From positions 744,001 to 808,000 of the forward strand of contig NZ_CP094972.1 in assembly GCF_025985425.1 (NCBI RefSeq): a stretch of DNA of 64,000 bases, written 5' to 3'. The position numbers and the translations under genes are program-made. This document shows, one piece after another, positions 1 to 64,000 of the stretch (position 1 is the stretch's first letter; the number at the start of each line of letters is the position of its first letter). The notes under the pieces are model-generated. The model had not been told where the DNA came from. It ran no database searches and saw nothing but the letters and a program-made list of their open reading frames with translations. This DNA is from Entomomonas sp. E2T0. Its GTDB lineage: Bacteria > Pseudomonadota > Gammaproteobacteria > Pseudomonadales > Pseudomonadaceae.

Positions 1-41
1 ACAAAAGCTATGCTGTTATCAACTACCCGCCCATTACCCTT

Positions 42-854
42 TTATAGGCCTTTTAATAAATCGCTATCACCCATAGTACAAATCAAATTATTTGGAAATT
101 CTTTAGTTAGTTTATTACGATAAACAACTTTGCCATTTTCTTTAGTGGTTTTACCGTTAGTTAATGAGCAATTAATAGCACGGCTTTTAAATAAACTCCA
201 AGGGTTGCGATCTGGTCTCTTCTTAACAGTACTTACTTCTACATTAAGTACAAAATTATCAGCTAATTTCCACTCTTTCAGAGGTGCTAAGATATAGATA
301 AAATTTTCTACAAATCTACTACTAATAAAATAGCCATAGTCCGCCTCTAGTATTGATAAAGGCTGTATATAATTTACCTCTATAATATTATCTCCTTTTT
401 GTAAGGTTCCTGAAAAATCAGCTTTATAAACTTGAAATGAATTTTCAAATCGAGACATAGAGCTAATTTCATCTTCTTGAAAACGGTAGGTATTATCCAT
501 AGTCACATTAGTAGTAACCGCTACAGTGTTTATAGTCGCTGTTACTTTAGTATCTATTGGCAAAATAAATTCAAACTTTAAAGCTTCTTTTTCTTTCGTA
601 TTTACATGATAAGCAGCATTAACTTGACATTGATAATGATCACAATTTATTTTTAATGTTTCCTGTAAAACCTCAAGATTAGGTAAGGAATTATTTTCCA
701 TGTTAGCGCTATCTACTTGTGGCGCTTTTAATACGGAGGATGGTGGCTGCCAGTTTCTCATGGCAGCTCGCATATTTGCCATGGCATACGTCGTAAATAG
801 CAATATTATCATTATGGCTAACACTAAAGGTTCTTTTCTTAACAACGTTGTCAT
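42..854 (-). CDS. hypothetical secreted or membrane-anchored protein
   Basis: A 270-residue protein with a hydrophobic N-terminal segment at about residues 9-27, read as a signal anchor or signal peptide. The rest is polar and probably beta-rich, with two cysteines near residues 71 and 76 (CDHYQC) that could form a disulfide and two more near 228 and 258. I recognise no family. It starts 159 bases downstream of glnE on the same strand, so a shared transcript is possible but not shown. A periplasmic or envelope location is inferred only from the N-terminus. The stop at 42-44 is inside the window, so the gene is complete. Confidence 0.6.
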   Translation of the reverse strand: MTTLLRKEPLVLAIMIILLFTTYAMANMRAAMRNWQPPSSVLKAPQVDSANMENNSLPNLEVLQETLKINCDHYQCQVNAAYHVNTKEKEALKFEFILPIDTKVTATINTVAVTTNVTMDNTYRFQEDEISSMSRFENSFQVYKADFSGTLQKGDNIIEVNYIQPLSILEADYGYFISSRFVENFIYILAPLKEWKLADNFVLNVEVSTVKKRPDRNPWSLFKSRAINCSLTNGKTTKENGKVVYRNKLTKEFPNNLICTMGDSDLLKGL

Positions 855-1013
855 TTAATCATGTTCCATCAAAACTTCTACATCATGAGTGTAAAATTAC
901 AAATATTTTTAGCAAGCAGTATTATGAACTCATATTTCCGCTACTTCTTCATCCAAACCATTAACTGCACAACAAGTATTGGATATTGTAACGCAGCAGT
1001 TACCAAGTAAATA

Positions 1014-3965
1014 TTAATTTAACCCAAGAGAATACCAAAAACTCATTACTCTTTTCCGCTCTTCGATAAACTGATCAGCAGCTACTAAATTGGGCTCATT
1101 TTGTAATGCTAATTTATGTACCACAGAACGATAAGCTCGATAAGTATCTTGTAACCAAAGTGCATCTTCTGGTGTCATCAGAGGAGTTTCTGCCATTGCG
1201 TCTAAAATACGGATATTATCGGTATAAACAGATAACTCAGGGTATTTCCAAGACCATGCTAATGTAACAAACTGAGTCATAAACTCAATATCTACCATAC
1301 CGCCTGCATCATGCTTTAAATTAAACAACTGATCTGCTGCAAATGCATTATTACCTAGTCCAGCATTAGTATGTTGCGTCCCTAAGTTATCGCGCATTTT
1401 TTTGCGCATTTCACTGACTTCTGTTTGCAGCTGTGTTAGATCACGTTGCTTTCCTAACACCTCAATACGTATTTTTTCAAATGCTTCTGCTACATCGGAA
1501 GCACCTGTTAATACTCTAGCTCTTACTAAAGCCTGATGCTCCCAAGTCCACGCCTCATTTTCTTGATATCTTTGAAAGGCTGCCAAACTACTTACTAATA
1601 AACCTGATGCACCTGAAGGCCTTAAACGCATATCCACTTCATATAAAATACCAGAGGTGGTTTGAGTGGTTAAAATATGGATAATCCGCTGGCCTAAACG
1701 GGTAAAAAATAACAAACCATCAATTGATTTAGCACCATCTGTCTCAGACTGAGGATCACCATTATGGATAAAAACAAGGTCAAGATCTGAGTTATGCCCC
1801 ATCTCTATACCACCCACCTTACCATAACCAATAATAATATAATCCAAATCACAAGATGTGCCATCCAATCGTTGTGGAACACCATATTTAGACACACATT
1901 GACGCCATGCTAAATGCAATACTTCAGTTAAAATAGCCTCAGCTAACCATGTTAGATAATCACTCACTTTCATTAGTGGTAAATTACCTGTAATTTCAGA
2001 AGCTGCCACCCTTAAACGATGTGCTAATTTAAAATGCCTAAGTGCTTCCATTTGCTGCTCTAAATCATCCTCAGGAATACGTGCTAAATGTTGCCGTAAC
2101 TCTGCTGCTAATTCTGCTGCTTTGGGTGGACTAAATAATTTTTCTTCATTTAGCAATTCATCAAGTAACACTGGGTAATGAGTAATTTGCTCAGCAATCC
2201 ATGGGCTTGCTGCACAAAGCTTTAACAACCTTTTTAAAGCACCTGGATTTTCCGTAAGTAACACTAAATAAACTGAGCGACGGGCTACCGCTTCGATTAA
2301 AGGTAATACTCTTAATATACTTAAAGTGGGTTGTTCTAACTCTATAGCAGCATTAATTAAGCGTGGCACAAAAGCGTCTAATCGCTCTTTTCCCGTGCGC
2401 TGAATAGATCTCAAGCTAGGGCTATGACGTAAATCCATTAACTTCTGATAAAGTTCTTGAACATCTGTAAAACCCACTTCCGCTAACTGGTTACAGGAAT
2501 TTTCTTCATCTTGTGTTCTTATCCATAAAGGAAACCACTCTTCACCTATAGTTTGGCTAGCCTCTTGTTCCTCTTCTTCTGGATCAGCAATCACTTGCTT
2601 AAAATGCCAATCAATTCGCTCACGATATTTTGTTAAGGCATCATAAAATGCTTGCCAATTTTCATAACCCATCATAAAAGCTACACGAGCTTGATCTGTT
2701 GGATTATCTGGTAACATTTGCGTTTGTTTATCGGCAATAGCTTGGATAGCATGTTCTACATAGCGTAAGAAACAATTGACTGACTTTAACTCATCAACAA
2801 CGGCTGAAGGAAGATATCCCTCACCTGCTAAAGTATCCAATACTTTTAGCAAAGGTCGTTGTTGTAAGCTTAAATCCCTTCCTCCATGAATTAACTGAAA
2901 AGCTTGTGCAATAAACTCAATCTCTCTAATACCACCTGAACCAAGTTTAATATTTTCACTCATACCCTTACGTTTAACTTCCTGTTGAATCAACTGCTTC
3001 ATTGTGCGTAATGCTTCAATAGCCGTAAAATCAAGATAACGCCTATACACAAAAGGTCTTAAAATATCTATTAAATCTTTGCCTGTTTCCTTATCACCAG
3101 CCACAACACGTGCTTTAATCATGGCATAACGTTCCCAATCACGCCCTTGATCTTGATAATACTGCTCCATTGCAGGAAAACTATAAACTAAAGGACCGCT
3201 TGAACCATAAGGACGCAGACGCATATCTACCCGAAAAACAAAACCATCAATAGTAATACTATCTAATGCTTTAATTAGCTTCTGGCCTAATCGTGTAAAA
3301 AACTCCTGATTATCTAGAGATTTCTTGGCTCCCTCTGTTTCTCCCCCTTCAGGATAGGCAAAAATTAGATCAATATCTGAAGAAAGGTTTAGCTCTTGAG
3401 CCCCTAGTTTACCCATTCCTAAAATAATTAAATGCTGTGGCTGTTTAGTATATCTACCAATGGGTACACCAAAAACCTTGGCTTGCTCTCTATATAACCA
3501 ATGATAGGCCTGATCTATACTTGCATCCGCAAAATCAGAAAGATTCTTACAAGTTTCTATTAAATCTGCTTGCCTTGTAATATCACGCCAGATAATACGA
3601 ATTTGCTGACGATTACGTGCCTTACGTAAACAACTTAATAACTCATCCTCTGTACTACAAGCATCTACAACTTTTGCTAACTGCTCAACAATCTCCTGAG
3701 TACTAACACTACGATCGAATTCATCACTTTCTAATAATTCTAATAGTATTTCTGGACAACGTCTGACTTGCTCTACAACAAACTCACTACAAGCCAATAC
3801 CCTAGCTAATTGTTGCTGTTTTCCTTCAGACCATTGCTGATAAGCCTTACTATCTAAACCTTTGTCTGCCAAAGCTTCTGAAAAAGCATTGATGCCATGT
3901 AACTTCATTGACTGTAAAGATTCAGGCATAGCAATAAGTGCAGGTTTATTCATAGCAACATCCAA
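1014..3965 (-). CDS. glnE: bifunctional glutamine synthetase adenylyltransferase / adenylyl-removing enzyme
   Basis: GlnE transfers AMP to and removes it from glutamine synthetase in response to PII, coupling ammonia assimilation to nitrogen status in the cytoplasm. The 983 residues match the usual full length. Two nucleotidyltransferase domains are visible: the N-terminal adenylyl-removing domain has GMGKLGAQELNLSSDIDLIF at 183-202, and the C-terminal adenylyltransferase domain has GYGKVGGIEMGHNSDLDLVF at 713-732. Each is followed by a VDMRLRP motif. ATG codons at residues 1 and 5 are both possible starts. It is transcribed alone or with the secreted unknown downstream. Both G-x-G...D-x-D metal sites are intact, so both activities should be retained. 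Confidence 0.97.
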   Translation of the reverse strand: MDVAMNKPALIAMPESLQSMKLHGINAFSEALADKGLDSKAYQQWSEGKQQQLARVLACSEFVVEQVRRCPEILLELLESDEFDRSVSTQEIVEQLAKVVDACSTEDELLSCLRKARNRQQIRIIWRDITRQADLIETCKNLSDFADASIDQAYHWLYREQAKVFGVPIGRYTKQPQHLIILGMGKLGAQELNLSSDIDLIFAYPEGGETEGAKKSLDNQEFFTRLGQKLIKALDSITIDGFVFRVDMRLRPYGSSGPLVYSFPAMEQYYQDQGRDWERYAMIKARVVAGDKETGKDLIDILRPFVYRRYLDFTAIEALRTMKQLIQQEVKRKGMSENIKLGSGGIREIEFIAQAFQLIHGGRDLSLQQRPLLKVLDTLAGEGYLPSAVVDELKSVNCFLRYVEHAIQAIADKQTQMLPDNPTDQARVAFMMGYENWQAFYDALTKYRERIDWHFKQVIADPEEEEQEASQTIGEEWFPLWIRTQDEENSCNQLAEVGFTDVQELYQKLMDLRHSPSLRSIQRTGKERLDAFVPRLINAAIELEQPTLSILRVLPLIEAVARRSVYLVLLTENPGALKRLLKLCAASPWIAEQITHYPVLLDELLNEEKLFSPPKAAELAAELRQHLARIPEDDLEQQMEALRHFKLAHRLRVAASEITGNLPLMKVSDYLTWLAEAILTEVLHLAWRQCVSKYGVPQRLDGTSCDLDYIIIGYGKVGGIEMGHNSDLDLVFIHNGDPQSETDGAKSIDGLLFFTRLGQRIIHILTTQTTSGILYEVDMRLRPSGASGLLVSSLAAFQRYQENEAWTWEHQALVRARVLTGASDVAEAFEKIRIEVLGKQRDLTQLQTEVSEMRKKMRDNLGTQHTNAGLGNNAFAADQLFNLKHDAGGMVDIEFMTQFVTLAWSWKYPELSVYTDNIRILDAMAETPLMTPEDALWLQDTYRAYRSVVHKLALQNEPNLVAADQFIEERKRVMSFWYSLGLN

Positions 3966-4163
3966 GAAGTTATTAGTTTTACGTCAAAGTATCAATAATA
4001 GACCAATTTATTATTTTTTAATTGATCTATTATAAGTAACTAAACCCTTTTCAGTAAAAATTAATAACTTAATAATTTAATTTCTATTTTTGCTACAAAT
4101 GAAACAACCAAAAGTATAGACTATTAACTATTATATGCGTATTATTATGCCCCTCTTCTATAT

Positions 4164-4240
4164 GCACTCGTAGCTCAGCTGGATAGAGTACTGCCCTCCG
4201 AAGGCAGGGGTCGTGGGTTCAACTCCCGCCGAGTGCGCCA
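4164..4240 (+). tRNA. tRNA-Arg(CCG)
   Basis: The 77-nt sequence folds as a cloverleaf. The acceptor arm GCACTCG pairs with CGAGTGC, the anticodon stem CTGCC/GGCAG encloses loop CTCCGAA with anticodon CCG (reads CGG), the T arm contains GGTTCAACTCC, and the CCA end is encoded. tRNA genes are common integration sites, and an excisionase-like remnant follows 310 bases downstream. I did not see a second copy of the tRNA 3' end in the window. Confidence 0.97.
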
Positions 4241-4551
4241 TAAGACCAAAACTTTAGCAAAACTAATAAAATAAAAAATTCTCAATGACAGCAAAAGATC
4301 ATATAAACGGCGCTAATTAATATAAGGATTTAAAATCAAATTAATACTGTCTTTTAGACAATGGTTCTATTTTATTGCAATAAAGAACTTACAATTTAAA
4401 TCTTATGGTTAATTAGCCAGTTATAGGTCTTTTTGCCTAAGATTTTTCGTATTTTACACTTCAATTTATTTGTCATGCATGGAGTTTTCTATGCTCAATT
4501 TTTTTATTTTTATATCTCAACATGGTAATTATTATTTGCGGGGAATCTTGT
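4241..4551. other. intergenic stretch after tRNA-Arg, no gene seen
   Basis: This 311-base AT-rich stretch lies between tRNA-Arg and the excisionase-like remnant. I find no open frame with coding character, no clear terminator with a U tract and no repeat of the tRNA 3' end. It may be eroded DNA from an old integration. Confidence 0.4.
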
Positions 4552-4803
4552 ATGATTCAAGTAAATTTACCTAGTCTTTCTGTCAGTCTAGAAGATGCTA
4601 CTAAGATGACGGGATACTCGCATACAACTATTTATTATACAAATAGTATTGGTAGTTGGTTCCTTTTAAAAGCGATAAGGAATCCACAGCAAATAAAGAG
4701 TAATGCTAAAAATATTAATAGAAATCTTTTCATAATAATTAAATTAATATGTAAGTCCCCAAGCTTCTACCACCTCTTTAAAGAAGTTATGATCAAAATC
4801 TAA
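4552..4803 (+). pseudogene. excisionase/MerR-like helix-turn-helix remnant
   Basis: The start at 4552 (reading MIQVNLPSLSVSLEDATKMT) has GGGGAA eight bases upstream, a good ribosome site; an upstream ATG at 4522 lacks one. Residues about 8-28 look like the N-terminal helix-turn-helix of AlpA/excisionase proteins (SLEDATKMTGYSHTTIYY). The remaining 50 residues are lysine-, asparagine- and isoleucine-rich and look like translated intergenic DNA, so I infer that a frameshift or truncation replaced the normal C-terminus. Position beside a tRNA gene fits a relic of an integrative element. It could instead be a short functional DNA-binding protein. Confidence 0.35.
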
Positions 4804-4868
4804 GATAGTAGGTTACAGATTTTTTGGTGGGAGATTTCATATTATAAGCACGTGTTAGTTTGTTTTTT

Positions 4869-5024
4869 TCAACTCTTTGCGTGCAAAAAGAACTTAAAAT
4901 ATACAACTAAATAAATATAAAATGCAGGATCAGTATTGCCAATTTGTTGATAGATAATAGACATCCTTACCAAAATAAAGCTAGTCACAAAGGCTAATAT
5001 AACAAAACAAATAACACCTTTCAT
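4869..5024 (-). CDS. small hypothetical membrane protein (51 aa)
   Basis: A short frame begins MKGVICFVILAFVTSFILVR and ends FLHAKS. It has one clear hydrophobic helix near residues 4-19 and a second hydrophobic stretch at about 35-47. Between them is a polar segment with a GNTDP motif. There is no strong ribosome site. The helix-loop-helix pattern is more protein-like than random AT-rich DNA, but I recognise no family. The surrounding 4804-5272 region otherwise shows nothing coding. Confidence 0.3.
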   Translation of the reverse strand: MKGVICFVILAFVTSFILVRMSIIYQQIGNTDPAFYIYLVVYFKFFLHAKS

Positions 5025-5272
5025 TTATTGCTAAATATGCTTGTTGCGTCATTTAACAATTTGGTTGATATGATAACTAGTTTTTGCAAGCAAAGGCTTG
5101 ATCATACTAAGTAAAGTTTAATTATTAGTTTAATATTTTATATGATATAGCTTGCGCTGCAAGTATCGAATAGTCACTATCTAATTATTGTTAATTACCA
5201 ACTTGTCATAACATATTAGACTATAGTATTATTTGGTAACAATTTATTTAAAAATTACTGGAGTAATTATTT

Positions 5273-5503
5273 ATGCAGCTATTTTCTAAGTTAGTTATTG
5301 TTGCCATAAGTTTAGTTTTTTTCGCTGGATGTGCTGATCAACAAGTTCAAAAAACTACTAATACCACAAATGAAGTGGCTGACAATGTTGATCAATCTAT
5401 GGATACCTTTGATAAAGCAATGGATACTGGTGACAAAGTTATGAATACTGTTGATCGCACACAAAATCGTATTGATCGCTTTTTAAGAGTATTAGATAGA
5501 TAA
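5273..5503 (+). CDS. small putative lipoprotein
   Basis: This 76-residue protein has a lipoprotein signal sequence with lipobox FAGC at residues 17-20, so it should be lipidated and envelope-anchored. The mature part is polar and helical with an imperfect seven-residue repeat (DQSMDTF, DKAMDTG, DKVMNTV, DRTQNRI), suggesting a coiled coil. GGAG lies ten bases before the ATG. It belongs to a run of small secreted proteins at 5.3-7.2 kb on the same strand. The specific family is not recognised; an entericidin- or Lpp-like structural role is a guess. Confidence 0.6.
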   Translation: MQLFSKLVIVAISLVFFAGCADQQVQKTTNTTNEVADNVDQSMDTFDKAMDTGDKVMNTVDRTQNRIDRFLRVLDR

Positions 5504-5640
5504 GCATATATAAAGTTTAAAAGTCTTTTTTTCTAATCAAGAGTTATAAGCTGTTATATTTTAAAATAATTAATAACTCTTGATATTTCAATATATTAAT
5601 ATCACCATAACAAAACTTAACATATAAAAATAGGGATTTT

Positions 5641-6492
5641 ATGAGAAAATATGCTACTTCTCTGTTTGCACTTAGCTTATTAATATACCCATTATCAATA
5701 CAGGCCAAAGCGTCTGAGACAAACTGTCAAAAAACGCCTCTTATACAAGGGGTAGATGAGAGTAGTTTACAGAGTTGGCAAAAATGGCAACAGTTTAACT
5801 CTCTTGAGGCTAACTTAAAAGGTGATGGGAAAACTCAAGAATTGTTAGTCATGGGAAATAAAGCAACTAATGAATGGGTAGTTGTTATTGAAGATGCAGG
5901 GCAAAAGACTCTAGTCTATGCTGAAAAAAGCACTCAACCATTACAAATAGCTACAACCACTATTGATGAAGTATCTACACTACAAGTTATAAATCCAGAA
6001 ACTAAACAAGCTTATGATATTTCTTATAACAGGCCTGATGATTTTTCTATTTGCCCTACTAAGAAGCAAACAAAACGCTCTAACTATCTATGCACTGGCA
6101 TTGGCGAAATACACGAACTACCAAAAATGACAGCTGACTATGATCCTAACTCTCACCAAGTAGATTTTGATGAAGATGGTGTTAAAGAGACTTTTAATAA
6201 TAAAATTATCCCTGGAAACCATGGCATAAGACATCTCTATACGGTGAAAGATGGTAGTGGATATTCAACAGTTGTTTATAACAAAACATTTAGTTGGGAA
6301 AACACAGCTACTACATTCACAAACGCTTATGCGCTAAATGGTGGTAAACCAGTTATTCATATAATTCTTGCTAAGCAAGGACGAACAGTAGATGCAGTTG
6401 AGATTAACTACCTAGGTAAAGGTCAATTTACTACTTGCCCTTTATCTAATGGTATCCAAATTCTTCAAGCCTATAACATACCAACACAATAA
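5641..6492 (+). CDS. hypothetical secreted protein
   Basis: A 283-residue protein with a standard signal peptide (MRKYATSLFALSLLIYPLSI, cleavage probably after QAKA). The mature protein has six cysteines, which fits disulfide formation in the periplasm. A DFDEDGVKETFNNK stretch near residues 178-191 resembles an FG-GAP/EF-hand-like calcium loop, and GDGKTQELLV at about 61-70 is a weaker copy, so a repeated calcium-binding fold is possible. I do not recognise the family. A 12-bp-stem hairpin follows 24 bases after the stop. Confidence 0.55.
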   Translation: MRKYATSLFALSLLIYPLSIQAKASETNCQKTPLIQGVDESSLQSWQKWQQFNSLEANLKGDGKTQELLVMGNKATNEWVVVIEDAGQKTLVYAEKSTQPLQIATTTIDEVSTLQVINPETKQAYDISYNRPDDFSICPTKKQTKRSNYLCTGIGEIHELPKMTADYDPNSHQVDFDEDGVKETFNNKIIPGNHGIRHLYTVKDGSGYSTVVYNKTFSWENTATTFTNAYALNGGKPVIHIILAKQGRTVDAVEINYLGKGQFTTCPLSNGIQILQAYNIPTQ

Positions 6493-6515
6493 GGTATATA
6501 AGAAGTAGCCAATTT

Positions 6516-6546
6516 ATAATTTCTCCCACGTAACGGGAGAAATTAT
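6516..6546 (+). terminator. hairpin after the secreted-protein gene
   Basis: A 12-bp perfect stem (ATAATTTCTCCC with GGGAGAAATTAT) closes a 7-base loop just after the stop at 6492. The following bases are only moderately T-rich, so termination is likely but not textbook. Confidence 0.5.
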
Positions 6547-6694
6547 ACTTTAAAAAGTTGAGCTACTATTCATTGATAGCAATTATCAAACAGTTGTATA
6601 ATTTTGTTACTTATTGTCATCTAAGGATTTAGATATTTCAAATTTTACTCATGATAATATTTTTAGTGTTAATTAAATTTTTTTAGGGAATTAT

Positions 6695-7248
6695 ATGATG
6701 AATTATTTAAAAGTTATGTTAACTATGGGATCATCTTTTTTTTATTGGCTGGTTGTGAGCATGTACAAAATGCACTAGATGCTTCTGAGCAAGCATTAAA
6801 TACCTCTCAAAATATTAGAGAAAACTTAGAGGGAGTAACTAATGGTTCTGGTAGCAGTTTCCCTCAAGGATCTGCTCAAACTATTTCATTAGAACAAATA
6901 TGGAATGACTATAAACAAAGCTCAGCCGCTGCCAGTTCAAAATGGGAAGGAAAAACTGTTATTTTATCAGGCAAGGTTCAAGGTGTAGAAAAAAAGAAAC
7001 GTATGCCTACAGTTAATGAAAACTCACCATCAGTAACCTATTATTCTGTGACAATCCAAGATTTAAAAAATACAGAATGTTCAGCTCTTGTAAGTATGAA
7101 TGAAAACTCATCAACAACAAGAAAAGTTTTAGCACTTAGGACAGGCGATACGGTTTCAATTAGTGCAAAACTTTCTGAAACGTCACGCTTTTTATCAGGT
7201 TCAATATCAAGTAGTGTATATTCTTTTGAAAATGGCTTGTTAAAATAA
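6695..7248 (+). pseudogene. OB-fold lipoprotein interrupted by a T8 homopolymer frameshift
   Basis: An ATG at 6695 (or 6698) with AGGGA upstream opens a signal sequence reading MMNYLKVMLTMGSSFF, then runs out of frame at a tract of eight T at 6736-6743. One extra T would give SFFLLAGCE, a perfect lipobox joined to the 167-residue frame that runs to 7248. The downstream part, about residues 55-160, resembles the tRNA_anti-like OB-fold family (LEQIWNDYKQSS, WEGKTVILSGKVQGV). As read, the intact product needs slippage or a different tract length. It could be a true pseudogene, a phase-variable gene, a gene rescued by transcriptional slippage, or a sequencing error. Confidence 0.6.
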
Positions 7249-7260
7249 AATTATTCAATA

Positions 7261-7297
7261 TTTAGAGTAAGCTAGATAATAATTCGCTTACTCTAAA
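7261..7297 (+). terminator. hairpin after the OB-fold lipoprotein gene
   Basis: A 12-bp perfect stem (TTTAGAGTAAGC with GCTTACTCTAAA) starts 12 bases after the stop at 7248. No U tract follows, so this is a weak terminator or an mRNA 3'-end stabiliser. Confidence 0.45.
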
Positions 7298-7530
7298 CAA
7301 CATACCCATCATTTCATACATTAAACAATCTAACTACATATTTAATTCTGATAATAATGTTTGCCAGAGGAAAAGCTGGTATAGATTGTACTGCAACAAT
7401 ATCAGGAAGTTTGCTGAAATGTATCTCTGTTTCTTTTACTGATGCCATTAAAAGCCAAACCTTGCTTAATTTTACCTTATAACAAATAAAAATGGGGTAC
7501 AAATAGAGGGGAAGTTTATTTTAGATAATA

Positions 7531-7563
7531 AAAAAGCCTAGTTAAATCAATTAACTAGGCTTT
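7531..7563 (-). terminator. terminator of tRNA-Phe
   Basis: A 13-bp perfect stem (AAAGCCTAGTTAA with TTAACTAGGCTTT) is followed on the minus strand by a run of T, directly after the tRNA-Phe 3' end. It closes the asmA-mutY-yggX-tRNA-Phe run. Confidence 0.85.
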
Positions 7564-7568
7564 ATATA

Positions 7569-7644
7569 TGGTGCTCGGAGGCGGAATCGAACCGTCGACA
7601 CGAGGATTTTCAATCCTCTGCTCTACCGACTGAGCTATCCGAGC
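7569..7644 (-). tRNA. tRNA-Phe(GAA)
   Basis: On the minus strand the 76 nt read GCTCGGATAGCTCAGTCGGT at the 5' end and close with TCCGAGC-A-CCA. The anticodon stem GAGGA/TCCTC holds loop TTGAAAA, giving anticodon GAA. The CCA end is encoded. It lies downstream of yggX on the same strand and is followed by a strong terminator. Confidence 0.97.
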
Positions 7645-7707
7645 AATGGGTCGCTATTAAACTGTTTTTAACGCTGACTGTCAAGAGTCTAATGAAAAAA
7701 TTATTTT

Positions 7708-7980
7708 CTAATTTGAAGGAGGAACATAACCTTCTGCTTTAGCATAAGCTGCACCAAGAAAAAATTTCTCCATCTGTTCTTGTAAAAACTTACGATGTTC
7801 AGCATTCATCATATTAAGATGCTTTTCATTAATCAGCATTGTTTGTTCTTTTGTCCATTCATCCCAAGCTTTTTTAGAAATATTTTCATAGATATCTTGG
7901 CCTTTTGGACCTGGATAAGGAGGATTATCTAAACCTTCTAATTCTTGCTGATATTTACGACAAAAAACCATACGTGCCAT
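7708..7980 (-). CDS. yggX: Fe(2+)-trafficking / oxidative damage protection protein YggX
   Basis: The 90-residue protein opens [20 protein letters not shown] and contains [20 protein letters not shown], the YggX family signature with its conserved Cys7. YggX protects iron-sulfur proteins from oxidative damage and is thought to help handle labile iron. It follows mutY by 18 bases, the usual pseudomonad order; MutY itself carries an iron-sulfur cluster. Length is normal for the family. Confidence 0.96.
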
Positions 7981-7998
7981 TTGTATACTCCTACTAAT

Positions 7999-9039
7999 TT
8001 AGCTTACTTGAGCTAATAACTTCTTTACAGGGGCGGCTAGCCCTAAACGAGGTGGTTGGGTTAAGTTATACCAGATTTGGGTGTTTTCAGCCACTTTATT
8101 AACATTTGGGCTAACTTCTATAAGATAAGGTTCTATCGTTAGTTGAAAATGACTAAACGTGTGTATAAGCTTTGTTAATGGCTTTTCAGCCACGATTGTC
8201 AAACCATGTTGTTTTGCGTAACTTTGTAATTCTGCTTGGTTTTGCACTTCAGGTAAGCTCCATAATCCCCCCCAAAGGCCTGTATTGGGTCTTTGATAAA
8301 GTAGAATGGCATCTTGATGCTTAAACAAGGGCATAATTACATGCTTCTGTGGTAACTCTTTTTTAGGCTTAGGATTTGGATAAGCTTTGGTAGTACCCGC
8401 TATTCTCGCTTTACAATCAGCTTGTATCGGGCACAACAGGCAATTAGGCTTAGTACGTGTACAAAGCATAGCCCCCATATCCATCATGGCTTGAGTATAA
8501 TGATTAACGCGTTCATTAGGTGTTAACTGTTCAGCAATTTCCCAAAGCCGTTTAGCTACCTTAGTTTCTCCAGGATAACCTTGTACCGCAAAATAACGAC
8601 ACAATACACGTTTAACATTGCCATCTAAAATAGCAGCTCTCTTGTTCATTGCTAGGCTAAGAATTGCACCAGCAGTAGAACGCCCTATACCTGACAGTTC
8701 AGTTAGTTCTTCTACTGTATCAGGAAAGATACCTTGATAGTCATTGGTAATGATTTGTGCTGTTTTTTGTAAGTTTCTTGCCCTACTGTAGTAGCCAAGC
8801 CCTGTCCACAGGTGTAGAACCTCATCTTGTGGAGCATTTGCCAAGGCTTGAACCGTTGGTAACGACTCCATAAAACGAGAAAAGTAATTGATTACTGTAG
8901 AAACTTGGGTTTGCTGTAACATAATCTCAGAAACCCAAACTTTATAGGGAGTTACATCTTGCTGCCAAGGTAGGTGCTTGCGACCATGTTGGTCATACCA
9001 TACAAGCACCTTCTCAGCAAAGGATACAGCGTTTATCAC
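7999..9039 (-). CDS. mutY: adenine DNA glycosylase MutY
   Basis: MutY removes adenine mispaired with 8-oxoguanine in base excision repair. Visible features are [10 protein letters not shown] with catalytic Glu38, the helix-hairpin-helix [12 protein letters not shown] at 115-126, catalytic Asp139 (ILDGNVKR), and the four cluster cysteines C193, C200, C203 and C209 in C-x6-C-x2-C-x5-C spacing. The C-terminal part (about 225-346) is the NUDIX-like 8-oxoG recognition domain with [11 protein letters not shown]. It overlaps the asmA stop by four bases (ATGA), so the two are translationally coupled. Its 346 residues are a normal length. Confidence 0.97.
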
Positions 9040-11273
9040 TTCTTCAGAATGCCTTTTAAAATCCCTTCAACATTAGGTGCTTTATCACCTAATTTCTCTT
9101 CAAGCTTCTTATTTAATTTGTCTTTTTCTTTATCTAACGCTTTATTAACTTCTTCTTTAGCTTTATTTTTACCAACCTCTAAAGCCATTTGACCAATAGC
9201 ACCCGTATCAATACCACATAGACCACCACCTGCAAGTACTGAACCTTTACAGAGTAATGGGAAGTCGACACCAGCAACATCTTTATTTACCTTACAGGCT
9301 GGATCACCACTAACATCTTGCTCACCTTTTAACGCTAGGGCAATTTGGTAATCAACCATCATGGTAGGAACATTGAAAGTACCCTTACCTTTGGTTTCAA
9401 AACCAGCAATAGAGATAACTAAGTCTTGGTTGCTAGCAACACCATTAGTAATATTTACTGACCCTTTTAATTGGTTAAATTTAGTCTCTGTACGATTAAA
9501 TTGAGAAGTTAAAGATTGTTTTCTCACTAAAGCAACTGCTCGGCAAACTTGATACTCAAAGTTTTCACCAATTAATGCACCATCATTTACCACAAAGTTA
9601 GCAGTACCATTTAGGCCTTTTACTAAGGCAGCTTGGCTTACACCCGCAGTCCGGATATTACCGTTAAAGTTTAAGTTACCTCTAATAGAAATATCTTTCA
9701 TATCTTGACTGGCTAATAGCTTATCCATAGGAATATTGCTAATAGTTGGCTGTATTGTAATTTGAGGCGTATTGGAGCTAGCATTTACTGAACCTTTTAC
9801 ATTAATAGAGCCAGTAAATAATTTACCACCAACATTTTGTAAATTGATCACACCATTTTTAGCCGTTAATTTCGCACCAAACCCTTGCCATGGTAATTTT
9901 TTAACTGTTAATTGGTTAATAGTTAAGTCCGCATCTATATCTAAACCACGTAAACTTTTAGGATCAAACATAGCATCATTACTCCAAACAGGCTGGTTAA
10001 CAGTAACTGTTTTACCTGTACCTGTTGTAGTGGTGGTTGCTTTAGTGTTTTGCGCAGTTTGTTTAGTTTCTGGTGGTAAATAGTTATCTACATTAATAGA
10101 ATCACCTGTTAGCTTAACTTTTATTGCTTGTTTTGCTAAGTCAGTAATAGCTATATTGCCTGTAAAGTTAGTGCTATCTAATTTGATTTTTAAATCATTT
10201 AAAGCAACTGCTTTAGTAGAACCAGATAGGTTTGTAGAAAAACCTACTTGAGTTAATGCTTTACTATCAGCCATTTCTGGTAATGCAACACCAATATCTG
10301 TTAGTACTTTACGTAAGTTAAAGGTATCGGCTGTTATCACCCCTTTTACTGTTGGCACAGTGCCTGTAATATTTGCAGCATTAATACTACCTGATATTTT
10401 TAAATCATCTAAGGTTAGGCCAAGTTTATTCCAAGCAGCCGTATTAGCTTTTAAGTCCGCAACAAGATCACCTTTAGCCGTGAAACTAGCTGTTTTACCA
10501 TTAAACATATCACCTGAAATATCACTTGCTAAATCAAGCCCCTTTACTTCATAACGCTGTGCATCAAGATCATAAACTAACTGACCTTGTAAGTTAACAG
10601 TGGTAGACAACTTAGGTTGTGCACTTTTAAGATTAGCACCTAATTTAACTGTTACAGGTTCACCAATACGAATAGTTCCTGTAGATAGATGCACATCATT
10701 AATTGTATAGTCTTGTCCTGCTTTTAAATCTTTATAAATGATTTTAGTATTGTTAATGGTAATACTATTCACATCTAAATTAATTTTACCGTTACCTGTA
10801 GATTCTGTTGGCTGCTTTTCAGTTGGTTTATCGGTAGTAGTCTGTGTATTTTCCGCTGTTGTGGTTTGTCCCACTTTATCCCAGTTGGTTTTGCCTTGTG
10901 CGTCTTTTTCCAAATCAACAACGAGGCCATCAATATTAACGTCATTCATTTGGATTTGACCTTTAAATAAAGGCAGTAATTTTACTGAAAGGTCTAACTC
11001 TTTAACCTGTGCAAAAGGTTTTTCTGGGCTTTCTACACTAGCTGCACTGGTATTTTGAATAGAAATACCTAGCCATGGATAAAATGTCCAGCTAATATCC
11101 CCATCAATTTTGAGCTCCATATTAGCTTTTTCTTTAACTAGATTCTGAATTTCAGCCTTGTAATTATTAGGGTTAAAGAACAAAATCAACCCAAAAAACA
11201 GCAGGAGAATTAGAACAACAAGTCCTATGATAAAATAACTGAGATATTTAATTGCCTTCATAATTTTTTCCAT
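9036..11273 (-). CDS. asmA: AsmA family protein
   Basis: AsmA-like proteins are anchored in the inner membrane and span the periplasm with a long beta-groove; the family is linked to outer-membrane assembly and lipid transport. The 745-residue protein has one N-terminal transmembrane helix at about 9-32, the conserved AsmA start ([20 protein letters not shown]), and a threonine/glutamine-rich linker near 137-160. The C-terminal AsmA domain includes [20 protein letters not shown], and the tail is lysine- and glutamate-rich. It heads the asmA-mutY-yggX run. The precise paralogue (AsmA versus YicH-like) cannot be settled by eye. Confidence 0.9.
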
Positions 11274-11397
11274 TTTAAAGCGGTTTACTATACAGTATAG
11301 TATCTTGAATTCTTTATTCTATAATTTTTAGCCAACTAACGTATTTATTTTAACATTTAGTTATAATAAATATTTTATACGACTAATTGGAGCAGCA

Positions 11398-11991
11398 ATG
11401 GTTGAACGTAGCGCAACCGTTAAACGTGATACAAAAGAAACACAAATAAAGGTATCAGTTAACCTTGACGGTACAGGCAAAGCCAAGTTTGATACTGGCA
11501 TTCCTTTTCTTGAACATATGCTAGATCAAATAGCTAGGCATGGTCTAGTAGACTTAGATATCACCTGTAATGGCGATATCCACATTGATGATCATCACAG
11601 TGTTGAAGATATCGGTATCACTCTAGGTGAAGCGGTTAATCAAGCAATTGGTGATAAAAAAGGTATTCGTCGTTATGGCCATGCCTATGTTCCATTAGAT
11701 GAGGCATTATCTAGGGTTGTGATTGATTTTTCTGGTCGTCCTAGCCTACAAATGCATGTGCCTTTTACAAGAGGTACAGTAGGTAAGTTTGATGTAGAGT
11801 TATTTTCAGAGTTCTTCCATGGTTTTGTTAATCACGCCAAAGTAACATTGCATATTGATAACTTACGTGGCGCGAATGCTCATCACCAAATAGAAACTGT
11901 ATTTAAGGCCTTTGGTCGTGCGCTTCGTATGGCTATAGAACACGATCCGCGAATGGCCGACCAAATTCCTTCCACTAAAGGGTGTTTGTAA
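11398..11991 (+). CDS. hisB: imidazoleglycerol-phosphate dehydratase
   Basis: This enzyme dehydrates imidazole glycerol phosphate to imidazole acetol phosphate in histidine synthesis. The 197-residue monofunctional form shows FLEHML (37-42), [10 protein letters not shown] (64-73) with metal-binding histidines, and [15 protein letters not shown] near the end. There is no N-terminal phosphatase domain as in the enterobacterial fusion. TTGGAGCAGCAATG gives a good ribosome site, and TATAAT at 11362-11367 is a plausible -10 box. It heads hisB-hisH-hisA-hisF, and its stop overlaps the hisH start by one base (TAATG). Confidence 0.97.
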
Positions 11992-12632
11992 TGCAAACGG
12001 TGGCTGTGATTGACTATGGAATGGGTAATCTCCATTCCGTAGCAAAAGCTTTGGAACATGTTGGTGCAGGCCGTGTCATAGTAACTAGTGACGCTGATAT
12101 TATTAGGGAAGCAGATCGGATAGTATTTCCTGGTGTTGGAGCTATTCGAGACTGTATGGCGGAAATTCGTCGCCTAGGTTTTGATGAGTTAGTGAAAGAA
12201 ATTAGTGGTACACGTCCTTTCCTAGGCATCTGTGTTGGTATGCAGGCCTTATTTGATAGCAGTGAAGAAAATAATGGCGTTGACTGTATAGGACTATTTT
12301 CAGGTGAAGTTAAGTTTTTTGGTAAAGACCTACATGAAACCAATGATGAACGATTAAAAGTTCCTCATATGGGTTGGAATGAAGTAAACCAATCGCTAGA
12401 TCACCCACTATGGCATGAAATTCCTAATCAAGGTCGTTTTTATTTTGTACATAGCTACTATGCAAAAGTAACAAACAACCAACAACTAGTAGGTACTACT
12501 CACTACGGTGTAGATTTTGCTGCTGCAGTAGCTAAGGGCTCTTGTTTTGCTGTGCAATTCCACCCTGAAAAAAGCCATACACATGGCTTACAGCTATTAC
12601 AAAATTTCGTTACATGGGATGGTTATTGGTAA
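11991..12632 (+). CDS. hisH: imidazole glycerol phosphate synthase, glutaminase subunit
   Basis: HisH hydrolyses glutamine and channels ammonia to HisF, forming IGP and AICAR. I place the start at 11991 ([13 protein letters not shown]), which overlaps the hisB stop and matches family N-termini; an upstream frame start at 11982 would add three unlikely residues. The class I glutamine amidotransferase triad is visible: Cys81 in FLGICVGMQ, His191 and Glu193 in [18 protein letters not shown] at 47-56 is also typical. Its 213 residues are normal. Confidence 0.97.
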
Positions 12633-12677
12633 GCCTAATTATTACCCTTTCCCATTAAATTACTCTGAAGGTGAAAT

Positions 12678-13421
12678 ATGTTAGTTATTCCAGCTATTGA
12701 TTTAAAAGATGGCGCATGTGTTAGATTACGCCAAGGTAAAATGACCGATGTTACCGTTTTTTCTGATGACCCTGTAGCAGTAGCTGCAAAATGGGTTGAA
12801 GCTGGCTGTAAACGACTACATCTAGTAGATTTAAACGGTGCCTTTGAAGGAAAACCAGTTAGCGCCCCTATCGTACAGGCTATTGCTCACAAATTCCCAG
12901 ATCTGCCTATTCAAGTGGGTGGTGGTATTCGCTCTCTAGAAACCATCGATCAATACCTAATGACAGGTGTTAATTACGTTATTATTGGTACTAAAGCGGT
13001 AAAAGACCCTCATTTTATTAAAGAAGCCTGTAGCAACTTCCCAGACAAAATTATTGTTGGTATTGATGCGATGGAAGGCATGGTAGCCACTGATGGCTGG
13101 GCAGAAATTAGCTCACATCGTGTAGAAGATATTGCTAAACGTTTTGAAGACTATGGTGTATCAGCCATTGTTTATACAGATATTAGCCGCGATGGCATGC
13201 TACAAGGCTGTAATGTAGAGCACACAGCAGCATTAGCTGCCTCTACCTCAATCCCCATTATTGCCTCAGGTGGCATCCATACTATTGACGATGTTCAAAC
13301 ACTATTAGACGCTAACCAACCTAATATCACAGGTGTTATCACTGGCCGTGCTATTTATGAAAATACTTTAGACTTAGGTGAAGCCCAAAGACTTTGCGAT
13401 GAATACAAAGCTAAAAAATAA
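12678..13421 (+). CDS. hisA: phosphoribosylformimino-5-aminoimidazole carboxamide ribotide isomerase
   Basis: HisA performs the Amadori rearrangement of ProFAR to PRFAR in histidine synthesis. The 247-residue (beta/alpha)8 barrel has the two expected acids, Asp8 (PAIDLKDG) and Asp130 (GIDAMEG), plus phosphate-binding loops QVGGGIRS and ASGGIHT and the TDISRDGML motif at 167-175. GAAGGTGA precedes the ATG. It sits between hisH and hisF in the his cluster. Confidence 0.97.
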
Positions 13422-13435
13422 TATCTGGAGTTAAT

Positions 13436-14206
13436 ATGGCACTAGCAAAACGCATTATCCCTTGTTTAGATGTTGATAACGGTCGTGTGGTAAAAGGCGT
13501 AAAGTTTGAAAATATTCGTGATGCAGGAGACCCTGTAGAAATTGCGCGCCGTTATAACGAACAAGGGGCAGATGAAATCACCTTTTTAGATATTACTGCC
13601 TCCGTGGATAATCGTAATACAACCCTACATACTGTAGAAAGAATGGCTAGTGAAGTATTTATTCCATTAACCGTAGGCGGTGGTGTAAGAACTATAGAAG
13701 ATATCCGTAACCTACTTAATGCAGGCGCGGATAAAGTATCCATTAACACTGCTGCGGTATTTAACCCTGAGTTTGTTCAAGAGGCGGCTGAACGCTTTGG
13801 TTCACAGTGTATTGTAGTAGCGATTGATGCTAAAAAAGTTTCCACAGGTGATGAACAACCCCGTTGGGAAATCTTTACCCATGGCGGACGTAAACCTACA
13901 GGATTAGACGCGGTAGAATGGGCAAGAAAAATGGAAGCATTGGGTGCTGGTGAAATATTACTCACTAGTATGGATCAAGATGGTATGAAAAATGGTTTTG
14001 ACCTTGGTGTAACCTGTGCTATTAGTGAAGCTATCTCACTACCCGTTATTGCTTCTGGTGGCGTTGGTAATCTACAGCACCTAGCTGATGGCATTATTTA
14101 CGGCAAAGCCGATGCAGTACTAGCTGCTAGTATTTTCCACTTTGGCGAATACACCATTCCAGAAGCTAAAGCATTTATGGCAGAACAAGGCATCACTATT
14201 CGCTAA
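13436..14206 (+). CDS. hisF: imidazole glycerol phosphate synthase, cyclase subunit
   Basis: HisF uses ammonia from HisH to convert PRFAR to IGP and AICAR, the branch to purine synthesis. The 256-residue barrel shows Asp12 ([14 protein letters not shown]) and Asp131 (VVAIDAKK), and phosphate loops TVGGGVRT and ASGGVGN. CTGGAG lies before the ATG, 14 bases after hisA. It ends the his cluster; a GNAT gene begins 10 bases after its stop and may share the transcript. Confidence 0.97.
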
Positions 14207-14216
14207 TAGGCACGCT

Positions 14217-14669
14217 ATGACAACCATTACTGTAAGAGCTATTACCTCAGAAGATTATCAACAATGGGTAAAGCTCTATACAGGCTACATCACCTTTTGT
14301 CGTAGAACTTTTGACCAACAAAGTGTGACTACGCTATGGCAATGGCTCATGCAACACAAAGTATTCTGCTCTGTTGCTATTGTGGATGGACAATTTATTG
14401 GCCTTGCCCACTCACAAGAACTATTCTCCCCCCTTAATGGCAAATTAACGGGCTACTTAGAAGACCTATTTGTAGTAGAAGAATACCGAGGCAAAGGCGT
14501 AGCAGATTTACTAATAGAAGATTTAAAACGTTTAGCTAAAGACAGAAATTGGTTATTTATTCGTTGGAAAACCCGAGAAAACAACTACCGTGCCAAAGCC
14601 TTCCACGATAAAATAGCTAGAAAAACCATTTGGCACACCTATCAATTGGATATAAACAAGGCAAAATAA
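14217..14669 (+). CDS. GNAT family N-acetyltransferase (tandem copy 1)
   Basis: A 150-residue single-domain GNAT protein that should transfer an acetyl group from acetyl-CoA to an unknown amine. The acetyl-CoA loop is in VVEEYRGKGVADLLIEDL (R-G-K-G). I take the ATG at 14217 (MTTITVRAITSEDYQQWVKL) because an upstream in-frame start at 14142 would overlap hisF by 65 bases. The next gene is a clear paralogue (shared YQQW, SPLNG, DDLFV/EDLFV, ENNYRAKAF), so this is a tandem duplication between hisF and ppa. Substrate unknown. Confidence 0.85.
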   Translation: MTTITVRAITSEDYQQWVKLYTGYITFCRRTFDQQSVTTLWQWLMQHKVFCSVAIVDGQFIGLAHSQELFSPLNGKLTGYLEDLFVVEEYRGKGVADLLIEDLKRLAKDRNWLFIRWKTRENNYRAKAFHDKIARKTIWHTYQLDINKAK

Positions 14670-14670
14670 A

Positions 14671-15111
14671 ATGACAAATGTAATTATTCGATTTGTAGAA
14701 GAAAAAGACTACCAACAATGGATTGATGTTTACAAAGGCTATATTAGCTTTTACCAACGTGACTTTGATGAAAAGAAAGTAGCTACTGTATGGCAATGGA
14801 TTAAAGATAAAAAAATGTTTGCCTTAGTAGCAGAGCTAGAGGGAGAACTGGTTGGCTTAGCCCACTACCGTGAAATGCTTTCCCCTCTAAATGGTTTTAC
14901 TGTAGGTTTTTTAGATGACCTATTTGTAAACCCTGACTGTCGTGGTAAAAAAGTAGTCGATGCTTTAATGCAAGCACTTAAGCAACAAGCGCAACAACAA
15001 GGCTGGCCATTTATTCGCTGGATTACTGCAGAGAATAATTACCGTGCTAAAGCATTTTACGATAGAATTGCCACCAAAACCGCTTGGAATACATACCAAA
15101 TGGATTGTTAA
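14671..15111 (+). CDS. GNAT family N-acetyltransferase (tandem copy 2)
   Basis: A 146-residue GNAT paralogue of the preceding gene, starting one base after its stop, so the two are surely cotranscribed. Its acetyl-CoA loop reads CRGKKVVDALMQALK, where lysine replaces the second glycine position of R-G-x-G/A; this may change cofactor binding. The C-terminal ENNYRAKAFYDRIA motif is shared with copy 1. Substrate unknown. Confidence 0.85.
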   Translation: MTNVIIRFVEEKDYQQWIDVYKGYISFYQRDFDEKKVATVWQWIKDKKMFALVAELEGELVGLAHYREMLSPLNGFTVGFLDDLFVNPDCRGKKVVDALMQALKQQAQQQGWPFIRWITAENNYRAKAFYDRIATKTAWNTYQMDC

Positions 15112-15167
15112 GCTATTTTTATTAACCTTATTATTAACTAACTTTATTGATAACTTGGAGCAACCTA

Positions 15168-15695
15168 ATGAGTTATAGTGACATCCCAGCAGGTAAAGAT
15201 ATCCCTAATGATATCTATGTAGCAATTGAAATCCCAGCTAACCACGACCCTATCAAATACGAAATCGACAAAGATTCAGACACCTTATTTGTAGATCGTT
15301 TTATCGCTACCCCCATGTTCTACCCTGCTAACTACGGTTATATTCCTAACACCCTAGCAGACGATGGCGACCCATTAGATGTGCTAGTAATTACCCCTTA
15401 CCCAGTAGCGGCTGGCTCAGTTATTCGTGCACGTCCTATTGGCGTATTAAATATGACTGACGAAGCAGGTGGTGATGCCAAATTAGTAGCTGTTCCTCAT
15501 GAAAAACTAACACCTCTTTATAACAATGTTAAAGAGTGTTCAGACTTACCACAGTTACTCCTAGACCAAATTAAACACTTCTTCGAACACTACAAAGACC
15601 TAGAAAAAGGCAAATGGGTTAAATTAGAAGGCTGGGGCGACTCAAATGCTGCTAAAGAAGAAATTAAAAAAGCAGTCGCTAACTACAAAAAATAA
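15168..15695 (+). CDS. ppa: inorganic pyrophosphatase
   Basis: Family I soluble pyrophosphatase hydrolyses PPi to phosphate and drives biosynthetic reactions. The start at 15168 ([11 protein letters not shown]) has TTGGAG upstream and gives the family length of 175 residues; the longer frame from 15147 adds seven residues without support. The metal-binding signature [10 protein letters not shown] has Asp66, Asp68 and Asp71. [12 protein letters not shown] is also typical. A perfect terminator follows the stop by 17 bases. Confidence 0.97.
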
Positions 15696-15712
15696 TGGTT
15701 TATCAAAACAAT

Positions 15713-15738
15713 AAAAGGCTAGTAATTACTAGCCTTTT
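15713..15738 (+). terminator. ppa terminator, probably bidirectional
   Basis: A perfect 13-bp palindrome (AAAAGGCTAGTAA with TTACTAGCCTTTT) with flanking A and T runs lies between ppa and the convergent gene ending at 15778. It should stop transcription from ppa and perhaps from the other side. Confidence 0.85.
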
Positions 15739-15777
15739 ATTTATCTTATTACTATATAATCAATAGTTTAATATTGC

Positions 15778-16227
15778 TCACTTAATATTATCACAATCTA
15801 CTTTATTAATTTTAATACTATAGCCTAGTTGGTTATCATTACCATAGAAATTGGTTATTATTGTACCTTTATTTAATGGATTAACTTTCCTGTCAAATAA
15901 ACACTGAAACTGTATTGTTTTTGACTCTAATTCTTCTTTGATATCCCTATACATTTTTTTACTTTCTTCTGAAGATAACTTTGTATAAGAGTAATTGTAA
16001 ATAAGTGTATTTTTATCGGCCATTAAGCTTATTAAAGTTATATTCCTAGTTATACACATAGGAAGTTTTTTATTCATTTCTTCAGCTACACTTTTTAAAG
16101 TCTCGGTTAAAGACGAATTTGTATCATCACTAGTTTGTGCATACAAATTGCTATGACTTATGATAAATAAAAATAGTATAAATAAAAAAGAATCGTTAAC
16201 TAATTTTAGTACTCTTTTTAATTCCAT
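15778..16227 (-). CDS. hypothetical secreted protein
   Basis: A 149-residue protein with a signal peptide (hydrophobic at about 13-26, cleavage likely after LYAQ). The mature region has four cysteines (near residues 58, 109, 145) and no recognised domain. A TLISLMADKNTLIYNYSYTK stretch recalls small periplasmic proteins of gammaproteobacteria, without a named match. It stands alone between the ppa terminator and the small DUF3077-like gene. Confidence 0.55.
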   Translation of the reverse strand: MELKRVLKLVNDSFLFILFLFIISHSNLYAQTSDDTNSSLTETLKSVAEEMNKKLPMCITRNITLISLMADKNTLIYNYSYTKLSSEESKKMYRDIKEELESKTIQFQCLFDRKVNPLNKGTIITNFYGNDNQLGYSIKINKVDCDNIK

Positions 16228-16352
16228 ATTAAATCTACCTTTTTTTATTAATTAGTAACTTTCTTTGAATAGTTGACTATTATAACTAACTCTTTAAGTA
16301 TACAAAGAGAACTTGTTTACAAAAGAGCTTATTAATAAGCCCTTTATAACGA

Positions 16353-16646
16353 TTATTCATCTTTTTCAACTTCTAATGTTAAAGAGCTTAATGCCTCAAA
16401 TAACGTATTAGCATCATTTAATAAATAGCTAGCAACCACTGACAGTACTGCTGTGTTATTAGGAGATGAGCCTTTAAAATCATGCAATATATCTAGTAGA
16501 TTAAGAATAGCTTGTAGTCTTGCACTGGCGCACTCATAAATGGCGTCCATAGGTGCATTAGCATCGTAATATAAAACATTTTCACTATTACCCTGTGAGG
16601 CTGGACTTAAGGGAATAAAACGGGGAAATTTTGAGGGTTTAGTCAT
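16353..16646 (-). CDS. small DUF3077-like protein, copy 1 of a leader-linked paralogue pair
   Basis: This 97-residue protein is a paralogue of the gene at 45823-46113. The two share SQGNSENVLYYDANA and a following helix-rich region (DAIYECASARLQAILNLLDI here). The pattern resembles Pseudomonas DUF3077 proteins, which are of unknown function; I assign that tentatively. Conservation is strongest in the N-terminal 60 residues and weak at the C-terminus. The ATG is preceded by AAGGA 14 bases upstream and by the structured leader annotated separately. Leader and protein are duplicated together, so they probably work as a unit. Confidence 0.65.
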   Translation of the reverse strand: MTKPSKFPRFIPLSPASQGNSENVLYYDANAPMDAIYECASARLQAILNLLDILHDFKGSSPNNTAVLSVVASYLLNDANTLFEALSSLTLEVEKDE

Positions 16647-16669
16647 TGCCTGCTTCTGTATCCTTGTGA

Positions 16670-16857
16670 GCCTCCCTTTTTAATAATTAGGGAGGCGGAA
16701 CTGTGTACAGGTTGGCAGACCGATACGCTCGGAAATCGGCACACTCCGAAGAGTGTCCCGTACACAGCCCGCCATAAAAAATACAGACGAACTGATCCGC
16801 GCAGACTAAGTGACTAGCTGCGGCCGAGCGTAAACGGGCTGCCAAGCCCGTACTATA
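16670..16857 (-). ncRNA. structured leader RNA, copy 1 (C4-like architecture)
   Basis: Written on the plus strand, a long stem (GGCGG plus CTGTGTAC at 16694-16708 with GTACACAG plus CCGCC at 16760-16773) encloses two hairpins (CCGAT/ATCGG, and ACACTC/GAGTGT). A flanking hairpin pairs GCCTCCC 16670-16676 with GGGAGGC 16690-16696. Two distant segments are complementary to it: ACGCTCGG 16725-16732 with CCGAGCGT 16824-16831, and TTGGCAG 16712-16718 with CTGCCAA 16839-16845. A copy at 46138-46334 keeps all pairings with changed bases. ACTATA at 16852-16857 is a possible minus-strand -10 box (TATAGT), making this the 5' leader of the small gene. The two-arm antisense layout recalls phage C4 RNA; family assignment is inference, and the strand is not proven. 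Confidence 0.65.
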
Positions 16858-16987
16858 GATTTTGCTATAGCATTTTCATTGTAAGACTAGCTAATAGGGT
16901 GAGCAAGTTTTTTATTGGATTAGGTAAAATAAAAGTGAAGATTATTTATGATTGATAAATAAAGGAAATATAAAAATAATTTTATTC

Positions 16988-18208
16988 TTACTTAGGTAAG
17001 TGATAGAGCATAACTGCTAATTTTACTTGTCTATTTTTATCACCATTTATATGAAACGTATAATTAAACCATGTTTCATCTTGTTTATTATCAAACCTTA
17101 TATAGTTAGGATGTTCGTTGATTGAATTCCTAACCGTATTTAATACGCTAGAAAAATCCTTATTTGATACAAACATTATGATAGCAGCTTTAGAGTCTCG
17201 CCACGTAAGATAACCTAGTAGCTGAGTAATTGTATTTAAAAATCCCTTTTTTCCTGTCCAAAACTTACATTCTGCAATAAAAACATTAGTATTTTCATAA
17301 CGTAGTAAAATATCTGTTTTACCCTTCTTATTAAACGTTTCCCCTGTAGTACTCCCTTGAAAATTTGGGGATAACATCATCAAAAAATGATCTCTTAAAT
17401 GTTCTTCTTCTTTATCTTTATATAATGAGGGTAATCTTTCAAACTCTTTTCCAACATCATGGATTAATTTTAAAATTTCTTTATATGTTCTATTATCTAA
17501 GGTTGGTTCTGGCTCAAAATCAGTATTTTTTACTACTGGTTTTTCTACATTAATAGGTTTTCTTAACTCAGGTTTAGGAATAGTAAAAGTAGAGGATACA
17601 TTATCTTTTTTCCTAATAGGGATGCCCAATGAAGAAAATCTATTCCTTAACTCAAGAATATTATTTTTTCTTTGCTCAAAATCCTTTTTTATTTCTTCTC
17701 TTAAACAAGCATTATATTCTTTAACTTTATTATTAATACCCTTAATCCGGTATTTTATTTCCTCAATTACTTTTATCCTTATTTCCTCAATTTCATTTGG
17801 ACTTTTTCCTATATAATCATTAACTTCAAAACTACACTCACCCTTAAAAAACTCAACGGATATATTCATCATCCACCAATCTAAATCTGAACATCTATGC
17901 ATTAATAACTCAATATTCCCACTATATGGAAGATGAAACCTTAATACATTCTGTTTACTCTTTTTTCCATCCCTCATAGAAACTTCTTTACAATCTATAG
18001 AACACTCTAGTCTATCTTCTTGTAAGCCTAGTAATTCTATATGTCCTTGACTATATTTATAAGATATATATTCTTCACTATCCACATTTAATAAGAAATC
18101 TTCTGTTTCCTCTGCTAATTCTGAAAGAATACGTCCTCGTTTTCCCATTAAAAACAATGGTAAGTATTCTGTAAATCCTGATTGTCTATTTAAAATTACT
18201 TTCATCAT
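16988..18208 (-). CDS. PD-(D/E)XK nuclease-like protein downstream of uvrD
   Basis: A 406-residue protein with a C-terminal restriction-endonuclease-like core: GETFNKKGKTDILL with Asp299, then FIAECKFW with Glu314-Cys-Lys316, followed by a helix with TQLLGYLTWR. The N-terminal half (1-200) has no recognised fold except a lysine/glutamate-rich, probably coiled segment at 140-190. A proline-rich linker lies at about 209-237. It begins nine bases after the uvrD stop, so it is cotranscribed and may act on DNA together with UvrD. It could be an accessory defence gene, but its position behind a housekeeping helicase is unusual. Function is inferred from the motif only. Confidence 0.7.
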   Translation of the reverse strand: MMKVILNRQSGFTEYLPLFLMGKRGRILSELAEETEDFLLNVDSEEYISYKYSQGHIELLGLQEDRLECSIDCKEVSMRDGKKSKQNVLRFHLPYSGNIELLMHRCSDLDWWMMNISVEFFKGECSFEVNDYIGKSPNEIEEIRIKVIEEIKYRIKGINNKVKEYNACLREEIKKDFEQRKNNILELRNRFSSLGIPIRKKDNVSSTFTIPKPELRKPINVEKPVVKNTDFEPEPTLDNRTYKEILKLIHDVGKEFERLPSLYKDKEEEHLRDHFLMMLSPNFQGSTTGETFNKKGKTDILLRYENTNVFIAECKFWTGKKGFLNTITQLLGYLTWRDSKAAIIMFVSNKDFSSVLNTVRNSINEHPNYIRFDNKQDETWFNYTFHINGDKNRQVKLAVMLYHLPK

Positions 18209-18216
18209 TAGCCTTT

Positions 18217-20376
18217 TTAAATAGCCTGTAACTTAGCAAACGCTAAAATCAACCATTTACTGCCTTCATTATCAAACTTTACTTGGATACGGGTATGAGC
18301 GCCTGAGCCTTCGGCATTGAGAATTACTCCCTCACCAAATACGGGGTGTAGTACACGTTGCCCTAGGCTTAAGCCTGTTGATTCTTGATTTGATGATTGT
18401 TGAGTAAATGGATGACTTACTGAGCCTGATAGTCTCACTTCTCGTAGTAAATCAGTTGGGATTTCTCTAACAAAACGGGAGATTCTATTGTAGGTTTCAT
18501 TACCATGCAGTCGTCTGGTTTCAGCATAAGTTAACACGAGTTGTTGCATAGCACGGGTAATACCTACGTAGGCTAGGCGACGTTCTTCTTCTAAACGATC
18601 AATATCTTCTATATTACGTTGATGGGGGAATAGCCCTTCTTCCATACCTGTTAAAAATACTAAGGGGAATTCTAACCCTTTGGCATTATGTAAGGTCATT
18701 AGTTGTACACAGTCTTCGCCATCACCTGCTTGTTTTTCCCCTGCTTCAAGGGCTGCATGATCTAAAAATGCACCTAATGGGGTGGTGTTTTCTTCTAGTT
18801 CTCCATCATGTTCAAAAGCACTGGCTGCACTTACCAATTCTTCTAAGTTTTCTACTCTAGCTTCACCTTTATCACCCTTTTCTGCACGATGAAATTCTAA
18901 TAAACCCGATTGTTTAATCACTAAATCTATTTGTTCTGATAATTTTAATGGTTCTATTTCATCGGTTAGGCGATTAATCAATAACACAAAATTATTGAGT
19001 GCTGAGCAGGCTCTAGCAGGTACACCTTTATTCGCTATAATTTCTTTAAGGGATTGCCATAAAGAGATATTTAATTCACGAGCCAGTTGCCTTACTTGTT
19101 CAATGGTTTTTTCACCAATACCACGGGTAGGTAAGTTAATAATACGCTCAAGCGCACTATCATCTTGTTTAGAACGAATAAGCCTTAAATAAGCTAAAGC
19201 GTTTTTAATTTCCGCTCGCTCGAAGAAACGTAAACCACCATAAATACGGTAGGGTATACTTTCTCGCCATAGATTTTCTTCTAATACACGGGATTGGGCA
19301 TTGGAACGGTATAAAATAGCAATTTCTTGGTAGTTAAAACCTTCTCTATGGGCTTCTTGGATTCGCTCTAAAATATAACGAGCTTCATCTTGTTCATTAA
19401 AGCCTGCATATAAAGCGATTAAGTCGCCTTCATTACCTTCTGTCCAAAGCTCTTTACCTAAACGACCTTGGTTATTATCAATCAGTGCATTGGCTGCTTT
19501 TAAAATAGTATTGGTTGAACGATAGTTTTGTTCTAGGCGATAGGTTACTGCTTCTGGAAAATCATCGGTAAAGGATTGGATATTTTCAATCTTAGCGCCA
19601 CGCCAACCATAGATTGATTGGTCATCATCCCCTACTACCATTAAACTTTTAGTACCTTTGGCGAGTATTTTTAACCATGCATATTGCACTGCATTGGTAT
19701 CTTGAAACTCATCTACTAACACATGAGCAAAACGTTGTTGGTAGTGTTTTAGTAATTCTGGGTTATCACGCCATAAATCAAGGGCACGCAGTAACAGTTC
19801 AGCAAAATCAACTACACCTGCACGTTCACAATATTCTTCATAGGTTTGATAAACTTGCACCATAGTAGAGATATAGACATCACCAAATATTTGAATACCA
19901 CTTGGTCGAATACCTTGATCTTTTTTATTGTTGATAAACCATTGTACTTCTCTGGCTTGCCAACGTTGGTCATCGATATTTAAATCTTTTAATACCCGTT
20001 TGATTAGTCGTAATTGGTCATCACTATCTAAAACTTGGAAGTTTTGAATTAGCTTTGCTTCCTGCCAATGATTGCGCAATAAACGATGTGCTAGACCATG
20101 AAAAGTACCTACCCACATGCCTTGAGTGGGTTGTTTCAATAGGCTTTCAATACGTCCGCGCATTTCAGCAGCAGCTTTATTGGTAAAAGTTACCGCTAAA
20201 ATAGAAAATGGTGAGGCTTGCTCTACATGCATAAGCCATGCAATACGATGCACTAATACCCGTGTTTTACCTGAACCAGCGCCAGCCAATACTAATTGCT
20301 GACCGAGTGGTGCAGCTACCACTTGTCGTTGAGCATCATTTAGAGAGTCTATTAGAAAAGAAATATCGTCAATCAT
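18217..20376 (-). CDS. uvrD: DNA helicase II UvrD
   Basis: UvrD is a 3'-5' superfamily 1 helicase in nucleotide excision and mismatch repair. The 719-residue protein has Walker A GAGSGKT at 32-38, motif II DEFQDTN near 218, GDDDQSIYGWRGA (motif III), QNYRST (motif IV), TLHNAKGLEF (motif V) and VGITRAM (motif VI). The C-terminal region ends with the PcrA/UvrD-type tail (VLHPVFGEGVILNAEGSG). Length is normal. It is divergent from rluC and heads a two-gene run with the nuclease-like gene. Confidence 0.96.
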   Translation of the reverse strand: MIDDISFLIDSLNDAQRQVVAAPLGQQLVLAGAGSGKTRVLVHRIAWLMHVEQASPFSILAVTFTNKAAAEMRGRIESLLKQPTQGMWVGTFHGLAHRLLRNHWQEAKLIQNFQVLDSDDQLRLIKRVLKDLNIDDQRWQAREVQWFINNKKDQGIRPSGIQIFGDVYISTMVQVYQTYEEYCERAGVVDFAELLLRALDLWRDNPELLKHYQQRFAHVLVDEFQDTNAVQYAWLKILAKGTKSLMVVGDDDQSIYGWRGAKIENIQSFTDDFPEAVTYRLEQNYRSTNTILKAANALIDNNQGRLGKELWTEGNEGDLIALYAGFNEQDEARYILERIQEAHREGFNYQEIAILYRSNAQSRVLEENLWRESIPYRIYGGLRFFERAEIKNALAYLRLIRSKQDDSALERIINLPTRGIGEKTIEQVRQLARELNISLWQSLKEIIANKGVPARACSALNNFVLLINRLTDEIEPLKLSEQIDLVIKQSGLLEFHRAEKGDKGEARVENLEELVSAASAFEHDGELEENTTPLGAFLDHAALEAGEKQAGDGEDCVQLMTLHNAKGLEFPLVFLTGMEEGLFPHQRNIEDIDRLEEERRLAYVGITRAMQQLVLTYAETRRLHGNETYNRISRFVREIPTDLLREVRLSGSVSHPFTQQSSNQESTGLSLGQRVLHPVFGEGVILNAEGSGAHTRIQVKFDNEGSKWLILAFAKLQAI

Positions 20377-20505
20377 TTAGTTATTTTACCCTAGTTATGG
20401 TACTAAGATAAGAAACTTATTAATTAAAACGGTGTTTATTAGGAAAGCCTCTTCACAAACTGTTAAAATAGCTTTTTTAAATTCGCTTTATTTCAGGTAA
20501 CCATT

Positions 20506-21474
20506 ATGACAGACGCCTCAACTACTACACCTAACCAGACAGCGGTGCAGTGGTTAGAAGTATCCCCTTCTTATGCAGGGCAACGTATTGATAATTTTCT
20601 CCGCACGCAATTAAAAGGCGTTCCTAAAAGTCTTATTTATCGTATTTTACGTAAAGGGGAAGTACGGGTTAATAAAGGGCGTATTAAACCTGAGTATAAA
20701 TTACAAGCTGGTGATATTGTTCGCGTTCCGCCATTACGTTTAGCTGAAAAAACAGAAAAAGAACCTTTTGCTCAACCCTTATTAGAGCGCTTAGAAGCAG
20801 CCATTGTTTATGAAGATAAAGGTTTAATTATTGTTAATAAACCAGCAGGTATTGCTGTTCATGGTGGTAGTGGAGTAAGTGCTGGAGTTATTGAGGCATT
20901 TCGCCAATTACGCCCAGAGGCCAAAGAGTTAGAGTTAGTGCATCGTTTAGACCGTGATACTTCTGGCCTACTAATGATTGCTAAAAAACGCAGTATGTTA
21001 CGCCATTTACATACCCAACTAAGAGGTGATGGTGTTGATAAACGCTATCTGGCATTGGTTAGAGGTAATTGGCCTGCTGCCAAAAAGAAAGTTTCTGCGC
21101 CTTTATTAAAAAACAATCTACGCTCTGGCGAGCGCATGGTTGAAATAAATCCTGAAGGGAAAGAAGCATTAACCTTATTTAAGGTATTAAAACGTTTTGG
21201 TGATTTTGCTACATTGGTAGAAGCTAGCCCTATTACAGGCCGAACTCACCAAATTAGAGTACATGCTAAACATGCTGGTCATTCGATAGCGGGTGACCCT
21301 AAATACGGTGATGAAGAGTTTTCTAAGACTATTCGTAATCTAGGTGGTAAAAGGTTATTTTTACATGCTTATGCGCTGACTATTACCTTACCAGATAATA
21401 AGACCTTATCCGTTGAAGCGCCTGTTGAGCCTTTATGGGAAAAAACGTTGGAGCAATTAAATGGCAAAGTATAA
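20506..21474 (+). CDS. rluC: 23S rRNA pseudouridine synthase RluC
   Basis: RluC makes pseudouridines 955, 2504 and 2580 in 23S rRNA in E. coli. The 322-residue protein has an N-terminal S4 RNA-binding domain (about 24-80, [20 protein letters not shown]) and a RluA-type catalytic domain with [11 protein letters not shown] at 146-156, Asp149 being the expected nucleophile. GRTHQIRVH is the second family motif. It overlaps the following HAD gene by 14 bases, the same pairing seen in Pseudomonas. Confidence 0.95.
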
Positions 21475-22114
21475 GTTAGCTATTTTTGATTGGGATGGCA
21501 CTTTGCTTGATTCCATAAACCTTATTGTTAACAGTATTCATGTAACAGCTAAAGATTTTGGATTACCTGTTTTAGATAACCAAAGCGTTAAAAATATTAT
21601 TGGTCTTAGATTGGATAATGCGGTAAGTAAACTTTACCCTGAGTTATCTCCTAAACAATTAACCGAATATTTAGAAAATTACGCTAAAAACTTTGTAGAA
21701 ATGGAGAAAACGACACCAAATTTGTATCCAAATGTGTTAGAAACACTACAAAAACTACAACAAAATGATTATTTATTAGCCATTGCCACAGGTAAAAGCC
21801 GTAAGGGTTTAGACCGTATTCTAGGGGCTTTAGAACTCACTAATTTTTTTGACGCAACCCGTTGTGCTGACGAAACTGCAGGCAAACCAAACCCTAAGAT
21901 GCTGAATGAATTATTAGATTATTTTGGGTTAAATAATAAACAAGCGGTTATGGTAGGTGATGCTTCTTTTGATTTACAAATGGCTAATAATGCCAATATG
22001 GACAGCATAGCTGTTAGCTATGGAGCACAATCTGTAGAGGCATTAAAAAGTTACTCTCCATTAACTATTATTGATCAATTTGATGAGTTACCAAAATATT
22101 TAATTAGTCATTAG
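21461..22114 (+). CDS. HAD-family phosphatase (phosphoglycolate phosphatase-like)
   Basis: A 217-residue HAD hydrolase with motif [11 protein letters not shown] (Asp10, Asp12), motif [11 protein letters not shown] (threonine), and motif III/IV KPNPKML with GDASFD. The four-helix cap at about 15-85 places it in the Gph/PGP subfamily, but the substrate is not determined. It overlaps rluC by 14 bases, so translation is probably coupled. Length is normal. Confidence 0.9.
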
Positions 22115-22284
22115 GAACTTTTTTATAAATATAGCGTTCAAATTGCAACATATAGATAGCTTATTAAAAAAAGATTAAGCTATCTTTTGGATACTATCAG
22201 TTAATTTAAACTATTTCTGATAATATAAGACTATGGCTCAAGCCATTATATAACTATGAAAAACATCTATTTAGGAGATTTACA

Positions 22285-22524
22285 ATGAATATGATTCTTA
22301 AAGCATCTGCTCTAGCTTTAGTTGCTGTTTTAGCTGCTGGCTGTTCTAGCAACTCTGAGCGTATTGACGCTGTTGACGCAACTGCACAACAAGCTCAACA
22401 AACTGCTCAACAAGCTCAAGCTACTGCACAACAAGCTTTAAGCGCTGCTCAGCAAGCTCAACAAACTGCTGATGAAGCTAACGAACGTGCTGCTCGCATG
22501 TTAAATAAAGCTGGTCGTAAATAA
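22285..22524 (+). CDS. oprI: OprI-type major outer membrane lipoprotein, copy 1
   Basis: A 79-residue lipoprotein with lipobox LAAGC and lipidated Cys20. The mature part is an alanine/glutamine-rich coiled coil ending [18 protein letters not shown]; the Pseudomonas OprI C-terminus is nearly the same, and the terminal lysine should join peptidoglycan. It tethers the outer membrane to the cell wall as Lpp does. AGGAG precedes the ATG and a strong terminator follows. It is the first of three tandem, separately terminated copies; the 160-kind spacing between them suggests each has its own promoter. Confidence 0.95.
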   Translation: MNMILKASALALVAVLAAGCSSNSERIDAVDATAQQAQQTAQQAQATAQQALSAAQQAQQTADEANERAARMLNKAGRK

Positions 22525-22542
22525 TTTATTTGCGAAAAGTTT

Positions 22543-22570
22543 AAAGCCAATCTTTTGATTGGCTTTTTTT
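22543..22570 (+). terminator. terminator of oprI copy 1
   Basis: A 10-bp stem AAAGCCAATC/GATTGGCTTT with a TTTT loop is followed by a T run. It separates copy 1 from copy 2. Confidence 0.93.
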
Positions 22571-22678
22571 ATGGCTATAATATATGCTGCCACTTATGCT
22601 AAGTATTTGCTTGATAAAACCAAAAATAGCATAATGGTACTTTAAAATGATGTTATAAATAAAACTAGGAGATACACA

Positions 22679-22918
22679 ATGAATACTATTCTTAAAGCAT
22701 CTGCTTTAGCTTTAGTTGCTGTTTTAGCTGCTGGCTGTTCAAGCAACTCTGAACGTGTTGACGCTGTTGAAGCAACTGCACAACAAGCTCAACAAACAGC
22801 ACAACAAGCTCAAGCAACTGCACAAGAAGCTTTAAGCGCTGCGCAACAAGCTCAACAAACAGCTGACGAAGCTAATGAGCGTGCTGCTCGCATGTTAAAC
22901 AAAGCTGGCCGTAAATAA
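22679..22918 (+). CDS. oprI: OprI-type major outer membrane lipoprotein, copy 2
   Basis: A 79-residue near-identical copy of the preceding gene, differing at a few positions (for example T3 for M3, V and E in RVDAVEAT, E in AQEALSA). Lipobox LAAGC, the heptad-like AQQAQ repeats and the terminal GRK are kept. It has its own AGGAG ribosome site and its own terminator, so it is an independent transcription unit. The untranslated regions differ from those of copy 1, so the duplication is not very recent or only the coding part is under constraint. Confidence 0.95.
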
Positions 22919-22939
22919 TTTATTATTTTAGCCCGTTTT

Positions 22940-22967
22940 AAAAGCCGATCTTCTGATCGGCTTTTTT
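22940..22967 (+). terminator. terminator of oprI copy 2
   Basis: A stem AAAGCCGATC/GATCGGCTTT with a TTCT loop and a T run closes the second lipoprotein unit. Confidence 0.93.
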
Positions 22968-23074
22968 ATTGCCTAATAAGTTATTCGAGTATGACTTTTG
23001 GATAATTGCTGATGTATAAATGAATATGACATTATTCTAAGTGTGGTAAATTTACTATTATTTAGGAGAAATTA

Positions 23075-23317
23075 ATGAACATTATTCTTAAAGCATCTGC
23101 TCTAGCTTTAGTTGCTGTATTAGCTGCTGGTTGTTCTAGCAAAGAAGCTACTCGTTTAGATTCTGTTGAAGCAACTGCAAACCAAGCTCAATCTACAGCT
23201 CAACAAGCTCAACAAACTGCACAACAAGCATTAAGTGCTGCACAACAAGCTCAACAAACAGCTGATGAAGCTAATGAGCGTGCTGCTCGTATGTTAAACA
23301 AAGCTGGTCGTAAGTAA
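23075..23317 (+). CDS. oprI: OprI-type major outer membrane lipoprotein, copy 3
   Basis: An 80-residue third copy, the most divergent: after the lipobox it reads [20 protein letters not shown], closer to Pseudomonas OprI (SSHSKETEARL) than copies 1 and 2. The C-terminal half matches the other copies exactly. It has its own AGGAG site. The extra residue and KEATRL segment suggest that this is the ancestral-like copy; that is inference. Confidence 0.95.
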
Positions 23318-23332
23318 TTACTACTGTTTTGT

Positions 23333-23359
23333 AAAGCCGATCAGATGATCGGCTTTTTT
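23333..23359 (+). terminator. terminator of oprI copy 3, overlapping the scpB stop
   Basis: A stem AAAGCCGATC/GATCGGCTTT with an AGAT core is followed by T6. The convergent scpB gene ends at 23358, inside the T tract, so the two units abut with no spare DNA. The palindrome could also act on the scpB side. Confidence 0.88.
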
Positions 23360-24113
23360 ATTCTTCAGATTCTGTTTTGATGGATTCTGGTAGTAAATCT
23401 GAAAAATCAATTTTTACCCCTTGTTCCATTTGGTCCCATTCTTCTAGTAGATTTTTAAAGCTTTTTTCTGATTGAGGAGCTTGTTCTTCTCCATTTTCTA
23501 TTGCTTCTTCGCTGGTCACTATTAAGTTTTGCTCAACTTCAACAGATAGTTCTTCGACTAAAATAGGGAATTCTTCCTGAATAGGTTTAATAGTTGAAAG
23601 CGCTGGTAATTCTTCTAGACTTTTTAAATTGAAGTAATCTAAAAAAGCTTTGGTTGTGGCTAACATTGCTGGCTTACCAGGTACATCTTTATAACCTACC
23701 ACACGTATCCAATCACGCTCTTGTAAGGTTTTAATAATCTGACTATTAACAGCTACACCTCGAATATCTTCAATTTCGCCACGGGTAATAGGTTGTCGAT
23801 AGGCAATTAATGCAAGGGTTTCTAATAGTGCCCTTGAGTAACGTTGCGGCTTTTCTTCCCATAGTCTACTAACCCAAGGAGCAAAATCACTACGCACTTG
23901 TAATCGATAACCAGAGGCTACCTCCTTAAGCTCATAAGCACGACCCTGACAGTTTGCAGCTAAAATCTGTAAAGCTTCATGGATCTGTGCTGTAGATGGC
24001 TTTTCTTCTTCATCAAATAACGATTCTATTCGATCGATAGTCAAGGGCTGATTATGAGCCAATAATAAGGCCTCAAGTAGCGTTGCTAACTCTAAAGGCT
24101 CATTCAGATTCAT
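23358..24113 (-). CDS. scpB: segregation and condensation protein B
   Basis: ScpB is a winged-helix partner of ScpA and SMC-type complexes in chromosome condensation. The 251-residue protein has the typical core (LLEALLLAHNQPLTIDRIES, RALLETLALIAYRQPITRGEI, LQERDWIRVVGYKDVPGKPA). An acidic C-terminal extension of about 70 residues follows, as in pseudomonads. It overlaps scpA by 14 bases and ends the rnm-yciO-scpA-scpB run. Confidence 0.95.
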   Translation of the reverse strand: MNLNEPLELATLLEALLLAHNQPLTIDRIESLFDEEEKPSTAQIHEALQILAANCQGRAYELKEVASGYRLQVRSDFAPWVSRLWEEKPQRYSRALLETLALIAYRQPITRGEIEDIRGVAVNSQIIKTLQERDWIRVVGYKDVPGKPAMLATTKAFLDYFNLKSLEELPALSTIKPIQEEFPILVEELSVEVEQNLIVTSEEAIENGEEQAPQSEKSFKNLLEEWDQMEQGVKIDFSDLLPESIKTESEE

Positions 24114-24936
24114 AGCTTACTGTCTCCATTGCCATCTTTGCTTTCACATGAATAGGCGCAAAAGGTTCATTTTGTATAATATCAATCAATGATTCTTTCA
24201 CTAGCTCTAAAATAGCCATAAAAGTAACTACGATCCCTAGCTTACCTTCTTCTACTTGAAATAATTGAATAAAGGGCACAAATCCCTTACCTGCTATTTT
24301 TTCTAGGATAGTTGTCATTCTTTCTCTTGTAGAAAGAACTTCCCTTGAGACCTGATGTTGTTCAAACATCTCAGCCCTTTTTAATACTTCTGAGACGGTC
24401 AACAATAGCTCTTGTAAAGTAACTTCTGGCAATAGCTTTCTTGCTTTAGCTTCTGGTGCAGCTAACTGTATCTCTTTAATATCTCTATCTAAACGAGGTA
24501 TTTCATCCAATCCCTCAGCAGCCACCTTGATTTGCTCATATTCCTGCAAACGTCTAATTAATTCAGCCCGAGGATCTTCTTCCTCTTCTTCTGCACTATG
24601 CAGTTTAGGCAGCAACATTCTGGACTTAATTTCTGCCAACATAGCTGCCATTAATAAATATTCTGCGGCTAATTCTAGTCGTGCTGACTTCATTAATTCC
24701 ACATAACTCATATATTGACGGGTAATTTCTGCCACAGGGATATCTAAAATATCTATATTCTGCTTACGAATCAGATAAAGTAATAAATCCAATGGCCCTT
24801 CAAAGGCCTCTAAAATAACCTCAAGAGCATCTGGCGGAATATATAAATCCTGTGGAACCTCAATAACTGCCTCACCATAAACTAAGGCTAGTGGTAATTG
24901 AGGATTACTAGGGACAGATGTATTAATTATCGTCAT
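24100..24936 (-). CDS. scpA: segregation and condensation protein A
   Basis: ScpA is the kleisin-like subunit that bridges SMC heads. The 278-residue protein contains the family core FEGPLDLLLYLIRKQNIDIL (about 49-68), an acidic linker AEEEEEDPRAELI, and the C-terminal winged helix VTFMAILELVKESLIDIIQN. Start 24936 lies two bases from the end of the yciO stop, so translation is coupled. An SMC partner is not in the window; in pseudomonads ScpAB can pair with MksB or SMC. Confidence 0.95.
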   Translation of the reverse strand: MTIINTSVPSNPQLPLALVYGEAVIEVPQDLYIPPDALEVILEAFEGPLDLLLYLIRKQNIDILDIPVAEITRQYMSYVELMKSARLELAAEYLLMAAMLAEIKSRMLLPKLHSAEEEEEDPRAELIRRLQEYEQIKVAAEGLDEIPRLDRDIKEIQLAAPEAKARKLLPEVTLQELLLTVSEVLKRAEMFEQHQVSREVLSTRERMTTILEKIAGKGFVPFIQLFQVEEGKLGIVVTFMAILELVKESLIDIIQNEPFAPIHVKAKMAMETVSYESE

Positions 24937-24938
24937 AA

Positions 24939-25559
24939 TTATTGGAATGGTGTAGGGTCACCTAATCCTTCCCTGATAACCTCTGGCGTATCATCTACTA
25001 AACTTATTACCGTAGAAACCTCTAAATTACCCATGCCACCATCAATAATAAGATCCACACGATTTTCTAATAAGTCCTTAATCTCATAAGGATCTGTCAT
25101 AGGTTGCGATTCACCTGGCATAATTAAACTGGTGGTTAACAAAGGTTTAGTGACTTCAGCCAATAACGCTTGAGTAATAGGGAAGTTAGGTACTCTTAAG
25201 CCTATTGTACGACGTTTTGGATGCATTAACATTCTAGGCACTTCACGTGTTGCCTCTAAAATAAATGTATAAGGCCCCGGTGTATACGTTTTTAACAAGC
25301 GAAAAGCACTGGTATTAACCTTCGCATAAACACCTAAGTCAGAGAGGTCACGACAAATTAAAGTAAAATTATGTTTTTCATCCAATTGACGAATTTGTCG
25401 AATACGATCAATTCCCGCTTTATTACCAATACAACAAGCTAATGCATAAGTAGTATCTGTAGGGTAAATCACAACACCACCCCCTTCAATGATACTAGCC
25501 GCCTGTTTAATTAAACGCTGTTGTGGGTTTTCTACATGAATCTGAAAAAATTGGCTCAC
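24939..25559 (-). CDS. YciO/TsaC/Sua5 family protein (putative threonylcarbamoyl-AMP synthase-like)
   Basis: A 206-residue single-domain protein with the YrdC fold: GGVVIYPTDTTYALACCIGN near 27-46 and LTTSLIMPGESQPM near 141-154. The family includes TsaC, which makes threonylcarbamoyl-AMP for tRNA t6A; YciO is a related paralogue whose activity is low or different. The position between rnm and scpA is the one usually held by YciO-type genes in Pseudomonas. I leave the symbol open because the TsaC/YciO split cannot be settled by eye. Confidence 0.85.
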   Translation of the reverse strand: MSQFFQIHVENPQQRLIKQAASIIEGGGVVIYPTDTTYALACCIGNKAGIDRIRQIRQLDEKHNFTLICRDLSDLGVYAKVNTSAFRLLKTYTPGPYTFILEATREVPRMLMHPKRRTIGLRVPNFPITQALLAEVTKPLLTTSLIMPGESQPMTDPYEIKDLLENRVDLIIDGGMGNLEVSTVISLVDDTPEVIREGLGDPTPFQ

Positions 25560-25580
25560 GAGAGTCCTCTTAATAAATAA

Positions 25581-26435
25581 TTAGTGTAATACACCTAGCT
25601 TTTTCCAAAGTGGCGGTAAATCTTCTGGCATTGGCCGATATAGCCCTAACTCACCCCATGTATTAGGATAATGAAAGTCACTGCCAGCACTTGCAAATAA
25701 TCCAAAATCTCTTGCTAGATTGGCTAGTTTACCGACCTGTTCTGCAGGCTGAAAACCATTTACTACCTCCATCGCATGACCACCTGAGGTAATAAACTCT
25801 CTTAATAAACGGCTAAGTTTAGTACGTGTCATATTATACTGGCAAGGATGAGCTAAACTAACCCACGCACCACTTTTATGTAGAATATCTACAACTGTTT
25901 CCAAGCTAGGCCAATGCTGTTTAACATCACCTATTTTCCCATTTCCTAACCATTTCTGAAAGGCTTCTTTTGTTGTATCCACATATCCTTCAGCAACCAT
26001 TGCTCGAGCAAAATGGGGGCGACCAGGGCCATTATTACTAGCAAACTGCTGTTGTTGCTGGCTAATCGCTTTATCTAATAAATTAACCATTCCCTTTGCA
26101 TGTAACTTTTCTGCTATTTGTTTTGCTCTTGACCACCGAGCCTCTCTTAAAAAAGCTAATAGCTCTTGCAAACGAGCATTACAAACATCAAAACCATAAC
26201 CAAGTATATGAATAGTGGTGTTATTCCAAATACAAGATATCTCTATACCTTTAACAAACTCTATTCCAACAGTGTTAGCCGCAGCTATGGCTTCGGTTAA
26301 ACCATCAATCGTATCATGATCGGTTAAAGATAATACCTTAACTCCCCTAGAATGTGCTCGCAATACCAGTTCTGTGGGGCTTAACGCTCCATCGGAGGCT
26401 GTACTATGACTGTGTAGATCAATGGATTGGCTCAT
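25581..26435 (-). CDS. rnm: PHP-domain phosphoesterase, RNase AM / YciV-like
   Basis: A 284-residue PHP-domain protein. The metal site motifs are DLHSHSTASDGALSP (residues 6-20), LSLTDHDTIDG (about 36-46), FVKGIEISCIW, HPCQYNMTRTK and AGSDFHYP near the end. E. coli YciV (RNase AM) matures rRNA 5' ends and hydrolyses 3',5'-nucleoside bisphosphates. It is the first gene of the rnm-yciO-scpA-scpB run and is divergent from yciB across 88 bases. Confidence 0.88.
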   Translation of the reverse strand: MSQSIDLHSHSTASDGALSPTELVLRAHSRGVKVLSLTDHDTIDGLTEAIAAANTVGIEFVKGIEISCIWNNTTIHILGYGFDVCNARLQELLAFLREARWSRAKQIAEKLHAKGMVNLLDKAISQQQQQFASNNGPGRPHFARAMVAEGYVDTTKEAFQKWLGNGKIGDVKQHWPSLETVVDILHKSGAWVSLAHPCQYNMTRTKLSRLLREFITSGGHAMEVVNGFQPAEQVGKLANLARDFGLFASAGSDFHYPNTWGELGLYRPMPEDLPPLWKKLGVLH

Positions 26436-26523
26436 AAAATAACTACAAAATATTTATAATCTATGAAGGAAATAGCTAAGTTTGCTATTATGCCCTTTTT
26501 AAACCACTTTGGATTGTGTTTTC

Positions 26524-27117
26524 GTGAAACAGTTTATAGATTTTATTCCTCTTATCCTATTTTTTATTGTATTTAAAATAGAACCTCGGCCTATAGAACT
26601 GTTTGGCTATACTTTTACGTTGGGTGGTATTTATAGTGCTACAGCGGTACTTATCATTGTTTCCATTATTGTTTATGGTGCTATTTTCTTAAAACAAAGA
26701 AAATTAGACAATGGCCAAATGATCACCCTAGCTGCCTGTTTATTATTGGGCGGTTTAACACTTGCTTTCCATAGTGAAACCTTTATAAAACTAAAAGCAC
26801 CTATTGTGAATTGGATTTTTGCCTTAGCTTTCTTAGGTAGTCAATATATTGGTAAAGAACCTATTGTACAACGCTTAATGAGCAAGGCAGTTACACTGCC
26901 AGATGCTATTTGGCGAAAACTTAATATTGCTTGGGTTATTTTCTTCATTATTTGTGGTGCTGCTAATTTATTTGTTGCCTTTACTTTTGATAGTATTTGG
27001 GTAGACTTTAAAGTGTTTGGTAGTCTTGCTATGACGATTATCTTTATGATTGGTCAAGCACTATATTTATCACGTCATATTAAAGAAGAGGAACAACCCT
27101 CTAATTCGGAGGAATAA
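26524..27117 (+). CDS. yciB: inner membrane septation protein A homologue YciB
   Basis: A 197-residue integral membrane protein of the YciB/IspZ family, linked to envelope integrity and cell division. I place the start at the GTG at 26524, giving [20 protein letters not shown], the universally conserved N-terminus; an upstream TTG at 26509 would add five unconserved residues. About five transmembrane helices are visible. The family motifs [17 protein letters not shown] and [20 protein letters not shown] are present. Its TAA overlaps the ATG of the following yciI gene. Confidence 0.93.
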
Positions 27118-27119
27118 TG

Positions 27120-27419
27120 ATGCTTTATGCAATTATTGCAACAGATAAGCCTAATACTCTACAACTACGTTTAAAAGCAAGGCCTGCTCATTTAGAACGT
27201 TTAGAAAACTTAAAACAGCAAGGTCGCCTTATATTGGCTGGTCCTCATCCAGCAGTTGATAGTAATGATCCAGGTGAATGTGGATTTACAGGAAGTTTAG
27301 TTGTTGCCGAGTTTGATTCATTGGCCGCAGCACAAGATTGGGCTAATGCCGATCCCTATTGTGAAGCGGGTGTTTATGGTAATGTAGACGTTAAACCTTT
27401 TAAAAAAGTACTACCATAG
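27120..27419 (+). CDS. yciI: YciI-like protein
   Basis: A 99-residue YciI-family protein ([20 protein letters not shown]). Conserved [22 protein letters not shown] and [14 protein letters not shown] with the His22-Asp pair are visible. The fold is ferredoxin-like, and the natural reaction is poorly known. ATG codons stand at 27117 and 27120; the second gives the family start and better spacing from GGAGG. It is coupled to yciB. Confidence 0.92.
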
Positions 27420-27428
27420 TGATTACGG

Positions 27429-28115
27429 ATGAATAATTTACTACTGATAGACGATGACGAAGAACTTTGTGAACTATTAAGCCACTGGCTCACTCAAGAA
27501 GGATTTGATGTTAGCTCTTGTCATACAACGCAAACGGGTAAAGATTATTTAGCTACACAATCTTTACCCGATGCTGTTATTCTTGATGTAATGCTTCCTG
27601 ATGGTAATGGTCTAGACTTACTTAAGCTATTAAGAACCCATCACCCTGATCTCCCTGTATTAATGCTTTCAGCACGTGGTGAACCACTAGATCGTATTTT
27701 AGGACTTGAATTGGGTGCAGACGATTATCTTCCCAAACCTTGTGAACCTAGAGAGCTTACTGCTCGTTTAAAAGCTATATTAAGGCGCTCATCTAATCAT
27801 AATACAGCCACACCAAGCCATATTGAGTTAGGTGATTTAAACTTTAGCCCTGTACGCGGGGTTGTTACTATTAATGAAGTAGAAACTGTTTTAACTGTTT
27901 CTGAAAGCCGTCTTTTAGAAGCGTTGATAAAGCAACCTGGCGAACCTATAGATAAGCATGAACTTACTCAAATAGCACTTGGAAGAAAACTTACTTTATA
28001 CGATCGTAGTTTAGATATGCATATTAGTAACCTTCGTAAAAAACTTGGCCCTCACTCTGATGGAAGCCCTCGTATACTATCATTACGTGGTCGTGGCTAT
28101 TATTACGCCACTTAA
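27429..28115 (+). CDS. OmpR/CpxR-type response regulator
   Basis: A 228-residue two-domain regulator. The receiver domain has acids Asp8-Asp10, phosphoacceptor Asp53 (AVILDVMLPDGNG) and Lys103 (LPKPCEPREL). The C-terminal winged helix is of the Trans_reg_C type (DRSLDMHISNLRKKLGP). It resembles CpxR more than other OmpR members because of the partner genes: a Spy/CpxP-like periplasmic protein and a HAMP sensor kinase follow. It begins 9 bases after yciI. Confidence 0.9.
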   Translation: MNNLLLIDDDEELCELLSHWLTQEGFDVSSCHTTQTGKDYLATQSLPDAVILDVMLPDGNGLDLLKLLRTHHPDLPVLMLSARGEPLDRILGLELGADDYLPKPCEPRELTARLKAILRRSSNHNTATPSHIELGDLNFSPVRGVVTINEVETVLTVSESRLLEALIKQPGEPIDKHELTQIALGRKLTLYDRSLDMHISNLRKKLGPHSDGSPRILSLRGRGYYYAT

Positions 28116-28129
28116 TTCAGCAAAAAATC

Positions 28130-28145
28130 TTTACCTTCTCTTTAC
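28130..28145 (+). promoter_or_regulatory. possible CpxR-like box before the CpxP-like gene
   Basis: Two direct TTTAC copies start 11 bases apart (28130 and 28141), which on the other strand read GTAAA-N6-GTAAA. The E. coli CpxR site is GTAAA-N5-GTAAA, so this is close but one base longer. It lies 85 bases before the CpxP-like start codon. Autoregulation by the adjacent response regulator is inferred. Confidence 0.4.
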
Positions 28146-28230
28146 ATACTACTGACTGTACTTGACCTTTAAATGCTTATACTGACCATAACAGAAACAG
28201 CAACCTTGTTGAAAGGTTAGGAGAATTAAG

Positions 28231-28716
28231 ATGCGTAAATATATTCCAGCTTTATTACTTACAGCAGCTATCCCTGCATTAGCAATTGCAGCGCCACATG
28301 GTACTGGTTATGGTCACGGAAACCCCGATGCAGGCTATGGACATGGTAATGGCCCTTGTGCTCGTGGTGATTTTGGCCCTGGACATAATGGATATGGCAA
28401 ACATAGTGGATTTCATCGTGGAGGTATGAATAACCTATCACCAGAACAACGTGACAAAATGCAAGATATGATGAGAAAGCAGGCAAAAGCACGTTGGGAA
28501 ATTAAACAAAAATACTATAATAAACTATCTGAAACAGATAGAAAGGCGATGGCAGATGAGTTACAAAAGTCACGCGAAGAAACTCGTAAACAAATACGTG
28601 CCACAATGACTCCAGAGCAACAAAAAAACTTTGATGAAAGACAAAAATGGCAAGATGAACGTATGAAAGAATGGCAAGAGTTCCAAGCATGGAAAGCTAG
28701 TAAAGCAGGTAAATAA
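28231..28716 (+). CDS. Spy/CpxP-like periplasmic protein
   Basis: A 161-residue secreted protein with a clear signal peptide (MRKYIPALLLTAAIPALAIA). A glycine/histidine-rich segment (residues 22-66, with repeats of YGHGNP and GHGN) could bind metal. The helical part carries two LTxxQ-type motifs, LSPEQRDKMQD and MTPEQQKNFDE, which define the CpxP/Spy family of envelope-stress chaperones and sensor inhibitors. It lies between the response regulator and sensor kinase genes, so it is probably the feedback partner of this system. AGGAG precedes the ATG. Confidence 0.88.
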   Translation: MRKYIPALLLTAAIPALAIAAPHGTGYGHGNPDAGYGHGNGPCARGDFGPGHNGYGKHSGFHRGGMNNLSPEQRDKMQDMMRKQAKARWEIKQKYYNKLSETDRKAMADELQKSREETRKQIRATMTPEQQKNFDERQKWQDERMKEWQEFQAWKASKAGK

Positions 28717-28733
28717 TTTTCTGTTCCATTAGT

Positions 28734-28760
28734 AAATGCCCACCTATAATGTGGGCATTT
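28734..28760 (+). terminator. hairpin after the CpxP-like gene
   Basis: A 10-bp stem AAATGCCCAC/GTGGGCATTT with a 7-base loop lies 18 bases after the CpxP-like stop and 20 bases before the kinase start. It probably lowers read-through so that the secreted protein is made in excess over the kinase. Confidence 0.6.
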
Positions 28761-28780
28761 ATGTTTCGAAGGTAACTTTT

Positions 28781-30121
28781 GTGCGCTCATTTTTCTGGCG
28801 AATCTTTTTAAGCTTTTGGTTAGCTATCACTATAACTGTTAGCTTAACTATATTATTCAGTCACTTTTTTAACCAAGATACTTGGATATTAAATCGTTTA
28901 CCTATTGTTAAAAATGTAGCACAGCAATGGGTAGATCATTATGAAAATGAAGGCATTGAGTCAGCTAGAAAATTTCTACAACAGCACCAAAGCAAATATC
29001 GAGTTGATATACAAATCTTAACAGAATCTGGAACAACCTTAGTAACACCACGTCATCACCGAATGATGAGAGGTAATGGTAATTTTACTCATAACTCGCC
29101 TAATCCTCCAGGGCCTATGCCACAATGGCGACAAATAACCCTAGAATACACCAGTACAAAAACGGGTAATAGTTATCTATTTATTTACAGAATACCTAAC
29201 AGTGAACTAAATGCTTGGCAGCGCGAAAGCATATGGCGCCCTGTAAGTGGTATTACCATTACTCTTATTGTACTGACTATTTTTAGTATCTTACTAACTT
29301 TATCAATCACAAGACCCTTAAAAAAATTAAGGGGAGCAGTGCATGACTTAGGTCGTACAGAGTATCAAAAAAATAGTTTGACTAATTTAGCTAATCGTAA
29401 AGATGAATTTGGTTTACTGGCTAAAGATTTCAGTTTGATGGGCGAACACTTGCAAGCTTTAATTGATAGTCAGCGCCAATTGCTTCGTGATGTATCTCAC
29501 GAGTTACGATCACCTTTAACACGTCTAAAAATTACTACTGCTCTTTTAGAACGTGCGAACGATGAAGATAGAGAAAAACTTTCTAATCGATTATCCCTTG
29601 AATGTGATCGCCTAGAGTCTCTTATTAGTGAAATACTAACTCTTGCTAGATTAGATAGTGTACCAGGCAATAAAACGGCTATTCCTCTAGCCCCTTTATT
29701 AAGGAAACTACAAGAAGATGCCAAAATTACTGCACCTGATCAAAAAATTAAACTTAATATACCTGAAACAATTACCATCAATGGTTGGGAAGATCGCGTA
29801 GAACGTGCCTTAGATAATCTAATACGTAATGCGTTACGATTTAATCCAACTGACAAACCCATTGAAATAACTGCACAACAAAAAGATAATAAAATACATA
29901 TAGTGATTAGGGATTATGGTATAGGTGTTACTGAAGAGCATCTTACTCAATTAAGTAAACCCTTCTATAGAGTACCAGGACAAACCTCGCAAGGTTATGG
30001 TTTAGGGTTAGCTATTAGTCGTCGAGCAATAGAAAGCCATAATGGGCAAATAGTATTTAGCAATCATTCTGAAGGCGGCTTTCTTGTGGAAATTATTTTA
30101 CCCATTGATTCAAATGAATAA
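28781..30121 (+). CDS. HAMP-domain sensor histidine kinase (CpxA-like)
   Basis: A 446-residue inner-membrane kinase. I prefer the GTG at 28781 (reading VRSFFWRIFLSFWLAITITV) because AAGGT precedes it and an upstream ATG at 28736 lies inside the hairpin. Two transmembrane helices (about 6-29 and 157-176) bracket a periplasmic domain, then HAMP, HisKA with His240 (RDVSHELRSP), and HATPase_c with DNLIRNALRFNP, DYGIGV and GYGLGLAIS. With the preceding regulator and CpxP-like protein it forms an envelope-stress system of the Cpx type; the order regulator-CpxP-kinase is distinctive. Confidence 0.92.
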   Translation: MRSFFWRIFLSFWLAITITVSLTILFSHFFNQDTWILNRLPIVKNVAQQWVDHYENEGIESARKFLQQHQSKYRVDIQILTESGTTLVTPRHHRMMRGNGNFTHNSPNPPGPMPQWRQITLEYTSTKTGNSYLFIYRIPNSELNAWQRESIWRPVSGITITLIVLTIFSILLTLSITRPLKKLRGAVHDLGRTEYQKNSLTNLANRKDEFGLLAKDFSLMGEHLQALIDSQRQLLRDVSHELRSPLTRLKITTALLERANDEDREKLSNRLSLECDRLESLISEILTLARLDSVPGNKTAIPLAPLLRKLQEDAKITAPDQKIKLNIPETITINGWEDRVERALDNLIRNALRFNPTDKPIEITAQQKDNKIHIVIRDYGIGVTEEHLTQLSKPFYRVPGQTSQGYGLGLAISRRAIESHNGQIVFSNHSEGGFLVEIILPIDSNE

Positions 30122-30257
30122 GTAATAGTTAACTCTGCATCTAACGAATGTAAGACTTGCGCACATTCTCATGCAATAGAGTCTTCATTAGCAATACCCA
30201 CGATAAGATCTTTCTTACCTTTTAGTAAAAAAGATCTGCTGCATTTGAATTCATTGA

Positions 30258-31457
30258 TTATAATCCCTGATAAATACGCCATGCATGTTTTGCTATCATT
30301 TTTTCTTCGTCTGTAGGAATAACTAAAGCTAATGTTTCACTATCATTAGCCGTAATTTTAAAATTATTATTTTGATTGGCTTGTTGATCTAATTTAAAAC
30401 CAAATAAAGAGTTAAGTTGGTTTATCACTTGCTCACGCAAACTAGCATCTTTTTCACCAATACCCGCAGTAAATACGAGAGCATCTAGCCCACCTAAGCT
30501 AACTGCTAATTGAGCTATATTTTGTGCGATATGTAATGCATAGTAATCAATCGCTAACTTTGCTCTTTTTTCTTTACTAGCCTTTAAGGTACGCATATCA
30601 CTGCTCACCCCAGAAATACCTAATAATCCCGATTGCTTATAAACTAACTTTTCAATATCCTTGGTAGTTTTGCCTTCATTTAATAAATGAATGATTACAC
30701 CTGCGTCTAAAGAGCCTGTCCGTGTTGCCATTGGCAAACCATCGAGGGCACTAAAACTAGTGGTTACTTCAACGCTTTTACCCTGATGTATCGCACATAA
30801 ACCACTACCATTACCAAGATGAGCAATAACTATCTTTTTATTAGCCACTTCTGGTAATTTCTGTTGTAAACATTGACTGATATATTCAAAGGAAAGACCA
30901 TGAAAACCATAGCGTTTAATGCCCTGCTCATACATCTCATAAGGTAACGCGAATAGCTCATGCAACAGATCACGCCCCACATGAAAAGCCGTATCAAAAC
31001 AAGCTACTTGTGGTATTTCTGGCTTTTTATCCAACAATAATTGCATAGCAACCAGATTATAAGGTTGATGTAATGGTGCTAAAGATGTTAATTTTTCTAA
31101 CTCTTGCAAAACCTGTCTATTAACTAATACAGGTTGAATAAAATGGCTACCTCCATGTACCACTCTATGTCCCATTAAACTGGGTTCTTTACCTTCTAAA
31201 ATTTCAATAAAGATTTTATAAATAAAATGAAAGGCGTCTGGTAAATTACCAATTTGCCCAATACTGTAATGCTGTTCCGCTAATATCTTACCTGCTGTAT
31301 CCTTTATTTGAATACGCGGTTGAGTAGCTATGCCATCCAATTTTCCTCGAATAAGCAGTTTTGGCTCTTGCCCTTTGCGCCCAGCAAATAAACCTATTTT
31401 AATACTCGAAGAACCCGCATTGACTGTAAGAATTAATTCCCCTTGATAATCAATCAT
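30258..31457 (-). CDS. ackA: acetate kinase
   Basis: AckA makes ATP from acetyl phosphate and ADP, or the reverse. The 399-residue protein shows VNAGSSSIK (11-19), HRVVHGG, DTAFH, the RYGFHGLSFEYIS motif, HLGNGSGL and SSDMRTL. Length is normal. Upstream on the same strand, a short frame that looks like the end of a phosphate acetyltransferase suggests that a pta partner gene has decayed. Acetyl phosphate could then come from another enzyme or the path could run in the acetate-activating direction. Confidence 0.96.
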   Translation of the reverse strand: MIDYQGELILTVNAGSSSIKIGLFAGRKGQEPKLLIRGKLDGIATQPRIQIKDTAGKILAEQHYSIGQIGNLPDAFHFIYKIFIEILEGKEPSLMGHRVVHGGSHFIQPVLVNRQVLQELEKLTSLAPLHQPYNLVAMQLLLDKKPEIPQVACFDTAFHVGRDLLHELFALPYEMYEQGIKRYGFHGLSFEYISQCLQQKLPEVANKKIVIAHLGNGSGLCAIHQGKSVEVTTSFSALDGLPMATRTGSLDAGVIIHLLNEGKTTKDIEKLVYKQSGLLGISGVSSDMRTLKASKEKRAKLAIDYYALHIAQNIAQLAVSLGGLDALVFTAGIGEKDASLREQVINQLNSLFGFKLDQQANQNNNFKITANDSETLALVIPTDEEKMIAKHAWRIYQGL

Positions 31458-31485
31458 AATAAATCCTGTCTATATCAATTAATCT

Positions 31486-31581
31486 TCAGTGTTTAGCATA
31501 CACTAATTTATTAATAGCATGATCAGAAACCAGAGGACTGCCTAATATACCACCTGTAATCTGTTCTCTTTTGGACATCAT
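31486..31581 (-). pseudogene. remnant of a phosphate acetyl/butyryltransferase
   Basis: A 31-codon frame reading MMSKREQITGGILGSPLVSD then HAINKLVYAKH resembles the Ptb/Pta-family segment usually written M-x-E-R-G-Q-I-x-G-G-I-x-D-G-P-L-A-F-D-N-A-I-S. The DGPLAFDN core has become GSPLVSDH. An upstream in-frame stretch KEFSLV also fits before a stop codon. It lies directly upstream of ackA on the same strand, where a pta gene is expected. I infer a decayed pta; the short length leaves room for chance. Confidence 0.4.
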
Positions 31582-31664
31582 AACTAATGAAAACTCTTTT
31601 TATAAAAAAGTCTAATTCATAAGGCTCATTAATATTTTTCTATTTTAAGCTACTTTGGGGATAA

Positions 31665-31850
31665 ATTGTCGGTTTTCATTCTTATATATATGCCCAAGGT
31701 AATGCAACTTTAAAAGAACGAGGTGATATGTTAAAAAAGCACCAACACTATATAGATACAAACATAGCCCTCTGGTTAGAACATAAACAAAAGCTCCAAG
31801 AAAAAATTCAACGCTATGAAATACTTTGTATGGAGTTAATAACAGAATAA
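31665..31850 (+). pseudogene. remnant of a MerR-family regulator (C-terminal part)
   Basis: A frame without a good start reads GNATLKERGDMLKKHQHYID, then TNIALWLEHKQKLQEKIQRY, and ends at 31850. This matches the C-terminal dimerisation helix of MerR regulators of the AdhR/YyaN kind (G-x-A-T/S-L-x-E-R-x-x-M-L-x-x-H ... K-I-x-x-Y). The N-terminal DNA-binding domain is missing. It sits between the ackA-linked remnant and the DUF2157-like gene, so this intergenic region is a small gene graveyard. An 86-codon frame on the opposite strand is its shadow. Confidence 0.5.
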
Positions 31851-31966
31851 CTAACAATAAGAACTGACATAAATAATTAAAACAAAATATAACTTTACTT
31901 TTCAATTTAATAACAACATAGTTATGATAAATTTATCATGACATCCTCTGTAAGAAGAACGTTACT

Positions 31967-33031
31967 ATGCAAGTTAAAAAATCTCAATTAGATGCTGCCG
32001 CTAAACAAGGGGTGTTATCTGATAACCAAGTTGAACAACTATGGTTATTTTTGAAAGATCAGAATAAAGATCTACCCAGCTTTCAGATGACTCATATCCT
32101 TTATTATCTTGGAGGAATGATCGCCATTGGGGCCATGTCATTATTTATGACCTTAGGCTGGGAAAACTTTGGTGGTTTTGGTTTATTTGCTATCTGTGTT
32201 GTATATGCAGTACTTGGAATTACTTTAACAGAATTATTATTACGCCGTTATCAGCTAGCCATTCCTGCGGGTATCTTAGCTACGCTAGTGGTGGTTTTAG
32301 TTCCCTTAGCTGTTTATGGATTACAATCCGCCCTAGGCTACTGGGATAGTTATACTCATTACCGTGACTATCATCGTTTCATTGATTGGCGTTGGATGAT
32401 TATGGAATTAGCTACCCTTGCTATTGGAGTGTTTATGGTATATCGCTATCGTTTACCATTCTTAGTTATGCCTGTAGCAGTTACCTTATGGTATATGAGC
32501 ATGGATTTAACCCCCATGATGCTAGAAATATTTGGTTGGTTTGAAAGAGATGGCTACTACAGAAGTTATTGGGAATTAAAACAAACTATATCCCTTTGGT
32601 TTGGCTTATGGATGATCGCTGTTGCCTTTATCGTAGACATTAAAAATAAGACCCATAAAGATTTTGCTTTTTGGTTGTACCTAGGCGGAGTATTAACTTT
32701 CTGGGGAGCTTTAAGCTCAATGAGCTCTGATAGTGAGCTTAATAAATTCCTTTATTGCTGTATTAATCTAGCCATGATTTTAGTGGGCGCTACTTTGGCC
32801 AGAAGAGTATTTGTTATATTTGGTGGTTTTGGTGTAGCTTTTTATCTAGGACATCTTTCTTATAATGTATTTAAAGACAGTATGTTATTCCCTTTTGCCT
32901 TAACATTAATAGGTCTATTTATTATAGGTATTGGTATTTATTGGCAACGTCATGAAAAACAGATTAATAACTGCTTACAACAATTTTTACCAAACTCACT
33001 AAGAGAGTTAATTATTAATAGAAATAACTAA
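31967..33031 (+). CDS. DUF2157-like multi-pass membrane protein
   Basis: A 354-residue protein with a short cytoplasmic N-terminal part (KKSQLDAAAKQGVLSDNQVEQLW), then about nine hydrophobic helices starting near residue 45 (ILYYLGGMIAIGAMSLFMTL). The N-terminal helix followed by YLGG-type membrane segments resembles DUF2157. No catalytic motif is seen, and the function is unknown. It converges with polA across a hairpin. Confidence 0.7.
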   Translation: MQVKKSQLDAAAKQGVLSDNQVEQLWLFLKDQNKDLPSFQMTHILYYLGGMIAIGAMSLFMTLGWENFGGFGLFAICVVYAVLGITLTELLLRRYQLAIPAGILATLVVVLVPLAVYGLQSALGYWDSYTHYRDYHRFIDWRWMIMELATLAIGVFMVYRYRLPFLVMPVAVTLWYMSMDLTPMMLEIFGWFERDGYYRSYWELKQTISLWFGLWMIAVAFIVDIKNKTHKDFAFWLYLGGVLTFWGALSSMSSDSELNKFLYCCINLAMILVGATLARRVFVIFGGFGVAFYLGHLSYNVFKDSMLFPFALTLIGLFIIGIGIYWQRHEKQINNCLQQFLPNSLRELIINRNN

Positions 33032-33034
33032 TGT

Positions 33035-33063
33035 AAGGCGAGCTATTTTTCCTAGCTCGCCTT
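33035..33063. terminator. hairpin between the membrane-protein gene and polA
   Basis: An 11-bp stem AAGGCGAGCTA/TAGCTCGCCTT with a 7-base T-rich loop separates two convergent genes and probably acts in both directions. It has no long U tract. Confidence 0.65.
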
Positions 33064-33083
33064 ATAAATACATACATGAGCAA

Positions 33084-35876
33084 TTAATGAGCTTCATCCC
33101 AGTTATTACCAATCCCTACATCCACTACTAAAGGCACCGCTAACTCAGCAGCTTCTGCCATTATTAGTTTTATCTTATCTGATACTTGTTGCAATTGATC
33201 TTCTTGCACCTCTAATACCAATTCATCATGTACTTGCAGAATTACTTTGGCATCTACTTTATCTTGTTGCAACCAAGCATCTACTTTAACCATCGCACGC
33301 TTAATAATATCTGCAGCGGTTCCTTGCATTGGGGCATTAATAGCTGTGCGCTCTGCACCACGGCGTACATTTGCATTACCTGCTTTAATATCAGGTAGAT
33401 ATAAGCGACGATCAAATAACGTTTCTACATAACCTTTTTCAGCAGCAGCTTCACGGGTACGCTCCATATAAGCTAGCACACCAGGGTATTTAGTAAAATA
33501 TTTATCAATATATTCTTGGGCTTCTTTGCGGTCTACACCTATTTGTTTAGCCAAACCAAAAGCACTCATACCATAAATAAGACCAAAATTAATGGCTTTA
33601 GCTTTACGGCGTTGGTCGCTTGTTACATCCGCCACTGATACACCAAACACTTCCGCAGCAGTTGCTCTATGTACATCTAACCCTTGCTTAAAGGCATCCA
33701 ATAAGCCCTTATCTTGAGCTAAATGTGCCATTATTCTTAATTCAATTTGTGAATAATCCGCCGCCAATAGTTTATAACCTTTAGGAGCAATAAATGCTTG
33801 CCTAATGCGCCGCCCTTCTGGAGTGCGAATAGGAATATTTTGTAAGTTAGGATCACTGGAAGATAATCGGCCAGTGGCTGTTACAGCTTGATGATAAGAG
33901 GTATGTATGCGACCTGTTCTAGGATTAATCTGCTCAGGTAAACGATCAGTATAGGTAGACTTCAATTTACTTAAAGTACGGTATTCCATCAAAACTTCTG
34001 GTAGTTCATAACCTTGTAAAGCAAGTTCTGCTAATACAGCTTCCGCTGTTGAAGGTTGCCCTTTAGCTGTTTTACTAATAATCGGCAATCCTAACTTAGT
34101 ATAAAGTATCTCTCCCAATTGCTTAGGAGAACTCATATTAAAATTCTGTCCTGCCAATTCAAAAGCCTTATTTTCCAAGGCTACCATTTTTTCGCCTAAT
34201 TCTTGACTTTGGCTAGCCAATAACTTCCCATCAACCAATGCACCATTGCGCTCAATACGCGCTAATACTGGTACTAACGGCATTTCAATTTCTGTTAATA
34301 CTTTAGCTTGGCTAGGTTCTTGTTGCAGTTTATTCCATAATACTTGATGTAGTCTTAAGGTAATGTCTGCATCTTCTGCAGCATAAGGTACTGCTTGCTC
34401 TAAACTTACTTGATTAAAAGTTAATTGTTTAGCTCCTTTGCCTGCAACCTCTTCAAAAGAAATAGTAGTTTCATCTAAGTAGGTTTGTGCCAAGGTATCC
34501 ATATCATGTCTTGAGGCAGTAGAGTCTAATACATATGACTCAAGCATGGTATCAAACTTAACACCTTGTACATCAATACCATAATGACTAAGCACATTCA
34601 TGTCATACTTAGCATGCTGTCCTACTTTAGCTATATTGGCATTTTCTAAAATAGGTTTTAATGCAGCTAATACCTTATCACGTGCTAATTGTTGTGGTGC
34701 GCCCATATAATCGTGAGCTACAGGAATATATACCGCTTCATAAGGTTTTACGGCAAACGATAAGCCTACTAATTCTGCTTGTTGTGCATCAATACTAGTA
34801 GTTTCAGTATCAAAGGCTATTAGTTCTGCTTTCTGTAATTTTACTAACCAATTATCAAAATCTTGCTGTTCAAGAATCATTTGATAATTACGAGTAGTAG
34901 ATTGTGGTTCTGATTGTGGTGGCTCTGCTTTAATTTCTTCCCCACCACCAAACATATCATTTTGCATAGGCTGTACTATTGGTGCAGGCTGTTTTGGTGC
35001 TTTACGCAATAGAACATCTAACCATTGCCTAAACTCTAACTTTTTATAGAGTTCTATTAAGGTAGCATCGTCTTCTTCTTTGCGTTGTAACTCTTCTATA
35101 TTAACGTCTAACTCAACATCCGTTTTAATAGTGGCCAATTGATAAGAAAGATAAGCCATATCCTTATGTTCTTCTAATTTAGCAGGCAGTGATTTAGCAC
35201 CACGAATAGGCAAAGTGGGTACTTTATCTAAATTAGCATAAATAATATCTAAACCACCCTGCAAACCTTGAATAAGCCCTACCGCTGTTTTTTCACCAAC
35301 ACTTGGTACACCTGGGATATTATCCGATTTATCACCCATTAATGCTAAGAAATCAATAATTAACTTAGGCTCTACCCCAAACTTATCAATTACACCTTGT
35401 GGATCAAGGGTTGAACCTGTCATGGTATTGACAAGTGTAATCTTATCATTTACTAACTGCGCCATATCTTTATCACCCGTAGAAATCACTACAGGCCTAC
35501 CTGTTTTGGCAGTTTCTAAGGCAAGTGTACCTATAACATCATCCGCTTCAACTCTATCAACACATAACAATGGAAAGCCCATTGCTTTGACACTTTCATG
35601 TAATGGCTCAATTTGTACCCGTAAATCATCAGGCATTGGTGGACGGTGAGCTTTATAATCAGCATATAACTCATCTCTAAAACTACCCCCTTTAGCATCA
35701 AACACAACAGCTATTGGACTATTAGGATATTGCTTAACTAAGCTTTTTAGCATATTCAGCACTCCCTTAACCGCCCCTGTAGGGATACCAGCAGAAGTCG
35801 TTAATGGTGGTAATGCATGATAAGCACGATAAAGATAAGAAGAACCATCCACCAAAACAAGAGGAGTTTGCGACAT
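33084..35876 (-). CDS. polA: DNA polymerase I
   Basis: Pol I fills gaps in repair and replaces Okazaki primers. The 930-residue protein has the 5'-3' exonuclease domain (about 1-290, LVDGSSYLYRAYHAL, GDKDMAQL, GDKSDNIPGV), an intact 3'-5' proofreading domain (AFDTETTSIDAQ, YAAEDADITLRL), and the polymerase domain with motif A DYSQIELRIMAHL, O-helix RRKAKAINFGLIYGMS and motif C QVHDELVLEV. Length and motif order are complete. It is divergent from the acyltransferase gene at 36023. Confidence 0.97.
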   Translation of the reverse strand: MSQTPLVLVDGSSYLYRAYHALPPLTTSAGIPTGAVKGVLNMLKSLVKQYPNSPIAVVFDAKGGSFRDELYADYKAHRPPMPDDLRVQIEPLHESVKAMGFPLLCVDRVEADDVIGTLALETAKTGRPVVISTGDKDMAQLVNDKITLVNTMTGSTLDPQGVIDKFGVEPKLIIDFLALMGDKSDNIPGVPSVGEKTAVGLIQGLQGGLDIIYANLDKVPTLPIRGAKSLPAKLEEHKDMAYLSYQLATIKTDVELDVNIEELQRKEEDDATLIELYKKLEFRQWLDVLLRKAPKQPAPIVQPMQNDMFGGGEEIKAEPPQSEPQSTTRNYQMILEQQDFDNWLVKLQKAELIAFDTETTSIDAQQAELVGLSFAVKPYEAVYIPVAHDYMGAPQQLARDKVLAALKPILENANIAKVGQHAKYDMNVLSHYGIDVQGVKFDTMLESYVLDSTASRHDMDTLAQTYLDETTISFEEVAGKGAKQLTFNQVSLEQAVPYAAEDADITLRLHQVLWNKLQQEPSQAKVLTEIEMPLVPVLARIERNGALVDGKLLASQSQELGEKMVALENKAFELAGQNFNMSSPKQLGEILYTKLGLPIISKTAKGQPSTAEAVLAELALQGYELPEVLMEYRTLSKLKSTYTDRLPEQINPRTGRIHTSYHQAVTATGRLSSSDPNLQNIPIRTPEGRRIRQAFIAPKGYKLLAADYSQIELRIMAHLAQDKGLLDAFKQGLDVHRATAAEVFGVSVADVTSDQRRKAKAINFGLIYGMSAFGLAKQIGVDRKEAQEYIDKYFTKYPGVLAYMERTREAAAEKGYVETLFDRRLYLPDIKAGNANVRRGAERTAINAPMQGTAADIIKRAMVKVDAWLQQDKVDAKVILQVHDELVLEVQEDQLQQVSDKIKLIMAEAAELAVPLVVDVGIGNNWDEAH

Positions 35877-36022
35877 AAAATAACCTTTGAACTATTATTT
35901 TAAAATATGAATTTAGTGCGTATTATAGATGATATTTTCACCATCGTTGGTTATAAATATTATTTTGCAATACAGATAATAAATTCACCCTTTACTACTC
36001 ACTCCCAATATTAGGTTTTTAT

Positions 36023-36721
36023 ATGTTTTTTAAAGGACATTATTGGAAAAAATGGATAAGAAAACACCGTTGCAAATTAGCAGGTGGCTTATCTTCACTC
36101 CATAAAAAGACAACGCTTATTCTAGAAGAACACGTAGAAATAGGCCATGTCACTATCAAATCACCTCAACTAGCTATTGGTGCTTTCACCTATATAAGAA
36201 GTGATAGCCAATTACTTTTCGTAAAATCTATTGGTCGATTTTGTTCTATTGCTAATAACGTTTCTATTGGCAATCCTAAAAAGGTTCACCCAACGAACTG
36301 GGTAAGTATTCATCCTTTTCAATATGATACAGATAGCCCACATCATTATTACCCTGAAGTAATTGATACTGTTATTGGTCACGATGTATGGATTGGTGAA
36401 AATGCCACTATCTTAGAAAATGTAACTATTGGTACAGGTGCCATTATTGCAACAAGTGCTGTAGTCACTAAAGATGTTCCACCCTATGCTATTGTAGCAG
36501 GCAACCCTGCCAAAATAGTTAAGTATCGCCATACTGAAGAAATTTGCAAACAACTATTAGATAGTCAATGGTGGGAATATCCTGTAGCCACATTAAAAAC
36601 ATTACCATTAAATAATCCAGAAATCTTTTTAAGTAATATAAAAACTCTCTCAAAAGATAAAGCATGTTATAAAAAAATTGAAATTACCCATTCAAGTTGT
36701 AAAGAACTTTCCACAGAATAA
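36023..36721 (+). CDS. hexapeptide-repeat acetyltransferase (CatB/xenobiotic acyltransferase-like)
   Basis: A 232-residue left-handed beta-helix protein. Hexapeptide repeats (SIGRFCSIANNVSIG, TVIGHDVWIGENATILENVT) and the family tail VTKDVPPYAIVAGNPAKIVKYR are visible. HPTNWVSIHPFQYD holds the likely active-site histidine. The family acetylates sugars, antibiotics such as chloramphenicol or virginiamycin, or polysaccharides; here the substrate is unknown, and the 30-residue basic N-terminal extension is unusual. It is followed by a GNAT gene 15 bases on. Confidence 0.85.
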   Translation: MFFKGHYWKKWIRKHRCKLAGGLSSLHKKTTLILEEHVEIGHVTIKSPQLAIGAFTYIRSDSQLLFVKSIGRFCSIANNVSIGNPKKVHPTNWVSIHPFQYDTDSPHHYYPEVIDTVIGHDVWIGENATILENVTIGTGAIIATSAVVTKDVPPYAIVAGNPAKIVKYRHTEEICKQLLDSQWWEYPVATLKTLPLNNPEIFLSNIKTLSKDKACYKKIEITHSSCKELSTE

Positions 36722-36736
36722 TATTAGGTATAAATC

Positions 36737-37429
36737 ATGTCAGCTAAACTAAATGAATATGGACAACCTATTGGTATAGAGGTTATAGATTGGACTCCCC
36801 GAGAATTCCCAAGTACCCCTTTACTGGTAGGCAAATATTGTCAACTTGAGCAATTAAATGTTGAAAAACATGCTAATGACTTATTTGCTGCCTATCAAAC
36901 AGCAACTGACGGAAGAGATTGGACATATTTACCTGCTGAACCACCTCAAAACTACACCACATTTTGTGATTATTTGACTAAATTAGTAACTACTAGCAAT
37001 CAATATCACTATGCCATTATCGATATTAAAACAAATAGAGCATTAGGAACTATTGCATTAATGCGACCAGACACTATTAATGGCTCTATTGAAGTAGGTT
37101 ATGTAACTTTTTCCCCTTTACTGAAAAAAACACGTATTGCTACAGAAGCTCAATACTTACTTATGTATTATGTTTTTGATGATTTACAATACCGACGCTA
37201 TGAGTGGAAATGTGACTCACTAAACGAACCCTCTAAAACAGCAGCTCAGCGGTTAGGTTTTAAATATGAAGGTACATTCAGACAAGCAGTTGTATACAAG
37301 TCCCGCTCTAGAGATACCTGTTGGTTTTCTATCATTGATAAAGAATGGGGCGAACTAAAAGGTCGTTTTGAAAAATGGTTAAATAAAGAAAACTTCAATC
37401 AAGATGGTACTCAAAAAAATAAGCTATAA
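36737..37429 (+). CDS. RimJ/RimL-type GNAT acetyltransferase
   Basis: A 230-residue GNAT protein with the RimJ/RimL/YokL layout: LLVGKYCQLEQLNVEKHANDL, IDIKTNRALGTIALMRP, GSIEVGYVTFSPLLKKTRIATEA and YEWKCDSLNEPSKTAAQRLGFKYEGTF (in pieces). The acetyl-CoA loop is atypical (KKTRIATEA). This subgroup often acetylates protein N-termini or small molecules; the substrate is unknown. It is probably cotranscribed with the hexapeptide acyltransferase. Confidence 0.85.
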   Translation: MSAKLNEYGQPIGIEVIDWTPREFPSTPLLVGKYCQLEQLNVEKHANDLFAAYQTATDGRDWTYLPAEPPQNYTTFCDYLTKLVTTSNQYHYAIIDIKTNRALGTIALMRPDTINGSIEVGYVTFSPLLKKTRIATEAQYLLMYYVFDDLQYRRYEWKCDSLNEPSKTAAQRLGFKYEGTFRQAVVYKSRSRDTCWFSIIDKEWGELKGRFEKWLNKENFNQDGTQKNKL

Positions 37430-37514
37430 CGTTATAAACTTATTAACAAGCAAGGAATAGTAAACTACAAATCAAATTTTATTATTCATCCTCTTACTCT
37501 GGCGAATAGATTTA

Positions 37515-37673
37515 GTGAGCAAACAAGTTTCAAAAACTGCTCCAAAACATGATACAACAGCACCTTACTCTATAGATTTAGGTATTAATAATTTAGAGGC
37601 TATTCTTTATACCCAACACAATTATCGAAGAAGGTATACCCAATTAATATTAGCTCTTCCTATAAAAGAATAG
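37515..37673 (+). other. short frame resembling a DUF3077 fragment; rest of 37430-37785 empty
   Basis: In the 356-base gap before the transporter, a GTG-started frame of 52 codons reads MSKQVSKTAPKHDTTAPYSI then DLGINNLEAILYTQ. The YSIDLGINNLEAIL part recalls the DUF3077 pattern F-x-V-x-x-G-I-x-x-E-x-A-L, the same tentative family as the two leader-linked small proteins. No leader repeat or strong ribosome site precedes it. It may be a relic or chance. Nothing else is seen in the gap. Confidence 0.2.
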
Positions 37674-37785
37674 ATAGTTTTAACTATAATTAAATAGCCA
37701 CTTCTAATAATAATGGGTAATAGCAATAATTCTTAATGTCTACATAATAACTACATATTTATTTTGTAGTTATTAGGCATTTCCC

Positions 37786-39237
37786 ATGAAAAAAGTTATC
37801 TCCTCAGTTTGCCCTATTTTAGTAACACTGATAGTTTTGTTATGCCCTGTACCTTCTGGTCTAGCCCCCCATGCATGGTACTTTTTTGCGATTTTTCTTG
37901 GTTGTGTGATTGGGCTTATTTTAGAACCTTTACCAGGAGCAGCTATTGGTTTAATTGGTGTTGCTGTTATAGCATTATTTGCTAACTATGTACTGTTTAG
38001 TCCTGCACAACTGGCTAATCCTGAATTTGAATCAGCAAAAAATGCTTTTGCATGGGCTGTATCAGGTTTTACTAACTCCACTGTATGGCTTATTTTTGGT
38101 GCTTTTATGTTTGCACTGGGCTATGAAAAAACAGGACTGGGTAGACGGATTGCTTTATGGCTAGTAAAAACATTGGGGAAACGTAGCTTAACATTAGGCT
38201 ATGCAATTATGATAGCTGATACTGCACTTGCTCCATTTACACCCTCTAATACCGCACGTAGTGCAGGTACTATTTATCCTATTATTAGTAACCTACCACC
38301 ATTATATGATTCAAAGCCTAATGATCCTTCCATGAAAAAAATAGGCACTTTCTTAATGTGGACGGCTATTGCTTCTACTTGTGTTACTAGCTCCTTATTT
38401 TTAACAGCCCTTGCCCCTAACTTACTGGGTCTTAGTATTGCAAGTAAAACAGCAGGCGTTACTATAACTTGGATGGAATGGTTTACTGCTGCTGCGCCTG
38501 CTTGTATTTTACTACTAATAATCACGCCCTTTTTATGTTATATCCTATGTCCACCAGAAATTAAATCTGGTGATGCAATTCCTAGCTGGGCCGCTGAAGA
38601 ACTTAAAAAACTAGGTTCATTAACACGCAACGAAATTTTATTGTTAGTGTTTGTAGTAGTTGCCTTGTTATTATGGATTTTTGCAGAAAAAATCATTAAT
38701 GCTTCTTTAGTAGGTATCCTCGTCATCTGTGCCATGCTGATATGTAGAATTATTACATGGGATAACATTTTATCGAATAAAGCTGCATGGAACACCTTTG
38801 CATGGTTCGCTACATTAGTTGCTCTAGCAGATGGATTAAGTAAAGTAGGCTTTGTTGCATGGTTTGGTAATTTAGTTGGTGATCATATAAATGGTTTCTC
38901 GCCAATAATGGTAATGGTTATTCTAACCTGTGTGTTTTATCTTCTACACTACTTCTTTGCTAGTACTACTGCCCACACCACTGCATTACTACCTGTTATT
39001 TTAGGTGCGGCAAGTCATATTCAAGGGCTTGATATGCACACCTTTGTATTAATCTTATTACCGACATTAGGCTTTATGGGTATTATTACCCCTTATGGTA
39101 CTGGCCCTAGCCCTGTATATTATGGTACTGGTTATCTACCTAGCACGTTATGGTGGCGTTTAGGCCTTATCTTTGGTCTATTATTCTTGGCTGTTTGGCT
39201 AATTGTTGGAATACCTTGGATATTGCTTATTAATTAA
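37786..39237 (+). CDS. DASS-family dicarboxylate/anion transporter (CitT/TtdT-like)
   Basis: A 483-residue membrane protein with 12 or more helices. PFTPSNTARSAGTIYPI is the CitT/TtdT signature with the substrate- and sodium-binding SNT motif, and FFASTTAHTTALLPVILG near the C-terminus is the second SNT-like hairpin. Members exchange citrate, tartrate, fumarate or malate for succinate, or take up sulfate-like anions. It converges with the fumarate-reductase-like operon across a shared terminator, which supports a C4-dicarboxylate role; exact substrate unknown. Confidence 0.88.
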   Translation: MKKVISSVCPILVTLIVLLCPVPSGLAPHAWYFFAIFLGCVIGLILEPLPGAAIGLIGVAVIALFANYVLFSPAQLANPEFESAKNAFAWAVSGFTNSTVWLIFGAFMFALGYEKTGLGRRIALWLVKTLGKRSLTLGYAIMIADTALAPFTPSNTARSAGTIYPIISNLPPLYDSKPNDPSMKKIGTFLMWTAIASTCVTSSLFLTALAPNLLGLSIASKTAGVTITWMEWFTAAAPACILLLIITPFLCYILCPPEIKSGDAIPSWAAEELKKLGSLTRNEILLLVFVVVALLLWIFAEKIINASLVGILVICAMLICRIITWDNILSNKAAWNTFAWFATLVALADGLSKVGFVAWFGNLVGDHINGFSPIMVMVILTCVFYLLHYFFASTTAHTTALLPVILGAASHIQGLDMHTFVLILLPTLGFMGIITPYGTGPSPVYYGTGYLPSTLWWRLGLIFGLLFLAVWLIVGIPWILLIN

Positions 39238-39246
39238 TTTTCTTAT

Positions 39247-39277
39247 AAAAAAGGGTCATTTATGTGACCCTTTTTTT
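39247..39277. terminator. bidirectional terminator between transporter and reductase operon
   Basis: A stem AAAAAAGGGTCA/TGACCCTTTTTT with a 6-base loop, A- and T-flanked, lies between two convergent genes and should work on both strands. Confidence 0.92.
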
Positions 39278-39287
39278 ATAACTAAAA

Positions 39288-40529
39288 CTAATCTATTAGT
39301 TGTTGTTGATACTCTTGATAAAATTGTTTTAAAGAGCTACTTACCACAGTAGCAGCACCATCAATCAAAGCACAACGGCCACTACCTGGTAATAATGAAC
39401 AAAGACTTTCTAATGCTCGTAAATCTGTTCTAAGGCCAGAACCTGTATCAATGCGACGTAACAATCGAGCTAACTGATAAGTACCCGTTTTACAAGAAGT
39501 ACATTGCCCACAAGAACCTGCCGCAAAAAAGTCTACATATTCTGCAACTTTACGAACAATACTTGTTCCTTCTGAAATCACAATCATCGCACCAGTACCA
39601 AGGCTTGACCCTTTTTCTTTTAAAGAGTCAAAATCCATATGTACATCTAAATCAGCCGTTGTAAGTAACGTATTAGAAGGGCCACCAGTAAATACAGCTT
39701 TAAAATGGGATGAGGTTAACATACCGCCACCATAGGTAAATACTAACTCACGTAATGTAGTTCCCATAGGTAGCTCATATAATCCAGGTTTTAATACATC
39801 ACCAGAAAGCGAATACAATTTAGTACCTGAAGCATTACCAATACCTAATTGGTTATACCACTCCGCACCATTCTTTAAAATATGGGGCACTGTAGCAAAA
39901 GTTTCCACATTATTAATAAGGCTAGGTTTACCAAACACACCGCTCTCAAAGGGATAAGGTGGCTTTTCACGAGGAAATGGAAAACCCTCTTCAACGCTTG
40001 AAATAACTGCTGTTTCTTCACCACCAATGTAAAGTCCTGAACTTTTAACTACCTTTAATTCGATAGGTCTTTTTAGATAAGCAGCTACTTCACTAAGCAA
40101 ACTACTGATCTGCCATTGCTCAACGGCTTTTTCCATAACCGCCAATGCTTCAGCCTGATGAGGATTAATATATAAATACACATGATTAGCTTGCACAGCC
40201 ACAGCAGCAATCAATGCCCCTTCTATAATTTGATGAGGTGTTGCTTTTAATAAATAACGGTCTTTAAATGTACCAGGCTCATCTTCATTACCATTACATA
40301 AAATATATTTATCAGCACTTTGCTGATCAGCAATCGCTTGCCATTTACGGTAAGTGGGAAAACCAGCGCCACCCATACCACGTAAATCTGCTTTTTTAAG
40401 GGTATCAATAATTAACTCTGGTGCTTTTAAAGCCTGTTTTAAACCATGTCCACCATGATCGCTAAGCCACAGATTAAGATCTGCACCAATACAGGTTTTG
40501 GTAGATAACAATATAGGTTCAAATATCAT
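39288..40529 (-). CDS. NuoF-like NADH-oxidising flavoprotein subunit
   Basis: A 413-residue homologue of the complex I 51-kDa subunit. LRGMGGAGFPTYRKW (49-63) and NEDEPGTFKDRYLL (81-94) form the FMN/NADH site. The C-terminal SCGQCTSCKTGTYQLARLLR with a later Cys in GSGRCALI binds a 4Fe-4S cluster. There is no nuoE or nuoG beside it. It is the last gene of a three-gene run behind an iron-sulfur protein and a fumarate-reductase-like flavoprotein, so I infer that it feeds electrons from NADH to that flavoprotein in the cytoplasm. Confidence 0.88.
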   Translation of the reverse strand: MIFEPILLSTKTCIGADLNLWLSDHGGHGLKQALKAPELIIDTLKKADLRGMGGAGFPTYRKWQAIADQQSADKYILCNGNEDEPGTFKDRYLLKATPHQIIEGALIAAVAVQANHVYLYINPHQAEALAVMEKAVEQWQISSLLSEVAAYLKRPIELKVVKSSGLYIGGEETAVISSVEEGFPFPREKPPYPFESGVFGKPSLINNVETFATVPHILKNGAEWYNQLGIGNASGTKLYSLSGDVLKPGLYELPMGTTLRELVFTYGGGMLTSSHFKAVFTGGPSNTLLTTADLDVHMDFDSLKEKGSSLGTGAMIVISEGTSIVRKVAEYVDFFAAGSCGQCTSCKTGTYQLARLLRRIDTGSGLRTDLRALESLCSLLPGSGRCALIDGAATVVSSSLKQFYQEYQQQLID

Positions 40530-40540
40530 TTCATTACATC

Positions 40541-42190
40541 CTAGCGATTGTTATGGTTATTATTTAATGATTGACTAGCACGTCCCCGTAAATTAATTTC
40601 ACGATGGAAATCAAAGTTTCCATACTCGGGGAACAAAATAGGTCCATAAACATTGGTAGGCAAACCAGATAAAATCAGTTGACGTTGCCAATTATATAAA
40701 TGAAATAATCCTACTTTAGGTGCAGGGTGTTGGTTTGCTGTTAACGCAGCATGCTCACCGGCTCGACGACCAAAAGTAATAATCTCTTGTAGCGCATTAC
40801 CCATCATACGATTACGGCCATGAATACCGCCCGTCATTTCGCCCACACAGTACAAACCAGAAACAGTAGTTTGACCATTCTCATCAATGACTACACCACC
40901 GTTTTGATAATGCAAAGTAGGGCGAACCATTATAGGTTCAACTGTTAAATCAATATTACATTGTTTACCCAAATGGCTTAAACTCACTAAACGTTCCTTT
41001 AAAATACCTGGATTACGTCGTTCTAAATCTGGCACATCAAGAAATACACCTACTTTACCTTCACGCTCTATCCCTCGCCCTTCAGCACATTCTCTTAAAA
41101 TAGCCGCTGAAACAATATCACGAGGTAATAATTCATCAATAAAACGCTTACCCTCGCCATTGATCAAATAAGCGCCAGCAGAGCGAGCAGCTTCTGAAAT
41201 AAGCCCACCAAAACGAAAAGAGGGCCAAGCAACACCCGTTGGGTGATACTGGAAAGAATCAATCTCTCGTAATTTAGCCCCTATACGGTAGGCTAACACC
41301 AAACCATCAGCAGTTGCACCATAGTGATTAGAAGTAGGAAAATCATTTAAATGTAAACGTCCAGTACCACCTGTAGCTAAAATAACTTTACTGGCCCTTA
41401 CCAATACAAAACGATGGGTACTTAAATCATAAATAACACCACCTACACAATTGCCATCTTCATCTGACAACAACTCCACCAATGGGCAGCGGTTCCATAC
41501 ATTAATCCGTTCATCTAATTCTACGGCTTCTCGCAATACACGCATCATTTCTACACCCGTATAATCTTTAAACGATAAAATACGTGCGCGCGTTGCACCA
41601 CCTGGTTTTTTTCTTAATAATTTACTGCCTACAAAATCACTATTCTCACGATCAAAACTCATGCCCTGTTCAATCAGCCAACGAATAGTATTAGGTGCAG
41701 AAATAGCTAACTGTGCGACAAGTTTTTTATCAGCGCATAAATGTCCTGCTTTTAGCGTATCTTCAAAATGAATTTGTGGACTATCATCCTCACCAATGGC
41801 TGCTTGAATCCCACCCTCAGCCATTACCGTATTACTATCACCAATTCTTAACTTAGTAGCAAGAATTACTGAGCGGCCTTTCGCTGAAACCTCAAGCGCA
41901 GCAGCACAACCTGCTCCACCTGCACCAATAACCAATACCTCCGTATTAACCACAATTGCCCCCGCTAAATTAGCATCAGTAATTGGAGCATTGCTTTGTA
42001 GTAACTTAGCTAAAGCAGTGGGACAAACATCCCCTTTATTAGCACCTACTGTTAAAGATATAGTACTTCCTTGCTGATAATCAGGATGGTATTGTTTAAG
42101 TAATAATTGCTTATCTCCCAACTCAGGGGGAGCTGCATAATCTGCTTGCTTTAAATTAGCTAATGCTTGTTCGTATACTATGCCTGACAT
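40541..42190 (-). CDS. fumarate reductase/succinate dehydrogenase-like flavoprotein
   Basis: A 549-residue FAD protein. The FAD fold begins EVLVIGAGGAGCAAALEVSA (84-103). The catalytic region has FQYHPTGV, SEAARSAGAYLINGEGKRFI and LLPRDIVSAAI with the expected arginine; later come HYQNGGVVID and GLYCVGEMTGG. In SdhA/FrdA the sequence S-H-T-V-A-A holds the FAD-linked histidine; here it is SNTVMAEGG with Asn120, so FAD should be bound non-covalently, as in soluble fumarate reductases and L-aspartate oxidase. About 80 extra N-terminal residues precede the FAD domain. No membrane anchor subunits are nearby. Fumarate reduction is the best guess; a related 2-enoate substrate is possible. Confidence 0.82.
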   Translation of the reverse strand: MSGIVYEQALANLKQADYAAPPELGDKQLLLKQYHPDYQQGSTISLTVGANKGDVCPTALAKLLQSNAPITDANLAGAIVVNTEVLVIGAGGAGCAAALEVSAKGRSVILATKLRIGDSNTVMAEGGIQAAIGEDDSPQIHFEDTLKAGHLCADKKLVAQLAISAPNTIRWLIEQGMSFDRENSDFVGSKLLRKKPGGATRARILSFKDYTGVEMMRVLREAVELDERINVWNRCPLVELLSDEDGNCVGGVIYDLSTHRFVLVRASKVILATGGTGRLHLNDFPTSNHYGATADGLVLAYRIGAKLREIDSFQYHPTGVAWPSFRFGGLISEAARSAGAYLINGEGKRFIDELLPRDIVSAAILRECAEGRGIEREGKVGVFLDVPDLERRNPGILKERLVSLSHLGKQCNIDLTVEPIMVRPTLHYQNGGVVIDENGQTTVSGLYCVGEMTGGIHGRNRMMGNALQEIITFGRRAGEHAALTANQHPAPKVGLFHLYNWQRQLILSGLPTNVYGPILFPEYGNFDFHREINLRGRASQSLNNNHNNR

Positions 42191-42198
42191 AATTCCCC

Positions 42199-42840
42199 CT
42201 AGTTAATTTCCGCATCAATATCAATAGTCATTTCACCAGATTCAATCTGATGCAAACGATGCAATAAATCACTTGGGCGTAACGTCACAGCTGTTGTTAA
42301 ACGCCTTATATAAGTTCCTAAATGATTAGGTGAGATCATCTCAGGGCAAGCAATGGTACATAAGTTACACATAATGCACTCATTAAAAATAGTAGCTGCA
42401 TTTAAATCACCTGCTGCTGCCATATTAACGCCCTTTTGCACTTCAAGGTGTTTAGGGCAAGCATTATCGCAACCGCCACAATGTCTACAATGCTTAGCTT
42501 CAGGAAATACTTCATTAATTCGCTGTAGTATGTGCCAAGTTTTTCCTTCCCAATCATTTGTGGTATACACATGTTGACGGCTGATTGGTAAATGGTCTAA
42601 AAAACTAACCTGCAACCCTTCTGCTACTTTAGCTTCGCAGGCTAAAGCAGCAGTTACTGTCTTTTCACCTTCATGCCTAATTAGAACGCGACAAGAGCCA
42701 CATACACCTTGCCCAGCACAGCCTATATTATCTATAACTGGCTCGCCAGATTGCATAACCGCTTCTAAAATAGAGCTTCCTTCATCTGCTTTTAATTGTT
42801 GTCCATTAACTATCAAACTAATACACGTATTTTCTTTCAT
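42199..42840 (-). CDS. iron-sulfur electron-transfer subunit (2Fe-2S plus two 4Fe-4S)
   Basis: A 213-residue protein. The N-terminal ferredoxin domain has Cys41, Cys47, Cys50 and Cys68 (CAGQGVCGSCRVLI) for a 2Fe-2S cluster. The C-terminal part has CRHCGGCDNACP (Cys118, 121, 124, 128) and CIMCNLCTIACP (Cys155, 158, 161, 165), two full 4Fe-4S sites. SdhB/FrdB proteins instead have one 3Fe-4S site, so this differs from quinone-linked enzymes. It is the first gene of the operon (gaps of 8 and 11 bases) and should bridge the NuoF-like and flavoprotein subunits. Confidence 0.88.
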   Translation of the reverse strand: MKENTCISLIVNGQQLKADEGSSILEAVMQSGEPVIDNIGCAGQGVCGSCRVLIRHEGEKTVTAALACEAKVAEGLQVSFLDHLPISRQHVYTTNDWEGKTWHILQRINEVFPEAKHCRHCGGCDNACPKHLEVQKGVNMAAAGDLNAATIFNECIMCNLCTIACPEMISPNHLGTYIRRLTTAVTLRPSDLLHRLHQIESGEMTIDIDAEIN

Positions 42841-43009
42841 AATGATCCTAATAATGAATCAGCTATTTCTTTGTTATTTCATTACTATAACTCATGCAGC
42901 CTAATAGAAATAGATAGCCATATTACTTAGCTATGCTGATTACAGAAAAAGTTAGACTAATTGTGTAGTTTTATTATTTATATTTTTTACAATTAGGAAA
43001 AGATTTAAT

Positions 43010-43050
43010 AAAACATAATAAGATCTCTAAAAATCCCATTATGTTTTTTT
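43010..43050 (-). terminator. hairpin downstream of the autotransporter gene
   Basis: AAAACATAAT (43010-43019) pairs with ATTATGTTTT (43038-43047) around an 18-base loop, with T runs on both sides. It lies 55 bases past the autotransporter stop. The rest of 42841-43104 shows nothing coding. Confidence 0.5.
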
Positions 43051-43104
43051 AACAATACTTTGTATAAAAACTATTCCATACAAGCTCAGATAACTTATAA
43101 AACC

Positions 43105-45630
43105 TTACCAGTGATAGTTTACATTCAATTGGCCAGTATAACGTTCAAAGTTATTTGATCCCCACTCACCACCCATGTGAGCTGCAACACTCCAACTATC
43201 ATTAATACTACCCTGTAAACCTATTTTAGTTTCTAAGCGACTTCTTGGTGTACCATCATGCTGTGAATCACCATTAAATTTGAGTTGGTTTTTTGCAGTA
43301 CTATTAATATAGTTAACCTCAACAAAAGGCTCTACCGTTTTTTGGGTAACACCACGCGCACTCATCCTAATACCTGAACGAGAAGTTAAACCACTTGCTT
43401 TATTAGCTGTAACATACAAATTATTTTTATCCCTTAAGTTATCCGCATCATAAAGGTTATAAGTTAACTGCAACTGTGGTGTCATAATTACTTGATAGTC
43501 AGAAGTTGTACCTAAAGGAATACCATAACCAACTTCTACAGAATTACTCAATAAGTTACTACTATATCTTTTAGTAGCTACCTGCGATTCGCCTGAAACC
43601 TCATTACGATACCAAGCTAACTGGCTCCAAGTATCTATATATAACCCCAAGTCAGTGTCTTGGTTTTCAAACCAAGTACCATAAACACCTGCACTATAAC
43701 CTTTTACTTTACCATCCACCTTAGTTCTTGTTAAACGTGACGTTGTGGTATTTTCAAAATCCCCATAACCAGCCATTACACCAAGGTGTAAATAACCATC
43801 ATTAATATTTAATAGGGCTAAATCTCCACCCATCTGCATCATATAAGTACGGTTACGATTACTAAAATTACTATGCACACTGCGATAGCTACTATGGCTT
43901 ACTTTAGCTCTTAACCAGAATAATCTTTTAGAAGCATCATTATCAAAATCATTAGCAGACACTAAACGATCATATAATGATTGCTGAAACATCTCTGTAG
44001 CGGCTGTTTGGTTAGCTAAGTAAGCACCAATAGCAGGGTTATAGATTACTTGTCCGCCAGAGCCACCTCCATATGGATTATAAAAGCTAGTTAAATACCA
44101 GTTTTCATTAGTTGTACCTTTATTTAATAGATACTCATATGCCCCAGAAGTTAATGGTTTACCTAAAGCAAAAGCATTACTTGATGAACTGCCTTGCACC
44201 TCAACAACCTTAATACCATCACCTGTTGTTAATTGTCCTAAGCTTGGGGCTGTAGGCGTTATAAATACCTTTGTTGCACCTGTGCCTGTTATCACATCAC
44301 CATTAACGATTAATAGATCACTGGTTCCTTGGCCACCATTACTTGATCCATCATCTAGTAATGTATTTAAATAAAGACTTCCGCCATTAGAAACATAATT
44401 ACCATTAATGGTTAATGTATCTCCTATTAGCGCATTATCGCCCAATGGGTTTTTATTGGTTAGGTTGATAGTGCCCGCATTATTAAATGTGGCCACATCA
44501 AAAACTGCATGGCTTGTAGTGCCATCTAAATTTCTATTACTGAACTTGATAATACCTGCATTATTAAAAATACCATTTGTTGTACCAATGGTATTAACAA
44601 TTGTAGCTTTACTACCTGAGCTAAAGTTTTGTAAATCTAATGTACCGCCTTGGTTATTAAAAACAACATCGCTACCACTAATAGTAGAATAACCAACGAT
44701 TGTTCCACCATTATCTACAATACTTTCACCGCCTGTAGTCTGGCTTAAAATAGCTAAATCATTATCTGAACTAATTTGACCATAATTAGAAATATGGGTT
44801 TTACCATCTGTAGTAGTCAGCTTAAGGCCAGCAGAATTAGTACCTGATGCTCCTTTAATTGATCCACCCGTAATATTAATAATATTATCGCCAGCACTTG
44901 CCGTACTATCTATAGCAATACTATTTTGTCCAAATACATTAATATTTCCACTATTTTCAATATAGTTAGTCTTGCCTATAACCAACAATCCTGAAGAGTT
45001 ATCTCCACCTGTAATATTTATTAGACCTGCATTATTAACAATAGCAGTACCATTATTTGCGTCTACTCTAGCTCCAATATTAACTTTTGTACCTGAAACA
45101 TTAATATTGCTATCTTCTGTAAGTGAAAGTACTGCGGTACCATTGAAAGCTTCAACTAAAACAGCTACTGTTTGATTGGTTAAATTAGTTAAATTAACTG
45201 TAGCTCCAGTAGTTATTTTAGCTGTCTTACCTTGACCATCGGTTCTGGTATAAATAGCTGATGAGCCATAATTAGAACTTACTGAACTAATAATACGGGT
45301 ATCCTTATCCACCTCAATCTCTAAATCACCATAATTAGGGCTATAGCCTAAATTACCATTAACGCCACCAAAACTTATCCAGCTACGGTATCTTCCAACA
45401 TTAACCCAATTTTGGCCCTCAATAGTAACCCCTTTGACTACCATTTTAGTGAGCGCACCATCCGATGCTTTAATTGATGCGTTAGTATCCCCACCCTCAT
45501 AAGTAATAACCGTTCCATCTGGACTTAAACTTGAGGTAGGCGCTGCGGCGTATGATAATAATGGATAACTAATTAAACCAACAAACGAGATAGAAAAATT
45601 AACTAAACTCCAGTACTTCTTTGTAAACAC
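43105..45630 (-). CDS. autotransporter (type Va) outer membrane protein
   Basis: A type V secretion protein: the passenger (about 30-560) is rich in glycine, asparagine and threonine with repeated short beta-strand motifs (INITGG, GTINLTN, NNAG), typical of a right-handed beta-helix. The last 270 or so residues form the beta-barrel (autotransporter beta-domain) ending NVNYHW. I prefer the GTG at 45630 (VFTKKYWSLVNFSISFVGLI), with AAAGGG upstream and a signal peptide ending near SYA; an ATG at 45696 lacks a ribosome site. Adhesin or surface role is inferred. A glycine-serine stretch (YGGGSGGQV) marks the passenger-barrel junction. Confidence 0.85.
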   Translation of the reverse strand: MFTKKYWSLVNFSISFVGLISYPLLSYAAAPTSSLSPDGTVITYEGGDTNASIKASDGALTKMVVKGVTIEGQNWVNVGRYRSWISFGGVNGNLGYSPNYGDLEIEVDKDTRIISSVSSNYGSSAIYTRTDGQGKTAKITTGATVNLTNLTNQTVAVLVEAFNGTAVLSLTEDSNINVSGTKVNIGARVDANNGTAIVNNAGLINITGGDNSSGLLVIGKTNYIENSGNINVFGQNSIAIDSTASAGDNIINITGGSIKGASGTNSAGLKLTTTDGKTHISNYGQISSDNDLAILSQTTGGESIVDNGGTIVGYSTISGSDVVFNNQGGTLDLQNFSSGSKATIVNTIGTTNGIFNNAGIIKFSNRNLDGTTSHAVFDVATFNNAGTINLTNKNPLGDNALIGDTLTINGNYVSNGGSLYLNTLLDDGSSNGGQGTSDLLIVNGDVITGTGATKVFITPTAPSLGQLTTGDGIKVVEVQGSSSSNAFALGKPLTSGAYEYLLNKGTTNENWYLTSFYNPYGGGSGGQVIYNPAIGAYLANQTAATEMFQQSLYDRLVSANDFDNDASKRLFWLRAKVSHSSYRSVHSNFSNRNRTYMMQMGGDLALLNINDGYLHLGVMAGYGDFENTTTSRLTRTKVDGKVKGYSAGVYGTWFENQDTDLGLYIDTWSQLAWYRNEVSGESQVATKRYSSNLLSNSVEVGYGIPLGTTSDYQVIMTPQLQLTYNLYDADNLRDKNNLYVTANKASGLTSRSGIRMSARGVTQKTVEPFVEVNYINSTAKNQLKFNGDSQHDGTPRSRLETKIGLQGSINDSWSVAAHMGGEWGSNNFERYTGQLNVNYHW

Positions 45631-45822
45631 GTAAAAACCCTTTACTACTAAAAATATTCCATACTTTAGTATATAAACTTTATAGTCTAATTGCACTAAT
45701 CATTTATAATTAGAACTACTTAAATTTTCTAATTAGTTAGTATTATCAAAAGTTATTATTTTCTAAAATTACCATACAAACTTTGCATTTGGCTAGTTTA
45801 TATCCACTAGCCCTTAAACAAA

Positions 45823-46113
45823 TTACTTTCTTTCAAATTCCGTGATTGAGGGATTTAGTTCTTCAAATAAACTATAAACATCATTTAATAATAGTGAAGT
45901 AGCTATAGATAATGCTGAAGCACTTGTACTTGTTATGGTTTTAAGTTCGTGTAACTCTTCCAATAAATCAATAACGGCTTTTAACCTTGCAGTTGCACAT
46001 TCATAGATAGCATCACGGGATGCATTAGCGTCGTAATATAAAACATTCTCACTATTGCCCTGAGAGCCATAGTTTAAAGGAAGAAAATGGGGAGAATTAG
46101 TTGGTTTGCTCAT
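45823..46113 (-). CDS. small DUF3077-like protein, copy 2 of a leader-linked paralogue pair
   Basis: A 96-residue paralogue of the gene at 16353-16646. Shared segments are GSQGNSENVLYYDANA, DAIYECA-ARL and the helix ending in LLxxLH; both have SLLLNDxxxLFE-like C-terminal helices (LLLNDVYSLFEEL here, YLLNDANTLFEAL there). The tail is acidic. Function unknown; the DUF3077 assignment is tentative. It is preceded by the second copy of the structured leader, which keeps its folding despite sequence change. Confidence 0.65.
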   Translation of the reverse strand: MSKPTNSPHFLPLNYGSQGNSENVLYYDANASRDAIYECATARLKAVIDLLEELHELKTITSTSASALSIATSLLLNDVYSLFEELNPSITEFERK

Positions 46114-46137
46114 CGGTTTAGCTCCTGCTTACGTTAA

Positions 46138-46334
46138 GCCACCCCTCTTACCTCTTAGTAATAATGGGTGGCGGGACTGTGCACAGGTTGGCGGACCGAA
46201 ACGAGAGAATCGGCACACTCCGTAGAGTGTCCCGTACACAGCCCGCCATAAAAATTAAGCGCGAGCCGTGCTACCCGCAACTAATAAGATTTAGTCACGG
46301 TCTCTCGTTAATGGGCCGCCAAGCCCATACTATA
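46138..46334 (-). ncRNA. structured leader RNA, copy 2 (C4-like architecture)
   Basis: Copy of the leader at 16670-16857. The flanking hairpin is GCCACCC 46138-46144 with GGGTGGC 46166-46172 (copy 1 has GCCTCCC with GGGAGGC). Long-range complements are AACGAGAGA 46200-46208 with TCTCTCGTT 46301-46309, nine base pairs, and TTGGCGG 46188-46194 with CCGCCAA 46316-46322. Copy 1 uses ACGCTCGG/CCGAGCGT and TTGGCAG/CTGCCAA in the same places. The identical CGGCACACTCCG core and ACTATA box (46329-46334; TATAGT on the minus strand) are kept. The paired changes are strong evidence of selected RNA structure. Confidence 0.68.
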
Positions 46335-46512
46335 GATTTGCTATAGTTCTCTCATTGTAGAACTAGCTAATTGATGGAGCAAGTTTTTTGTTTTAGAGAA
46401 TTGATTTCTGCAAAGCTTAAAATTTATTACTCAATAAAAAAGAGCATCCATTAATTTTTTGAAAAAGGGTATTTTTGACAGTAGCACTAACAAAAGTAAA
46501 TTTTCATATATC

Positions 46513-47568
46513 TTACAGATGCTTGCTCGGTCTATTTGTATTGATATCTTCTAATAAAGTTATCGTATCAGTAATAATTTGTTGATATGTTTCTTCTTCA
46601 TCCTTGATAGTTGAATCTAACCATGGTGCATAGTGGTGTTTAGTACGATTGGTGATTAGACCATTTTTTTGTAATGTTTTTGCCAATTGGTAAAACATTC
46701 TTCCTGAGTCTGTTTGCTCACCTAAGTGATATTGATTGGTTACTTTTGTTGCTTGTGCTTGGTCAAATCCCAACTCTTTATAAAATTGTATAATTTTTTC
46801 AGGTGCAAAGGCAGATTGCCAAAATTGATTAAAACAATACCATGCCCAATCTTCGGCCTCATCTCGATCACTTTTGTTAAGTGTATCTAGCTGCTGTAGC
46901 CAGTCAATACCAAATTTATGATGTGAGGCTTCATCAGACATAACGAGTCGGCAAAGTCTTTGTAATGCTGGGTCATTAGCTTTCCTTGCAAAATAAGAAA
47001 GGCTCGACATACCCAAGCCCTCTAAAATAACTTGAACACCAACTATTTGTAAGTGTACTCGTGGCGCATTGATTATTTTATTTAAAAGATTTTTATAGAC
47101 TGATCTAATGGGTACTGGCACTTGAAAACGATGTTTTATATATTGATTGAAACCAGAAATATGCCTAGTCTCTTCTCTTGCTTGGTTAAGCGCATATTCA
47201 ACAGCACTAAAATTAGCTAACATTTTTGACAAATTAACACATGCAAAAGTAGCCGCTTGCTCAGCATAGAGCATGCCCGTCACCATTTTTGCTACATAGG
47301 TATTAATATATAATAATTTTTGCTCAGTATTTAAAATATTACCCAAAGGCCCCATTAACTCAGGGAAGTCTGCCTCTTGCAAAAGCGTTTGCTTTTGAAA
47401 ATCAAAACCATTAGAGAGATCTAAATAAGCACTATCTTTAGGATTCCAATATCTTTTATGGGTATTGCTTAGGTAGCTATCAAATGCATTAAGTGCATGA
47501 CTAAAATGAGGATTCTCAATAATATCTGATGAATTAGCCTCTTGTTCTTTTTCAAAAAATATATTCAC
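46513..47568 (-). CDS. ferritin-like diiron protein
   Basis: A 351-residue helical protein with four helices bearing likely diiron ligands: AEQAATFACVNL, AREETRHISGF (E-x-x-H), ILEGLGMSS and MSDEASHHKFG (E-x-x-H). The spacing fits AurF-type N-oxygenases and related ribonucleotide-reductase-like oxidases. The substrate is unknown, and no biosynthetic neighbours are present. Upstream, its promoter region shares two blocks (ATACTATAGATTTG and TCATTGTAGAA on the plus strand) with the structured leaders. Confidence 0.72.
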   Translation of the reverse strand: MNIFFEKEQEANSSDIIENPHFSHALNAFDSYLSNTHKRYWNPKDSAYLDLSNGFDFQKQTLLQEADFPELMGPLGNILNTEQKLLYINTYVAKMVTGMLYAEQAATFACVNLSKMLANFSAVEYALNQAREETRHISGFNQYIKHRFQVPVPIRSVYKNLLNKIINAPRVHLQIVGVQVILEGLGMSSLSYFARKANDPALQRLCRLVMSDEASHHKFGIDWLQQLDTLNKSDRDEAEDWAWYCFNQFWQSAFAPEKIIQFYKELGFDQAQATKVTNQYHLGEQTDSGRMFYQLAKTLQKNGLITNRTKHHYAPWLDSTIKDEEETYQQIITDTITLLEDINTNRPSKHL

Positions 47569-47610
47569 TTTTAGAACCTTAATGCATGATAAATATAGAT
47601 GGTTATAACT

Positions 47611-47642
47611 ATACTATAGATTTGTCGGTTATCATTGTAGAA
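47611..47642 (-). promoter_or_regulatory. promoter-like block shared with the two leader RNAs
   Basis: ATACTATAGATTTG at 47611-47624 is identical to 46327-46340 in leader copy 2, and TCATTGTAGAA at 47632-47642 matches 46352-46362. On the minus strand this gives TTCTACAATGA followed by TATAGT, 43 or so bases before the diiron gene. The gap between blocks is 7 bases here and 11 in the leaders, so it is not a simple -35/-10 pair. TATAGT as a -10 box is plausible. Confidence 0.4.
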
Positions 47643-47655
47643 ATAACTACTGCTA

Positions 47656-47690
47656 AAAAGCAACAAAAGCAACAAAAGCAACAAAAGCAA
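47656..47690. repeat. four copies of AAAAGCAAC
   Basis: Three exact and one nearly exact nine-base units stand in tandem in the 294-base gap between the diiron gene and the antitoxin gene. The number could vary by slippage. No other gene is seen in that gap, and no YoeB-like toxin follows the antitoxin. Confidence 0.8.
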
Positions 47691-47862
47691 TTACAAATGT
47701 AAGTTCTCACAATTGCTGAAATATTCAGCACCTGTTTTATAATGGTTGTAGCAATTCTTGAGATTTTCTCACTTATCCGCCAATAAACAGATTTTGTTAC
47801 CTGCTTTATGCAATCTCACATAACCTGAAATTGCTTGAAAAGGGTTATAAAACATAATTAAT

Positions 47863-48114
47863 TTATTCAATTAAATTATGTTCTGTAACGTTACCTCTTT
47901 CTATCTCATTAATAGCTTCATTTAACTTTTTAGCATTTTCAGGGCTAGACATTAGGTATAGTGTTTCTTCATATCCTCTAAAATCATTTAAACCCATAAT
48001 TACTACTGGTTTACCATTTGATCTATTAACTAATACTGGCTGATGAGTATCATTTACTCTATCTAAAATTTCTTCCATATTGGTTTGAAATGTTGGGTAA
48101 CTCATTTTTTCCAT
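47863..48114 (-). CDS. Phd/YefM-type antitoxin without a recognisable toxin
   Basis: An 83-residue antitoxin of the Phd/YefM family: YPTFQTNMEEILDRVNDTHQ, PVLVNRSNGKPVVIMGLNDF, YEETLYLMSSPENAKKL. I place the start at 48114 because GGAGGG stands seven bases upstream; a longer frame from 48171 lacks support. Normally a YoeB toxin follows. Here only a 28-codon frame (MFYNPFQAISGYVRLHK) is seen downstream, faintly like part of YoeB. The gene begins 10 bases after the stop of a multi-HTH protein, so they share an operon. Confidence 0.85.
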   Translation of the reverse strand: MEKMSYPTFQTNMEEILDRVNDTHQPVLVNRSNGKPVVIMGLNDFRGYEETLYLMSSPENAKKLNEAINEIERGNVTEHNLIE

Positions 48115-48124
48115 TAGTCCCTCC

Positions 48125-48880
48125 TTATGGAAATAGACTATAGATTTCATTTTCACTATCAAAACATACACTTCTTACCAAAGCAACATTTTTTAACTGG
48201 GCTTTATAGTAGAGTTTTTGTCTAAGTTTTATTTGCCATTGATAATCAATAGGGAATATATTTTCACTTGCAAAATATTCTATTAAGGTTCTTGATCCTA
48301 TTTTGAGTGCTTTAGATATTTTAGCTAAAAAAATATATCTTGTTTTAAATACATTCAGATCATCTTCTGTTATTAGTTTCCTATTATCTTTACCAATAAA
48401 ATAATCAATTATCCCCATATTAATAAGCTGATATGTTAGCTCTTGGTTAATATTTAACAATTTAGCTAACTGCGGGATGGATATGTATTTATTATCATTG
48501 ATGTTTTTCCTAATCCACTGTTTAAGATCACTATGGGAAATAGTTAATGATCTAAGGTTGCTCTCATGTTGCCTTTTTATTACTGTTATTCTTATTTCTT
48601 CATTCAATATAGCTTTTATAAGCTTTGCTAAAGGTTTTTCTATTCTATTTCCTATAACTCTCATAGCTTCAGCAATTGAGATAGTAGAAACTTCCAACTC
48701 TATAACTTTTTTAAAGAGTGCTGCTAAATAGTTCTGAATTATTTCTATAGGAAATTGCCATTGTTGGCTATAATTTTTTCTTGGTGGAATGGCGTTAGGA
48801 AAATGATCGCTTTCAATTAATTGATTCAATTGAGATTTAGTAATACCTAACCTCTGAACTGCTCTCTTAAAGCTAAACAT
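48125..48880 (-). CDS. multi-HTH protein (TniQ C-terminus-like)
   Basis: A 251-residue protein composed of successive helix-turn-helix-like units: FSFKRAVQRLGITKSQLNQL at the start, TISIAEAMRVIGNRIEKPLA near 86-105, YISIPQLAKLLNINQELTYQ near 150-169, and FLAKISKALKIGSRTLIEYF near 200. The last two units resemble the C-terminal DNA-binding part of TniQ/TnsD-like proteins. No zinc-finger N-terminal part is present. It is upstream of and cotranscribed with the YefM antitoxin and ends at the left direct repeat of the defence island. A regulatory role is inferred; function unknown. Confidence 0.5.
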   Translation of the reverse strand: MFSFKRAVQRLGITKSQLNQLIESDHFPNAIPPRKNYSQQWQFPIEIIQNYLAALFKKVIELEVSTISIAEAMRVIGNRIEKPLAKLIKAILNEEIRITVIKRQHESNLRSLTISHSDLKQWIRKNINDNKYISIPQLAKLLNINQELTYQLINMGIIDYFIGKDNRKLITEDDLNVFKTRYIFLAKISKALKIGSRTLIEYFASENIFPIDYQWQIKLRQKLYYKAQLKNVALVRSVCFDSENEIYSLFP

Positions 48881-48932
48881 ACTCTTTATTTTACTGACTT
48901 GTAATCGAATAATTTGTGAGGTGAATATTTAC

Positions 48933-48984
48933 CTTACATATATAACGGGGTCAGTTAATAGCTGTATCCCGTTTTTATCTTCTA
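48933..48984. repeat. left 52-bp direct repeat of the accessory island
   Basis: The sequence starting CTTACATATATAACGGGGTC recurs at 55989-56040 with two mismatches over 52 bases. It contains a stem-loop (AACGGG ... CCCGTT with inner CAG/CTG) followed by T5. It marks the left edge of the AT-rich restriction-modification island. Confidence 0.85.
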
Positions 48985-48995
48985 AACTCTAAGTA

Positions 48996-49205
48996 TTAAT
49001 AATTCTTTATAATTACTCCTTCTTTGATTCCCAATAAAATAGCAATTTCATGTGATTTGCCTCTAGTGTTTTGGGAGCGGCCTGAAAGCACATTTTGTAC
49101 TTGGTGATAAGAATAACCATATTTTTTTGCCCACTGCGCAATAGTTATGCCAGAGAATAAAAATTCTTTTTTCACATCTTCTACTGTTTTAGTAGCCATG
49201 ATCAT
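48996..49205 (-). CDS. Cro-like small DNA-binding protein
   Basis: A 69-residue protein whose middle is a helix-turn-helix: TIAQWAKKYGYSYHQVQNVL followed by SGRSQNTRGKSHEIAILLGI. This arrangement is typical of small phage-type Cro-like or Cox-like regulators in Pseudomonas and Acinetobacter elements. ATG codons at 49205 and 49199 are both possible. It is divergent from an XRE repressor across 146 bases of AT-rich DNA, so the pair looks like a genetic switch for the island. Confidence 0.7.
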   Translation of the reverse strand: MIMATKTVEDVKKEFLFSGITIAQWAKKYGYSYHQVQNVLSGRSQNTRGKSHEIAILLGIKEGVIIKNY

Positions 49206-49351
49206 TACCAGAACGCCAATTACAAGTTAAAACTAATATTTAGATAATAAATAAAAGAAATAACATTGTAAATAAATAAGTATATATTTGTATGAATATA
49301 TATAAGTAAGTATAATTATTAAATAAACTTTATTAATGGATGGAATAACTA

Positions 49352-49789
49352 TTGTATTGTCAAATCCTCGCAGAAACCTTTGGTAATCGCTTAAAAGAAG
49401 AAAGAGTAAGACTAGATCTAACCCAAGAAGAACTTGCAGAAAAAACTGGAATACGTGCTATAACTATTATTCAGTACGAAAAAGGGAAATCTTCTCCCCC
49501 TATAAAGTTTATTTATAGTTTGCAGGATCTAGGCTTTGATATAGCTTATTTATTAACTTCAACTACTAATATTCCTAATCCAAGTGACTTTCCACCTGAA
49601 TTATTTAAAGAAATAGGATCTGCCATTGACCAATTTGAGCTACATATGGAAGCTAATTTAACTAATGAGGAAAAAGCTAAATTAATCTTAATTATGCTAA
49701 AACAATATATGAACAATATTAATCAAGGCAAACCTTCTAATACCATACAAATGAAAGATATTTTATCCAATCTATTAAGATTAGCATGA
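49352..49789 (+). CDS. XRE-family repressor (CI-like)
   Basis: A 145-residue protein with an N-terminal HTH_3 domain (FGNRLKEERVRLDLTQEELA, EKTGIRAITIIQYEKGKSSP). The start is a TTG at 49352 with GGATGGA upstream; an in-frame stop at 49346 excludes longer forms. The C-terminal 75 residues are helical and may dimerise. Position opposite a Cro-like gene suggests control of both and perhaps of the restriction genes. It overlaps the next gene by four bases. Confidence 0.82.
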   Translation: MYCQILAETFGNRLKEERVRLDLTQEELAEKTGIRAITIIQYEKGKSSPPIKFIYSLQDLGFDIAYLLTSTTNIPNPSDFPPELFKEIGSAIDQFELHMEANLTNEEKAKLILIMLKQYMNNINQGKPSNTIQMKDILSNLLRLA

Positions 49790-50358
49790 AAGATAGCAGA
49801 GATGACTTAATTGGGAAGTTTGAAAAAATTGGATTAAATAATCCAAATATAAAGTTTACTAATCAGGTGCAAAGAGCTTTTCCTTTAACGTTTTCAAAAC
49901 AATTTGATAAATCTATTCTTAACCAAATTAGTTGCTTATTTTATATTTTATTTAGAATATATAATTTGTGGATTAATTCTTTTATTTATAAGAAAGTCCT
50001 AAATAAACAAATAACGAGTAAAACAAAACTTTGGTATTCTGCTTTATCAGAAGCTAGAAACTATGGTGCTATTATATTAAATCCAGATGATAGAAAATGG
50101 ATAGATCTTATTACTATTAGATTTGGTTTAACCAATTCTCAAAAATTTCTTTTAGTTTGGTCTCGTTGTATTAACTACAAAAAAAGGGCATTTGGTACTA
50201 ACTTTCAGGATAATTTCTTCGATAAGTTTTTTATGCTTTATTTAGCTCTATCAAATTGGATAGCTTTATTACTACAAAGCTTTCTTGTTTTATCAGATAC
50301 TTATTTTTTATCTATTAAATTTCTCTTCGTTTTATTATTTATATATATTTTCAAATAG
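49786..50358 (+). CDS. hypothetical protein of the island, C-terminal membrane segment
   Basis: A 190-residue protein coupled to the XRE gene by an ATGA overlap. Residues about 155-189 are strongly hydrophobic (LSNWIALLLQSFLVLSDTYF then SIKFLFVLLFIYIF), enough for two transmembrane helices. The N-terminal part is polar with a WSALSEARNYGAIILNPDDR-like segment (WYSALSEARNYGAIILNPDD), predicted cytoplasmic. I recognise no family. A membrane-acting effector controlled by the repressor is one possibility, by context only. Confidence 0.5.
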   Translation: MKDSRDDLIGKFEKIGLNNPNIKFTNQVQRAFPLTFSKQFDKSILNQISCLFYILFRIYNLWINSFIYKKVLNKQITSKTKLWYSALSEARNYGAIILNPDDRKWIDLITIRFGLTNSQKFLLVWSRCINYKKRAFGTNFQDNFFDKFFMLYLALSNWIALLLQSFLVLSDTYFLSIKFLFVLLFIYIFK

Positions 50359-50503
50359 TTATAAAATTTTCTTTACTATTAAAAATTAGTACATGGGATA
50401 GTAATAGTCTTTATAAACAAATTTCAGAAAACAATATCTAAATAATAGTCATCTAATAATGTTTAAGGCAAATTAGATGCCTTTCTATCTTCATAGAAAC
50501 TAA

Positions 50504-51814
50504 TTATATGTTCTTCAATAATTTTTCAATAAGTGTATTTGACTGACCTTTAACCTCTAATTCATCTATAGTTTTAAGCATTCTGTTAGCAATTTCATTA
50601 ATAACAGTAACACACACAGAATTACCAAACTGTTTGTATATTTGTCCTCTTGAAACTGCATCAACTATATATTCCTCTGGAAAACCTTGAAGCCTTGCAC
50701 ATTCACGAGGAGTAAGTTTTCTTGGATTTAAGTTATATTTTGACTGGTCAATTAATATTTCTGAACCATCTTTATAATAACGTGCGCTTAATGTATTAGT
50801 ATAAGGAGCATTTTCATCATAAAGAGAATAACCAAAACCATTTCCTTTTGTTTTGTGCTCTACCTTTCGGCGCTTATGACCATCCCATAACTTATCAGAT
50901 ATAGTGTAATAATCTCCTGCTTTTTTTATTTCTTCATATGACTCTAAAATATTACCTAGTTTTGTTGATATTTTTGGTGCCTGTGGCCATTGAAACAACT
51001 TTTCAAACTTTTGGTTACCATAGTAATTTTTATCAAAACCTATTATGTAAATTCTTTCTCTATTTTGAGGTATACCAAAATCCGCTGCACGTAATACTTT
51101 TACATCTACCCAATAATTAAGTTTTTCTGACAAGGCTGCTCTTGTTTCTTCATTAAGAGGAATTTCATTAGATATTTCTTGTTCAAAATCACCTCGTAAG
51201 ATATCAAGAATAGTTTTTAAGGTTCTACCTTTATCATGTCCTTGCAGCTGTTTAACGTTTTCTAGTAAAAATGCTTTAGGTTTTTTTTCTACAAGAATAC
51301 GTTGTATTTCAAAAAACATTGTACCTCGAGTATCATTAAATCCTTGTCTTAAACCTGCTTGAGAAAATGCTTGGCATGGAAAACCCGCAAGAAGAATATC
51401 ATGATCAGGTATATTTTTAGCATCTATTTTTGTTATATCTCCTGCTGGTAATTCTCCAAAATTTGCTGCATAGGTTTTTTGAGCAAACTTATCCCATTCT
51501 GAACTAAAAACACATTGCCCTCCATTTTGTTGAAATCCTAAACGAATTCCTCCAATACCTGCAAATAAATCTATAAAAGTAAATTTAGCGTTTTCATTAT
51601 CTCGTTGTTTGAATGGAGCAGTATCAATTAACTCTACTATTTCTTTCCATTTAGCATTAGATGGTTTATGTTCTCCAGACTCCCAACCTCGCACTGTCCG
51701 CTCACCATTTTCCTTTAAATCTAACAATAAAGCGAATTCTGTATAGGTTAATCCCATATTTTCACGTTTATTTTTGATATAAGAAGCTTTATCTTGCATA
51801 ATAGAATGATCCAA
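50504..51814 (-). CDS. DNA (cytosine-5-)-methyltransferase with N-terminal HTH
   Basis: A 436-residue m5C methyltransferase. Motif I DLFAGIGG (82-89), motif IV FPCQ with catalytic Cys147, motif VI ENV (185-187), motif VIII PQNRERIY, motif IX RKLTPRECARLQGFPEEY and motif X GNSV are in the normal order, so it should be active. Residues 7-62 form an XRE-like helix-turn-helix (SYIKNKRENMGLTYTEFALL), a sign of self-regulation. It is divergent from the McrB-like gene across 83 bases. It should protect the host from the linked nuclease; the recognition sequence is unknown. Confidence 0.93.
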   Translation of the reverse strand: MDHSIMQDKASYIKNKRENMGLTYTEFALLLDLKENGERTVRGWESGEHKPSNAKWKEIVELIDTAPFKQRDNENAKFTFIDLFAGIGGIRLGFQQNGGQCVFSSEWDKFAQKTYAANFGELPAGDITKIDAKNIPDHDILLAGFPCQAFSQAGLRQGFNDTRGTMFFEIQRILVEKKPKAFLLENVKQLQGHDKGRTLKTILDILRGDFEQEISNEIPLNEETRAALSEKLNYWVDVKVLRAADFGIPQNRERIYIIGFDKNYYGNQKFEKLFQWPQAPKISTKLGNILESYEEIKKAGDYYTISDKLWDGHKRRKVEHKTKGNGFGYSLYDENAPYTNTLSARYYKDGSEILIDQSKYNLNPRKLTPRECARLQGFPEEYIVDAVSRGQIYKQFGNSVCVTVINEIANRMLKTIDELEVKGQSNTLIEKLLKNI

Positions 51815-51897
51815 AAGAATATCAACTTATCCGGATTTTTACCCGGCCATACTATCATAAACTTAATGATGGTACAAACTAAATACAGAGGACAAAG

Positions 51898-53562
51898 ATG
51901 ACTTCTGAAATACAATTACTTAAGTTACAAGACTTAAATAAACTTATAAAACAATGTAGGGAACATTATCAAAATCTAGCATATAAGGCAGATGTACGTT
52001 TTAGCCATCATTTTGCGCAGTTGATAACAGAATCATTAAATAAAGATATTAAGGATACTGTTATACCTCATGCATTTTCTATAGAACTAATTAATGATAA
52101 AAAGTTACTAGCATTTATTTCCTCATCTTGTTTTTGGATAGCAGAAAGCTTTTGGCCATTAAATTCTGCTCTTGATGATTATAAGAAAGTACTGGACTAT
52201 GTTAAGAAAATTTATACAAAAGAATACACTAATAAAAACCTCGATACATTATTAAGAAAACTTCCTTTAGAAAAAGAAGACTCATTAGAAATCACTAATG
52301 ATGAAAAAGATAAATGGAATACAGCTATCGATATAGCAATTGCTGATAGTGAGAATAATGCTTTTTTTAAACGTTTTTGCTTTGATAAAACTTGGATATT
52401 TTTAGAAGAAGACTCCGAAGAAGGAAAAAAAGCAGAAGGAAAAAAACTCAATCGAGGAGACTTTAACCAATCATGTGTTATGTTGGCTACGAAAATGGTA
52501 ATTGCTAGTTCTTCAAAACTTTTTAATATCATTAAATGTTTCTCGAATTCTTTAGAAATTAGAGAAGCTTTTGCAGAGCTATCGAACGAAGAAGAAGATT
52601 TTAGAGAGGTATCCTTACCAGTAAAAACTATTCGTCAAAATAATCAAAAAGGAATAAATAAAATCTTTTATGGCGCTCCAGGTACAGGAAAAAGCCATAC
52701 AATTGATCAATTAATAGATACTAACCATTCAATAAAAACTGTATTTCACCCAGAAACTCAATATAGCGATTTTGTTGGATGCCTTAAGCCTTCTATGCAA
52801 AATAATGAAATTTGCTACAGTTTCATTCCTGGTCCATTTACAGAAGTAATTATAAAAGCTTTAAAAAATCCTGAAGAACACTATTACTTGGTAATTGAAG
52901 AGTTAAATAGAGCTCCTGCTGCTGCTGTATTTGGCGATATCTTTCAGCTATTGGATAGAGATGAAAAGGGTCAAAGTCTATATAATATTAATATTACTGA
53001 TGAGAGCTGGTTAAAATATTTAACAGATAACCTAAAGACACAACTAAAAAATAATAGACTATTTATACCCTCTAATTTATCAATATTTGCCACTATGAAT
53101 AGTAGTGATCAAGCTGTAATGCCTTTAGATACAGCTTTTAAACGTAGATGGTATTTTGAATATAAAAAACTTGATTTCAATAACTGTGCATTAGGAGATA
53201 TTCCAATAACTATTGACGAAAAGAATCAAAAAATCAGATGGTCTATATTCGCACAAACAATAAATTTAATTCTATCAAAAAATTCTATTCCCGAAGATCG
53301 ACTACTAGGTCCTTGGTTTGTAAGTAATGAAGAAATTTTAGATATAGAGCATGCTAAAAATACATTATCAGGAAAAGTGTTTATGTATTTATGGGATGAT
53401 GTACTACGCCATGGAAATCGTCATTTGATATTTGATGATAAAATTACAACTTATGGTAATCTTATTGATAAATTCGAAAAAGATGAAAATATATTCTCTA
53501 CTAGCTTTATTGAGGAATTAAATAATTTAACAAATAAAGAAAGCATAACAATAGAGCAATAG
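51898..53562 (+). CDS. McrB-like AAA+ GTPase restriction subunit
   Basis: A 554-residue protein. The AAA+ core has Walker A GAPGTGKS at 259-266, Walker B LVIEELNR at 331-338, sensor TMNSSD at 399-404 and an AFKRRW arginine finger. These are close to McrB, which uses GTP to drive DNA translocation. The first 240 residues are an unrecognised, family-specific N-terminal domain, presumably the DNA-recognition part. It ends two bases before the LlaJI/McrC-like gene. Together with the methyltransferase it matches the LlaJI-type arrangement. Confidence 0.88.
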   Translation: MTSEIQLLKLQDLNKLIKQCREHYQNLAYKADVRFSHHFAQLITESLNKDIKDTVIPHAFSIELINDKKLLAFISSSCFWIAESFWPLNSALDDYKKVLDYVKKIYTKEYTNKNLDTLLRKLPLEKEDSLEITNDEKDKWNTAIDIAIADSENNAFFKRFCFDKTWIFLEEDSEEGKKAEGKKLNRGDFNQSCVMLATKMVIASSSKLFNIIKCFSNSLEIREAFAELSNEEEDFREVSLPVKTIRQNNQKGINKIFYGAPGTGKSHTIDQLIDTNHSIKTVFHPETQYSDFVGCLKPSMQNNEICYSFIPGPFTEVIIKALKNPEEHYYLVIEELNRAPAAAVFGDIFQLLDRDEKGQSLYNINITDESWLKYLTDNLKTQLKNNRLFIPSNLSIFATMNSSDQAVMPLDTAFKRRWYFEYKKLDFNNCALGDIPITIDEKNQKIRWSIFAQTINLILSKNSIPEDRLLGPWFVSNEEILDIEHAKNTLSGKVFMYLWDDVLRHGNRHLIFDDKITTYGNLIDKFEKDENIFSTSFIEELNNLTNKESITIEQ

Positions 53563-53564
53563 TT

Positions 53565-54821
53565 ATGACTCCCTATTTTTATAATGACAGTATGCATTCT
53601 AATAAGCTACCTAAATCTCTATTAGAAAGAATGCAATCTCTTGATTTAATTAGAGGAAAAAAAAGTGATAAAACGGTATGCTTTTGTGGCATTATTATTA
53701 TAAAAAAAGAAATTCACCTTTTTCTACCCCGTTCAATTTCTCTTGATAACAAAGACCTTAAAGCCAAGAAAAAACTAGCTGCTAATTTTATTCAATCCAT
53801 TGAGAAATATGGAAAACAATCAAAAACAAAAGTTGATCTACAAGATGATGGTGAAGGAAGAATAGGCCTAATACAACTAAGCCTGATTAAAACACTACTA
53901 AAAGATTATCAAGATTATGGTTTATATGTTCAAAGACAAGAATCTCAAGTGACTAATGCTGGTAAGACAAATTGGGCTAAGACTATCAAAAAAATACCAA
54001 TTTCTCTAAATAAAAAAAAACAAGTTGTTTACTTAAAACTATATGGAAATAAATACCAATTTTTAACGGGTAATATTGTCTCACAAATACATGCTGATAT
54101 TATTAGAGAACTAAACAAAAAATATTCATGGTTATTTTTCAATAAAAATGAATTTAATACAAACGGATTAAATAATATTAGTTCTCTAAATAAAAACACT
54201 GATCATAAACTTTCTATCCTTAATAGCGAGTTATCAAACAGTTATTCTGAGCGTGATATTAATCTTATTAAAAATATGATTAATTATTTAAAAAATATAT
54301 CTGGTGATGACACAAGTGAACTTATTGCTGGAGTAACAAAATTTCATCATGCTTGGGAACATATGTTGAAAAAGATACTTGCAAATACAATAGATATTAA
54401 CTCTAAACTTCCAATACCAATATTTACTAAACAAAATGATGAAATTATAAAAATAAGCCAAAAGGGAATGAAAACAGATATAGTTATAGAAGATAAAAAA
54501 GAACAAATTATCACTGTTGTAGATGCAAAATATTATGAAGCACAAAATGTTAACACAATGCCTAGTTGGCCAGATATCGTAAAACAATTCTTTTACATAA
54601 AAGCACTAAAAACTATTTACCCATCAGATTATCAATTTAAAAATATTTTTATCTTCCCTGGAGAAAATAAAATATTTAAACAAATAAACATGGGGTTAAA
54701 AGATCAAGAGTACATTCTATTAGATGAAGATTTCCCTCCTATTATATGTAAATATATTTGTCCAATTATTGTAATTGACTATTTTGTAAAAAATAAAACT
54801 GTTGACCTTATAGATCTATAA
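53565..54821 (+). CDS. LlaJI/McrC-like restriction endonuclease subunit
   Basis: A 418-residue protein starting two bases after the McrB-like stop. The C-terminal nuclease core has KGMKTDIVI with Asp305 and VVDAKYY with Asp320-Ala-Lys322, a PD-(D/E)XK site, and an upstream HHAWEHMLKKI helix as in LlaJI R2 and McrC. The N-terminal 230 residues should dock on the McrB-like ring. Catalytic residues are intact. In LlaJI, two m5C methyltransferases guard an asymmetric site; here only one is present. Confidence 0.85.
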   Translation: MTPYFYNDSMHSNKLPKSLLERMQSLDLIRGKKSDKTVCFCGIIIIKKEIHLFLPRSISLDNKDLKAKKKLAANFIQSIEKYGKQSKTKVDLQDDGEGRIGLIQLSLIKTLLKDYQDYGLYVQRQESQVTNAGKTNWAKTIKKIPISLNKKKQVVYLKLYGNKYQFLTGNIVSQIHADIIRELNKKYSWLFFNKNEFNTNGLNNISSLNKNTDHKLSILNSELSNSYSERDINLIKNMINYLKNISGDDTSELIAGVTKFHHAWEHMLKKILANTIDINSKLPIPIFTKQNDEIIKISQKGMKTDIVIEDKKEQIITVVDAKYYEAQNVNTMPSWPDIVKQFFYIKALKTIYPSDYQFKNIFIFPGENKIFKQINMGLKDQEYILLDEDFPPIICKYICPIIVIDYFVKNKTVDLIDL

Positions 54822-54855
54822 CAGCCTCTTAACTAAAAGATATAAATAATCTCCA

Positions 54856-55794
54856 TTATTTATTGTTTTTCTCTAATTCTTTATATTTATCTAAAAACTC
54901 TTTATGATATTCTTTTGAATGTTCTAATAATTCATTATATGTTTTTACATAAACTTGACCTGTTTTAGCATATGTATTTTTTTTAGCTGAAGTCATCATA
55001 TCTGTTTTAATTTCTCCTCCAACTAAATAACATACGATATTACATGGGTTTTCTGATGAGTTATATTTTCCCTCTAAGAAAACTTGATAGTGATATGCTT
55101 GTTCAATCGCTTTTACATCAATTTTATATTTACTTCGTTTAATTTCAACAATATAGATTATATTTCCAAGAGGATTCGAGCAAAGAAAATCTATTCTTCT
55201 ATCTTTTTCTTCTAAAGAATCATCAGGGAATTCCGTTTTTAATATTTCAGAAAATCTAACTTCATCTTTAAACTCAATAATTCTAGGATCAATTAGCCAT
55301 GGAAATTTAACTAAAAAATTATGTAAAGTAGGAACTTCTTTAGTATCATCATCTAAAAGTTCTTGAAATTTTTGTATTACCTCAATTCTAGTTGTGGCTA
55401 ATGCAGAATATTGTTTGGCTTCTACCATTTTCCAATCATCTAATAACCTTAATAATTGAACCCTGCTGCTGTCTGTCATATCTAATTGAACGATTTCATG
55501 TGCATAGTCTTTAAAATCTTCATTATCAAATTTATCAATTACACTTTTTGTTAGCTTTTTTGCTAAGCTGTAATCAATATTTGCATCAGTTAAAATTGGA
55601 GTTAAAATATCTTCTCCTAGTTTTTTTTCATGACTTTTCAACCCGCCTAAAAAATTTTCTACGTCTAATCCATCTTTTTTCATTTCATTCGATTTTTCTT
55701 CTCTACGTTTTTTTCTCCATTCACTACCTACTTTTTTAATAACTTCTTGTAGATATTCCCTTAACTTGTAGGTTCTTATCAAAGTTGAAACCAT
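54856..55794 (-). CDS. PD-(D/E)XK protein, probably 5'-truncated (DUF4263-like)
   Basis: A 312-residue protein converging with the restriction genes. Residues 1-60 are a charged helix (EWRKKRREEKSNEMKKDG) resembling the C-terminal linker of GHKL-ATPase defence proteins. Residues 180-240 hold a nuclease-like core: DRRIDFLC with Asp202 and YIVEIKRSK with Glu217-Ile-Lys219, then an AYHYQVFL helix. A stop codon lies two codons before the ATG and no ribosome site is seen, so I suspect that it is the C-terminal end of a longer ATPase-nuclease cut by the island edge. A Shedu/DUF4263 relation is possible. Confidence 0.55.
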   Translation of the reverse strand: MVSTLIRTYKLREYLQEVIKKVGSEWRKKRREEKSNEMKKDGLDVENFLGGLKSHEKKLGEDILTPILTDANIDYSLAKKLTKSVIDKFDNEDFKDYAHEIVQLDMTDSSRVQLLRLLDDWKMVEAKQYSALATTRIEVIQKFQELLDDDTKEVPTLHNFLVKFPWLIDPRIIEFKDEVRFSEILKTEFPDDSLEEKDRRIDFLCSNPLGNIIYIVEIKRSKYKIDVKAIEQAYHYQVFLEGKYNSSENPCNIVCYLVGGEIKTDMMTSAKKNTYAKTGQVYVKTYNELLEHSKEYHKEFLDKYKELEKNNK

Positions 55795-55988
55795 AAACTA
55801 TAATAATTCAACAAGTTAAAAATTAATTATCATGTAAATGAAACAACTAATTTTTTTAAATTGAAACCAAATTACTTATTATCACTTAATATGATACTGA
55901 TTATTACTACAATTAATTAAAAAACTTGACGAGTTATAAAGGAAAGATAGATACTAACAATTGTCTAGATTGTAGGATAATAAACTAT

Positions 55989-56040
55989 CTTACATATATA
56001 ACGGGGTCAGTTAATAACTGTATCCCGTTTTTATTTTCTA
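55989..56040. repeat. right 52-bp direct repeat of the accessory island
   Basis: The second copy of the direct repeat at 48933-48984. It differs at two positions (A for G in TTAATAACTG and one T for C). It lies 117 bases past the gyrB stop, so it also may serve as part of the gyrB 3' end, given its stem-loop. Confidence 0.85.
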
Positions 56041-56080
56041 CCATTATTATTCAATCGTTTTCTAACTAATACTTCTTGTT

Positions 56081-56143
56081 GTTTCATTTTAATGAGAAAT
56101 CGTTTCACGCTTATGAGAAACGGTTTCAATTCATATGAGAACC
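56081..56143. repeat. three 21-bp tandem repeats after gyrB
   Basis: GTTTCA starts recur exactly at 56081, 56102 and 56123, each followed after five or six bases by ATGAGAA, giving three 21-base units of the form GTTTC-N11-GAAA(C). Each unit is a partial palindrome. The region 55795-56156 contains this and the direct repeat, and no gene. It may bind a regulator; no iteron-type replication gene is near. Confidence 0.75.
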
Positions 56144-56156
56144 GACACACAACTAA

Positions 56157-58625
<2,469 letters not shown>

Positions 58626-58842
58626 TTAATAAACAAGCATAAGCAACAATATAAGGGTAGTATATATAGGTCTTTAAAATTAATAGATTATTATAGCATT
58701 TTTTATACTTTAAAGCACCTAACTAAGCTGTTAGTAGCTATTTCAAAATCTATTGATTTAGACCTTGTAGGGGTATTTTTACAAGAGTAATCTATACCCT
58801 AATAGAAAGTTTATTTAGTTTATTACTCTCCCTTAATAGCAA

Positions 58843-60102
58843 ATGAAAGATACCATTGTTAAAAAACTTGAGATATTAGCTGAATCAGCTAAATATGATG
58901 TATCTTGTTCCTCTAGTGGTATAACAAGAGGCCGCAAGGATGGAGCTATTGGTAATACTTCTGGTTGGGGAATTTGTCATACTTATACCGAAGATGGTCG
59001 TTGTGTTTCTTTGCTTAAAATTTTATTCACTAATGTTTGTATTTACGATTGTGCCTATTGTATTAATCGTAGAAGCAATGATATTGAAAGAGCCTCTTTT
59101 ACTGTTAAAGAATTAGCTGAGTTAACTATAGAATTTTACCGAAGAAATTATATTGAAGGGCTTTTCTTAAGTTCGGGTATCGTAAAAAGTGCTGACTATA
59201 CAATGGAGCGAATGGTACGTGTCATAAAAGAACTACGTACTGTTTATCACTATAATGGTTATATCCATATGAAGAGTATTCCTGGTGCTAGTCAGGAATT
59301 AGTATATGAAGCAGGTCTATACGCTGATCGTTTAAGCGTAAATATAGAAATACCTTCAGAACATAGCCTTAAATTATTAGCACCTGAAAAAGACCACCAG
59401 AGCGTTTATAAACCTATGCATTATATTCAGCAAGGTATGATTCAATATAAAGAGGAAAGAAAAAAGTTTCGAAAAGCTCCTCGCTTTGTTCCAGCGGGAC
59501 AAAGTACTCAAATGATTATTGGGGCTTCTAATGAATCCGATAGGGATATATTAAAGTTGTCTTCCTTACTCTATCAACGACAAAGCATGAAGCGTGTTTA
59601 TTATTCTGGTTTTATTCCTGTTAATAGCTATGATAACCGTTTGCCTGTTTTAAAAGCGGCTCCTTTAGTACGTGAAAATAGACTTTATCAAGCTGATTGG
59701 TTAATGCGCTTTTATCAGTTTAAAGCAGAAGAAATAGTAGATGGTAATACAGCTAATTTAGACTTAGATATGGACCCTAAGTTAGCTTGGGCATTACGAC
59801 ATCCTGAATTTTTTCCTATTGATATTAATAAAGCTGATTATGCTGAAATATTAAGAGTACCTGGTATAGGTATTAAATCAGCTAAATTGATTGTTACTGC
59901 AAGAAAGCATAGTAAATTAGATTTTGAGCAATTACGTAAAATAGGTGTAGTTTTAAAACGTGCTCAGTACTTTATTTATTGTTTAGGTTCACCGTTGTCT
60001 ACAAATTATTCAATTAATCCTATAACTATTCGACAAATGCTTATTAATAGTCAAAAAATTACAGCTCAAACTGAACAGCAACAACTTTCTTTTATTCTAT
60101 AA
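58843..60102 (+). CDS. radical SAM protein of the UDG/DNA-modification-linked family
   Basis: A 419-residue radical SAM enzyme with the cluster motif C-x3-C-x2-C at Cys66, Cys70 and Cys73 (NVCIYDCAYCINR). The C-terminal part ends with a helix-hairpin-helix (ILRVPGIGIKSAKLIVTARK), fitting a nucleic acid substrate. The sequence matches my recollection of the family called putative DNA modification/repair radical SAM protein (TIGR03916). It is followed nine bases later by its usual partner, a DUF4130 protein. The reaction is not known. Confidence 0.85.
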   Translation: MKDTIVKKLEILAESAKYDVSCSSSGITRGRKDGAIGNTSGWGICHTYTEDGRCVSLLKILFTNVCIYDCAYCINRRSNDIERASFTVKELAELTIEFYRRNYIEGLFLSSGIVKSADYTMERMVRVIKELRTVYHYNGYIHMKSIPGASQELVYEAGLYADRLSVNIEIPSEHSLKLLAPEKDHQSVYKPMHYIQQGMIQYKEERKKFRKAPRFVPAGQSTQMIIGASNESDRDILKLSSLLYQRQSMKRVYYSGFIPVNSYDNRLPVLKAAPLVRENRLYQADWLMRFYQFKAEEIVDGNTANLDLDMDPKLAWALRHPEFFPIDINKADYAEILRVPGIGIKSAKLIVTARKHSKLDFEQLRKIGVVLKRAQYFIYCLGSPLSTNYSINPITIRQMLINSQKITAQTEQQQLSFIL

Positions 60103-60111
60103 CCTATTGTT

Positions 60112-60873
60112 ATGATTGTATTTTTTTATGATAAAAGTTTTGAGGGTTTACTCACAGTAGTATTTGAAGCTTATCGTTTAAAACAATACCCAGAACAATT
60201 ATTAGCTATTGGTAATTTAGAACCACTACTCTGTGAAAAATCTTATACTATTATTACAGATTTAGAAAAATCTTCTCGTGTCTGGGAAAAATTACAAAAT
60301 AAGCTTTCTAAAAGGGCTATTCAATTATTATTCTATGGCTGGCTATCTGAACAAGAAGGTGCTGATAAACTATTATTTGATGTTATCAAAAAAATGGTAG
60401 ATAGCCCTACCCCTATAGAATTTAATTATGCAGATAATGATATTTTATCTTTATTTCAATTAGCTAAAAAAGTAAGCAAAGAACGCCACCATTTAATGCA
60501 GTTTGTACGTTTTCAAAAAACTATTGATGATATTTATTTTGCTGTAATAAATCCCATCTACAATGCCCTTCCCTTAGCCTTAAAACACTTCAAGAATAGA
60601 TTTGCTGACCAACAATGGATTATTTACGATATAAATCGTAACTATGGTTTTTACTATAATTTAGAAACTACCACTGAAATAACTTTAGATATTGAGCAAT
60701 ATATTGATAATGGTAAACTTAATAAAGAGGCTTTAGCTGATAATGAAGAGTTATTTCAAACCATGTGGCAAAAATATTTTAAAGCGTTAACTATTAAAGA
60801 ACGAATTAACCTGAGACAACAAAAACAATATATGCCTAAACGATTTTGGAAATATTTAATAGAAAAACATTAA
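60112..60873 (+). CDS. DUF4130 protein, partner of the radical SAM enzyme
   Basis: A 253-residue protein opening IVFFYDKSFEGLLTVVFEAY, the hallmark of the DUF4130/TIGR03915 family. HHLMQFVRFQK near 122-132 and WIIYDINRNYGFYY near 178-191 are family motifs. In many bacteria it is adjacent or fused to a uracil-DNA glycosylase domain; no glycosylase is visible here. It is cotranscribed with the radical SAM gene and presumably acts on the same nucleic acid substrate. Confidence 0.85.
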   Translation: MIVFFYDKSFEGLLTVVFEAYRLKQYPEQLLAIGNLEPLLCEKSYTIITDLEKSSRVWEKLQNKLSKRAIQLLFYGWLSEQEGADKLLFDVIKKMVDSPTPIEFNYADNDILSLFQLAKKVSKERHHLMQFVRFQKTIDDIYFAVINPIYNALPLALKHFKNRFADQQWIIYDINRNYGFYYNLETTTEITLDIEQYIDNGKLNKEALADNEELFQTMWQKYFKALTIKERINLRQQKQYMPKRFWKYLIEKH

Positions 60874-60880
60874 TCTTTAT

Positions 60881-60896
60881 TGTTTCACGTGAAACA
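60881..60896. promoter_or_regulatory. parS site, perfect
   Basis: TGTTTCACGTGAAACA, a perfect 16-bp ParB-binding palindrome, lies eight bases after the DUF4130 stop. Confidence 0.93.
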
Positions 60897-60986
60897 TTCT
60901 TAAAAGCTAGACTTTAGTAGCGATTGTAAAAATTACTATAAAAAATCAAACTAGTTTTATTAATCCAACCTAATAAAGGAATTCAC

Positions 60987-61397
60987 GTGAAAAATATTAA
61001 ATATTTAATAAGTTGTTTTGCATTAACCTTTCTATCTTTAACTGCTATAGCTGAAACTAATCCTCTTAGTGTGCATGTATTAAACTTACAAACAGGCCTA
61101 CCCTCTTCTAATGTTGAAGTTGTACTTGAGCAAAAAAATGGTGATGACTGGAAATTATTAAATAAAGGAATAACAGATAATAATGGCAGAATAACCGCAT
61201 TATTTCCTAACAAAGAAACAATGCAAGATGGTATTTATAAAGTCACTTTTAAAACAGCAAAATGGTTTAAAGCACATAATACAGAAACTTTCTTCCCTGA
61301 AGTACCTGTTATATTTAAAGCAGATACTAATATTAAACATTATCATATACCTCTATTAATTAGCCCTTATGGTTATTCTACTTATCGTGGTAATTAA
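60987..61397 (+). CDS. uraH: periplasmic 5-hydroxyisourate hydrolase (transthyretin-like)
   Basis: HIUase opens the ring of 5-hydroxyisourate in urate breakdown. The 136-residue protein starts with GTG (AAGGA six bases upstream), has a signal peptide of about 22 residues (MKNIKYLISCFALTFLSLTA), then SVHVLNLQTGLPS with His30, Arg68 in NGRITALF, and HYHIPLLISPYGYSTYRG. The family ends YRGS; here the last residue is Asn136, a substitution of the conserved active-site serine. The GTG lies inside a degenerate parS core. No other urate genes are in the window. Confidence 0.88.
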   Translation: MKNIKYLISCFALTFLSLTAIAETNPLSVHVLNLQTGLPSSNVEVVLEQKNGDDWKLLNKGITDNNGRITALFPNKETMQDGIYKVTFKTAKWFKAHNTETFFPEVPVIFKADTNIKHYHIPLLISPYGYSTYRGN

Positions 61398-61450
61398 TAA
61401 ACAGATATAATATTAAATATAGTTTTATAGTCATACAAAATTTCTACACA

Positions 61451-61466
61451 TGTTTCACGTGAAACA
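61451..61466. promoter_or_regulatory. parS site, perfect
   Basis: TGTTTCACGTGAAACA, a perfect palindrome, lies 23 bases before the aldo/keto reductase start and after uraH. Confidence 0.93.
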
Positions 61467-61488
61467 CTAATTGAATAGGAGTTATTCA

Positions 61489-62355
61489 ATGAGCCAATTT
61501 GAAACTCAACGATCAGTAAAATTAGCTGATGGCACAATAATTCCAGCTATAGGTCAAGGTACTTGGTTTATGGGTGAAAACCCATCTAAAGAAATGGATG
61601 AAATTAGTGCATTACAATTAGGTGTAGAATTAGGTATGACACTTATAGATACTGCTGAAATGTATGCTAATGGTGGTGCAGAATTAATAGTAGGTAAAGC
61701 CATTAAACATATTCGAAATAAAGTGTTTTTAGTATCTAAGGTATACCCTCATAATGCAGGAAAAAATAGTGCGATTAAAGCCTGCGAAAATTCCCTTAAA
61801 AGACTGCAAACTGATTATTTAGATTTATATCTATTACACTGGCGTGGATCTATCCCTCTTGCTGAAACTGTTGAAGTAATGGAAAATCTTAAAGCATCTG
61901 GCAAAATAAAAAGATGGGGTGTTTCTAATTTTGATACAGATGATATGAAACAACTGTGGCAAATTACTAATGGTAAGAATTGTGCTGTTAATCAAGTTTT
62001 ATATCATTTAGGTTCTAGAGGTATTGAATATGATCTAATACCTTGGTGTAAAGATCATCAAATGCCTATTATGGCCTACTGCCCAATTGCTCAAGGAGGT
62101 ACTTTAAGAAAAGATCTTATGAATAATAAAATTGTTCAAGATATAGCTAAAGCAAAACAATGTACAACTGCCCAGTTATTATTAGCTTGGTGCATTCGTA
62201 ATGGCAATGTTATTGCTATTCCAAAAGCTTCTAATAAAACTCATGTACACGAAAATGCCCAAGCTTCTACTATTAGCTTTAATCAAGATGAATTAGATTT
62301 GTTAGATAGCATATTTACTCCACCTAAACATAAAATACATTTAGACATTGTATAA
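61489..62355 (+). CDS. aldo/keto reductase (YeaE-like)
   Basis: A 288-residue NADPH-dependent aldo/keto reductase. The catalytic tetrad is visible as Asp54 and Tyr59 (DTAEMYANGG), Lys84 (LVSKVYPHN) and His117 (YLLHWRG). The C-terminal IPKASNKTHVHENA binds the cofactor phosphate. It resembles E. coli YeaE, a methylglyoxal reductase. The ATG at 61489 has AGGAG upstream; a longer TTG frame from 61471 runs through that ribosome site and is unlikely. It sits between two parS sites. Confidence 0.9.
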   Translation: MSQFETQRSVKLADGTIIPAIGQGTWFMGENPSKEMDEISALQLGVELGMTLIDTAEMYANGGAELIVGKAIKHIRNKVFLVSKVYPHNAGKNSAIKACENSLKRLQTDYLDLYLLHWRGSIPLAETVEVMENLKASGKIKRWGVSNFDTDDMKQLWQITNGKNCAVNQVLYHLGSRGIEYDLIPWCKDHQMPIMAYCPIAQGGTLRKDLMNNKIVQDIAKAKQCTTAQLLLAWCIRNGNVIAIPKASNKTHVHENAQASTISFNQDELDLLDSIFTPPKHKIHLDIV

Positions 62356-62376
62356 AAAATTATATTTATAAAAAAA

Positions 62377-62392
62377 TGTTTCACGTGAAACA
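62377..62392. promoter_or_regulatory. parS site, perfect
   Basis: TGTTTCACGTGAAACA lies 22 bases after the aldo/keto reductase stop, in the gap before the recF 3' end. Confidence 0.93.
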
Positions 62393-62494
62393 GAAGTAAT
62401 TCCATTAGTGAATTATAAAATTTATAAATTACTCAAATAATATAAGATTTCAGTGGTAGGATTTTTTGCTAAAACAGCTTAAGTTTTTAACCTA

Positions 62495-63583
62495 TTACAT
62501 TAATTGAATATTACCTTGTTTCACGTGAAACAATGCAATCTCAGTTTTTTCTTTCCATATATTAAATAAAGGTTCTTTTTCAACACCTGTAATAAATATT
62601 TGGCATTCCAAATCTTCTAATAATTTACAAAGAGCTTTTCTATGTTGTTCATCTAATTCAGATGCAAGATCATCTATTAAGTAAATGACTTGTCCTTTTT
62701 TATAATTATTAATTAGATAACCTTGTGCTATTTTTAAGGCACATACTACTAATTTCTGCTGTCCTCTAGAAAGTACATCAGCTGCATTATAACCATCTAA
62801 TTTTAAGCGTAAATCAGCACGTTGTGAGCCTGCTTGAGTATGTCCTAATTGCTGATCTCTTTCTAAATTATTAGTAAGTATTTGCTGTAAACTACTGTCC
62901 TTATCCCAACCACGATAATAACTTAAAGAAAAATTTTTAATATCTAATAATTCAATTAATATTTTATCAAAAATAGGTTTAAGTTCTTCTATATAAGCTT
63001 TTCGATAATTATCTATTTCTTCACTAGCCTGACAAAATTCATGATTCCAAACTTCTAGTTCTTTTAAATTATTTCTACCTTGTCTTAACCAAGAATTTCT
63101 TTGTTTTAAAGATTTTTGTACTCGTTGCCAAGCAGATAGAAATCTTTGTTCAGCATGGAATACACCCCAATCTATAAATTGCCTTCTTAATTTGGGTGAA
63201 CCTTCTAATAATCTAAAACTATCAGGATTGATAATTTGTAAGGGCAAAATATCTGCCAATTGTACTGTTGTACGAATATTTTGATTATTTATTCTTATTT
63301 GTAATTCACTTTGTTTATTACGGTTTATTCCTAATTGATGAATAATATGTTCATTCTGCTTAACTTGACCAAAAATAGTACAATCATTTTTATCATAATT
63401 AATAACTGTATTTATTTTATGACTACGAAAAGAACGAGCTAATCCTAATAAATGAATAGCCTCTAAGACAGAGGTTTTACCACTGCCATTAGCACCATAA
63501 AAAATATTTACACGAGGAGAAAGAGATAATGTTACTGGCTCTAAGTTACGTAAACCAGTAACATCTAAACGAATAACAGACAT
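62495..63583 (-). CDS. recF: DNA replication and repair protein RecF
   Basis: RecF loads RecA at gaps with RecO and RecR. The 362-residue protein has Walker A GANGSGKT at 30-37, the ABC signature [10 protein letters not shown] and Walker [13 protein letters not shown]. It follows dnaN by 6 bases on the same strand, the standard dnaA-dnaN-recF order. Its C-terminal coding part (ALFHVKQG) contains a perfect parS site, an uncommon position. Confidence 0.97.
62517..62532. promoter_or_regulatory. parS site, perfect, inside recF
   Basis: TGTTTCACGTGAAACA lies in the last codons of recF, encoding the LFHVKQ region. It is only 125 bases from the preceding site, so the two likely act together. Confidence 0.92.
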
Positions 63584-63589
63584 TTAACC

Positions 63590-64000
63590 TTATAAACGCA
63601 TGGGCATTACAACATAAGAAGAATCATCATTAGTTTCTTCTTGAATTAATGCACTGCTATTTGAATCAGCTAAGAATATACGTACTTTTTCTGTACTGAT
63701 TACATTTAATACATCCAATAAATAACTTACATTAAAACCAATTTCTAAAGAAGCACCTGTATATTCTACAGCAATTTCTTCTTCTGCTTCTTCTTGTTCA
63801 GGGTTATTTGCTTGTATTTTCAATAAGTTATTTTCAAGATTTAAACGAATACCACGATATTTTTCATTAGATAAAATAGCCGCACGTGTAAATGATTCTT
63901 TTAATGACTGACGATCTGCTATTACTAATTTATCACTACCTTTAGGTAATACTCTTTCATAATCTGGGAATTTACCATCAATTAATTTTGAAGTGAATGT
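63590..64000 (-). CDS. dnaN: DNA polymerase III beta clamp, C-terminal part (runs off the window)
   Basis: The sliding clamp tethers Pol III to DNA. Only about 136 C-terminal residues are present; the reading frame stays open to base 64000, beginning TFTSKLIDGKFPDYERVLPK and ending SYVVMPMRL, the usual end of the third clamp domain. The clamp's conserved MPMRL terminus that contacts partner proteins is intact. The gene continues beyond the window towards dnaA, which is not visible. An EQEEAEEEIAVEY stretch is slightly more acidic than in relatives. Confidence 0.96.
   Translation of the reverse strand, partial: TFTSKLIDGKFPDYERVLPKGSDKLVIADRQSLKESFTRAAILSNEKYRGIRLNLENNLLKIQANNPEQEEAEEEIAVEYTGASLEIGFNVSYLLDVLNVISTEKVRIFLADSNSSALIQEETNDDSSYVVMPMRL

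What the first reader, a model, noticed from the sequence alone, without database searches (positions are those of the whole stretch)
16670..16857. Duplicated structured leader with two covarying long-range pairings
Two copies, 29 kb apart (16670-16857 and 46138-46334), each precede a paralogous small protein. In copy 1 ACGCTCGG pairs with CCGAGCGT and TTGGCAG with CTGCCAA; in copy 2 the same places are AACGAGAGA with TCTCTCGTT and TTGGCGG with CCGCCAA. A third stem changes from GCCTCCC/GGGAGGC to GCCACCC/GGGTGGC. Sequence changed while pairing was kept at three sites, which is strong evidence of selected RNA structure. The two-arm complementarity recalls phage C4 antisense RNA, but its link to a DUF3077-like small gene is not something I can place.
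Basis: partly seen in the sequence, partly recalled or inferred. Interest (0 to 1): 0.8.

Follow-up and report, generated by a model that had tools for sequence, protein, structure and literature searches.

The report
C4 antisense leaders with self-only targets
Both spots carry a phage-type antisense RNA switch (C4) that has kept a matching target only in the start of its own message and sits in front of a small bacterial protein of unknown function; it is a known kind of RNA in an unusual form outside any evident prophage.

Summary
Both copies are C4 antisense RNAs (Rfam RF01695, 65.3 and 63.7 bits, cut-off 45) on the MINUS strand. The genome holds 9 C4 loci: 5 precede this small-protein family, 2 precede type VI secretion VgrG genes. 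In the two genus sets tested (18 and 10 loci), C4 fits its own leader far better than other leaders. In five of six corresponding locus pairs of two genomes, b1 and b' changed in concert. Unlike P1 and the Pseudomonas-type sets, the window copies show no translation-blocking target a2/b2. Copy 1 has no detected intrinsic terminator, copy 2 a weak candidate. I infer that each C4 RNA represses its own leader by termination or processing; no RNA data exist here. The protein is not DUF3077 by profile search, but Pseudomonas relatives of it, and true DUF3077 genes, often follow C4 RNAs. New variant of a known kind. Side result: Salmonella IsrK is a c4-a1b1/C4 locus.

The parts
16901..16906 (-). copy 1: candidate -35 (TTGCTC); only 3 of 6 consensus positions
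   Evidence: read from sequence; the promoter scan did not list it
16878..16883 (-). copy 1: candidate -10 (TACAAT), 17 nt after TTGCTC; shared with copy 2
   Evidence: read from sequence; not listed by the scan
16852..16871 (-). copy 1: 5' hairpin H0 (GCTATAGC..TATAGT), first hairpin of c4-a1b1
   Evidence: c4-a1b1 match 16884-16831, 34.4 bits, below cut-off 46.7; covariation
16834..16851 (-). copy 1: hairpin H1, loop carries target a1 (TTGGCAG, 16839-16845)
16824..16831 (-). copy 1: target b1 (ACGCTCGG)
16797..16823 (-). copy 1: hairpin X directly after b1, conserved as structure rather than sequence
   Evidence: 17 leaders: 77.6% of cells paired, 9 of 10 pairs changed on both sides, 0 to 8 of 500 shuffles as high by measure
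16688..16779 (-). copy 1: C4 antisense RNA; b' CCGAGCGT at 16725-16732, a' CTGCCAA at 16712-16718; predicted mature 5' end GGCGGG at 16773 by analogy
   Evidence: RF01695, 65.3 bits, E 2e-10
16670..16696 (-). copy 1: third stem S2 (GCCTCCC..GGGAGGC), sharing GCC with the C4 basal stem; by my reading the counterpart of the stem whose loop holds a2 in Pseudomonas-type loci
16353..16646 (-). copy 1: small protein, 97 aa, unnamed family
46377..46382 (-). copy 2: candidate -35 (TTGCTC)
   Evidence: read from sequence; not listed by the scan
46354..46359 (-). copy 2: candidate -10 (TACAAT), 17 nt after TTGCTC
   Evidence: not listed by the scan
46330..46346 (-). copy 2: 5' hairpin H0
   Evidence: c4-a1b1 match 46360-46308, 25.9 bits, E 1.5e-4, below cut-off
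46311..46328 (-). copy 2: hairpin H1 with a1 (TTGGCGG, 46316-46322)
46301..46309 (-). copy 2: target b1 (AACGAGAGA)
46266..46300 (-). copy 2: hairpin X
46250..46279 (-). copy 2: weak terminator-like hairpin plus T run, overlapping the 3' arm of X
   Evidence: one found, 0.4 expected by chance
46164..46253 (-). copy 2: C4 antisense RNA; b' TCTCTCGTT at 46200-46208, a' CCGCCAA at 46188-46194
   Evidence: RF01695, 63.7 bits, E 5.1e-10
46138..46172 (-). copy 2: third stem S2 (GCCACCC..GGGTGGC)
45823..46113 (-). copy 2: small protein, 96 aa, 53% identical to copy 1

Best explanation
Each copy is a self-contained unit: promoter, structured leader (a1 in a hairpin loop, then b1), C4 antisense RNA, small-protein gene. 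By analogy with P1 and Acinetobacter, a short C4 RNA is cut out of the transcript by RNase P at GGCGGG. Its loops a' and b' then pair in trans with a1 and b1 at the 5' end of new transcripts of the SAME unit. This represses the unit before the ribosome-binding site is involved, because the second target a2/b2, which overlaps the start region in P1 and Pseudomonas-type loci, is missing. The likely step is premature termination in the leader, as described for P4 CI RNA with seqA, or a switch between two exclusive folds (a1/b1 paired in cis with C4, versus C4 folded and excised). SHOWN here by sequence: the C4 fold, own-leader complementarity, concerted change of both partners, absence of detectable a2/b2. 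INFERRED: transcription, RNase P cutting, trans pairing, repression, and which of the two steps operates. The role of the small protein is unknown; it stands where P1 has icd and ant.
For: C4 above cut-off. Own-leader matching: 18 small-protein loci z=-11.8, 0/2000 permutations, own leader best in 16/18; 10 VgrG-type loci z=-6.8, 0/2000, best in 10/10. No clear a2/b2 in the same two sets: own best in 2/18 and 2/10, 39/2000 and 344/2000 permutations as low; four Pseudomonas-type sets (n=12, 19, 31, 14) show both sites, 0/2000 each. Six pairs of corresponding loci in two genomes: in five, b1 and b' both changed and each still fits its partner, swapped combinations being 4 to 12 kcal/mol weaker; the sixth stayed alike. 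A pattern for the small-protein type of a1 hairpin finds 5 places in the own genome, all at the five small-protein C4 loci; reversed control 0; VgrG-type hairpins are outside that pattern. In 77 Pseudomonas-type loci an intrinsic terminator lies between b1 and C4 in 46; an antiterminator accompanies 45 of these and overlaps b1 in 42. The Gifsy-1 IsrK unit, for which a terminator and readthrough are reported (PMC4825925, sections 6, 12, 21 read), has the same c4-a1b1/C4 anatomy. The free leader is predicted to fold with a1/b1 paired to C4 (C4 basal-stem index 0.05; 0.49 when a1/b1 is blocked; 18 loci).
Against: No transcript, processing or repression data. No intrinsic terminator found in copy 1 and only a weak one in copy 2; only 5 of 32 genus loci have one, two of them antirepressor-type prophage loci by my reading, so termination would have to be Rho-dependent or absent. 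The -35 is poor and the promoter scans missed it. In the folding test the C4 stem index exceeded 0.5 under blocking in only 8 of 18 loci and S2 stayed high in both states, so the two-fold switch is weakly supported. L014 has lost a1/b1 but keeps C4 and the gene. Specificity is not perfect: 8 (own genome, 8 loci) and 13 (sister genome, 14 loci) non-cognate combinations lie within 3 kcal/mol of the cognate one, most of them on weak VgrG-type leaders. The downstream test in the small-protein set is not wholly flat (39/2000).
Confidence: 0.6

Rival explanations
1. The C4 RNAs mainly act in trans on foreign targets, such as the C4-type leaders of incoming phages (immunity), and a1/b1 only limits their own production.
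For: Many copies with different specificities per genome (9 and 15). C4 units before antirepressor-like genes, by my reading of the proteins, exist in the genus (L011, L012). Proposed as one option for Acinetobacter C4-like RNAs (PMC5320573, passages and section 16 seen).
Against: The downstream gene is kept with the RNA: 19 of 34 genus loci carry the small-protein family. No phage record matched the window protein (E up to 0.01) or one Pseudomonas relative (E up to 0.001). Foreign RNA targets were not searched for.
Confidence: 0.2
2. A cis-only RNA switch: a1/b1 pairs with a'/b' inside one transcript, and no free C4 RNA acts.
For: The cis-paired fold dominates in prediction (minimum-energy folds show b1:b' in both copies and a1:a' in copy 1). 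Cis pairing would give the same covariation as trans pairing.
Against: In Pseudomonas-type loci and P1 the same C4 has a second, downstream target at the RBS, which fits an RNA that is released. A processed C4-like RNA is inferred from read coverage in Acinetobacter (PMC5320573, section 16), and an RNA of about 80 nt (STnc1160) is reported at the Gifsy-1 locus (PMC4825925, passages).
Confidence: 0.15
3. A classical P1-type C4 operon in which C4 blocks translation at an a2/b2 site on the small gene's RBS.
For: Membership of RF01695; position before a small gene as with icd; a faint downstream signal in the small-protein set (39/2000).
Against: Own downstream region is best in only 2 of 18 loci, against 9/12, 17/19, 27/31 and 13/14 in the Pseudomonas-type sets; the S2 loop, where a2 sits in Pseudomonas-type loci, is AT-rich here.
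Confidence: 0.05

Closest known systems
C4 antisense RNA of phages P1/P7 (Rfam RF01695) with the immI operon
   Same: C4 fold, a'/b' loops, upstream a1/b1 in the same relative place (annotated 'putative' in P1), order leader-C4-small gene
   Different: P1 also has a2/b2 before icd, annotated as repressing icd ant translation; the window copies show none. The downstream gene is neither icd nor ant.
c4-a1b1 motif (Rfam RF03163; Weinberg 2010)
   Same: two hairpins, second loop carries a1
   Different: window copies score 34.4 and 25.9 bits, below the cut-off of 46.7
IsrK / STnc1160 of Salmonella prophage Gifsy-1 (Rfam RF01394)
   Same: the IsrK interval scores as c4-a1b1, isrK and C4 in that order; that C4 is STnc1160 is my inference from position and size
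   Different: IsrK has a reported terminator; copy 1 scores 36.5 bits (cut-off 50), copy 2 gave no match at E up to 1
Phage P4 CI RNA with seqA/seqC
   Same: antisense RNA processed from the transcript it controls; upstream target; premature termination (as summarised in PMC4825925, section 21)
   Different: no sequence comparison was made here; the mechanism of the window copies is untested
Acinetobacter baumannii Group 1 C4-like sRNAs (PMC5320573)
   Same: many C4-like copies in one genome (21 reported) with differing a' loops
   Different: the section and passages read report no own-leader target and no downstream protein family; Region 1 showed very limited similarity to P1 there

Membership tests
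C4 antisense RNA (RF01695) | covariance-model score at or above the gathering score | tested here: met
   65.3 and 63.7 bits versus 45
C4 antisense RNA (RF01695) | a' and b' loops complementary to a target in the same operon | tested here: met
   a1/b1 upstream
C4 antisense RNA (RF01695) | released from a precursor by RNase P | not testable with these tools
   GGCGGG is present at the predicted 5' end; no RNA data
P1-type translational C4 operon | second target a2/b2 overlapping the RBS of the next gene | tested here: not met
c4-a1b1 (RF03163) | score at or above 46.7 bits | tested here: not met
   34.4 and 25.9 bits, E 3.9e-7 and 1.5e-4
isrK (RF01394) | score at or above 50 bits, with terminator | tested here: not met
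   36.5 bits copy 1, none copy 2; no terminator found in copy 1
DUF3077 (PF11275) for the small protein | profile match or profile-profile homology | tested here: not met
   no match in 16 members; hhalign probability 0.7%, E 0.077; DUF3077 profile hits no genus ORF
P4-like attenuation | antisense-induced premature termination | not testable with these tools
   no transcription data; intrinsic terminator in 46/77 Pseudomonas-type but 5/32 genus loci

The most novel reading that the evidence does not exclude
A phage immunity RNA has been domesticated into a set of self-recognising chromosomal switches. Genomes of this genus carry 2 to 15 C4 units whose paired specificity sequences diverge so that most antisense RNAs fit their own leader best. 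They work through a1/b1 alone and control both a family of small proteins and type VI secretion spike-effector modules, one of them on a probable 10-kb plasmid.
Probability: 0.4. Interest if true: 0.72.

Novelty: new variant of a known kind. Interest (0 to 1): 0.5.

Why it matters
The upstream target a1/b1 is marked only 'putative' in P1, where a2/b2 can mask its effect. Units that keep a1/b1 and lack a2/b2 let one measure its function directly. The C4 link to DUF3077 genes, to an unnamed small-protein family and to VgrG modules suggests that C4 regulation reaches beyond prophage immunity. If IsrK/STnc1160 is a C4 unit, published IsrK data have an alternative reading: IsrK could act as a sponge for C4 (the IsrK authors consider and argue against a related idea; PMC4825925, section 21).

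Tried and rejected
MAFFT-based pair counts for b1:b' failed because of length differences in the b segments (46.9% paired); replaced by the alignment-free permutation test. A Pseudomonas-style attenuator was looked for in the window copies and not found. DUF3077 homology was tested and not established. The AlphaFold model of the small protein (two sequences only, mean pLDDT 67, pTM 0.51, two helices) gave a best PDB match at E 0.69 and says nothing about function. A search for named relatives of the window protein in genome contigs found none. Phage records gave no match. Other VgrG genes of the own genome: 10 loci scanned, no C4; three further full-length VgrG matches were not scanned. I did not scan the window for phage genes with PHROGs; absence of a prophage is judged from the Pfam hits seen. 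Literature: DUF3077, DUF6124: one paper, unrelated by its passage; C4 RNA with Pseudomonas, prophage, antisense: two papers; c4-a1b1: one paper; C4 terms with vgrG or type VI secretion: 24 papers, 20 listed; the one on an sRNA repressing type VI secretion concerns AbsR28 and contains neither 'C4 RNA' nor 'C4 antisense', PMC11796373, passages; RF01695, RF03163, C4 antisense RNA: 18 papers, 16 listed, none titled on these links. Only open-licence full texts are held, and supplements (including that of Weinberg 2010, where c4-a1b1 is presumably described) could not be read. The terminator/antiterminator reading of a1/b1 may therefore already be in print.

Full report
WHAT IS THERE. Both places hold a C4 antisense RNA on the minus strand: 16779-16688 (65.3 bits) and 46253-46164 (63.7 bits), cut-off 45. 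Read 5' to 3' on the minus strand, each unit is: candidate promoter TTGCTC-17-TACAAT (not listed by the promoter scans); hairpin H0; hairpin H1 with a1 in its loop; b1; hairpin X; C4 (basal stem, two hairpins, loop b', bulge a'); stem S2 using the C4 3' tail; a ribosome-binding site; a gene for 96-97 aa. The genes are 53% identical. Of the other window genes given to Pfam, several are housekeeping genes (UvrD, pyrophosphatase, ScpA/ScpB, DNA polymerase I), so the copies do not lie in an evident prophage; the window was not scanned for phage genes. The element is 53-54% GC in a 35% GC window.

THE PAIRINGS. P1's GenBank record marks the same two sites upstream of c4 as 'putative' targets and marks a2/b2 downstream, with repression of icd ant translation. 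In the window copies c4-a1b1 (RF03163) matches below its cut-off: 34.4 and 25.9 bits, E 3.9e-7 and 1.5e-4; isrK (RF01394) matches copy 1 at 36.5 bits, below 50, and copy 2 not at E up to 1.

DATA SET. The own genome has 9 C4 loci. The four genomes of the genus have 34 (9, 15, 8, 2). In the family, 123 of 198 genomes have at least one; six reach 21, where the first look stopped scoring. I analysed all 34 genus loci and 90 family loci; the latter come from the top-scoring part of the list and so are biased to good C4s. After removal of near-duplicates 109 of 124 remained. The window's genus was not identified.

COVARIATION. In 17 genus leaders (L014, with a truncated leader, left out; X364360 had gone as a near-duplicate) C4 plus H0 and H1 pair in 99.3% of cells; 16 of 36 pairs changed on both sides; 0 of 500 shuffles as high on four of five measures, 5 on the fifth. 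a1:a' pairs in 98.3%. Hairpin X pairs in 77.6% with 9 of 10 pairs changed on both sides. S2 is weaker. b1:b' was misaligned. The alignment-free test compares the best duplex of each C4's a' and b' with its own leader and with other leaders of the set. Genus small-protein loci: n=18 (L014 included), z=-11.8, 0/2000 permutations. Genus VgrG-type loci: n=10, z=-6.8, 0/2000. Four family sets: n=12, 19, 31, 14, z=-6.6 to -14.8, 0/2000 each; own leader best in 9, 11, 22 and 10. Six pairs of similar loci in two genomes were compared. An 84% identical autotransporter supports correspondence for L003/L018, and a 97% identical UvrD for L002/L010, although four other flanking proteins of copy 1 and three of copy 2 were not found nearby. 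For L005/L024 the listed neighbouring ORFs look alike; the other three pairs rest on leader similarity (78-90%). In five of the six, b1 and b' both changed and each still fits its partner, swapped combinations being 4 to 12 kcal/mol weaker; in L006/X364360 they stayed alike.

WHAT IS DIFFERENT. The same test downstream of C4 shows a2/b2 in all four family sets (z=-7.0 to -17.0; own best in 9/12, 17/19, 27/31, 13/14), but hardly in the genus small-protein set (z=-2.1, 39/2000, own best in 2/18) and not in the VgrG-type set (z=-1.0, 344/2000, 2/10). Genus loci L011 and L012, antirepressor-type by my reading, keep a2/b2-like sites. In Pseudomonas-type loci a2 sits in the loop of a stem formed by the C4 tail (read); the window's third stem looks like that stem with another loop. 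An intrinsic terminator lies between b1 and C4 in 46 of 77 family loci; an antiterminator hairpin accompanies 45 and overlaps b1 in 42. Of 32 genus loci 5 have one. So the Pseudomonas-type anatomy predicts C4-triggered attenuation, and the window copies have lost that terminator or made it unrecognisable. Copy 2 has one weak candidate, against 0.4 expected; copy 1 has none.

MECHANISM. Own-leader matching without a2/b2 suggests that selection acts on pairing of C4 with its own leader. A pattern for the small-protein type of a1 hairpin, up to 3 mismatches, finds only the five small-protein C4 loci in the own genome (reversed control 0); it does not cover VgrG-type hairpins. Within one genome specificity is good but not perfect: cognate mean -22.1 and -22.0, non-cognate mean -12.2 and -12.3 kcal/mol, with 8 and 13 non-cognate combinations within 3 kcal/mol of the cognate. 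The full leader is predicted to fold with a1/b1 paired to C4 and the basal C4 stem open (index 0.05 on average, 18 loci); blocking a1/b1 raises it to 0.49, above 0.5 in 8 of 18. I favour repression at the leader, by termination or by processing, and cannot decide between them. P4 CI RNA with seqA is the working analogy (from PMC4825925, section 21).

ISRK. In the isrK interval of Gifsy-1, isrK (79.3 bits), c4-a1b1 (48.1) and C4 (69.0) all exceed their cut-offs. The IsrK paper (abstract, sections 6, 12, 21 and passages seen) reports a short terminated RNA, readthrough, and a processed RNA of about 80 nt (STnc1160), discusses P4 CI/seqA and whether STnc1160 acts at the IsrK terminator, and contains none of 'Citron', 'phage P1', 'C4 RNA' or 'C4 antisense'. 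That STnc1160 is the C4 RNA is my inference from position and size.

THE GENES. Genus loci by content: 19 of 34 small-protein family, 7 VgrG, 8 other. In the own genome these are 5, 2 and 2. L007 is VgrG-DUF4123-VasX_N followed by a DUF6708 match just below its cut-off, a type VI secretion spike, adaptor and effector module. L008 lies on a 9,996-base contig with an RPA replication initiator, so probably a plasmid. Of 16 VgrG matches in the own genome (one a fragment), 2 have a C4, 10 were scanned without finding one and 3 were not scanned. The small-protein family has no Pfam, NCBIfam or PHROG name. A profile of genus sequences finds relatives in 14 of 90 family C4 loci (E 1e-3 or better among 1116 ORFs). 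With a wider profile it occurs in 34 of 119 family genomes, 3 of the genus among them, and in 5 of 194 genomes drawn from the order, 4 of them of the same family. Of 20 of the 30 loci fetched, 12 have a C4, 10 of them within about 250 bases. True DUF3077: 14 of 20 loci scanned (of 21) have a C4; 31 of 45 named Pseudomonas C4 loci have a DUF3077 gene starting within about 500 bases; three of the 45 ended within 200 bases of C4. The pattern used for those 45 is exact, so they are not a random sample.

VERDICT. Known RNA class, clear structure, an a1/b1-only variant, and gene links I did not find in print.

Noticed in passing
L133 (Gifsy-1, NC_010392) 34131-34329, minus strand: The IsrK sRNA locus scores as c4-a1b1, isrK and C4; IsrK would be the terminated a1/b1 leader and STnc1160 the C4 RNA. 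The IsrK paper's main text does not mention C4.
   Followed up: partly
L115 (own genome), L116 (10-kb contig), L119, L120, L123, L124, L125 (sister genome): C4 units directly upstream of VgrG; one locus read by Pfam is VgrG-DUF4123-VasX_N with a DUF6708 match, and one unit is on a probable plasmid with an RPA initiator.
   Followed up: partly
L114, L121, L122: C4 units before a 411-419 aa protein (apparently interrupted in L121); the one scanned has no Pfam match; same leader type as the VgrG units.
   Followed up: partly
L117 (own genome 1609583 and 1610373): Two C4 plus small-protein units in tandem about 790 bases apart with different b1/b' sequences, suggesting duplication followed by change of specificity.
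   Followed up: partly
L074, L078 (Pseudomonas-type genomes): DUF3077 genes without C4 lie next to PrrF RNAs.
   Followed up: no
L113 (own genome 1951817): C4 copy with a partial direct repeat of its upstream region and a 70-aa gene; neighbouring ORFs look phage-like by eye (not scanned); a b2-like site overlaps GGGAGCT.
   Followed up: no
L014 (sister genome): A small-protein unit whose leader has lost a1/b1 while C4 and gene remain; a natural test of a1/b1 function.
   Followed up: no
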